The translations under genes were made by a program, and so were the position numbers. A stretch of DNA of 32,821 nt from Calditrichota bacterium (GTDB taxonomy: Bacteria; Zhuqueibacterota; Zhuqueibacteria; JANLFK01; Oleimicrobiaceae), in the NCBI GenBank assembly GCA_014359355.1, contig JACIZP010000137.1, positions 1-32,821 on the forward strand, given 5' to 3'. Each line of letters opens with the position of its first letter. Position 1 is the first letter of the stretch. The notes beneath the pieces were generated by a model. It saw only the letters and a list, made by a program, of their open reading frames with translations, was not told the origin of the DNA and searched no databases. Of the stretch, positions 1-32,821 are shown one piece after another.

Positions 1-2
1 CA

Positions 3-2168
3 TCCCTTGCCGCGGCACAGCGCAGAAATGAGCGGCGAGGCCTGGAATGCACGATGGTTTCCCCTGCCGGGCACCAGCTGGATGTTCTTGTGAGCATATC
101 TCCTGTGGAGCACGAGGGGAACCGCGCGGTCTTGGTTGTCGCCACCGACATCAGCGAACAGAAGAGGTCCGAGCGCACCCTTCGCGACGTCGAGGCGAAG
201 TACCGGACGCTTGTGGAGCAGTCGCCCTTCGGCGTGGCTCTGCTATCCTTGCAGCCATTGCAACTCCTGCTGGCCAACGAGGCGCTCGCGCGCATTCTTG
301 GCTGTGCTCCGGAAAGGCTCTTAGGCATGCGCGGCGAGGATCTTATCGCCCACGTGCACCCGGACGACCGCGCCCGCATTCAGGCATCCCTGGGGAACGC
401 CTCCGCCGCTGAACCCCGTCGCCACGGCATCGTCCGTGTCATCGACGTGGATGGCGGCCTCCACCACATCGAATGCGAGGTGAGGAGGGTCACCATCGGG
501 GGCATTCCCTTGCTGGAGTTTACCGCAATCGACATCTCCGAGAGGCTTCGGGCGGAGGCTGCACTCCGCGAGAGCCAAGAGAGGTACCGTGCCGTGGTCG
601 AGGACCAGACCGAACTCATTTGCCGGCGCTCGGCTGACGGCACCATCCTCTTCGTGAATGAGGCCTACTGCCGCTACTACGGCAAGCAAGCCGAAGAACT
701 GGTCGGCACCAAGTTCCTGCCTACCATGCCTGAGCACCAGCTCCGAGAGGCGCAGGATCACTTTGCGGCCCTGCGCCCCTCGCGGCCGACGCTCACCCAC
801 GAACACATCGTGCTCAACGCCAAAGGCGAGCAGCGTTGGATGCAATGGACCACCCGCGCTTTCTTCGACCGGCGTGGGCGCTTAACCGGGATGCAGGCGG
901 TGGGGCGCGACGTCACGGAGCAGAAACGTGCCGAACAGACGGCAAAGGAAAGAACCGAAGACCTTGCCCTTGTCGCGCGCATCAACGGCGCGATTGCGGC
1001 CGGCGCCGGCATTCACCGGGTGCTGCACATCTGCGCGCAGGGCCTCATGCGCAGCTTCGGCTGCACGATGACTACCATCTTGTTGCGCAGCGAGGACGGA
1101 CGCTATCTCCTCTGGGACAAGCGGATGCTCACCCGTGCCCAAGCACGGAGGATTGAGGAGGCCATCGGGCGCCCGCTCCCCTCGGTCAAGGTGGACCTGG
1201 AGTGTTCGCCTGTCTTGCGCGCCGCGCTTTTCGGCGACCGCCCGCAAGTCCTGGCCGACGAGGAGAAAGCCGACGCGCTCTTGGCGGAGCTGGCCCTCGG
1301 GGCGGGCGTAAAGCGTAAGAGTTTTCCTATTCTGCGTCAGCTGCTGGGAATCCCGCCCGCCATCAACATGCCGTTGATCTGCGGTCAGGAGCATGTGGGC
1401 GTCATCTCGATTTCGCGGGGTACGGCGTTCAGCGAAGCTGAGGTAGCACGCGTGAGCAATATCGCCGGGGCTCTGGCCTTGGCTATCAAGCATCACACTC
1501 TGGAAGATGCGCTGCGACGCAACGAGGAACGCCTTCGCCTCATGGCCACGAACCTAAACGAGGGGTTGGCCGTCATTGAAGACGACAAGCTCGTCTATGC
1601 CAACCCTCGCCTCTTGGAGATATTTGGCCTTCCGGCAGAGGGCTTGGAGCCCGCGATGCTCCTCCACTGTGCGGCTCCGGAGGAGCAGGGACGGGTGCGC
1701 ACGATAGTCGAGGAGGCCCAGCGCCTCGGTCGGCGAGAACTGGAGCTGGAATACTGGATCGTGGCCAAGGACGGGAGCCGCAAGTTTGTCCGCAGCCGGT
1801 ACGTCCACTGCAAGGATCGCGGCAAGGTCAGGACGTACCTGATCGCAAGCGATCTGACCGCACATCGCCTGGCAGATGCCGAGCGGGAGCGTCTCATCGG
1901 GCAGCTCTTGCAGACGCTCAGTGAGGTCAAGACGCTCACAGGCTTGCTGCCCATCTGTCCGTCATGCAAGAAGATTCGAGACGACAAGGGGTACTGGCAC
2001 CAGGTTGAGGCCTACCTCAGCGCGCACACTTCCGCCCAGCTCGACTATGCGTTGTGCCCGGAGTGCGCGGGTAAAGCATATGAGCAGAGCGGACAGGAGA
2101 AAGCTGCGAACAGCCGCGGCCGCAGAGGAAGGCGCACCCCACCACTAGCCAGTGCGAAGCAGAGATGA
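3..2168 (+). CDS. Multi-PAS/GAF sensor protein with C-terminal Cys-pair module (5' truncated)
   Basis: The reading frame is open to the left edge, so the true start lies outside the window. An internal ATG is at 54, and residue numbers here count from it. The first ~40 residues are the end of a PAS/PAC domain (VVATDISEQKRSE). Then follow a second PAS (~43-165, ending DISERLRAE), a third PAS (~170-290, ending GRDVTEQKRAEQ), a GAF-like region (~300-485) and a fourth PAS (~488-610). The C-terminus carries LLPICPSCKKIRDD followed ~35 residues later by LCPECAGKAY, two Cys-x2-Cys pairs that could bind metal. This tail is known from many PAS/GAF and response-regulator proteins, but I know of no defined function. 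No histidine kinase, GGDEF or other output domain follows, so it probably senses a ligand or redox state and passes the signal to a partner. Its TGA overlaps the smpB ATG (ATGA). Confidence 0.85.
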   Translation, partial: SLAAAQRRNERRGLECTMVSPAGHQLDVLVSISPVEHEGNRAVLVVATDISEQKRSERTLRDVEAKYRTLVEQSPFGVALLSLQPLQLLLANEALARILGCAPERLLGMRGEDLIAHVHPDDRARIQASLGNASAAEPRRHGIVRVIDVDGGLHHIECEVRRVTIGGIPLLEFTAIDISERLRAEAALRESQERYRAVVEDQTELICRRSADGTILFVNEAYCRYYGKQAEELVGTKFLPTMPEHQLREAQDHFAALRPSRPTLTHEHIVLNAKGEQRWMQWTTRAFFDRRGRLTGMQAVGRDVTEQKRAEQTAKERTEDLALVARINGAIAAGAGIHRVLHICAQGLMRSFGCTMTTILLRSEDGRYLLWDKRMLTRAQARRIEEAIGRPLPSVKVDLECSPVLRAALFGDRPQVLADEEKADALLAELALGAGVKRKSFPILRQLLGIPPAINMPLICGQEHVGVISISRGTAFSEAEVARVSNIAGALALAIKHHTLEDALRRNEERLRLMATNLNEGLAVIEDDKLVYANPRLLEIFGLPAEGLEPAMLLHCAAPEEQGRVRTIVEEAQRLGRRELELEYWIVAKDGSRKFVRSRYVHCKDRGKVRTYLIASDLTAHRLADAERERLIGQLLQTLSEVKTLTGLLPICPSCKKIRDDKGYWHQVEAYLSAHTSAQLDYALCPECAGKAYEQSGQEKAANSRGRRGRRTPPLASAKQR

Positions 2169-2629
2169 ACGAGAAACTGATCACCACCAACCGCAAGGCA
2201 AGGCACGACTACATCATCCTGGAGACGGTCGAGGCAGGCATCGCCTTGCAGGGCACAGAGGTGAAATCGCTCAGAGCCGGGCGCGCCAACCTCAAGGACA
2301 GCTACGCTGCGATCAAGGACGGGGAAGTGTGGCTCTTCCATGCTCACATCAGCCCCTACGACCACGGCAGCGTGTACAACCATGACCCGGTGCGGCCACG
2401 CAAGCTGTTGCTTCATCGCCAGGAGATTCGGCGCCTGACCAGCAAAGTTCAGGAGCGAGGACTAACGCTTGTGCCCTTGCGGATGTACTTCAAGAAAGGC
2501 CGGGCCAAAGTGGAGCTTGCCCTGGCGCGCGGCAAACGCCAGTATGACCGCCGCCAGGACATCACACGCCGTGATGTTGAACGGGATACGCAACGAGAAC
2601 TGAAGGAAAAGTACCGGATCAAGCTGTAA
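2165..2629 (+). CDS. smpB: SsrA-binding protein SmpB
   Basis: SmpB binds tmRNA and brings it to stalled ribosomes for trans-translation, acting in the cytoplasm. The 154-residue product has the usual family length. It shows the typical N-terminus (NRKARHDYIILETVEAGIAL), the core GTEVKSLRAGRANLKDSYA, the HISPYDHGSVYNHDP segment, and the basic C-terminal tail (YDRRQDITRRDVERDTQREL) that mimics the codon-anticodon region in the decoding centre. The ATG overlaps the stop of the PAS/GAF gene by ATGA. No strong Shine-Dalgarno is visible, so translation may be coupled to the upstream gene. tyrS starts 12 bases downstream. No tmRNA gene was seen in the window. Confidence 0.97.
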   Translation: MNEKLITTNRKARHDYIILETVEAGIALQGTEVKSLRAGRANLKDSYAAIKDGEVWLFHAHISPYDHGSVYNHDPVRPRKLLLHRQEIRRLTSKVQERGLTLVPLRMYFKKGRAKVELALARGKRQYDRRQDITRRDVERDTQRELKEKYRIKL

Positions 2630-2641
2630 CCAGAGGCTGGG

Positions 2642-3934
2642 ATGAGAACGGAACAGAACAACGCGTACGAGGTTCTGAAGCAACGAGGCTTTGTCTCTCA
2701 AGTGACTGACGAAGCTGCAGTCCGCGCCATGTTCGAGGCGGGTCAGGTGACATGCTACATAGGCTTCGACCCCACTGCGGACAGCCTGCACGTGGGCAGC
2801 CTGCTGCCCATTATGGCGCTGGTACATGTGCAGCGGGCCGGTCATCGCCCTATTGCCGTGATCGGCGGCGGCACTGCCATGGTGGGCGACCCCAGCGGCA
2901 AGACTGAGATGCGGCAGATGTTGAGCAGAGAGCGCATCCACAGCAACGGCTTGGCGATACGGGCGCAACTGGATCGCTATCTGCATTTCTCCGATGGTGG
3001 CGCCATCGCGGTAGACAACTACGAGTGGCTGTCGCCGCTCAACTACATCGAGTTTCTGCGCGACATCGGCCGCCACTTCAGCGTAAATCGCATGTTGACG
3101 GCGGAAGCCTATCGTCAGCGGCTGGAGACCGGCCTATCGTTCATCGAGTTCAACTACCAGATTCTCCAGGCGTACGACTTTCTCGTCCTGTTCCGGCGCT
3201 ACGGCTGCACCTTACAAATGGGTGGGGACGATCAATGGGGCAACATTCTTGCAGGAGTCGACCTCATTCGCCGTTTAGAATCCGCCCAGGTGGAGGGCGT
3301 GACTTTCCCGCTGCTCACCACCGCCACCGGCGAGAAGATGGGCAAGACAGCGCGCGGGGCAGTGTGGCTTGATCCGCGCAAGACGTCGCCGTATGAGTTC
3401 TACCAGTACTGGGTCAACGTCGACGACCGCGACGTGGCGAGGTTCTTAGCCTATTTTACCCTCCTCCCGCTCCAGGAGATCGAGCAGATACAGGGCCTTG
3501 CAGGGGCGGACCTGAACTTGTGCAAGGTCGTCTTGGCCTATGAGGCAACGAAAATCACGCACGGCGAGGAGGAGGCACGCCGCGCCTTTGGCGCCGCTTC
3601 AAGTGCCTTCGGCGCGCGGATCATCCCTGCTGAACTTTTGCCTTCGAGTACCGTACCCCGGGGCGAAGGCATAGCTTCCGAAGAGGCGATTCCCACAACG
3701 GCCATCGCCCGCGAACGCCTGGACCAGGGCATCTGGATTGTTGAGCTGTTGACCGAGGTCGGCTTGGCCCGCACACGCAGCGAGGCGCGTCGGCTCATCG
3801 AACAGCGAGGCGCCTACCTCAATCAGCAGCCCATCGACTCCCTCGAACTCAGAGTCGGTCACGAACACTTTACCGAGGGGATGCTCATGCTGCGGGCCGG
3901 CAAGAAACGCTATCATCGCCTGGTGCTGGCGTGA
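2642..3934 (+). CDS. tyrS: Tyrosyl-tRNA synthetase
   Basis: Class I aminoacyl-tRNA synthetase that charges tRNA-Tyr. The 430-residue length fits bacterial TyrRS (E. coli is about 424). The ATP-binding HIGH-type motif appears as HVGS within GFDPTADSLHVGS, and the KMSKS-type loop as KMGKT within GEKMGKTARGAVWLDP, the usual kind of variation in TyrRS. The tyrosine and tRNA-binding surroundings are recognisable (YQILQAYDF, QMGGDDQWGNI). The C-terminal ~65 residues form an S4-like RNA-binding domain (LLTEVGLARTRSEARRLIEQRGAYLN). It starts 12 bases after smpB with a GAGG-type ribosome site, and the macro-domain gene follows after 21 bases, so the three are probably co-transcribed. Confidence 0.97.
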   Translation: MRTEQNNAYEVLKQRGFVSQVTDEAAVRAMFEAGQVTCYIGFDPTADSLHVGSLLPIMALVHVQRAGHRPIAVIGGGTAMVGDPSGKTEMRQMLSRERIHSNGLAIRAQLDRYLHFSDGGAIAVDNYEWLSPLNYIEFLRDIGRHFSVNRMLTAEAYRQRLETGLSFIEFNYQILQAYDFLVLFRRYGCTLQMGGDDQWGNILAGVDLIRRLESAQVEGVTFPLLTTATGEKMGKTARGAVWLDPRKTSPYEFYQYWVNVDDRDVARFLAYFTLLPLQEIEQIQGLAGADLNLCKVVLAYEATKITHGEEEARRAFGAASSAFGARIIPAELLPSSTVPRGEGIASEEAIPTTAIARERLDQGIWIVELLTEVGLARTRSEARRLIEQRGAYLNQQPIDSLELRVGHEHFTEGMLMLRAGKKRYHRLVLA

Positions 3935-3955
3935 GGCCTGCCGGAGGGCGTAAGG

Positions 3956-4525
3956 ATGGTCAGACGGTGGCACAAGACCGAGATCGAGCTCCTGCGCGGC
4001 GACATCACGGAGATGGCAACCGACGCCATCGTCAACGCCGCCAATGAGCATCTGGCTCACGGCGCGGGCGTGGCTGGCGCGATCGTGCGTAAGGGCGGCC
4101 GCATCATCCAGGACGAGAGCAACGCCTGGGTGCGCACCCGCGGTCGCGTACCCACCGGCTCTGCTGCCATCACCACCGGCGGTGCGCTGAAGGCTCGCTA
4201 CGTGATCCACGCCGTCGGTCCGGTCATGGGGTCAGGCGAGGAGGAGCGCAAGCTGCGCGACGCCACCATCGCCAGCCTGCGCTTAGCTGATGCCCACGGC
4301 CTGACGAGCATCGCCTTTCCAGCCATCAGCACCGGCGTATTCGGCTGCCCGATGGAGCTCTGCGCCCGGGCCATGTTGAGCGCGGTGCGGGACTATGTAG
4401 CGGGCGCTACTGGCCTCCGGCGCATTGTCTTCTGTCTATGGGACGAGAACGCCTTAGCTGTCTTCTCCTCCCAGCTTGAGGCTCTCATACCGCAGCCGGG
4501 GGAAGAGTTTCCGCCACCTCATTGA
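3956..4525 (+). CDS. Macro-domain protein, probable ADP-ribose / O-acetyl-ADP-ribose hydrolase
   Basis: Single-domain macro protein of 189 residues. It shows the family hallmarks: ITEMATDAIVNAANE near the N-terminus, the phosphate loop HGAGVAGAI, the central YVIHAVGPV strand, and AFPAISTGVFGCP. Macro domains bind ADP-ribose, and related bacterial enzymes remove O-acetyl or protein-linked ADP-ribose groups. Which substrate applies cannot be read from sequence. The loop has Ala where many members have the middle Gly of HGGGV. The ATG at 3956 is preceded by GGAGGGCGTAAGG, a good ribosome site. The final ~12 residues (PQPGEEFPPPH) look like a disordered tail. The gene overlaps by seven bases, tail to tail, with the minus-strand DUF1844 gene, so no separate intergenic terminator fits between them. 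Confidence 0.92.
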   Translation: MVRRWHKTEIELLRGDITEMATDAIVNAANEHLAHGAGVAGAIVRKGGRIIQDESNAWVRTRGRVPTGSAAITTGGALKARYVIHAVGPVMGSGEEERKLRDATIASLRLADAHGLTSIAFPAISTGVFGCPMELCARAMLSAVRDYVAGATGLRRIVFCLWDENALAVFSSQLEALIPQPGEEFPPPH

Positions 4526-4920
4526 TCCTCGCTCTGGCGGCTTTGCGGTTCTGTCTCCTCAGCTGTCTTCTCCGCGCCTGTTGAGGCAGATTCTTTCGTT
4601 TCGCCTTCCGTCTTCCCAGTGGCCTGCTGCTCCTGTGCCTTGCGGTCCTTTTCCGCTTCGTCCACGTAGTTGAGCTTCAGCTCACTGATCATGCGGTCGA
4701 GGAACCGGGCCTCGTTATCGGTGAGGTTCCCTTTCGTCTTTGCTTTCAGCATATCCAGCATGTCTATGCTCATTTGGGCCTGCACCAGATCCCGCTCGAT
4801 CTTGTCGGTGAGCGGATTCTTGAGCTTGCCCATATATTGCATCGCCGAGGTGTGAAACATCATCACCAGATTGAAAAAGAGTGCCTCGAACATCTGCTCA
4901 CGAGTGAACTGCTCTGCCAT
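4519..4920 (-). CDS. DUF1844 family protein
   Basis: Small cytoplasmic protein of 133 residues. Its first ~90 residues match the DUF1844 pattern as I remember it: an N-terminal helix rich in Phe/Leu/Met (MFEALFFNLVMMFHTSAMQYMG), a KNPLTDKIERDLVQAQMSID segment, then LDMLKAKTKGNLTDNEARFL and LKLNYV. The remaining ~40 residues are low-complexity Glu/Lys/Thr/Ser/Gln and likely disordered. No molecular function is established for the family that I know of. It is the last gene of the long minus-strand block, 113 bases downstream of recG. GAGGAGGG about five bases before the ATG is a strong ribosome site. It converges with the macro-domain gene. Confidence 0.88.
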   Translation of the reverse strand: MAEQFTREQMFEALFFNLVMMFHTSAMQYMGKLKNPLTDKIERDLVQAQMSIDMLDMLKAKTKGNLTDNEARFLDRMISELKLNYVDEAEKDRKAQEQQATGKTEGETKESASTGAEKTAEETEPQSRQSEDQ

Positions 4921-5033
4921 GCCATCCCTCCTCTTGCAACCTCCAGATTGTCACCCTGCACGGCCCCCATGCCGCATGCACTGTGATCCGTGTATTGAGA
5001 CGCTCCATGCCGCACCTCGGGTTCCCATTTGCC

Positions 5034-7154
5034 TCAGCCGATGTCGGCCAAGCCGTACTTGCCGCGATAGTGCCTGAGGAAGTAGGATCGCACACCCTGG
5101 TCTTCACTGTGGAGCAGTTGCGGGTCGCGTGCGGCCAGTGCAAAGGCTTCGTCGCGGGCCTTCAGCAGAATCTCCACGTCGTCGACCAGGTTGGCAATCT
5201 TCATCTCGGGCAGGCCATGCTGCTTAGTGCCGAAGAGTTCGCCCGGCCCGCGCAACTTCAGATCGATCTCCGCGATGCGGAAGCCATCGGTCACCTTGGC
5301 GATGGTCTCCAGGCGCGTCCGCGCCTCTTCGGAAATGGGCGGATAGGCCAGGAGAATGCAGTACGACTGTTCCGCCCCTCGGCCGACGCGCCCGCGCAGC
5401 TGGTGAAGCTGGGGGAGCCCGAACCGCTCAGCATGCTCGATGACCATGATGGTGGCATTCGGGACGTCGACGCCCACTTCGATGACCGTCGTGCAGACCA
5501 GTACGCGCAGCTCCCCCCGCTTGAACTCCATCATGGTGCGGTCCTTGTCCTCCTGACGCATGCGCCCATGGAGTAAACCGATTGGCACATCCGAGAACAA
5601 GCCGCTGGCAAGCTGCTCAAAGCTCTCGGTGGCGGCTTTCAGGTCGACTTTTTCCGACTCTTCCACAAGCGGAAAGACGATGTAGGCCTGCGCACCTGCC
5701 AGGACTTTGTCATGGAGCCACTGATAGACTTCGGGGCGCTTGTCGCTGGTGCGCCAATAGGTCTTGACCAGCTTGCGATCCTTTGGCAGCTCATCCAACA
5801 CGCTCACGTCCAAATCGCCGTAGACGGTGAGCGAAAGGGTGCGCGGGATGGGGGTTGCCGTCATCACCAGCACGTCTGGGTTTTGCCCCTTGTGCCGCAA
5901 GGTGGCGCGCTGCATCACCCCGAAGCGATGCTGCTCGTCAATGACCACAAAGCCCAGGTTGGCGAACTGCACCCCTTCCTGGATGAGCGCATGGGTGCCA
6001 ACAGCGATATCCACCTTCCCCTGGGCAACGTCCTCCAAGAGCTGCTGGCGAAGGGTTCTGCTTTGCCCGCCAATGAGGAGCTCCACCCGTACCCCAAGGT
6101 CGCGGAGAAAATCGCGGATGGTGAGATAGTGCTGTTCGGCCAGGATTTCGGTGGGCGCCATGAGGGCGGCCTGATAGCCGTTCTCCACAGCGATGAGCAT
6201 GCTGGTCAGGGCGACGATGGTCTTGCCGGAGCCCACGTCTCCCTGCAGCAGGCGGTTCATGGGCTGCGGCCGGCGCATGTCCTCGCGGATCTCGCGCAGC
6301 ACGCGCTTTTGCGCCTCCGTGAGCTGAAACGGCAGGCGCTCCACCAATTGGCGAGTCTTTTCGCCCACCCGGGCAAATGCGATACCCGGGCCGACCGTTC
6401 CGAGGCGCCTCTTACGGTAGGCGATCATCAGTTCCAGGAAAAACAGCTCGTCAAATTTGAGGCGACGTTGCGCAAGAGTCAGGGCAGCGCGATCCCGCGG
6501 AAAGTGGATGTTCTCCAACGCCTCGCGGAGCGACATGAGACCCTGCCGTCCGAGGATTTCCTCCGGCAGGGTTTCCTCCACCGAGTCCAGATAACTGTCC
6601 AATGCGTTGCGCAGGATGCGTCGGAAACCGCGGCTATCCAGGCCCCTGCGGGCTAATGCCTCAGACGAAGGGTAGAGCGGAATGATGGCCCCGGTGTGCA
6701 GAGCCGGGGTGGTGCCCTCATCGGAGAGGTGGTCGTACTCCGGGTGCACCATCTGCAGGCCACCGTAACTTGTCACCTTTCCGGAGAAAGCGACCACCTC
6801 CCCCGGGCGGAAGAGCTTGGCGAGGTATTCAGCACGGTTGAACCAGACGACTTGCAGGAAGCCGGTGGCGTCGCCGATCAGCGCCACTGCGCGCGGCCGC
6901 CGTCCGCGGATCATTTGCACGGATTCGACCTTGCCCACGATAGTGGCGGTCATCCCTGGTTTGAGACTGGCAATGGGGCTGATTGTGCTGCGATCGAGGT
7001 AACGGCGCGGGAAGTAGTAGAGCAAGTCCTCAACGGTGTGGACATTAACCGAGCGCAGGGCGGAGGCACGCGCCTCCCCCACCCCGCGCACATATTGCAC
7101 CGAGCTCTCCAGCGGAGGAACCTGTTTATCCACGTGCCTGTCGGGTGCAGGCAT
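5034..7154 (-). CDS. recG: ATP-dependent DNA helicase RecG
   Basis: Superfamily 2 helicase that remodels stalled forks and branched DNA. The 706 residues contain, in order, an N-terminal helix-hairpin-like segment ([16 protein letters not shown], 18-34), [13 protein letters not shown] (44-56), an OB-fold wedge domain (~60-140), Walker A GDVGSGKT (305-312), the DEQH box (406-409), [19 protein letters not shown], and the C-terminal helicase motifs [16 protein letters not shown] and QLRGRVGRG. The C-terminus [16 protein letters not shown] is family-like. The assigned ATG lacks a clear Shine-Dalgarno and lies 21 bases after the DUF4139 stop. A GTG at codon 8, before the conserved [10 protein letters not shown] segment, is an alternative start. 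The gene belongs to the minus-strand run after valS. Confidence 0.97.
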
Positions 7155-7175
7155 GGCCGTAGCCGATGGGCGCTC

Positions 7176-8534
7176 CTACCAGCGGGTCCGAATCGTGTAC
7201 GTGAGTGTCCCCTGCGCGTCAGCTTTCACTGGGACGTCGAACTCTATGGTGTAGGCATCTTTCTTGCGATGGGGATGTGAACTCTCGCGAACTTCCCAGT
7301 CGCCCCAGACGTGTTCCACCACCGTCACCGTGACTGCCTCTTTCTTGTGGTTGCGAATGGCCACCTGCCAGGACTCTTCGCGGCTTTTCTCCCCCAACTT
7401 GCGGGAGCTCGTCTGCGTCCGTTCCACCACGATATCGAAGGCGTTCCCGAGGAAGACGCGCACCCGCTCGTCCTTCGGCGTGTGGTCAATCCAGTCTTCG
7501 CCGATGAATTCCAAGGCCTGGTCACCAGCCTCCTTGTACACGCGGATCTTCCCCTTGGGCAGAGGCATGCCAAGCCCTTGCTCACTGCTGTTGAGAAACT
7601 CCAGATTGACTCGCACCTTCTTGTCCACCGAGGGATCGTACAGGTAAAGCCGCTTGCAGCCAGTGGCCACCGGTGGAAACAGGGAGAGCTGCTTGGTCTC
7701 TAAGTCACGAATGGTCGTCGGCCGCGACAGGGTGTAGAGGTGGTACTCGAAGAGCTCTTCTTCCTGGAACTGTGGCTCAGGGGCATAGGCTAACATCACC
7801 TCTTCCTTGACCATGGCGCGAGAGCGCACGCGTTCCCCGGCGCGATGCACGTCGCCCGCCACCAACTTCAATCGCGCGTTCTCATAGGTAGCGCCGCTCG
7901 TGTTTTCGATGGAGACCCAACCGGCAAGCTCGAGCATGGTGTCGTTCTGCTTGCTCACACCCACGTATTCGGCGTGCCAGCGCATGCCACTTGTGAGGTA
8001 GCTCAGCTCCACCTTGTGCGTGCCAGGCTTCTTGTTGTCCAGCAGCCAGACGAGCGTGGGGCGGAGGATCAAGCCGGCGGGCAATGCCGGGAAGCTCATC
8101 GTCTCGATGGCCGAGCTGGAGATAGCATCCACTGACCCATCCGCGCGCTGCAAGATGGCATCGCCCGAGGCGCTCAGAAGGCGGCCTTTGAACGAACGGC
8201 CATCCTTGGTGTTCACCGCAATCTGCTCGCCAACGTACTTTTGCAGGAGCCGCTGCGTACCCACGAGGTCATACTGGAAGTTCTGCTCAAGAATCTCCAC
8301 TGCCTCCGGCGCGGTCAAGGACTTGAAATGCACCGAAGTGGGGTCAATGCGCGCCGCCACATCCACGAAGCGAATTTCTTGGCTGCCCTTGCCCAGTTCC
8401 AGCGAACGCGCCTCTCGGACCAGCGCAAGATCGTTGTTGTAGACCGTGACCGCCGTGGAAATCTTCTGCTGGGCAAGCCCAGCCGATAGCCCCACGCACG
8501 CGGTCACTGCTGCCACCAGGTATGCGGGCTTCAT
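7176..8534 (-). CDS. Exported DUF4139-type protein
   Basis: A 452-residue protein with an N-terminal signal peptide (MKPAYLVAAVTACVGLSAGLAQQ, cleavage near AGLA-QQ). I chose the ATG at 8534 over one ten codons upstream. At 8534, GGAGG lies eight bases before the ATG and the signal peptide begins directly. The body resembles DUF4139 / mucoidy-inhibitor-like proteins: ISTAVTVYNNDLALVREARSLEL at the front, LSYLTSGMRWHAEYVGV in the middle, GWVSIENTSGATYENARLKLVAGDV after it, and C-terminal strands rich in Val/Thr (EAVTVTVVEHVWGDWEV, GTLTYTIRTRW). The protein probably acts in the periplasm or at the outer surface. Function is unknown. It sits 42 bases after valS and 21 before recG. Confidence 0.8.
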   Translation of the reverse strand: MKPAYLVAAVTACVGLSAGLAQQKISTAVTVYNNDLALVREARSLELGKGSQEIRFVDVAARIDPTSVHFKSLTAPEAVEILEQNFQYDLVGTQRLLQKYVGEQIAVNTKDGRSFKGRLLSASGDAILQRADGSVDAISSSAIETMSFPALPAGLILRPTLVWLLDNKKPGTHKVELSYLTSGMRWHAEYVGVSKQNDTMLELAGWVSIENTSGATYENARLKLVAGDVHRAGERVRSRAMVKEEVMLAYAPEPQFQEEELFEYHLYTLSRPTTIRDLETKQLSLFPPVATGCKRLYLYDPSVDKKVRVNLEFLNSSEQGLGMPLPKGKIRVYKEAGDQALEFIGEDWIDHTPKDERVRVFLGNAFDIVVERTQTSSRKLGEKSREESWQVAIRNHKKEAVTVTVVEHVWGDWEVRESSHPHRKKDAYTIEFDVPVKADAQGTLTYTIRTRW

Positions 8535-8576
8535 CGCCTCATCCTCCTGCTTGGAAAAGCACATGCACGGCTGCGG

Positions 8577-11306
8577 TCAGCCAAGGCTACTCAGGCACTC
8601 CTGCAACTTGCTCAGACGCGCCTCAAAGTCGCTCTTTTTCTGCCGTTCGCGCTCCACCACTTCTTGGCCCGCACGCGCCAAGAAATCACGATTGCTCAAC
8701 CTGGCGTTGAGGGTCTGCAGTTGTCCCTCCACGCGTTCGATCTCCTTGCTCAACCTCGCTCTCTCCAGCTCGAGGTCGATGACGCCTTCCAAAGGCACAA
8801 AAAGGGACATATTTGCCACCACGGCCCCTGCCGCAGCGCGCGGCCTGACGGTGTCAAAGGACAGCTCCTCTACCCGCGCCAGACGCTCAAGATAGTGCAA
8901 GCTGTGCTGCAACAGGGCCCGCTGATGTGGATTGGCGCCGTGCACGATAAGCTTGAGCTGCGCCTGGGGAGGCACGCGCATCTCTCCACGAATGTTGCGC
9001 ACGGCACTGATCACTTCCTGCACTAAGGCGACCTCCTCTTCCGCCTTGCCGTCAGATGGCGTCTCCTCAGGCCGAGGGTACGCTTGTACCATGATGCTCG
9101 GCACCCCTTGCGCGCGTCGGCATTTTGCCGGCAGGGCCTGCCAAATCTCCTCGGTGATGAACGGCATAAAAGGATGCGCCAGGCGCAGAATGCGTTCCAG
9201 GACGGCCAGAGCCACCGAAAGGGTTACCTGTCGCCGCTTCGGCTCGGCGGAGGGGTCCAGGTGCTCTTTGGCGAACTCCACGTACCAGTCGCAATATTCG
9301 CCCCAGACAAACTTGTGCAACACTCGCGTGGCATCATTGAAGCGAAACTCATCCAGTGCGCTGCGCACGGCCTCCACTGTGGCGCGTAGCCGGCTGAGGA
9401 TCCAGCGGTCCACCTGGAGCAGGTCCTCCGGCCCGAGCTCTTCAAGCAGCAGGGGCTGGTCCTCCGGGCGTACGTTCATCAGCACAAAGCGCGCAGCGTT
9501 CCACAGTTTGTTGGCGAACTTTTGCCCAAACTCCACCAGCGTATGGTCAAAACGGATGCTTCCGCCGACTGGGGTCAGGTAGACCATGGAAATGCGCAGC
9601 GCGTCAGCACCGTAGGCAGGAACTCCTTTCGCATAGGAGGGATTCTTCCTGGCAAACTCCGCGATCTCCGGGCCACTGGCGCCATCGATGAGCCAGAGCG
9701 GATCCGGGGAATTGCCCAGGGACTTGGACATTTTTCTGCCTTGGGGGTCGCGCACCACGCTGTGAAAGTAGACATCGCGGAAGGGGATGTCCCCCATGAA
9801 CTCAAGGGACGCCATGATCATCCTGGCGACCCAGAAGAAGATGATGTCGGGCGCGGTGACCAGCGTGTCGCCGGGGAAAAAGACCTGAAGATCGCGGGTG
9901 CGCTCGGGCCAGCCCAAGGTGCTGAATGGCCAGAGCCAAGAGGAAAACCACGTGTCCAGCACGTCCTCGTCCTGGCGCAGGCTGTGGCTGCCGCATTCTG
10001 GGCAGCTGCTCGGTTCGGAGCGGCTCACCACTACGTGCTGGTGCTCGCAGTACCACACCGGAATGCGATGCCCCCACCAAATTTGCCTGCTGATGCACCA
10101 GTCCCGCACATTTTCCATCCAGTGGAAGTAGGTCTCTGCGTGTTGCGCCGGGTGAAAGCGGATCTTCCCTTCGCGCACCACGCGGATTGCCGGTTCCGCC
10201 AAAGGCTTCATGCGCACGAACCACTGCGTGGACAAGGCCGGCTCCACCACGGTGTCGCACCGGTAGCAATGAGGAATCGGCGTTATTTGCTCCTCGACTC
10301 CCCGCAAAAGTCCCTGCTTTTCGAGATCGTTGAGCACGCGCGCACGGGCCTCCGTCCGGTCGAGCCCCTTGTAGGGCCCAGCCTCTTCGGTCATCTTGCC
10401 GTCTTCATCGATCACCACCACTTGCGGAAGGTGGTGGCGCAGTCCCACCTGGAAATCATCAAAATCGTGTGCCGGGGTGATTTTCACGGCGCCGCTCCCC
10501 TTTTCAGGATCGGCATGTTCGTCGGCGATGATGGGGATGCGGCGTCCCAACAGAGGCAGAATCGCGTAGCGCCCGACAAGGTGGCGGTAGCGTTCATCGG
10601 CTGGGTGTACGGCCACGGCTGTATCGCCCAGCATCGTCTCCGGGCGCGTAGTAGCCACGACGATTTCGCCATCGCCGTCGGCAAGGGGATAAGCGATGGA
10701 CCAGAGCTTGCCGGGCACCTCTTTGCCCGGTGACTCTTCGTCGGACAGGGCCGTCTTGCAGCGCGGGCACCAGTTGATCAAGGCGCGGTCGCGATAGACC
10801 AACCCTTTCTCGTAAAGCCGGACAAAGACCTCGCGCACCGCGGCGCTCAGCCCTTCATCCATGGTGAAGCGCTCACGCTCCCAGTCGCATGAAGCGCCAA
10901 GCCTCCGCAACTGTTCCAGGATAATGCCCCCGTACCTCTCCTTCCACTCCCAGACGCGGGCGAGAAACCGTTCGCGGCCCAAATCGTAGCGCGTCAGCCC
11001 TTCCTTGGCGAGCATTTCTTCAACCTTGTTCTGGGTGGCAATGCCCGCATGGTCAGTGCCCGGTAGCCACAGGCACTCGAATCCCTCCATCCTTTTCCAG
11101 CGGATGAGGATATCCTGGATGGTATTGTTGATGACGTGCCCCAGGGTGAGCATGCCGGTCACGTTCGGGGGCGGGATCATGATCACATAGGGCTTCTTGC
11201 TCGAATTCGCGTCGGCGTGGAACAGACGGTGCTGCTCCCAGAATCGGTACCACTTGGCCTCTACCTTCTTCGGGTCGTAAACCTTGTCCATAGCCTGTTG
11301 CGTCAT
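8577..11306 (-). CDS. valS: Valyl-tRNA synthetase
   Basis: Class Ia synthetase of 909 residues that charges tRNA-Val and edits mischarged threonine. The N-terminal signature is PPPNVTGMLTLGHVINNT (46-63), so the HIGH motif reads TLGH with Thr in place of the first His. The KMSKS loop is intact (GRKMSKSLGNS, near residue 530). The editing domain has ATTRPETMLGDTAVAVHP. A zinc-ribbon-like CPRC occurs near residue 180 and CPEC with CEH near 440. The C-terminal ~65 residues form the ValRS-specific coiled coil (LELERARLSKEIERVEGQLQ). The ATG at 11306 has CCGGAG five bases upstream. It is 36 bases after the cyclic-nucleotide-binding gene. Confidence 0.97.
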   Translation of the reverse strand: MTQQAMDKVYDPKKVEAKWYRFWEQHRLFHADANSSKKPYVIMIPPPNVTGMLTLGHVINNTIQDILIRWKRMEGFECLWLPGTDHAGIATQNKVEEMLAKEGLTRYDLGRERFLARVWEWKERYGGIILEQLRRLGASCDWERERFTMDEGLSAAVREVFVRLYEKGLVYRDRALINWCPRCKTALSDEESPGKEVPGKLWSIAYPLADGDGEIVVATTRPETMLGDTAVAVHPADERYRHLVGRYAILPLLGRRIPIIADEHADPEKGSGAVKITPAHDFDDFQVGLRHHLPQVVVIDEDGKMTEEAGPYKGLDRTEARARVLNDLEKQGLLRGVEEQITPIPHCYRCDTVVEPALSTQWFVRMKPLAEPAIRVVREGKIRFHPAQHAETYFHWMENVRDWCISRQIWWGHRIPVWYCEHQHVVVSRSEPSSCPECGSHSLRQDEDVLDTWFSSWLWPFSTLGWPERTRDLQVFFPGDTLVTAPDIIFFWVARMIMASLEFMGDIPFRDVYFHSVVRDPQGRKMSKSLGNSPDPLWLIDGASGPEIAEFARKNPSYAKGVPAYGADALRISMVYLTPVGGSIRFDHTLVEFGQKFANKLWNAARFVLMNVRPEDQPLLLEELGPEDLLQVDRWILSRLRATVEAVRSALDEFRFNDATRVLHKFVWGEYCDWYVEFAKEHLDPSAEPKRRQVTLSVALAVLERILRLAHPFMPFITEEIWQALPAKCRRAQGVPSIMVQAYPRPEETPSDGKAEEEVALVQEVISAVRNIRGEMRVPPQAQLKLIVHGANPHQRALLQHSLHYLERLARVEELSFDTVRPRAAAGAVVANMSLFVPLEGVIDLELERARLSKEIERVEGQLQTLNARLSNRDFLARAGQEVVERERQKKSDFEARLSKLQECLSSLG

Positions 11307-11342
11307 TCTGTCTCCGGATAGCTCGATGAACCAGTTACCGCC

Positions 11343-11876
11343 TCACTCCCGCAGCGCAAGGCTGAAGGCAGTGGTGAGCTTGAGAATATCCTTGTTCGCC
11401 TTGTCCAAGCGCGTGGCCAAAGTCGAAGCAATGTTGCGCATCAAGAGGAAACCGAGGGAGGGGTCCTCATGGCACAGGGTCATACAAGGCTTGCGGCGCA
11501 GCAAACCCAGCGTAGATTCCGTCAGCGTGCGCACCGTAGCGGTGCGGTGGTGGCTATCGTCCAGGAGCGCCATCTCGCCGAAAAAAGGCGACTGCGCCGC
11601 GGACAGCCGGTCCAGGGCCTTGTCGCGGGTGTCCACATTCCCGCGCGCCACCATGAGGGTCAGGCTCTTAGAAACTTCGACCTCGCCAGCTAAGAGAAGA
11701 TAGAGAGCATCGCCGCTCTCTCCTTCCTGAACGATCACCTCGCCAGCCGGATACTCCCTGACCTCGACGATCTCCCACAGGCGCGCCAACTGCGCCGAGC
11801 TCATTCCCTCGAATATGGGAAAGGCGGCGAGCCTTTCCGGCCCAATCGCTGCGGCCTTGCGTTTACTTCTGGACAC
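11343..11876 (-). CDS. Stand-alone cyclic-nucleotide-binding domain protein
   Basis: A 177-residue protein made almost wholly of a CAP_ED / cNMP-binding fold. FPIFEGMSSAQLARLWEIVE (19-38) and YPAGEVIVQEGESGDALYLLLAGEVEV (42-68) are the early strands. The phosphate-binding cassette is FFGEMALLDDSHHRTATV (98-115), with Glu101 and the Arg111-Thr112-Ala113 triplet placed as in nucleotide-binding members. A C-terminal helix ends KDILKLTTAFSLAL. No helix-turn-helix follows, so it is not a Crp/Fnr regulator. The GTG start at 11876 lies one base after the stop of the K+ channel gene, with GAGGAGGGG as ribosome site inside the channel's last codons, which implies translational coupling. It may be a soluble sensor subunit for the channel; that partnership is inferred. 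Confidence 0.85.
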   Translation of the reverse strand: MSRSKRKAAAIGPERLAAFPIFEGMSSAQLARLWEIVEVREYPAGEVIVQEGESGDALYLLLAGEVEVSKSLTLMVARGNVDTRDKALDRLSAAQSPFFGEMALLDDSHHRTATVRTLTESTLGLLRRKPCMTLCHEDPSLGFLLMRNIASTLATRLDKANKDILKLTTAFSLALRE

Positions 11877-11877
11877 C

Positions 11878-13017
11878 TCACCCCTCCTCTACCGGTGCGA
11901 TGGTCACCGCCACATCGCGCTCCTGAATAATGTAGGAATCCGGGGGATTGAGATTGACCTCCACCCTGGGGCGTCTCCCCAACCCTTTGCACGATTCTTC
12001 CAGCTTGCGCCGGATGAAATCGTCGATGGCTGAGTAGTCGCCGGCCAGCACTTGCTCCAAGTTCAGCCCCTGCTCTTCGCTGATAAAGCCCAGCAGCAGG
12101 GCACCCTTGCTTTCGCGCAAGTGGCGAGCAAACTCGCCGGAGGTTTTGCCGACAAAGCCACCGGGCACTGACTGGCGGACCAGTCGCATGCCCCTGCTTT
12201 CCCCGAGCAGCGCATCGAGCATCTCAGGAACGCCGGGCATGGCCACATGCGCTGCCAAGAAGAAACTGCTGTGCGCGTCGCCGATCACAATGCGATCGGC
12301 ATTGGCGCGGCGCAGGTGTGGCTCATTCTGCGCGTCCAGAATGTAGGCGAGAACCTTCACCTCCGGCGCTATCGCCTTGATGGTCAGCGTAGCAAGCACC
12401 GTCCGCTCGTCCGGGGAGCCTGGTGCGCGGCCCAGGGTATCCGGAACCAGCACGGCAGCGAAAGCGGCCTCCACGTTCGCGCGGCGCAGAATGGTCTCGT
12501 CGGCAAAGTCACCGCGCACGTACTTGATATCAATGTCCCGATGACGGAAAAGGAGGTTCTCTACCGCATCCTCCTGCAGGTCGTTGATGAGCACGACGGT
12601 GCGGCCATGGGCGATGAGGTCGTCGCGCAGGTGCCGGAGCAGCTCCTCCACGTGTCTTGACCAGCCGCAGATGAGCAGGTGGTTACGCGCCCGTATCCTT
12701 TGCAATCCTCTTGCCTCCCTCAACCTTCGTGTGACAAGTGTGGACGAAATGGCCGCCGTCAACAGGCTGATCACCGCCACCCCTGAGAACATCACCAGGA
12801 CGCCCACCAGCCTGCCCGCAGGCGTGATGGGAACGCGGTCACCATAGCCCACGGTCATCATGGTGACCACCGTCCACCACATCGCATCCTGCAGGGTGCT
12901 CAAGCCGCTGTTGCGCCCTTGCTCGGCCCACAGGGCCAGTGAGCCGCCCACTAGCGCGATGGCAACCACCAACACCACCACTCGGATGGTCACCCTTCGG
13001 CGCAGGCTATAGAGCAC
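11878..13017 (-). CDS. Two-TM potassium channel with RCK/TrkA-N domain
   Basis: Inner-membrane ion channel of 379 residues from the GTG at 13017. TM1 spans ~10-31, the pore helix ~41-54, the selectivity filter T55-V-G-Y-G-D60 is a perfect K+ filter, and TM2 is ~65-90. A Rossmann-type RCK_N domain follows (LLICGWSRHVEELLRHL, VLINDL, YVRGDFADETILRRANVEAA, VLATLTIKAIAPEVKVLAYI). A C-terminal RCK_C-like region ends near VTIAP. RCK domains gate channels by nucleotides or Ca2+. The GTG has no ribosome site near it. Instead TAGGAGGT sits just before an in-frame AUC at 13044, which would add nine residues (see findings). Its promoter is at 13078-13106, and the cyclic-nucleotide-binding gene follows after one base. 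Confidence 0.9.
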   Translation of the reverse strand: MLYSLRRRVTIRVVVLVVAIALVGGSLALWAEQGRNSGLSTLQDAMWWTVVTMMTVGYGDRVPITPAGRLVGVLVMFSGVAVISLLTAAISSTLVTRRLREARGLQRIRARNHLLICGWSRHVEELLRHLRDDLIAHGRTVVLINDLQEDAVENLLFRHRDIDIKYVRGDFADETILRRANVEAAFAAVLVPDTLGRAPGSPDERTVLATLTIKAIAPEVKVLAYILDAQNEPHLRRANADRIVIGDAHSSFFLAAHVAMPGVPEMLDALLGESRGMRLVRQSVPGGFVGKTSGEFARHLRESKGALLLGFISEEQGLNLEQVLAGDYSAIDDFIRRKLEESCKGLGRRPRVEVNLNPPDSYIIQERDVAVTIAPVEEG

Positions 13018-13077
13018 GTAGGAGAAGCGACGCTTGCCGACGATCTCTGACCTCCTACCCTTTGCAAGCCACGGTCA

Positions 13078-13106
13078 AATATAGCAAAACCGCGGCAACA
13101 ATTCAA
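13078..13106 (-). promoter_or_regulatory. Sigma-70-type promoter for the K+ channel operon
   Basis: On the minus strand, TTGAAT (13106-13101) and TATATT (13083-13078) are separated by exactly 17 bases. A TGC precedes the -10, giving an extended -10. Each hexamer differs from the E. coli consensus at two positions or fewer. Transcription would start near 13071 and leave a short leader with TAGGAGGT before the channel coding region. It is the clearest promoter in the window and marks a new transcript within the long minus-strand gene run. Confidence 0.65.
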
Positions 13107-13369
13107 CCGGATTAACGCAACAGCAGCATAGTCGCCTGGTCCCCCATTCTTGGGTCCGGGCCGGAAGCGTACGCAAGCTCTATCGGTTCTCGCTCCGAAA
13201 GCCGCGGGCACCTGTTCCCCCACAAGCCGCCCAGGATGGCTTCGCCACGGTCAACCCCGAACGGCGAACCCCGGCAACCACCACGCTCAGAAAAGGGTGG
13301 CAGTCGCACAGCGGGCATCAATAGGAGCTGAACTGCTCGCTTGGAATCGAGAACGTGGGCACGTGCGCC
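13107..13369 (-). other. Gene-poor spacer between M23 protein and channel promoter
   Basis: About 260 bases lie between the TAA of the M23 protein gene and the channel promoter. Short open frames exist on both strands (about 69 codons on minus from a TTG at 13321, 75 on plus from 13150), but none has a ribosome site or a recognisable product. I see no U-tailed hairpin that would serve as an intrinsic terminator for the M23 transcript. Short imperfect inverted repeats such as CCACC/GGTGG near 13280-13300 have no U-tract. Confidence 0.5.
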
Positions 13370-15574
13370 TTACCTGATGAAGAATCTGTGCTCGACCGTG
13401 CTGGCGTTGCCACATCTGTCCCGCACTGTTGCTGTGACGCGGTGTGCTCCTCGCGCCACCGGCTGTCTGGGCACGTAGAACGCGCACCGCCGTGGCGGGT
13501 CGTATTCGGCGATGACGCGCCGTCCATCCAGAAGGAGCTCGATGGCCTCTTCGCCGCCAATCCCGGAGAGCGCGTCGTGGAACTCCACCCTCAGGGTGGG
13601 CCGGTCGGTCGCCAACGTTGCACCGACCGCAGGCTGCAGCGAGGCTATGACCGGCGGCACTGAGTCGCGCACCACCGCAAAGGTCCCCAGGCGGTTGATG
13701 GTGCACCTCACCTGCTTACCTTGCGGCTCGCCCTGCCTTCCCACATAGGCCAGCGCGCCCTTTGGGCTCACTGAGTAAATGGCCAGCTGCTCAGGGCGTG
13801 GCTCCGGCTCTGTCAGAGAAATGGTCAGGCGAGCAGTACCCTTGAGTGGCACATCGTTCGGTTCAAAACGGTAAGCTTTTCCCACAACCGGTGCACGCCT
13901 GGTGGGCGTCAGAGGGACCTCAGCCACCCGCGCATAGAGCGGCCGATAGACCGCTCCACCCTCAAAGCGCACCTCGCTCAGGCCATCGGCGGAGCGCACC
14001 ACACCCCCTCGCTCCGGGGTGATGGGAAAAAGCTGCAAAGAGGAAATCCCCAACAATGTGTCGCCCTTGGCGTCGGCGGCAACGGCCTCGACGTGGAGAG
14101 ACTTCTTGAGCCCCACATCCAGCGGAAGCCCTGCCACGTATGTTCCCAGGCCAATGTCCCATGAACTGAGCTCCGAGTACTTTTCGCTGCCGTGCCAGGC
14201 AACCACTCGAGGCGGGTCAATGAGCCGGCGGGGGGCCCGGATGCAAAGCCGCACATAGTCGTCGTAGAAGTCGTGGTCGATGACCAGTTCTTGTCGCCCG
14301 GCGCGGCCTGCCCTGTGGCGGAGACCCAAGGACTGTGGCTCAGTCTCCATCGAGTCGACCTGCATGGCGAAAGTCACAAAGGGCAGAGAGGTATCTCCTG
14401 GCTCTGGTCCCTCAAACTGCACTTCACCCAGGTCTGCCTCCGCCACCAAGGCCTCTTTGCTCGCGGGAGCAGCCGCCAGAACCGGAACCGGACCGCCGGG
14501 TGCAGTAACAAGGAGCGAGAACGACAGTGTAGCCACGTTTCCGGCATAGTCGCTCGCCTCGATGGTCACCCGATGCGAACCCACAGCAAGACAAAGGTCG
14601 GATGGGTCCTCGCTCACCCCGGCAAGCAGAATGCCCGAGGACCGAAATCGCGAGCGATAGAAGCGGAGTGAATTGTTGGGATCGCGGAACAGGCGCTGAA
14701 AATCACCGTGGCCGCGCGCCTCGAGGCGAAACTCCCGGTCCAAAAGCATCTGCCTGTTCTGCTCGTAGCAGAAGCGCTGGTATTCGCTACGGAAAGCCTC
14801 TTTTCCATCAACGAGCAAGCGCAGCGCATAGACGGCAAAACGATTCTCGGCGCCGTCGGCCTGATCGTAGCACGACACCGCAATGCCGACCCGACCCCAC
14901 ACCTGCACGCTCTCCTCGAGCACAAATCGATGACCGTTCAACACCTTTGCGGGACGGATCAACGGGGCGAGGTCATTTTGCACCCGACTATTGACGTCCA
15001 TGGGGACAAAGGCTACGCGACGAATGACGGGGGGCCTCGTATCCTGCACCTGGAAGCCGAAGAGCAGGGGGTTCACTGGGCAGTTGTAGCGGTCGCGTAG
15101 TTCAAAATGGAGGTGCGGCGCCTTGGCTCCACTCTGACCGGTGTAGGCGATCACCTGCCCCTGCTGGACTGGGAATTCTGATGGTCGAAAATAGAGGTCC
15201 ACGCTGAACCGGCCCCTCTTCTCCTGTTCAGCATAAACCCGTTCTTCGATGCTGTCCATGAACCTCTGCAGATGGGCGTAGACCGCAGTCTCTCCCGTAT
15301 CAAGAACAAGATAGAGCACCCTGCCGTATCCGAATGGCGACACGTGCACGCGGGACACGTATCCGGGGCGCACGGCAAAGACCTTGTAGCCGACGGCCCC
15401 GCCAGTCTTGATGTCTATCCCCGCGTGGAAACGTCCGGGCCGATATTCGCAAAATGACGAAGAGAGCAGCCTGCTGGCGTCCGTGGGCCAGTGAAGTGAC
15501 TGCCCGACGACCACACTCCACACCGCCAGATTTGCCAATAGCGCGAAAAGGGTCCTCTTCATCCGCCTCACCAC
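13370..15574 (-). CDS. Large secreted M23 (LytM-type) metallopeptidase-like protein
   Basis: A 734-residue exported protein. The N-terminus has a basic stretch and a hydrophobic signal segment (TLFALLANLAVWSVVVGQ). The LytM domain comes first. It has zinc-ligand motif HAGID (His50, Asp54), YAHLQ (His101) and HLHFE (His154, His156), so the peptidase centre looks intact. Such domains cut peptidoglycan cross-links or regulate amidases. The remaining ~560 residues are beta-rich and Ig-like in feel (VTIEASDYAGNVATLSFSL, RVEFHDALSGIGG, GAHRVTATVRDRCGN), with RGGVVRSADGLSEVRF in between, and are likely adhesive or structural. The GTG at 15574 is preferred because AAGGAG lies nine bases upstream. That site overlaps the TAG of the glycosyltransferase gene (AAGGAGTAG), so the two are coupled. 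An ATG four codons in, at 15562, is the alternative. Confidence 0.88.
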   Translation of the reverse strand: MVRRMKRTLFALLANLAVWSVVVGQSLHWPTDASRLLSSSFCEYRPGRFHAGIDIKTGGAVGYKVFAVRPGYVSRVHVSPFGYGRVLYLVLDTGETAVYAHLQRFMDSIEERVYAEQEKRGRFSVDLYFRPSEFPVQQGQVIAYTGQSGAKAPHLHFELRDRYNCPVNPLLFGFQVQDTRPPVIRRVAFVPMDVNSRVQNDLAPLIRPAKVLNGHRFVLEESVQVWGRVGIAVSCYDQADGAENRFAVYALRLLVDGKEAFRSEYQRFCYEQNRQMLLDREFRLEARGHGDFQRLFRDPNNSLRFYRSRFRSSGILLAGVSEDPSDLCLAVGSHRVTIEASDYAGNVATLSFSLLVTAPGGPVPVLAAAPASKEALVAEADLGEVQFEGPEPGDTSLPFVTFAMQVDSMETEPQSLGLRHRAGRAGRQELVIDHDFYDDYVRLCIRAPRRLIDPPRVVAWHGSEKYSELSSWDIGLGTYVAGLPLDVGLKKSLHVEAVAADAKGDTLLGISSLQLFPITPERGGVVRSADGLSEVRFEGGAVYRPLYARVAEVPLTPTRRAPVVGKAYRFEPNDVPLKGTARLTISLTEPEPRPEQLAIYSVSPKGALAYVGRQGEPQGKQVRCTINRLGTFAVVRDSVPPVIASLQPAVGATLATDRPTLRVEFHDALSGIGGEEAIELLLDGRRVIAEYDPPRRCAFYVPRQPVARGAHRVTATVRDRCGNASTVEHRFFIR

Positions 15575-15580
15575 CTTGTG

Positions 15581-16951
15581 CTACTCCTTGGTTGTCCTTT
15601 CATAATGAGCTCGAGCGTCTAGAGCACGACTCTCCAAATTGCCCGAATCTTCCTCTTGCCGCCCACTCGCCTTGTTCAGAACTTCTGCAAGCTGACCCGT
15701 GAGGTACCTGCGCTCGAACCGCTGCAGCCTGAGCATGTCCACACGGTGCGTGCGAGCTGGACGCGTGAGCACTTCCATGAGCCCCTGCTCAATAGATGCC
15801 ACGCTATTGTCGGTGAGCACCGCTCCCGGGGCGTAGCCTCGCAAGAGGTCCGCCGTCTCTCCAGGAGGCACAATAGCCAGGATTGGCTTGCCGGCGCGCA
15901 GGTACTCAAAAACTTTGCCCGGCACGACATCGCGTGAGGTGGTGCCGGTGAGAAGCAACACAAGCAGGTCGGCTTCTTGAAGAAAGCGCACGGCTTTGTC
16001 GTGTTCCACGTAACCGGTGCAATCCACCAGCCTATCAAGTCCCAGGCGCGCTACCAACCCCGGCAAGTCCAGGCCAATGCTCTCGCCGACAAACGTCACG
16101 CGCAAAATGCGGCGAAACTCGGGCCGCCGGCTCACCAGGGAAGCACAAGCCTTCAGGAGGTTAGAAGGGTCAGCCAGGCGGCTTATGCTGCCGCAGTAGA
16201 CGATATTGCGTGTTGAACTCCTCCGGGGCGGTACCGGCCGGAAATCTTGCTCGTCGTAACCGTTCGGGATGATGGCGACGGGAAGACTCTCCCGACCCGA
16301 CTTGTCGCGCAGGCTTAGCGAGAGTTCGCGCGACACGCAGACGACGGCGTCGACGCACCGCAGAACAAGCCTCTCCAGGGCTCTGTTCAGAACCGCGTGC
16401 AGGCGAGTTGGCGAGAGATCAAGGTGGCCTCCGGTCCACTGGTCGCGAAAGTCCGCCACCCAACGGCAGCCAAGTCCCCAACGCAACACCAACCCTACCA
16501 GATGCGCCGACACGGGCGGCGAGGTGGTCACCACCACAGAGATCCTCCCCGTCTTGGCCGCCCTTATGGCACGGCACATGGCGAAGGGTAGCCACAACAC
16601 CTTGCCATCCGGAACGAAAACCCACTTCGACAGAGTCTCATAGGCCTTCCACAACGAACCGAGCCCTCGAGACGCATTCGTGTCGCCCTCTGCCTCATTA
16701 CCCCCGCGCACTATCGCCAGCAGGCGCTGCGGGTCCAGGGAACCCGTACGGTGGATGCGCCTCCCTTCCACTTCCCGTGCCAGCGCCTCGTCCCTGGCAA
16801 AGTAAGCGACGTCCTTCACCGTGACCACAACCGGTTCCCAGCCAAACTCGGGCAAGTACTTGACGAACTTGGCGGCCCGCTGGACCCCTCCCATGCCCAA
16901 CGGCGGGAAGTAGTAGGCAACGAAGAGGACTCTTTTGGACATGTTAGCCAT
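15581..16951 (-). CDS. Family-4-type glycosyltransferase
   Basis: A 456-residue GT-B glycosyltransferase. The N-terminal Rossmann half starts VLFVAYYFPPLGMGGVQRAAKFV, where the acceptor and Gly-rich loop is typical of GT4 polysaccharide enzymes. The C-terminal half shows NIVYCGSISRLADPSNLLKA, a VDCTGYVEHDKAVRFLQEADLLVLL segment, and the donor-binding VPGKVFEYLRAGKPILAIVPPGETADLL with the paired Glu residues of the family. Donor sugar and linkage cannot be read from sequence. The protein is cytoplasmic or membrane-associated. The ATG at 16951 overlaps the end of the C5-epimerase-like gene by eight bases, and a second ATG three codons later (16942) is possible. The M23 protein gene follows directly. 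Context suggests exopolysaccharide or lipid-linked glycan assembly. Confidence 0.88.
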   Translation of the reverse strand: MANMSKRVLFVAYYFPPLGMGGVQRAAKFVKYLPEFGWEPVVVTVKDVAYFARDEALAREVEGRRIHRTGSLDPQRLLAIVRGGNEAEGDTNASRGLGSLWKAYETLSKWVFVPDGKVLWLPFAMCRAIRAAKTGRISVVVTTSPPVSAHLVGLVLRWGLGCRWVADFRDQWTGGHLDLSPTRLHAVLNRALERLVLRCVDAVVCVSRELSLSLRDKSGRESLPVAIIPNGYDEQDFRPVPPRRSSTRNIVYCGSISRLADPSNLLKACASLVSRRPEFRRILRVTFVGESIGLDLPGLVARLGLDRLVDCTGYVEHDKAVRFLQEADLLVLLLTGTTSRDVVPGKVFEYLRAGKPILAIVPPGETADLLRGYAPGAVLTDNSVASIEQGLMEVLTRPARTHRVDMLRLQRFERRYLTGQLAEVLNKASGRQEEDSGNLESRALDARAHYERTTKE

Positions 16952-17825
16952 GATACCTGCGCAGTCGCGCTTTCTCCACCACCTTGGTTGCAGCCCAACG
17001 CGTCGTGCTCACCGGACTCGTCAGGTAGCCTCGCCAGCGTCCCTCCCAGTGGGCAAACACATCGTCGCCCGTGAGCCTGTGGAGCACGTTCATAAGCCGT
17101 ACGTGGATGCGCTGGTATGCACGGGAGGCCAGTCGCCGAGTAGGGTGCAGGTCATACAGCGTCCACCAGCCCACATCATAGAGCCTGAGATTGTCCTTCA
17201 GCCCCCGGACTGCTCTGTCGAAAAGCGCGCCTGAGCCCTGTTCTCCTGTCACCTTCCAGAAGTCGTATACGCCCAGGAGGGCAAAAACATGGCCGTTCAA
17301 CACATGAGGAGGTGGAACCGTGGGAAACTCCTCGAACACTGGGGTCCCATCTGGAAATGAAGAGACCACTCCCCCTTTCTCCAGCGACAGCGAGAACGCC
17401 CACATCGCCCGCCGGGCAACCTGGAGGTATTCATCCTGTCCATCCAGGAGCCAAAGGCGAAGCAACAGGGAGATGGCCTCCCCCTGCGCCATGGCGGAGA
17501 TCCACGGGGCCTTCGGGCCATAGAACGGGAGATCGAAGCGATAGATCCACGCACCTACTTGCCGATATTCCTCGCAATGTTCCACCAGCCAGCGCCCTGC
17601 TCCGCGTGCGCGGGCCAGTACCTCTTCCTCGCCAGACGATGCCCACGCCGTCAGCTGAGCCAAGCCGTACTGCGCCACGGTAATGGCGTTGTACTGCCAG
17701 CCGATCTCGCGACCGTAGTAGACCTGGGGGATGCCGTTCACATCGAAACGGTACTCGCGAAAGTCTTCTACGCCTGTGAAGTCAAAATGGTAGGCGATGG
17801 GTATTGGTCTTTCCTGCTCGCTCAT
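16944..17825 (-). CDS. D-glucuronyl C5-epimerase-like protein
   Basis: A 293-residue protein that resembles the C-terminal catalytic domain of D-glucuronyl C5-epimerases. These convert glucuronic to iduronic acid within a polymer. Family-like motifs are VYYGREIGWQYNAITVAQYG (35-54), PWISAMAQGEAISLLLR (107-123), HVLNGHVFALLGVYD (174-188), YDVGWWTLYDL (216-226) and a Tyr at 237 in ASRAYQRIH. The last two fall where the epimerase active-site tyrosines lie, as I recall the human enzyme. There is no signal peptide or TM segment from this start. I chose the ATG at 17825, with AGGGG seven bases upstream, rather than one at 17945, because the extension is low in family character and contains a hairpin. 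Substrate is inferred; an alpha/alpha-barrel enzyme acting on another glycan is possible. Confidence 0.82.
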   Translation of the reverse strand: MSEQERPIPIAYHFDFTGVEDFREYRFDVNGIPQVYYGREIGWQYNAITVAQYGLAQLTAWASSGEEEVLARARGAGRWLVEHCEEYRQVGAWIYRFDLPFYGPKAPWISAMAQGEAISLLLRLWLLDGQDEYLQVARRAMWAFSLSLEKGGVVSSFPDGTPVFEEFPTVPPPHVLNGHVFALLGVYDFWKVTGEQGSGALFDRAVRGLKDNLRLYDVGWWTLYDLHPTRRLASRAYQRIHVRLMNVLHRLTGDDVFAHWEGRWRGYLTSPVSTTRWAATKVVEKARLRRYHG

Positions 17826-17866
17826 TCGAATACCCCTGGGCAGCGGCAACAGGCCACAATATGGCA

Positions 17867-17891
17867 GCGGGGAGTCATTGCCACTCCCCGC
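17867..17891. other. Perfect 9-bp hairpin in the spacer before the C5-epimerase-like gene
   Basis: GCGGGGAGT (17867-17875) and ACTCCCCGC (17883-17891) are exact inverted repeats around a seven-base loop. It lies in the 139-base spacer between the rmlA-like stop and the chosen epimerase start. Neither direction has a U-tract after the stem, so it is not a standard intrinsic terminator. A role in mRNA stability or attenuation is possible. Confidence 0.6.
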
Positions 17892-17964
17892 CTGCACTGA
17901 CGAGCTATGTCCGGCGCACGCATCCCTGCCAGGGCAACGCACCACTGGCAGCCAAAGGGTGCGT

Positions 17965-19029
17965 TTAGGCCACTTCTACGCGACTCTGGTCACCGATCAT
18001 GAAACGGTGCGTCTTCGGGATGCCGTTGGCGCGCACCACCTCCGCATGGTAGCCCAGCAGACTGCTCTCGATGCGGATGCCAACGTCCAGAATGCGACAG
18101 TGCGACATCACAATGCTGAACTCCACCTCGCTGTTGCGGATAAAACAGTCGTCCTGGATGGAGGTGTAAGGGCCGATGTAGCTGTTTTCGATGACGGTGC
18201 GCTTGCCTATGATGGCCGGGCCGCGAATATGGCTGCCAATAATGCGCGCACCCTCCTCGATGGTCACCGCCCCGGCCACGTACGAGGCTTCATCAATGCT
18301 CCCATCGATGTGCGGCTGCAGATGCTCCAACACCAGCCGATTCGCCTCCAAGATGTCCTGCGGCTTGCCCGTGTCCTTCCACCAACCTGTGATTTCGGAG
18401 TAAGTGACCTTGTATCCCCTTTCGAGCAGATATTGGTGAGCATCGGATATCTCCAGCTCGCCTCTGGCGCTGGGCTGAATGTTGTTAACTGCCTCGAAGA
18501 TGCAGCTGTCGTAGATGTAGATGCCGGCAACCGCGTATTGACTCTTGGGAACCTTGGGCTTTTCTTCGATGCGTACGATCCTACCGTCCTTGATCTCGGG
18601 AACGCCGAATCTCTCGGGATCCTTCACCTTGGCCAGGGTCAGGTGGCAATTGGATTTCTGGCGCTCAAATTCCTCAATGAAGCGCTTTATGCCGCCGACG
18701 ACCATGTTGTCACCGAGATAGAAAACGAAGGGCTCCTCGCCAATAAAGTCTTGAGAAATCTTCACCACGTGCGCCAGGCCGAGAGGGGCCTCTTGGGGAA
18801 TGTAAGTCACATTGATCCCCCAGCGGGAGCCGTCTCCCACGGCCTCGCGGACCTCCAGTCCCTCGGCGTTGGTCACGATACCCACCTCTTTAATACCCGC
18901 CTCCGCCACAAAATCCAATGCGTTGAACAGAATCGGCTTGTTAGCGATGGGCAACAGATGCTTGTTTTGCGTGTGCGTCAGAGGCCGCAACCGTGTCCCT
19001 TTGCCCCCGCTGGTGATGAGAGCTTTCAT
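17965..19029 (-). CDS. rmlA: Long-form glucose-1-phosphate thymidylyltransferase (RmlA-type)
   Basis: A 354-residue sugar nucleotidyltransferase that joins a sugar-1-phosphate to a nucleoside triphosphate, most likely forming dTDP-glucose. The N-terminal signature is SGGKGTRLRPLTHTQNKHLLPIANKP (from residue 7, with the nucleotide loop and Lys). It is followed by APLGLAHVV, FVFYLGDNMVVGG, the GELEISDAHQ segment and ITGWWKDTGKP. From ~250 on, hexapeptide-like repeats (GAVTIEEGARIIGSHIRGPAIIG, SYIGPYTSIQDDC) form a left-handed beta-helix, which marks the 'long' RmlA class. The longer class also includes members of uncertain sugar specificity. The ATG at 19029 has GGGAGAAGGGA upstream, a strong ribosome site. 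It heads the envelope cluster. Confidence 0.9.
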   Translation of the reverse strand: MKALITSGGKGTRLRPLTHTQNKHLLPIANKPILFNALDFVAEAGIKEVGIVTNAEGLEVREAVGDGSRWGINVTYIPQEAPLGLAHVVKISQDFIGEEPFVFYLGDNMVVGGIKRFIEEFERQKSNCHLTLAKVKDPERFGVPEIKDGRIVRIEEKPKVPKSQYAVAGIYIYDSCIFEAVNNIQPSARGELEISDAHQYLLERGYKVTYSEITGWWKDTGKPQDILEANRLVLEHLQPHIDGSIDEASYVAGAVTIEEGARIIGSHIRGPAIIGKRTVIENSYIGPYTSIQDDCFIRNSEVEFSIVMSHCRILDVGIRIESSLLGYHAEVVRANGIPKTHRFMIGDQSRVEVA

Positions 19030-19373
19030 TCCCTTCTCCCTGCGACTGAATTCTACCAGCCTTGACTTTCTAATCGTGATGGAGCTTTCCTTCGCGGAGG
19101 GCCACCCACCCGCTGGGCCATCTCGCTCGGGGTGGCGTAGACCACGTGCACTGAAAGCTTGTCAGCACTGTGGCTGCCCGACCAGGGCTTACCCGCGAGA
19201 GCATGAAATGCAACGACGCGCGTGACTCCCTCCCCTCCTCGCTGTTCATGGAAGCAAAGGCCGATTCAGCCCAAAGAATGGCCTCGACCACGCATGCAGC
19301 CAGTTGCGTCCACCGCCACACGACGAGACCCTGGCGCTCAGGCCGCCACTTTGCGTCGACGCGCTTCTGGGAC
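19030..19373 (-). other. Gene-poor spacer upstream of rmlA
   Basis: This 344-base stretch lies between the RNase HI-like stop and the rmlA start. No frame has a ribosome site plus a recognisable product. On the minus strand a frame open from 19265 to 19053 (about 70 codons, no ATG or GTG at a plausible start, stop TAG) has codon use like a gene and could be a decayed remnant. A frame reaching 19070 overlaps the RNase HI gene and looks like a shadow. A -10-like TAGAAT at 19055-19050 (minus) lacks a convincing -35. I see no RNA gene or repeat. Confidence 0.45.
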
Positions 19374-19946
19374 CTACGAGCCGCTTCTCTCACTTGCAAG
19401 GGCCGCGTCGATAGCGTTATTCGCCAGGACATCCGCCTTCTTGTTCGCCTCGCGAGGCACCTCCTCAATGGCAAATCGCTCAAACTGGGCCACAAGAGCG
19501 CTGACACGTTGGTGGAGAGGCACCAGGTTGCCATTCTTGACACGGAATTGGCCGTTGAGCTGCCTGGCCATCAGCGCGCTGTCGGTGCGCACTCGAACGG
19601 CGCGTGCGCCCATCTCCAAGGCCTTTTGCAACGCCAGTTCCAGTGCTTTGTACTCGGCAACGTTGTTCGTGCATTCGCCCAGGTAGGCACTGACCTGGGC
19701 AACCACCTTGCCAATGGCGTCCATGAGCACCGCCCCAGCTCCTGCCGGACCCGGGTTGCCGCGTGCTGCGCCGTCCACGTAGATGAGCAGTTCTTCGGTG
19801 TTTACCTGTCCGAGAAGCCCCTCGAGCTTGTCCAGCAGGGCGTGGATCCTTCCGCTATCCACTTCCAGGCGCTGCGCCAGTTCGTCCACTGGCAGAGTAG
19901 CCCGCAACGCTGCAAAGAGCTGGCGGTCGGTCAGACTGCGACTCAC
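19374..19946 (-). CDS. RNase HI-like protein with N-terminal extension
   Basis: A 190-residue protein. Residues ~50-185 form an RNase HI fold with the four acidic catalytic residues in place: Asp58 in YVDGAARGNPG, Glu98 in NNVAEYKAL, Asp122 in VRTDSALMARQL, and Asp172 in REANKKADVLANNAID. It should cut the RNA strand of RNA:DNA hybrids. The first ~48 residues (TDRQLFAALRATLPVDELAQRLEVDSG and a following helix) are not part of the core and read as a small helical domain, maybe nucleic-acid binding. The GTG at 19946 overlaps the TGA of the small membrane protein gene (GTGA), so translation is coupled. Confidence 0.9.
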   Translation of the reverse strand: MSRSLTDRQLFAALRATLPVDELAQRLEVDSGRIHALLDKLEGLLGQVNTEELLIYVDGAARGNPGPAGAGAVLMDAIGKVVAQVSAYLGECTNNVAEYKALELALQKALEMGARAVRVRTDSALMARQLNGQFRVKNGNLVPLHQRVSALVAQFERFAIEEVPREANKKADVLANNAIDAALASERSGS

Positions 19947-20131
19947 TCTTCACCCTTGCCTACTTCGGCCTTATTACGCACCATCAATGCGGCAACACAC
20001 CGGATGAGAATCAGGCAAAAGATCGCAATCAGGACAATGTCGCGCTTGTCGAGAAGGAAGAGCACATAGAGCAAACCAAGGATCGAGGAGGCGAGGATCG
20101 GCAGAGCCTCCACCGTCTTTGCACCAGCCAT
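19943..20131 (-). CDS. Small two-TM membrane protein
   Basis: A 62-residue protein with two predicted membrane segments (LPILASSILGLLYVLFLL and IVLIAIFCLILIRCVAALMV) joined by a short charged turn (DKRD), and a charged C-terminal tail. I do not recognise a family. The ATG at 20131 is chosen because GGAGG lies eight bases upstream; longer frames to 20149 or 20182 have no such site. Its stop overlaps the GTG of the RNase HI-like gene, and the Yip1-family gene lies about 50 bases upstream. Function unknown. Confidence 0.7.
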   Translation of the reverse strand: MAGAKTVEALPILASSILGLLYVLFLLDKRDIVLIAIFCLILIRCVAALMVRNKAEVGKGEE

Positions 20132-20181
20132 TAAGCAGTCCTCCGGCATTAAGACACAGCTTGCCTCCGCGCCTCCCCGCA

Positions 20182-20730
20182 TCAGAACAGGGCCATCATG
20201 GCCCTGGGTACTGCGTATGCCACAACGAAAAGCACATAGAGCACCACCATGCCACTCACGGAGAAGGTGAGCACCTGTTCATCTGGACAGCGCACCAGCA
20301 TCGGGATACCCACGTAGAGCAAGTAGAGCGAGTACAAGGCCAGCAAGAAGGTGAGACCCGAGAGCCAAGGGATGACAAGGAAGACGCCACCCACAAACGC
20401 GGGGGTCAGAGAGAAGGCGACGAGTTTCAGAAAATCGATTCGTTCGCCTTGCACCTCAAATCGGCGGGCCATCGCCTCGATAGCCCTCGCGCCCAGCCGA
20501 GCCAGTGCCAGGCAAAGGACGAAGTAGACCGCCGTGCTCAGGAAGTGGACCCACACTCTTCCTCTGCTGAAAAAAAAGCGAAGATAGAAGGCCGCCGCCG
20601 GGACAATCGCCAGCACCGCCACATACTGACTGAGGATCTGGCTCGTCGTCAACTCCTCAGACTTGATTCGCTCCCATGTGCTACGCGGTTCGAGAAGAAT
20701 GGCTTTGGCTCTGCCTATCACCCACTGCAT
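20182..20730 (-). CDS. Yip1-family integral membrane protein
   Basis: A 182-residue inner-membrane protein with about five hydrophobic segments: YVAVLAIVPAAAFYLRFF, FLSTAVYFVLCLALARL, LVAFSLTPAFVGGVFLVIPW, LTFLLALYSLYLLYVGIP and GMVVLYVLFVVAYAV. The N-terminus RAKAILLEPRSTWERI and the middle FSLTPAFVGGVF match the Yip1 / YIP1 domain pattern of bacterial proteins with unclear roles in membrane organisation. GGAG lies seven bases before the ATG. It follows dnaE after 44 bases, and a small membrane protein gene comes next. Confidence 0.82.
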   Translation of the reverse strand: MQWVIGRAKAILLEPRSTWERIKSEELTTSQILSQYVAVLAIVPAAAFYLRFFFSRGRVWVHFLSTAVYFVLCLALARLGARAIEAMARRFEVQGERIDFLKLVAFSLTPAFVGGVFLVIPWLSGLTFLLALYSLYLLYVGIPMLVRCPDEQVLTFSVSGMVVLYVLFVVAYAVPRAMMALF

Positions 20731-20774
20731 GGCACGCTCCTATGCTCTCTGGCCATCCTGCTGCCACTCGCAAT

Positions 20775-23700
20775 TCATGTGCTCACCCAAACGTTCTCTC
20801 TGCCGAGAATCTTGCGGAGGGTCTCCAGGAGTTCCACCTTAGGGCTCACACTCACCTTCCGTGCGCGCAATACCAGGCCATTGCCGTTCTGCGTGCGCAG
20901 GCCGATGAACACCGGGCAGTCGCCCTGATACCGCTCCAATACCGCGCTGACCTGCTCCGCCGTCGCCTCATTCAACGCACTGGGCGTCAGCCGCAGGCAT
21001 AACCTGCGCCCAAAACGCTCCGCGACGTCCGCAAGAGGGATAATCTCATCACAGATGATCTTTGCCCCTTTCTCCAGGCGGTTGGAAACCCTGCCGACCA
21101 CCATGATCATCGCGCCAACATGAATGAACTCCCTGAAACGCTCATAGGCACTGGAAAACATGAGGCACTCGCCGGTTCCAGTAAGATCCTCCATCGTGAA
21201 AAAGCCTGTCATACCACCCTTCTGATCAGGCCGAGCAGAGAATTGGGTCACCACCCCGCAGACCCGCACTTCGGTGTTGTCCTGCGCCTCCTCGAAGCCG
21301 TCGAGAGTGAAGGTGCCGAAGGTGGCTACTTCCTCTCTGTAACGGTTGAGAGGGTGCCCAGACACATAGAATCCAAGAACAGCTCTCTCCTTGCGAAGGG
21401 TTTCCTCTTCTGACCAAGGTTCCGCTTCTGGCAAGGAAGGCTTGAGGCTTTGCTCTCGGGCAAGTTCACCGAAAATGCTCGTCTGGCCGGCGGCCCGTTC
21501 CGCCTGTTGCCCCTGCCCAAAGGCCACGGCAGTATCGAGGGCGGCCAGCAGTTGGGCCCGGTGTCCGCCCAAGGAATCCATGGCACCCGCCTGGATGAGG
21601 CTTTCCAGGGCCTTCTTGTTGACCACCCGCACGTCCACCCGTTCGCAGAAGTCGAAGAGGTCGGTAAAAGGACCCCCTTGCCGGCGGGCGCGGACAATCT
21701 CTTCGATAGCACCCAGCCCCACGTTCTTCACCGCGCCCAGGCCGAAGCGAATCCCCTTCTCGGTGACGACGAACCGCGCCTGGCTCTCATTGACGTCGGG
21801 CGGCAGCACAGGGATGTTCATCCGCCGGCACTCGCCGATGAGCTTCACGACACGGTCGGTGTCGCCCATCTCGCTGGTGAGCGTGGCGGCCATGAATTCC
21901 GCTGGGTAGTGGGCCTTCAGGTAAGCGGTCTGGTAGGCAACCAGCGCATAGCCCGCGGCATGCGACTTGTTGAAACCATAGCCCGCAAAGCTGACCATCA
22001 TGTCGAAAATGGAAGTAGCCGTCTGGACGTCTATGCCGCGTTCCTGGGCACCGGCGACGAACCGCTCACGCTGCCGCTCCATCTCTTCGGGGATTTTCTT
22101 GCCCATGGCCCGTCGCACCACATCGGCCTCTCCCAGCGAGAAGCCACCGATTTCGTGGCAGATCCGGATGACCTGCTCCTGGTAGATTGCCACGCCGTAG
22201 GTCTCTTTCAGGATGGGCTCCAGCAGCGGATGGAGATACTGGATGGGCCTCTGTCCGTGGCGCCGCGCGACAAAGTCCTCGATGGTATCCATCGGCCCGG
22301 GACGATACAAGGCGTTCATGGCAATGAGGTCTTCCAAGCGGGACGGCCGCAACCTCTTCAACCACTCGCGCATGCCGGTGCTCTCAAACTGAAAGACCCC
22401 GACGGTCCGGCCTTCTGACAGGAGCCGATAGGTCGCCTCATCGTCCAATGGAAGGTTGTCGATGTCGACGTGGACGCCCTTCTCGCGCAGGGCCTTCACC
22501 GTGTCGTCGATCACCGTCAAAGTGCGCAGACCCAGCAGGTCGATCTTGAGGAGGCCAATCTTCTCCAAGCTGTCCTTGTCGTATTGGGTGACGACCTCTT
22601 GGTCTTTGACACGGTAAAGCGGCACATAGTTGGTCAGCTCCTCCGGTGCAATCACCACCCCGGCCGCGTGCGTCGATGCATGGCGTGCCAGACCCTCCAG
22701 CACTAAGGAGTACTCGATGAGCTTCTGGTAGCGCTCGTCGGTGGCGACCAAATCGGCGAGCTCCTTGACAGAATTGAGGGCCTGCTGCAGGGTCATGTTG
22801 GGCGAGGCAGGAATAAGCTTGGCAATGCGGTCAACCTCGCTCAGGCTGATCTTCATCACCCGACCCACGTCGCGCACCACTGCCCGCGCCGCCATGGAGC
22901 CAAAGGTGATGATCTGGGCGACGTTTTTCTCCCCGTACTTCTTGCGCACGTAGGCGATAACCTCATCGCGTCGCTGGTCGCAGAAGTCAATGTCGATATC
23001 GGGAGGGCTCAGACGCTCGGGGTTCAAAAACCTCTCAAAGACCAGGTCGTACTTCAGCGGGTCGATGCGGGTGATGCCCAACACATACGACACGACGCTT
23101 CCAGCGGCAGATCCTCTACCCGGCCCAACAGGAATACCGATGCTCCGCGCATAGTCGATAAAGTCCTTGACAATGAGAAAGTAGCTGGCGTAGCCTGCCT
23201 CGCGGATGACCTTGAGTTCATGCCGCACCCGCTTTTCGAGCTCCGGCGAAGCAATTCCATAGCAGCGTCGCACCCCTTCCCACACTAGCTTTTCCAGGTA
23301 CTCATCAAGCGTCGCCGCACGCTCCCCAGGCGGCAGGGCGAAGCGCGGCAGATGTTTGCTCTTCAAATCAAGGAGAACGTTGCACTTTTCCGCTATGGCT
23401 ACGGTGTTCTCGATGGCCTCGGGGACCTCAGCAAAGAGCGCAGCCATCTCCTCGGCCGACTTGAAGTAGATCTGGTCTGTGGAGTAGCGGAGCCGATCCG
23501 GCGAGTCGCGGTCCGCACCAGTTTGCAGGCAAAGGAGGATGTCGTGGGCGGTATAGTGCTCGCGCTTGAGATAGTGAATGTCGTTGGTGGCCACCAGAGG
23601 GATGCCAAGCTCGCGGGAAAGCCGCACCAGTTGCTCGCGAACTGCTTGCTCTTCGTCCAGACCGTGGTCTTGGATTTCCAAGTAGAAGTGCTGGTCGAAG

Positions 23701-24197
23701 ATCTCCTGGTACTCCAGAGCCGCACGGCGGGCCTCCTCCCACATTCCCTGGAGCAGCAACCGGCTCACTTCTCCCTGAATACATGCCGAAAGGGCAATCA
23801 GCCCTTCGTGATGGGCACGCAGCACCTGTTTGTCGACGCGGGGCTTCTGGTAGAACCCCTTCACGTAGCCGTGGGTCACCAACTTGAGCAGGTTCTTGTA
23901 TCCCGCCAGGTTGCGCGCCAGAAGCACCAGGTGATAGTTCCCTTCGCCTGACCTCTGCGGCGTCCGGTCCTCGCTGCTACCCGGGCTCACGTAGGTCTCC
24001 ACCCCCAAGATTGGGATGACACCGGCCTTCAGGGCCTGCTCGTAGAACTCGATGGCGCCGAACATATTGCCATGGTCGGTGAGGGCCAAGGCGCGCATCT
24101 TCATCTCGGCGCACGTCTTGACCAGACCAGGTATGGTGGCAGCACCATCCAGCAGGCTATAGTGCGAGTGGGTGTGGAGGTGGACAAACTCTGGCAT
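20775..24197 (-). CDS. dnaE: DNA polymerase III alpha subunit (DnaE)
   Basis: Replicative polymerase of 1140 residues. The N-terminal PHP domain keeps its metal-binding pattern (HLHTHSHYSLLDGA, ALTDHGNMFG), so it may still act as a phosphoesterase or proofreading site. The polymerase core shows GPGRGSAAGSVVSYVLGITRIDP, the catalytic aspartates in PDIDIDFCDQRRDE, YRPGPMDTIEDFVARRHG, VAIYQEQVIRIC and GFNKSHAAGYALVAYQTAYLK. A helix-hairpin-helix region and a C-terminal OB fold (VRVCGVVTQFSARPDQKGGMTGFFTMEDLTG) follow. The length and C-terminus fit DnaE1 rather than PolC or DnaE2. The ATG has AGAGGA about nine bases upstream. It lies 32 bases after the TPR lipoprotein gene. Confidence 0.97.
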   Translation of the reverse strand: MPEFVHLHTHSHYSLLDGAATIPGLVKTCAEMKMRALALTDHGNMFGAIEFYEQALKAGVIPILGVETYVSPGSSEDRTPQRSGEGNYHLVLLARNLAGYKNLLKLVTHGYVKGFYQKPRVDKQVLRAHHEGLIALSACIQGEVSRLLLQGMWEEARRAALEYQEIFDQHFYLEIQDHGLDEEQAVREQLVRLSRELGIPLVATNDIHYLKREHYTAHDILLCLQTGADRDSPDRLRYSTDQIYFKSAEEMAALFAEVPEAIENTVAIAEKCNVLLDLKSKHLPRFALPPGERAATLDEYLEKLVWEGVRRCYGIASPELEKRVRHELKVIREAGYASYFLIVKDFIDYARSIGIPVGPGRGSAAGSVVSYVLGITRIDPLKYDLVFERFLNPERLSPPDIDIDFCDQRRDEVIAYVRKKYGEKNVAQIITFGSMAARAVVRDVGRVMKISLSEVDRIAKLIPASPNMTLQQALNSVKELADLVATDERYQKLIEYSLVLEGLARHASTHAAGVVIAPEELTNYVPLYRVKDQEVVTQYDKDSLEKIGLLKIDLLGLRTLTVIDDTVKALREKGVHVDIDNLPLDDEATYRLLSEGRTVGVFQFESTGMREWLKRLRPSRLEDLIAMNALYRPGPMDTIEDFVARRHGQRPIQYLHPLLEPILKETYGVAIYQEQVIRICHEIGGFSLGEADVVRRAMGKKIPEEMERQRERFVAGAQERGIDVQTATSIFDMMVSFAGYGFNKSHAAGYALVAYQTAYLKAHYPAEFMAATLTSEMGDTDRVVKLIGECRRMNIPVLPPDVNESQARFVVTEKGIRFGLGAVKNVGLGAIEEIVRARRQGGPFTDLFDFCERVDVRVVNKKALESLIQAGAMDSLGGHRAQLLAALDTAVAFGQGQQAERAAGQTSIFGELAREQSLKPSLPEAEPWSEEETLRKERAVLGFYVSGHPLNRYREEVATFGTFTLDGFEEAQDNTEVRVCGVVTQFSARPDQKGGMTGFFTMEDLTGTGECLMFSSAYERFREFIHVGAMIMVVGRVSNRLEKGAKIICDEIIPLADVAERFGRRLCLRLTPSALNEATAEQVSAVLERYQGDCPVFIGLRTQNGNGLVLRARKVSVSPKVELLETLRKILGRENVWVST

Positions 24198-24229
24198 GAG
24201 CCCGCGTCCTCTTCAGGACCTCACAAGAG

Positions 24230-25033
24230 CTACAAGCGGCGCAACAACGCCTCGGCCGCCGCGCGGTACTCGCTCGTCGGATGGTGAAGCAGAAAGCTAT
24301 TGAGCTCCGCCCGCGCAGCGGCTCGCTCGCCCAGGGCAATGTACGACTTGCAGATCATCAAGTGCGCGTCGTCATACTTGTCAGTGGCGGCGAACGAGAA
24401 CACTTTGAGGAAAGCGGCTATGGCCTCATCGTAGCGGCCCAAATCGTAGTAACACTGCCCAATCCAGTACTGGCAGTTGTCGGCCAAGGGGTGCCGCGGG
24501 TTAACAGCGATGAGCTTTTCGAACTCGGTAATGGCCCGCTGGAAGTTCTGCCGTTCCACCAAAGACAAAGCGGCCTGGTACTGCGCCTCAAAGCTTGAAG
24601 CTGCAACAGACACCGAGCGCGCAACGGTCGTCGCAGGCGCGGAGCGAGCCTCATTCACCTGCTGCTCTAACCTGGCCATCTCCTGGTCCGCAGAGGCGAG
24701 CACACGTCGCAGGCTGTCGAGCGTCGCCTGGCGGGCGCGCAGCTTGCTCTGCAAGGCCTCGTACCGCGCCTGGGTGCTCGCATAAAGGCTTTCGCTGAGC
24801 GAAGGCGCCGAGGTAGCCTCTTTTTGCGGCGCGCTCGTGGAGGCCTCCTGGGCTGCGGCGGCGCCTGTTTTCTCTTGCCCTTGCTTGGTTCCCTCCTCGC
24901 TTTCCAGCATGGAGAGAATCCGATCCCGGTAGGCTTCGTCGGTCTCCTCGGGCAAGGTGCTTTGCTGTCGTGCGGCACATCCTGCCAAGACCAGACTCAG
25001 CACAATTGTCAACCCCAGGTGCAAGCATCGCAT
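24230..25033 (-). CDS. TPR lipoprotein (YbgF/CpoB- or BamD-like)
   Basis: A 267-residue lipoprotein. The signal peptide ends in a lipobox LAGC with Cys19 as the lipidated residue. I chose the ATG at 25033 because GGAGG lies about nine bases upstream; the frame extends 40 codons further without family character. A low-complexity Glu/Ala/Ser-rich linker and a predicted coiled coil (RYEALQSKLRARQATLDSLR, MARLEQQVNEAR) lead to three TPR-like repeats from ~150: AQYQAALSLVERQNFQRAITEFEKLI, DNCQYWIGQCYYDLGRYDEAIAAF, and HLMICKSYIALGERAAARAEL. Coiled coil plus TPR matches the YbgF/CpoB layout, which links cell-wall synthesis with Tol-Pal constriction. No tol or pal gene is in this window. recN lies 46 bases upstream, dnaE 32 bases downstream. 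Confidence 0.85.
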   Translation of the reverse strand: MRCLHLGLTIVLSLVLAGCAARQQSTLPEETDEAYRDRILSMLESEEGTKQGQEKTGAAAAQEASTSAPQKEATSAPSLSESLYASTQARYEALQSKLRARQATLDSLRRVLASADQEMARLEQQVNEARSAPATTVARSVSVAASSFEAQYQAALSLVERQNFQRAITEFEKLIAVNPRHPLADNCQYWIGQCYYDLGRYDEAIAAFLKVFSFAATDKYDDAHLMICKSYIALGERAAARAELNSFLLHHPTSEYRAAAEALLRRL

Positions 25034-25079
25034 TTTGTCGTCCCTCCCTGCTCGGCCCGGCGTCGCTCTGCCGGGGCTG

Positions 25080-26795
25080 TCACTGGCGCAAGTCGTTCGC
25101 CTGCGCCAGCAGCTCACGCGCCCCTGCCAAATGCGCCTCGGTGACGGTTTCACCGCCTAAAAGTTTGGCGATTTCGGCAGGACGCTCCTCATCAGTCAGT
25201 ACGCGCACCACCGTGTGCGTGCGGTCGCCTTCCACCCTTTTTTCGACCACGTAGTGGCGGTCCCCCATGCTCGCGATCTGCGGCAGATGCGTGATGGAGA
25301 TGACCTGATGGCTGCGCCCCAGGCCGTGGAGACTGCGCCCCACCACTTGGGCTATTCTGCCGGAGATACCGATGTCGATTTCGTCAAAGATGAGTACAGG
25401 CACGCGGTCAAGCCCGGCCAGAACCGACTTGAGCGCGAGCATGATGCGGGAGATCTCGCCCCCCGAGGCAACCTTGGCCAGAGGGCGGACAGGCTCCCCA
25501 GGATTTGTGGAAATGAAGAACTCGACGAGGTCCATTCCTCGCGGCGTGACCCGGTAGCGTTTCTCATCCGCAGTAACCAGACCCGTCGGGTCCTCTTCCC
25601 ATCCTATTTGCACCACGAAAGTGGCGCTGTTCATCCCGAGTTTGGCAAGCTCGGCAACTACCTGCTGCTCCAACGCCGAGCCAGCCTGCCGACGCTTCGC
25701 GGAGAGCTCCACGCAGCGCCGCGCCAGCTCATCCTTCTCGGCTGCCAGGCGCCGCTCCATCTCGGCGATATGCTCCTCCTGGCTTTCCCCCAGGGCTAAT
25801 TCCCGCTCGAGTAGTTCTTTGTATTCAAGCACCGCCTCCAACGTGCCACCGTACCGCTTTTTGAGTCCGCTCAGCCGCGCCAACCGCTCGCGAATCTCCT
25901 CCAAGCGGGACGGCGAGAAATCGATATGGCTCTGGTAGGCGCGCGCCGACTTGGCAATCTCCTCCACCGCGATCCTCGCCGATTCACACATCTCGGCAAG
26001 CTGGGCGAAAGACTCATCGATCTGGCGCAGCTCTGCCAACAGGGCCTCGCAGCGATGCAGGCGCTCGCTGGCGGCTCCTTCACCTTCGTAGAGTTGCTGG
26101 CTCACCTCCTCGGTGAGCGCAAAGAGCCGCTCGCGGTTGCGCGCCAGGCATTCCTCGCGCTCGAGGGCCTGGTCTTCTCCCCTCTCGGGATTGATGGCTT
26201 GAATCTCTCTGAGCTGGAACTCGTAGAGCGCGCGCTTCTCGGCGCGTTGCCGCGCCTCGTCTTTAAGCTCGGCCAGTCTCCTGGTCAGTTGCTGCACCAG
26301 CTCGTACTGCTGCTGCACCTCCGCCCGCTCCTTGTCGAGCTGACCAAAAGCATCGAGGTAGTAGAGATGCTCCCGGACGCGGAGCAAGGATTGGTGCTCA
26401 TGCTGGCCGTGAAGGTCAACCAGCAGGTCGCCCAACTCTTCGAGGACCTTCAGAGGCACAGGTGTGTCGTTCACGAAGGCCCGGCTGCGTCCGGAAAGGT
26501 GCAGTTCTCTCCTTAGAATCAGCTCCTCCCCTCCATCACCCAAGAGGTTTTCGCGGAGAAGCGAGTCAACCTCAGGCAGGTCGGGCACCGAGAAGACCCC
26601 CTCGACGACCGCTTTCTCTGCCCCAGCGCGGATAACGTCGGCGTCGGCCTTCTCGCCGAGAATGGTGCTCAGTGCGTCGATGATGATGGACTTGCCCGCC
26701 CCGGTCTCGCCCGTGATCACGTTCAGCCCCGGGCCAAAGTCAACCGCCACCTCATCCAGCAGCGCATAGTTTCTGATGTAAAGTCGCCTGAGCAT
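25080..26795 (-). CDS. recN: DNA repair protein RecN
   Basis: SMC-like ATPase of 571 residues that acts in double-strand-break repair. The N-terminus MLRRLYIRNYALLDEVAVDF leads to Walker A GETGAGKS (29-36). GRSRAFVNDTPVPL and LLVDLHGQHEHQSLL are the RecN-typical segments. A long central coiled coil rich in Glu/Arg/Leu (~150-370) follows. The C-terminal ATPase lobe has the signature VASGGEISRIMLALK, Walker B VLIFDEIDIGISG and the H-loop SITHLPQIASMGDRHYVVEK. The ATG has only a weak ribosome site, but it is 19 bases after the propeller gene, so coupling is likely. Confidence 0.97.
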   Translation of the reverse strand: MLRRLYIRNYALLDEVAVDFGPGLNVITGETGAGKSIIIDALSTILGEKADADVIRAGAEKAVVEGVFSVPDLPEVDSLLRENLLGDGGEELILRRELHLSGRSRAFVNDTPVPLKVLEELGDLLVDLHGQHEHQSLLRVREHLYYLDAFGQLDKERAEVQQQYELVQQLTRRLAELKDEARQRAEKRALYEFQLREIQAINPERGEDQALEREECLARNRERLFALTEEVSQQLYEGEGAASERLHRCEALLAELRQIDESFAQLAEMCESARIAVEEIAKSARAYQSHIDFSPSRLEEIRERLARLSGLKKRYGGTLEAVLEYKELLERELALGESQEEHIAEMERRLAAEKDELARRCVELSAKRRQAGSALEQQVVAELAKLGMNSATFVVQIGWEEDPTGLVTADEKRYRVTPRGMDLVEFFISTNPGEPVRPLAKVASGGEISRIMLALKSVLAGLDRVPVLIFDEIDIGISGRIAQVVGRSLHGLGRSHQVISITHLPQIASMGDRHYVVEKRVEGDRTHTVVRVLTDEERPAEIAKLLGGETVTEAHLAGARELLAQANDLRQ

Positions 26796-26814
26796 GGCTG
26801 CATGCGTGGAAGCG

Positions 26815-28998
26815 CTAATGTCGAATCACCGCGACTTTCCCAATGCGCGAAAGCCCCGACTCGGTATAGATGACGTAAAGGTAGACACCCGAGGCCACGT
26901 ACTCCTGGCGGTCATTGCGGCCATCCCATTCCACCCAGGAACCAGGGATCTCCTGCTGCGAAAAGTATCTTACGAGCAATCCGTCCGGCGTGAGGATGCG
27001 CACCGACGAGTGGTCAGCCAGGTTGTGAATGTGAAAGCGCTCGTTTCCCTGACGAATAACAAAAGGGTTCGGATACGCCAGTACCTGCGAAAGGTCAGGC
27101 TTCGGTGGCGTGAATGGCGTTTCCAGCCGCGACAGACCGCTCTCAGTGCCGATGTAGACATAGCCGGTGTTGGCGTCGAAGGCAAAACACTGCACGTTGT
27201 CACCAACCAGAGGGCTATTGTCCGTGGAATAGTGCGTCCAGGTGTAGCTGTCCCAGGAGAGCACGCTCACGCCGGCTGAAGTGCCGACCCACTTGTTGTT
27301 GCGAAAGTCCACCGCGATGACGTTGATGTCATCACTGAGAAGGCCCCCTCTTCCTCCCACACTGCCTTGAAACCAGTAGTTGAGACCCTGGCTGGTCCCG
27401 ATCCAGACAACTCCATCACTGTCCACAGCGATGGAACGGATCAAGTTGTTGAACAGGCCGTCCGCGGTGGTCAGCGTGCCACGAATCTGGTCGTCGCTCT
27501 TGTCAAAGGGCGTCCCCCCGTCATCCAGTACGACCACGCCTTCGTTCTGCATGCCAATCCATTTCCACCCTCGCTGGTCGATGGCCATACAGGTCACGGC
27601 AGTCTCGCGGATGCCGTCGCTTAAAGAAAAGTACTGCCATTCACCATTAGGACTGACCACGGCAAGGGGTTTGCGATTAGCAGCGTATTTGTTCAGAATC
27701 CACACGTTCCCTTGGCCGTCTACGACCAGCTTTTCGACAATCACGTTTGCAGGCGTGTCGCTGCCGGAAAGCCTGCCGCCTGTTGTGTCGATGTGCGTGA
27801 ACCGGAACCAATCCCCCTCTTCTTCGATAATGGTCACGCCCCTCCCGGCAGTTCCGAACCACTTGCGGTTTTGGCCGTCGACCACCACTGCCCTGTGGCC
27901 GGCGATGGTGAGTCCGTCACTGGCCGTCAGGCTGACCCACTGCCCCTGCCGGAGGGCGGCCACACCGTCTGCCCCGGAAGCGCACCAGAGGTTGCCGGTC
28001 CTGTCAATGGCCATAGCGCTGAACACTTCCACCTCCGGCACATTGAGGCGCACTTTGCGCCAGGTCTGCTCTGCATAGGCAAAGCGATGGAGGCCCAGGG
28101 TCTCATTCCCCAACCAGAGCCCACCGCGCGCATCAATGAGCACGGCTGTTCGTCCCCAGGGCGCCCACGGTTTCTGCTGCACGCTGCCATCGCCCGCCAC
28201 CAGGTAGACGCCCTTTGTGGTTCCCACCAGGACGGAGTCACCTGCCGCAGCAACATCAGTGACCTCAAAGCCAGAAAGTCCCACGACCTCCCACGCTGCC
28301 CCATTCCACCGCGCGAGGCCCGAACCGGTGCCCACATAGATTGCGCCCTTGTGGTACGCCAAGGCAGTGACCTTATCGGACGGCAAACCGTCGCTCATCC
28401 GGTAGTTGGTCCAAAACTGCGGGTCCATCAAGTTGGGGGAGCGAAGATCGGCGCGCGCCAGCCCCAGAGGAGTGGCCACCCAAATCTCGCTGCCGATGAC
28501 CAACAGGGCGGTAGCGCTGGTGTACCAGTTTAGGGCGTTACCCAGCCTCTTGTAGTTTTCTTTGACTTCCCGCCTCTTCAGGTCGTAAAGGCTCACGCCA
28601 AAGTCCAGAGCCACGAATAGAGAGTCGCCCAGGGCCTGGAGATCGTTGATGATGTGCCCATTGTAGTCATTCACGACGGAGCGCACCCCACCCCCCGGCG
28701 AAACATAAGCCAGGCTCCCGGTACTTGTTCCTATCCACAGGCCACCGGAAGCCTCGAGAGTCAGGGCGGTGACTGTATTTGCGGGAAGTCCCTCCGTGTT
28801 AGTCAGCATAGTAGACTGGGATCCGGCCTCATCGATGCACACCAGGCCGCCAGCGGTTCCCGCGTAGATTGTCCTCCCGTCCGTGATGAGCGCGCGCACA
28901 CTGTTTGCCGAGGTAAAACTCTTCCAATCCCCCACGCCGGCTTGCGCGCCGGAACACACCAGCACTATCACGAGGGCTATGTGGAGGGTCGCTCTCAA
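26815..28998 (-). CDS. Secreted two-propeller protein with FlgD-like C-terminal domain
   Basis: A 727-residue exported protein. I chose a TTG at 28998, which starts the signal peptide directly (cleavage after GAQA). The frame extends to 29115, but that part overlaps ribH and has no such signal. The TTG has only a weak ribosome site. I count about fourteen blade-like repeats of the type GGLWIGTSTG, IYVGTGSGLARW, DSDGVVWIGTSQGL, NNKWVGTSAGVSVL and YVYIGTESGLSRL. These are two-component-regulator-propeller repeats, and fourteen fits two seven-bladed propellers. The last ~90 residues contain YPNPF, the WVEWDGRNDRQEYVASGVYLY segment and a final beta strand, as in FlgD-Ig or T9SS-type sorting domains. 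No kinase follows. It likely acts outside the cell as a binding or sensor protein. Confidence 0.82.
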   Translation of the reverse strand: MRATLHIALVIVLVCSGAQAGVGDWKSFTSANSVRALITDGRTIYAGTAGGLVCIDEAGSQSTMLTNTEGLPANTVTALTLEASGGLWIGTSTGSLAYVSPGGGVRSVVNDYNGHIINDLQALGDSLFVALDFGVSLYDLKRREVKENYKRLGNALNWYTSATALLVIGSEIWVATPLGLARADLRSPNLMDPQFWTNYRMSDGLPSDKVTALAYHKGAIYVGTGSGLARWNGAAWEVVGLSGFEVTDVAAAGDSVLVGTTKGVYLVAGDGSVQQKPWAPWGRTAVLIDARGGLWLGNETLGLHRFAYAEQTWRKVRLNVPEVEVFSAMAIDRTGNLWCASGADGVAALRQGQWVSLTASDGLTIAGHRAVVVDGQNRKWFGTAGRGVTIIEEEGDWFRFTHIDTTGGRLSGSDTPANVIVEKLVVDGQGNVWILNKYAANRKPLAVVSPNGEWQYFSLSDGIRETAVTCMAIDQRGWKWIGMQNEGVVVLDDGGTPFDKSDDQIRGTLTTADGLFNNLIRSIAVDSDGVVWIGTSQGLNYWFQGSVGGRGGLLSDDINVIAVDFRNNKWVGTSAGVSVLSWDSYTWTHYSTDNSPLVGDNVQCFAFDANTGYVYIGTESGLSRLETPFTPPKPDLSQVLAYPNPFVIRQGNERFHIHNLADHSSVRILTPDGLLVRYFSQQEIPGSWVEWDGRNDRQEYVASGVYLYVIYTESGLSRIGKVAVIRH

Positions 28999-29057
28999 TG
29001 CTTTTCGCCTACCAGGTGAGTGGTAAAAACACCCCGCCAGCAGGAGCTGGCCATGAT

Positions 29058-29525
29058 TCACTGCAAGCGCGCGAACAGGTCCGCCATCTCGATGGCGCTG
29101 AGCGCCGCCTGCCACCCTTTGTTGCCCGCCTTCGTTCCCGCGCGCTCCAATGCTTGCTCAAGGTTGTCGGGCGTGAGCACTCCGTAGATGGTGGGCACCC
29201 CAGTGGCAAGACCAACCTGGGCAATGCCTTTGGTTACTTCTGCGGCGATGTACTCAAAATGCGGCGTCGCCCCCCGAATAACTGCTCCCAAGCAGATGAC
29301 GGCGTCGTAGCGCTTGGAGGCTGCCAGCCGCTGCGCTGCCGCGGGAATCTCGAACGAACCGGGCACCCACACGATGTGGATCTTCTCCTCAGCAGCCCCG
29401 TGCCGACGCAAACAATCCAACGCCCCATCGAGAAGCTGTTTGGAGATCAACTCATTGAATCTGCTTACCACGATGGCAAATGAGCGGTCTTTTGCGCTCA
29501 GCAGTCCTTCCGTTACAGCAGGCAT
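29058..29525 (-). CDS. ribH: 6,7-dimethyl-8-ribityllumazine synthase
   Basis: Catalyses the penultimate step of riboflavin synthesis, condensing the pyrimidine intermediate with DHBP. It normally assembles as a capsid or pentamer. The 155-residue product begins at the ATG 29525, preceded by GGGAGG and four spacer bases; a longer frame to 29681 overlaps ribBA and lacks family character. Signature residues are [14 protein letters not shown] at the N-terminus, [33 protein letters not shown] with the catalytic His in TPHFEYI, and [17 protein letters not shown]. It is the fourth gene of the rib operon, 43 bases after ribBA. Confidence 0.95.
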
Positions 29526-29568
29526 TGTACCTCCCGCGATGCCATCCTGCACAGCCTCTTGCGTGGTC

Positions 29569-30831
29569 TCACTTGCACAGTTTGCAAAGTGTGGCCTCTT
29601 CCATCTGTGAAGTCTCTTCCTTGCCGTCTTGCAGAATGAGGTGACCGAGCTTGTCACGCTTGGTCTCGAGGTAAGCAGCATTCACCGGATTTGGCGGCAC
29701 CTCGATGGGAACGCGCTCCACCACCTCCAGGCCATGCCCAGTAAGGCCGATGATCTTGCGGGGATTGTTGGTCAAGAGGCGGATCTTCCTGACGCCCAGG
29801 TCGCGGAGGATCTGCGCCCCCACGCCATAGTCCCGCAAGTCAGCCTTGAAGCCCAGCTCCTCGTTTGCCTCGACTGTGTCGCGGCCCAACTCCTGCAAGC
29901 GGTAGGCCACCAGCTTGTTGGCAAGACCGATCCCCCTTCCCTCCTGGCGCATGTAGAGCAACACACCCCGCCCTTCTTTCTCAATGGCGCGCAGTGCCTT
30001 CTCCAACTGCTCTCCGCAGTCGCAGCGGAGGGAACCGAAAACGTCCCCGGTCAAACACTGCGAATGCACGCGCACGAGGACCGGCTCCTCGGTTGCCACG
30101 TCGCCCTTGACCACGGCCAGGTGGTGATGCTCGTCGATGGCGCTCTCGTAGAGGTGCAGCACGAAGTTGCCGTACTTGGTGGGAAAGGAGGTGGTGACAA
30201 CCCGCTTCACCAAGATTTCCGTGCGGGACCGATACTCGATGAGGTCGCGCACGGTGATCATCTTGAGGCCAAAGCGTTTCGCGATCCTGCGCAAGCGCGG
30301 CACGCGTGCCATGGTCCCGTCGTCATCCATGATTTCGCAGAGCACCCCCGCCGGGTACAGGCCGGCAAGGCGCGCAAGGTCTACTGCAGCCTCGGTGTGA
30401 CCGGCTCTGCTGAGAACTCCACCCGGCTGCGCCCGCAGGGGAAAGATGTGCCCGGGTCTTGCCAAGTCACGCGGTTTGGTAGCGGGGTCGATGAGTGCCT
30501 TCACCGTCTCCGCCCGGTCCTGCGCGGAGATCCCTGTCGTGGTGTTGCGTCGCGCATCCACCGACACGGTGAACATCGTTCCCAGCCGGGCGGTGTTGTC
30601 GGTGACCATCGGCTGCAAGTCCAGCTCGTCCAGGCGCTCACCTGTCATGGCCACGCAGATTAACCCCCGCCCATATTTGGCCAAGAAGTTGATCTTTTCC
30701 GGCGTGACCTTCTCGGCAGCCATGATAAAGTCGCCTTCGTTCTCCCGGTCCTCATCATCGACCACGATCACGATGTTGCCGCGCCGGTACTCCTCGATTG
30801 CACTTTCTACAGAATCAAAGACTGCAGCCAT
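29569..30831 (-). CDS. ribBA: Bifunctional DHBP synthase / GTP cyclohydrolase II
   Basis: The 420-residue enzyme supplies both branches of riboflavin synthesis. The N-terminal DHBP synthase (~1-205) has [20 protein letters not shown], the [20 protein letters not shown] segment and [19 protein letters not shown]. The C-terminal GTP cyclohydrolase II (~206-400) has the zinc triad in [18 protein letters not shown] (Cys-x10-Cys-x-Cys), [14 protein letters not shown], and [19 protein letters not shown]. The fused order RibB-RibA is common. The last residues ([10 protein letters not shown]) add an unusual Cys-x2-Cys tail. The ATG at 30831 lies 21 bases after ribE and is preceded by GGAG ten bases upstream. 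Confidence 0.96.
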
Positions 30832-30852
30832 ATTCCATGCACTCCACCGTGG

Positions 30853-31488
30853 CTAATAGCCCCATTCCCTCAACTTCTCCATACTCAGCGCATCGCGTCC
30901 GTCGCCGCTCAGCACACGCGCCACGTATTTGGCAAGCACATCGACTTCGAGGTTCACTGAGTCACCAACCCTCTTCTGCCGCAAAGTAGTCTTTGCAAGG
31001 GTGTGCGGCACCAGCCAGATTTCAACCGCGTCTTGCACAATGCGTGCCACCGTCAGGCTGACACCATCGACCGCCACCGACCCTTTCGGCACGACGAAGG
31101 GACGCAGCTCCTCGGGCAAGGCCACCCACAGCACACGCCCTTCGCCACGTTCACTGAGGCGCACAATCTTAGCGACACCGTCCACGTGTCCCTGGACCAA
31201 GTGGCCGCCCAATCTGTCTTCCGCGCGTCGGGCGCGTTCCAAATTGACCCGCCGCCCTGGGCTGAACGAACCGATGGTCGTGCGCGCCAGCGTTTCGGCC
31301 ACCACGTCGACGCTGAAAGCCGCACCGAGGAGCGCGGTTACCGTGAGGCACACCCCGTCGACGGCGATGCTGTCGCCGACCTGGAGTCCGGGCAGCACCT
31401 CACGGCAGCTCACCGTCAATCCCATGCCTGAGGCGGTCCTCTTCACCGCGACTACCGTGCCAACCTCTTCAACCAATCCGGTGAACAT
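30853..31488 (-). CDS. ribE: Riboflavin synthase alpha subunit
   Basis: Dismutates two lumazine molecules to riboflavin. The 211 residues carry two similar lumazine-binding halves. The first starts MFTGLVEEVGTV and holds SIAVDGVCLTV. The second follows LGGHLVQGHVDGVAKI and holds SVAVDGVSLTVARI, with PHTLAKTTLRQKRVGDSVNLEVDVLAKYV near the end. The ATG at 31488 overlaps the last 20 bases of ribD, with GGGAG six bases upstream, so expression is coupled to ribD. Confidence 0.96.
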   Translation of the reverse strand: MFTGLVEEVGTVVAVKRTASGMGLTVSCREVLPGLQVGDSIAVDGVCLTVTALLGAAFSVDVVAETLARTTIGSFSPGRRVNLERARRAEDRLGGHLVQGHVDGVAKIVRLSERGEGRVLWVALPEELRPFVVPKGSVAVDGVSLTVARIVQDAVEIWLVPHTLAKTTLRQKRVGDSVNLEVDVLAKYVARVLSGDGRDALSMEKLREWGY

Positions 31489-32599
31489 TCTCGCTCCCGC
31501 GCCGAAGCAAGGGCCGCGCCGTCAGAAGAAACGTGGTGCCAATCTTCTGCAGCGAAACGTCGGCAAGCTCGATGGCCGCGTTGACATTGCTCACCCCCAA
31601 GTCACCAAAGGCATCGAGTCCCCTCCCGAGGAGCTTGGGCGCCACAAAGACCAACAAGCGGTCAGTTTGACCGGAGAGAAGAGCCTCGGTAAACACCTGC
31701 TGCCCCCCTTCGACGAGAACGGAGGCAATTTGCAGCTCGCCAAGCTTTTGCCAAAGCTTCAGAAAAGGGATATGGCCATCTTCGCCAGTCTCAAGGCCGA
31801 CCACCTTGGCGCCTCGTTCCTCGATGCGCCGCACCTTCTCGGGCGACGCTGACGTGCTGGTTACCACAATGGTCTTGGTCGCATAGTCATCGGTGAGGAG
31901 ACGAGCATCAAGAGGAATGCCCAACTGGTCGTCAACTACTACCCGCTTGGGAATAGGCCCTGTCTTGTCCAAAGGGGTTAGTGCAGGATCATCGGTGCGC
32001 ACCGTGCCTGCTCCCACCAGCACTGCGTCGTACTGCGCACGCAACCTCCTCACGAAAGCACGTGCCTGCTCGCAAGAGATCCATTTAGAATGGCCGGTGG
32101 GTGTGGCGATCTTACCGTCAAGGCTCTGGGCGATCTTCAGCGCGACGAAAGGGAGACCTGTGGTGATGTACTTGACGTAGAACTCGTTGAGGCGTCTGCA
32201 CTCCTCTTCTCGCACCCCCACGGTCACGGAGATGCCGCGCCTCTGCAGTGCCTCGATCCCCTTGCCGTTCACTAAGGGGTTAGGGTCACGCATCCCCACC
32301 ACCACGCGCGCCACTCCCGCCTCCACGATTGCATCGACGCACGGGGGTGTCTTGCCATAGTGGGCACAAGGCTCAAGGGTCACGTAGAGGGTGGCGCCGT
32401 TGGCAGCGTCTCCCGCCTCGCTCAAGGCTACCACTTCGGCGTGCGGCCCCCCAAACCGCGCATGGTAACCGCGCCCAATGGTTCTGCCCCCTCTTACGAC
32501 CACCGCTCCAACCAAGGGGTTGGGGCTGACAAAGCCAAGTCCCTTGCGCGCCAGCCGCAGCGCGGTGGCCATAAATGACTCGTCGCTCCCGGCAGTCAT
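31469..32599 (-). CDS. ribD: Bifunctional pyrimidine deaminase / reductase RibD
   Basis: The 376-residue enzyme carries out deamination and side-chain reduction after GTP cyclohydrolase II. The N-terminal deaminase domain holds the zinc site HAE (in GGPHAEVVALSEAG) and PCAHYGKTPPC, and GMRDPNPLVNGKGI. The C-terminal reductase domain begins near PFVALKIAQSLDGKIAT, with VLVGAGTVRTDDPALTPL and VLVEGGQQVFTEALLSG. AGGGA lies a few bases before the ATG at 32599. It is the first rib gene after the riboswitch and overlaps ribE by 20 bases. Confidence 0.96.
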   Translation of the reverse strand: MTAGSDESFMATALRLARKGLGFVSPNPLVGAVVVRGGRTIGRGYHARFGGPHAEVVALSEAGDAANGATLYVTLEPCAHYGKTPPCVDAIVEAGVARVVVGMRDPNPLVNGKGIEALQRRGISVTVGVREEECRRLNEFYVKYITTGLPFVALKIAQSLDGKIATPTGHSKWISCEQARAFVRRLRAQYDAVLVGAGTVRTDDPALTPLDKTGPIPKRVVVDDQLGIPLDARLLTDDYATKTIVVTSTSASPEKVRRIEERGAKVVGLETGEDGHIPFLKLWQKLGELQIASVLVEGGQQVFTEALLSGQTDRLLVFVAPKLLGRGLDAFGDLGVSNVNAAIELADVSLQKIGTTFLLTARPLLRRGSENVHRIG

Positions 32600-32617
32600 G
32601 ATTTCCCTATGCGCTCA

Positions 32618-32651
32618 TTACAAACAAGCCCCAGATGAGGTAGTCCGGGGC
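32618..32651 (-). terminator. Candidate riboswitch-controlled intrinsic terminator
   Basis: On the minus strand GCCCCGGA (32651-32644) pairs with TCTGGGGC (32635-32628), eight pairs including one G-U, with an eight-base loop. TTGTTTGTAAT follows at once. The element lies about 20 bases before the ribD ATG and about 60 bases after the FMN aptamer, as expected for a terminator expression platform. The U-tract is interrupted by G, and the antiterminator partner was not identified. Confidence 0.6.
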
Positions 32652-32710
32652 CCGTAGATGTCCAGGCAATAGGCCTGCGCAGCGCTCAACCGCGCTCCAG
32701 CTCTTGTCAG

Positions 32711-32821
32711 GGTCTTCTCCCGTCCGGGCTGTTACCGTCGGCGCCGGAATTGCACCGGCTCTGTCCCTCTCTCGGGACTCGCGGGCTTTCACCGCCGGCA
32801 AGGAATTCCACCTGGCCCCGA
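32711..32821 (-). ncRNA. FMN riboswitch (RFN element), 5' end cut by window edge
   Basis: Minus-strand RNA upstream of ribD carries the conserved RFN core in order: GGGGCCAGGTGGAATTCC, TGCCGGCGGTGAAAGCCCG, CGAG, then GCCGGTGCAATTCCGGC, GCCGACGGTAACAGCCCGGA and GGGAGAAGACC. These match the FMN-binding junction with its six helices. The 5' half of helix P1, which would pair with GAAGACC, begins beyond base 32821. Binding of FMN should turn off the ribD-ribE-ribBA-ribH operon. A short open frame of 64 codons across this region is a shadow. Confidence 0.95.

Follow-up and report, generated by a model that had tools for sequence, protein, structure and literature searches.

The window, by which we mean the whole stretch of 32,821 nucleotides, carries on its minus strand a K+ channel gene that is followed, after a single base (TGA G GTG), by a small gene for a cyclic-nucleotide-binding domain (CNBD). 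The neighbours of the pair in the window are an M23 peptidase, valS and a glycosyltransferase. The features and the basis of each call were as follows.

15574-13370, minus strand: M23 peptidase (Pfam, ORF)
13078-13106, minus strand: promoter-like TTGAAT-17-TATATT ahead of the channel-CNBD pair (consensus match only)
13042-13056, minus strand: AGGAGG, 6 nt, then an ATC codon, a possible channel start (sequence)
13017-11878, minus strand: channel gene, 379 aa as called, 388 aa if started at the ATC 13044-13042 (ORF, Pfam, PDB sequence match)
12838-12855, minus strand: K+ selectivity filter TVGYGD, residues 55-60 (sequence)
12714-12718, minus strand: internal Shine-Dalgarno GGAGG, 8 nt before the internal TTG (duplex energy)
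12703-12705, minus strand: candidate internal start TTG (Leu105) for a soluble RCK subunit of 275 aa (codon conservation, MthK alignment)
11881-12687, minus strand: RCK domain, residues 111-379 (Pfam, VIA-align to MthK)
11962-12072, minus strand: insert in the RCK C-lobe, about residues 316-352 (length comparison, low pLDDT)
11876-11343, minus strand: small CNBD gene, 177 aa (ORF, Pfam, AlphaFold2 model)
11532-11582, minus strand: phosphate-binding cassette FGEMALLDDSHHRTATV (FGEMALL...RTATV; sequence)
11346-11396, minus strand: family-specific C-terminal tail NKDILKLTTAFSLALRE (family profile comparison)
8577-11306, minus strand: valS, the neighbour downstream of the small gene (Pfam)

The channel probably starts elsewhere than at the GTG at 13017: a sister genome has a CTG at this position, and in both genomes an AGGAGG is well placed, 6 nt before an ATC codon. 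An AUC start codon at 13044-13042 is possible. The promoter-like element was present in all three genus members seen, with one change in the first hexamer.

The channel and its small partner

The channel was matched in Pfam by Ion_trans_2 (55 bits), Slo-like RCK (46) and TrkA_N (45), the two RCK models being above their cut-offs, and no cNMP_binding match was obtained for it. In the structure model, residues 9-32 and 66-103 form two transmembrane (TM) helices around the TxGYGD filter and the RCK domain follows behind the pore, which is the arrangement of an MthK-type channel. MthK was the best PDB sequence match (E 2.6e-19) and the top Foldseek match of the model (E 2.9e-21). With VIA-align it was tied among the best, with Z 18.6 and an rmsd of 8.8 over 288 residues of the whole chain; the confidence of the channel model was moderate only (pLDDT 72.9). 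In the sequence alignment, E210 and E212, which belong to the Ca2+ site of MthK, are replaced by Tyr225 and Leu227, so this Ca2+ site is not kept. Judged by these matches, the window channel belongs with the two-TM RCK channels, although E210/E212 are not kept.

The small protein had cNMP_binding as its sole Pfam match (58.3 bits, cut-off 27.5). No DNA-binding domain, such as the C-terminal helix-turn-helix of Crp/Fnr proteins, was found by Pfam or in the model, and no NCBIfam model fitted either the channel or the small protein at its cut-off. The ORF list and the Pfam matches thus agree with the preliminary description, which had placed the two ORFs one base apart and had read them as a two-TM TVGYGD pore with an RCK but no cNMP domain, followed by a bare cNMP domain with an intact cassette (11582-11532) and no DNA-binding part. 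The AlphaFold2 model of the small protein was good (pLDDT 82.8) and ends in a long helix, residues 139-176, that bears the conserved tail. The CNBD of MloK1 was its top match in VIA-align (Z 17.7, rmsd 2.3 over 129 residues), and the other close folds were CRP-type proteins.

Across four groups of genomes, 128 of 133 members retain the Glu of the cassette and 129 retain the Arg, which is mostly followed by Ser (98) or Thr (26). The window protein likely binds cyclic nucleotide. In four spirochaete members (L164, L166, L172 and L182), FGE...RSA is replaced by FGK...FHGSS, so that both cassette residues are lost and the linkage to the channel is kept. Three class III cyclase matches were found in the window genome, and cyclase content was discarded as support since it does not discriminate: 59 of the 63 class genomes have such cyclases.

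We consider it reasonably probable that the small protein is a docked, ligand-sensing subunit of the channel. A CNBD fold may accommodate a different ligand or no ligand at all, and the small protein might instead bind the channel without mainly sensing cyclic nucleotide, as a structural or assembly subunit or as the sensor of another ligand. The four spirochaete members, which stay linked with Lys for Glu and His for Arg, speak for this alternative; the retention of Glu and Arg in four groups, and of both in the window protein, speaks against it, and we regard it as unlikely.

Adjacency of the two genes across genomes

The first linked cases were obtained in a single-sequence search of 60 relatives and named species genomes; they lay in same-class genomes, in MAGs titled Caldisericaceae and Bacteroidetes and in two Treponema MAGs. 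Profile A1 was built from 13 small proteins and profile A2 from 11 channels. A1 was searched at E<=1e-30 in 82 genomes of the own phylum, 296 of the group of G065 (a Treponema MAG), 296 of the G064 group and 40 of the G063 group, and 138 places were matched in these 714 genomes of four phylum-level groups. Matches that reached profile position 173 or beyond were counted as tail-bearing, which applied to 131 of the 138 places (11, 83, 13 and 24 by group). A channel was found directly upstream on the same strand in 125 of the 131 (9, 81, 12 and 23 in the same order), a count in which linked hits could be favoured since A1 was built from linked members. Among linked loci the order was always channel then CNBD. 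The 125 consist of 122 cases found by script, two from the tandem locus L035 and one, L129, added by inspection (overlapping frames), and in some of them a contig end or a frame break interrupts the channel.

Homologues of the small protein that mostly lie far from channels would have spoken against the split channel of the preliminary description, and this is not the picture seen with 125 of 131 tail-bearing members directly behind one. The split two-gene design is real, goes beyond chance and is stable in evolution, but adjacency is not absolute, with two truly unlinked cases and one possible. The two truly apart among the 131 are in G061, where the small gene stands before valS without a channel, and in G374, whose two tandem channels are on a different contig from the small gene. 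Four tail-bearing genes (L045, L100, L126 and L183) are at a contig end or no more than 261 nt away from one. The small gene of G061 (L196) is well conserved including the tail. The same holds for that of G034 (L195), which also stands before valS, has no channel up to the contig end and may be unlinked.

Only tail-bearing members were channel-linked. None of 16 tail-less CNBD loci (7 profile places and 9 more generic CNBD loci) was found by a channel. When the 63 genomes of the class were searched to E<=1e-10, the family scored 220-256 bits and the next match 110, and no further hit reached position 173. In the reciprocal search with A2 (E<=1e-60), the channel was found in 82 of 296 Treponema-phylum genomes, and the small-protein profile was matched in 83 of the 296. 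Inspection of the channel places without a small-protein match revealed, besides the unlinked case of G374, a linked small gene below the threshold in G331 (97 bits), small genes running off the contig in G110 and G301, a channel running off in G138, a second, cut channel in G098 and a second, orphan channel without the insert in G216. One further genome, in which the small gene is partly masked, was left uncounted. G300 and G306 each have two channels ahead of a single small gene.

The gaps between the two genes were within -35 to +40 nt in 110 of 121 cases, 22 of them exactly -4, a distribution as in translationally coupled genes. The flanks varied more. When flanks of about 1.5-3 kb were searched, valS was found beside the small gene in 11 of 11 loci of the own phylum, in 6 of 13 of the G064 group, in none of 24 of the G063 group and in none of 85 spirochaete loci. 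The pair is conserved and its neighbourhood is not.

The small protein might be no more than co-expressed with the channel, as a soluble cyclic-nucleotide effector or buffer that shares the promoter and acts elsewhere. The small gene without an adjoining channel in G061, the similar situation up to the contig end in G034 and the separate contigs of G374 are in line with this. The adjacency of 125 of 131 genes despite differing flanks argues against it, as does the finding that the tail and the RCK insert accompany linkage, and we hold such a bystander role to be quite improbable.

The neighbourhood also bears on the reading of the pair as a Pycsar-like defence module, whose CNBD receptor would trigger a membrane effector upon phage infection. 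The CNBD of the small protein was matched to PycTIR by PADLOC with 52 bits, and 8jsk_A was aligned by VIA-align with Z 16.6 and an rmsd of 3.4 over 145 residues. PADLOC gave no match for the channel, and no cyclase, cytidylate/uridylate or other, lies beside the pair, whose neighbours are the M23 peptidase, valS and the glycosyltransferase. The site before valS is stable in the own phylum and in part of a second one, unlike that of defence islands. PycTIR receptors share a similar CNBD, but the window pair has no TIR domain, no neighbouring cyclase and housekeeping surroundings. We therefore consider a defence role very improbable.

No natural fusion of channel and CNBD was found among the 131 tail-bearing members. 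Two frames that had seemed to be fusions, one of 587 aa in G148 (L129) and one of 321 aa in G356 (L083), were resolved on the DNA into two overlapping frames each and counted as linked. Since the pair is kept together in several distant groups and the genes were not seen fused, these results suggest a channel with a separate, detachable messenger sensor. In L034:3621-10252, from the MAG titled Bacteroidetes, the order peptidase-channel-CNBD-valS is the same as in the window; this four-gene order may be old.

Insert and candidate internal start of the linked channels

The RCK C-lobe insert is located between the second and the last strand of the lobe. At least 60 residues follow the beta2 Gly in 118 of the 119 full-length linked channels, and the single exception, L106, looks truncated. 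Unlinked relatives gave 29 rows, of which 19 had 33-50 residues after this Gly, one was a fragment and 9 had 55-124, where one gene is counted twice and some of the nine long ones look misanchored. The nine include the second channel of G374, a genome with its small gene elsewhere. In the tandem arrays L131 (G306) and L200 (G300), the insert is missing from the paralogue that does not adjoin the small gene, and in the tandem array L186 (G374) it is missing from one of the two channels. The insert was low in pLDDT in the single-chain channel model, which would fit a segment that needs a partner to fold. We propose it as a candidate docking site for the small CNBD protein. Since the linked channels form one family, the association with linkage is a correlation and not a proof of contact, and the insert may be a mere mark of the lineage. 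Matching the tail type of the small protein to the motif type of the insert was dropped as evidence, as the two were only partly concordant: a KLTTA-type tail occurs without the SAIDxF-type motif in 10 spirochaete pairs and in 6 of the G063 group.

The tree distances of the channel and the small protein were correlated with r 0.92 over 119 pairs, a value that could be obtained from shared descent alone, and 73 of 116 bipartitions were shared. Mean-field DCA was run on the 119 pairs in concatenated form (Neff 89); gap artefacts dominated the output, and no credible contacts between the two proteins emerged. In the trimmed alignment, pairs across the two proteins occurred less often than expected. 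The highest scores had a mean of 2.18, barely more than the 1.69-2.17 for swaps between near relatives, and no conclusion is drawn from them.

Leu105 sits at the junction of TM2 and the RCK domain. Of 42 non-spirochaete channels, 38 encode it by TTG and the other four have CTT followed by ATG; as closely related sequences are included in these counts and are not independent, no probability is given for the internal-start signature. TTG makes up 18% of the Leu codons across the non-spirochaete channel genes and was found at six other leucine positions in only 2-9 of about 42 channels. The Shine-Dalgarno sequence before the TTG had a mean duplex energy of -8.4 in the 38 channels, compared to -5.7 for synonymous shuffles. 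In the window gene the value was -11.4, which is reached at 0.5% of the positions in the gene. The four CTT-ATG channels have no Shine-Dalgarno sequence at that site. Among the spirochaete channels, a start codon was found at the Leu105 position in 32 of 77, at the next codon in 6 and at neither in 39.

The candidate start lies two codons after the position of M107 of MthK in the sequence alignment. For MthK, a soluble RCK, M107-A336, is reported to have been purified from cells expressing the wild-type channel (PMC2573919). By this codon signature, the candidate internal start in the channel gene probably yields soluble RCK subunits. Unlinked RCK channels of the class often have an ATG at the same position, so the internal start is a trait of the wider kind of channel and not of the pair.

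Proposed assembly and comparison with known systems

For a docked, ligand-sensing CNBD subunit, we propose that the operon encodes a cyclic-nucleotide-regulated K+ channel made from separate parts. As in the rest of the family, four channel subunits would form the pore, and soluble RCKs from the internal start would complete an MthK-like octameric gating ring. The co-translated CNBD protein would bind cyclic nucleotide through its intact cassette and dock on the ring by means of its conserved tail and the long helix at its C-terminus, with the RCK C-lobe insert as the most likely contact. The bound ligand would then alter the expansion of the ring and the opening of the pore, with either sign. 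Since no fused sensor was ever observed, the extent to which the channel is occupied by it may vary too.

The window channel shares with MthK the two-TM TVGYGD pore, the RCK domain and the internal-start signature at nearly the same place. It differs by the absence of E210/E212, the RCK C-lobe insert and the CNBD gene directly downstream. With MloK1 and SthK the pair shares a K+ pore and a CNBD with the same cassette, but in those channels pore and CNBD share one polypeptide (MloK1 chain 2zd9 of 355 aa was matched at 229-341), whereas in the window it is separate and the coupling would run through the RCK ring. Two traits of bacterial CNG channels are missing from the window channel: no CNBD is fused to it (the ORFs are separate), and it has two TM segments instead of six with S1-S4. 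Judged by its domains it falls outside that family, and in its working it may be like a hybrid of MthK and a CNG channel.

A regulator on a separate polypeptide is also found in KtrAB and TrkAH; for KtrAB, the assembly of a cytosolic regulator with the membrane protein is described (PMC6957272). In these systems an RCK ring, not a CNBD, acts as the separate regulator (KtrA binds ATP/ADP), whereas the window channel has an Ion_trans_2 pore with the RCK fused to it. Crp/Fnr proteins and stand-alone CNBD proteins (3mdp, Gmet_1532) have the fold and the cassette in common with the small protein, which has no DNA-binding domain and bears the channel-associated tail.

RCK rings and CNBDs are among the main cytosolic gating modules of K+ channels and are normally alternatives on one chain. 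Their presence on separate chains would, if true, be a new bacterial route from second messengers to the membrane potential, and the pair would be a tractable system for how a ring gate reads a second ligand. Its commonness in the Treponema phylum (small protein in 83 and channel in 82 of 296 genomes) offers a handle on what cyclic nucleotides may do there. Such a channel-CNBD pair was not recognised in the titles and abstract starts of openly licensed PMC papers, which does not by itself establish its absence from print. More tentatively, and with less than even confidence, we propose a widespread, so far unnamed class of CNG channels made of three products of two genes, namely a pore-RCK, a soluble RCK and a detachable CNBD, in which cyclic nucleotide would act via the RCK ring and not via a C-linker and which Treponema-type spirochaetes would have rebuilt, with filter-less subunits, into heteromeric cation channels of altered selectivity.

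The TxGYGD filter is absent from 14 of the 119 full-length linked channels, all from spirochaetes and all with the CNBD gene kept (L070, L071, L073, L075, L079, L087, L090-L093, L131, L142 and the first channels of L035 and L036). It is mostly replaced by LAGYFDY/FAAYFDY-like sequences that are one residue shorter, and by ITGVVRF in L035 and L036. With the CNBD gene retained, such filter-less channels may conduct cations with another selectivity. L035:4227-7630 and L036:4170-7643, both from Treponema MAGs, are tandem channel-CNBD pairs in which the first channel has no K+ filter and the second has TVGYGD, an arrangement that suggests a heteromeric channel.
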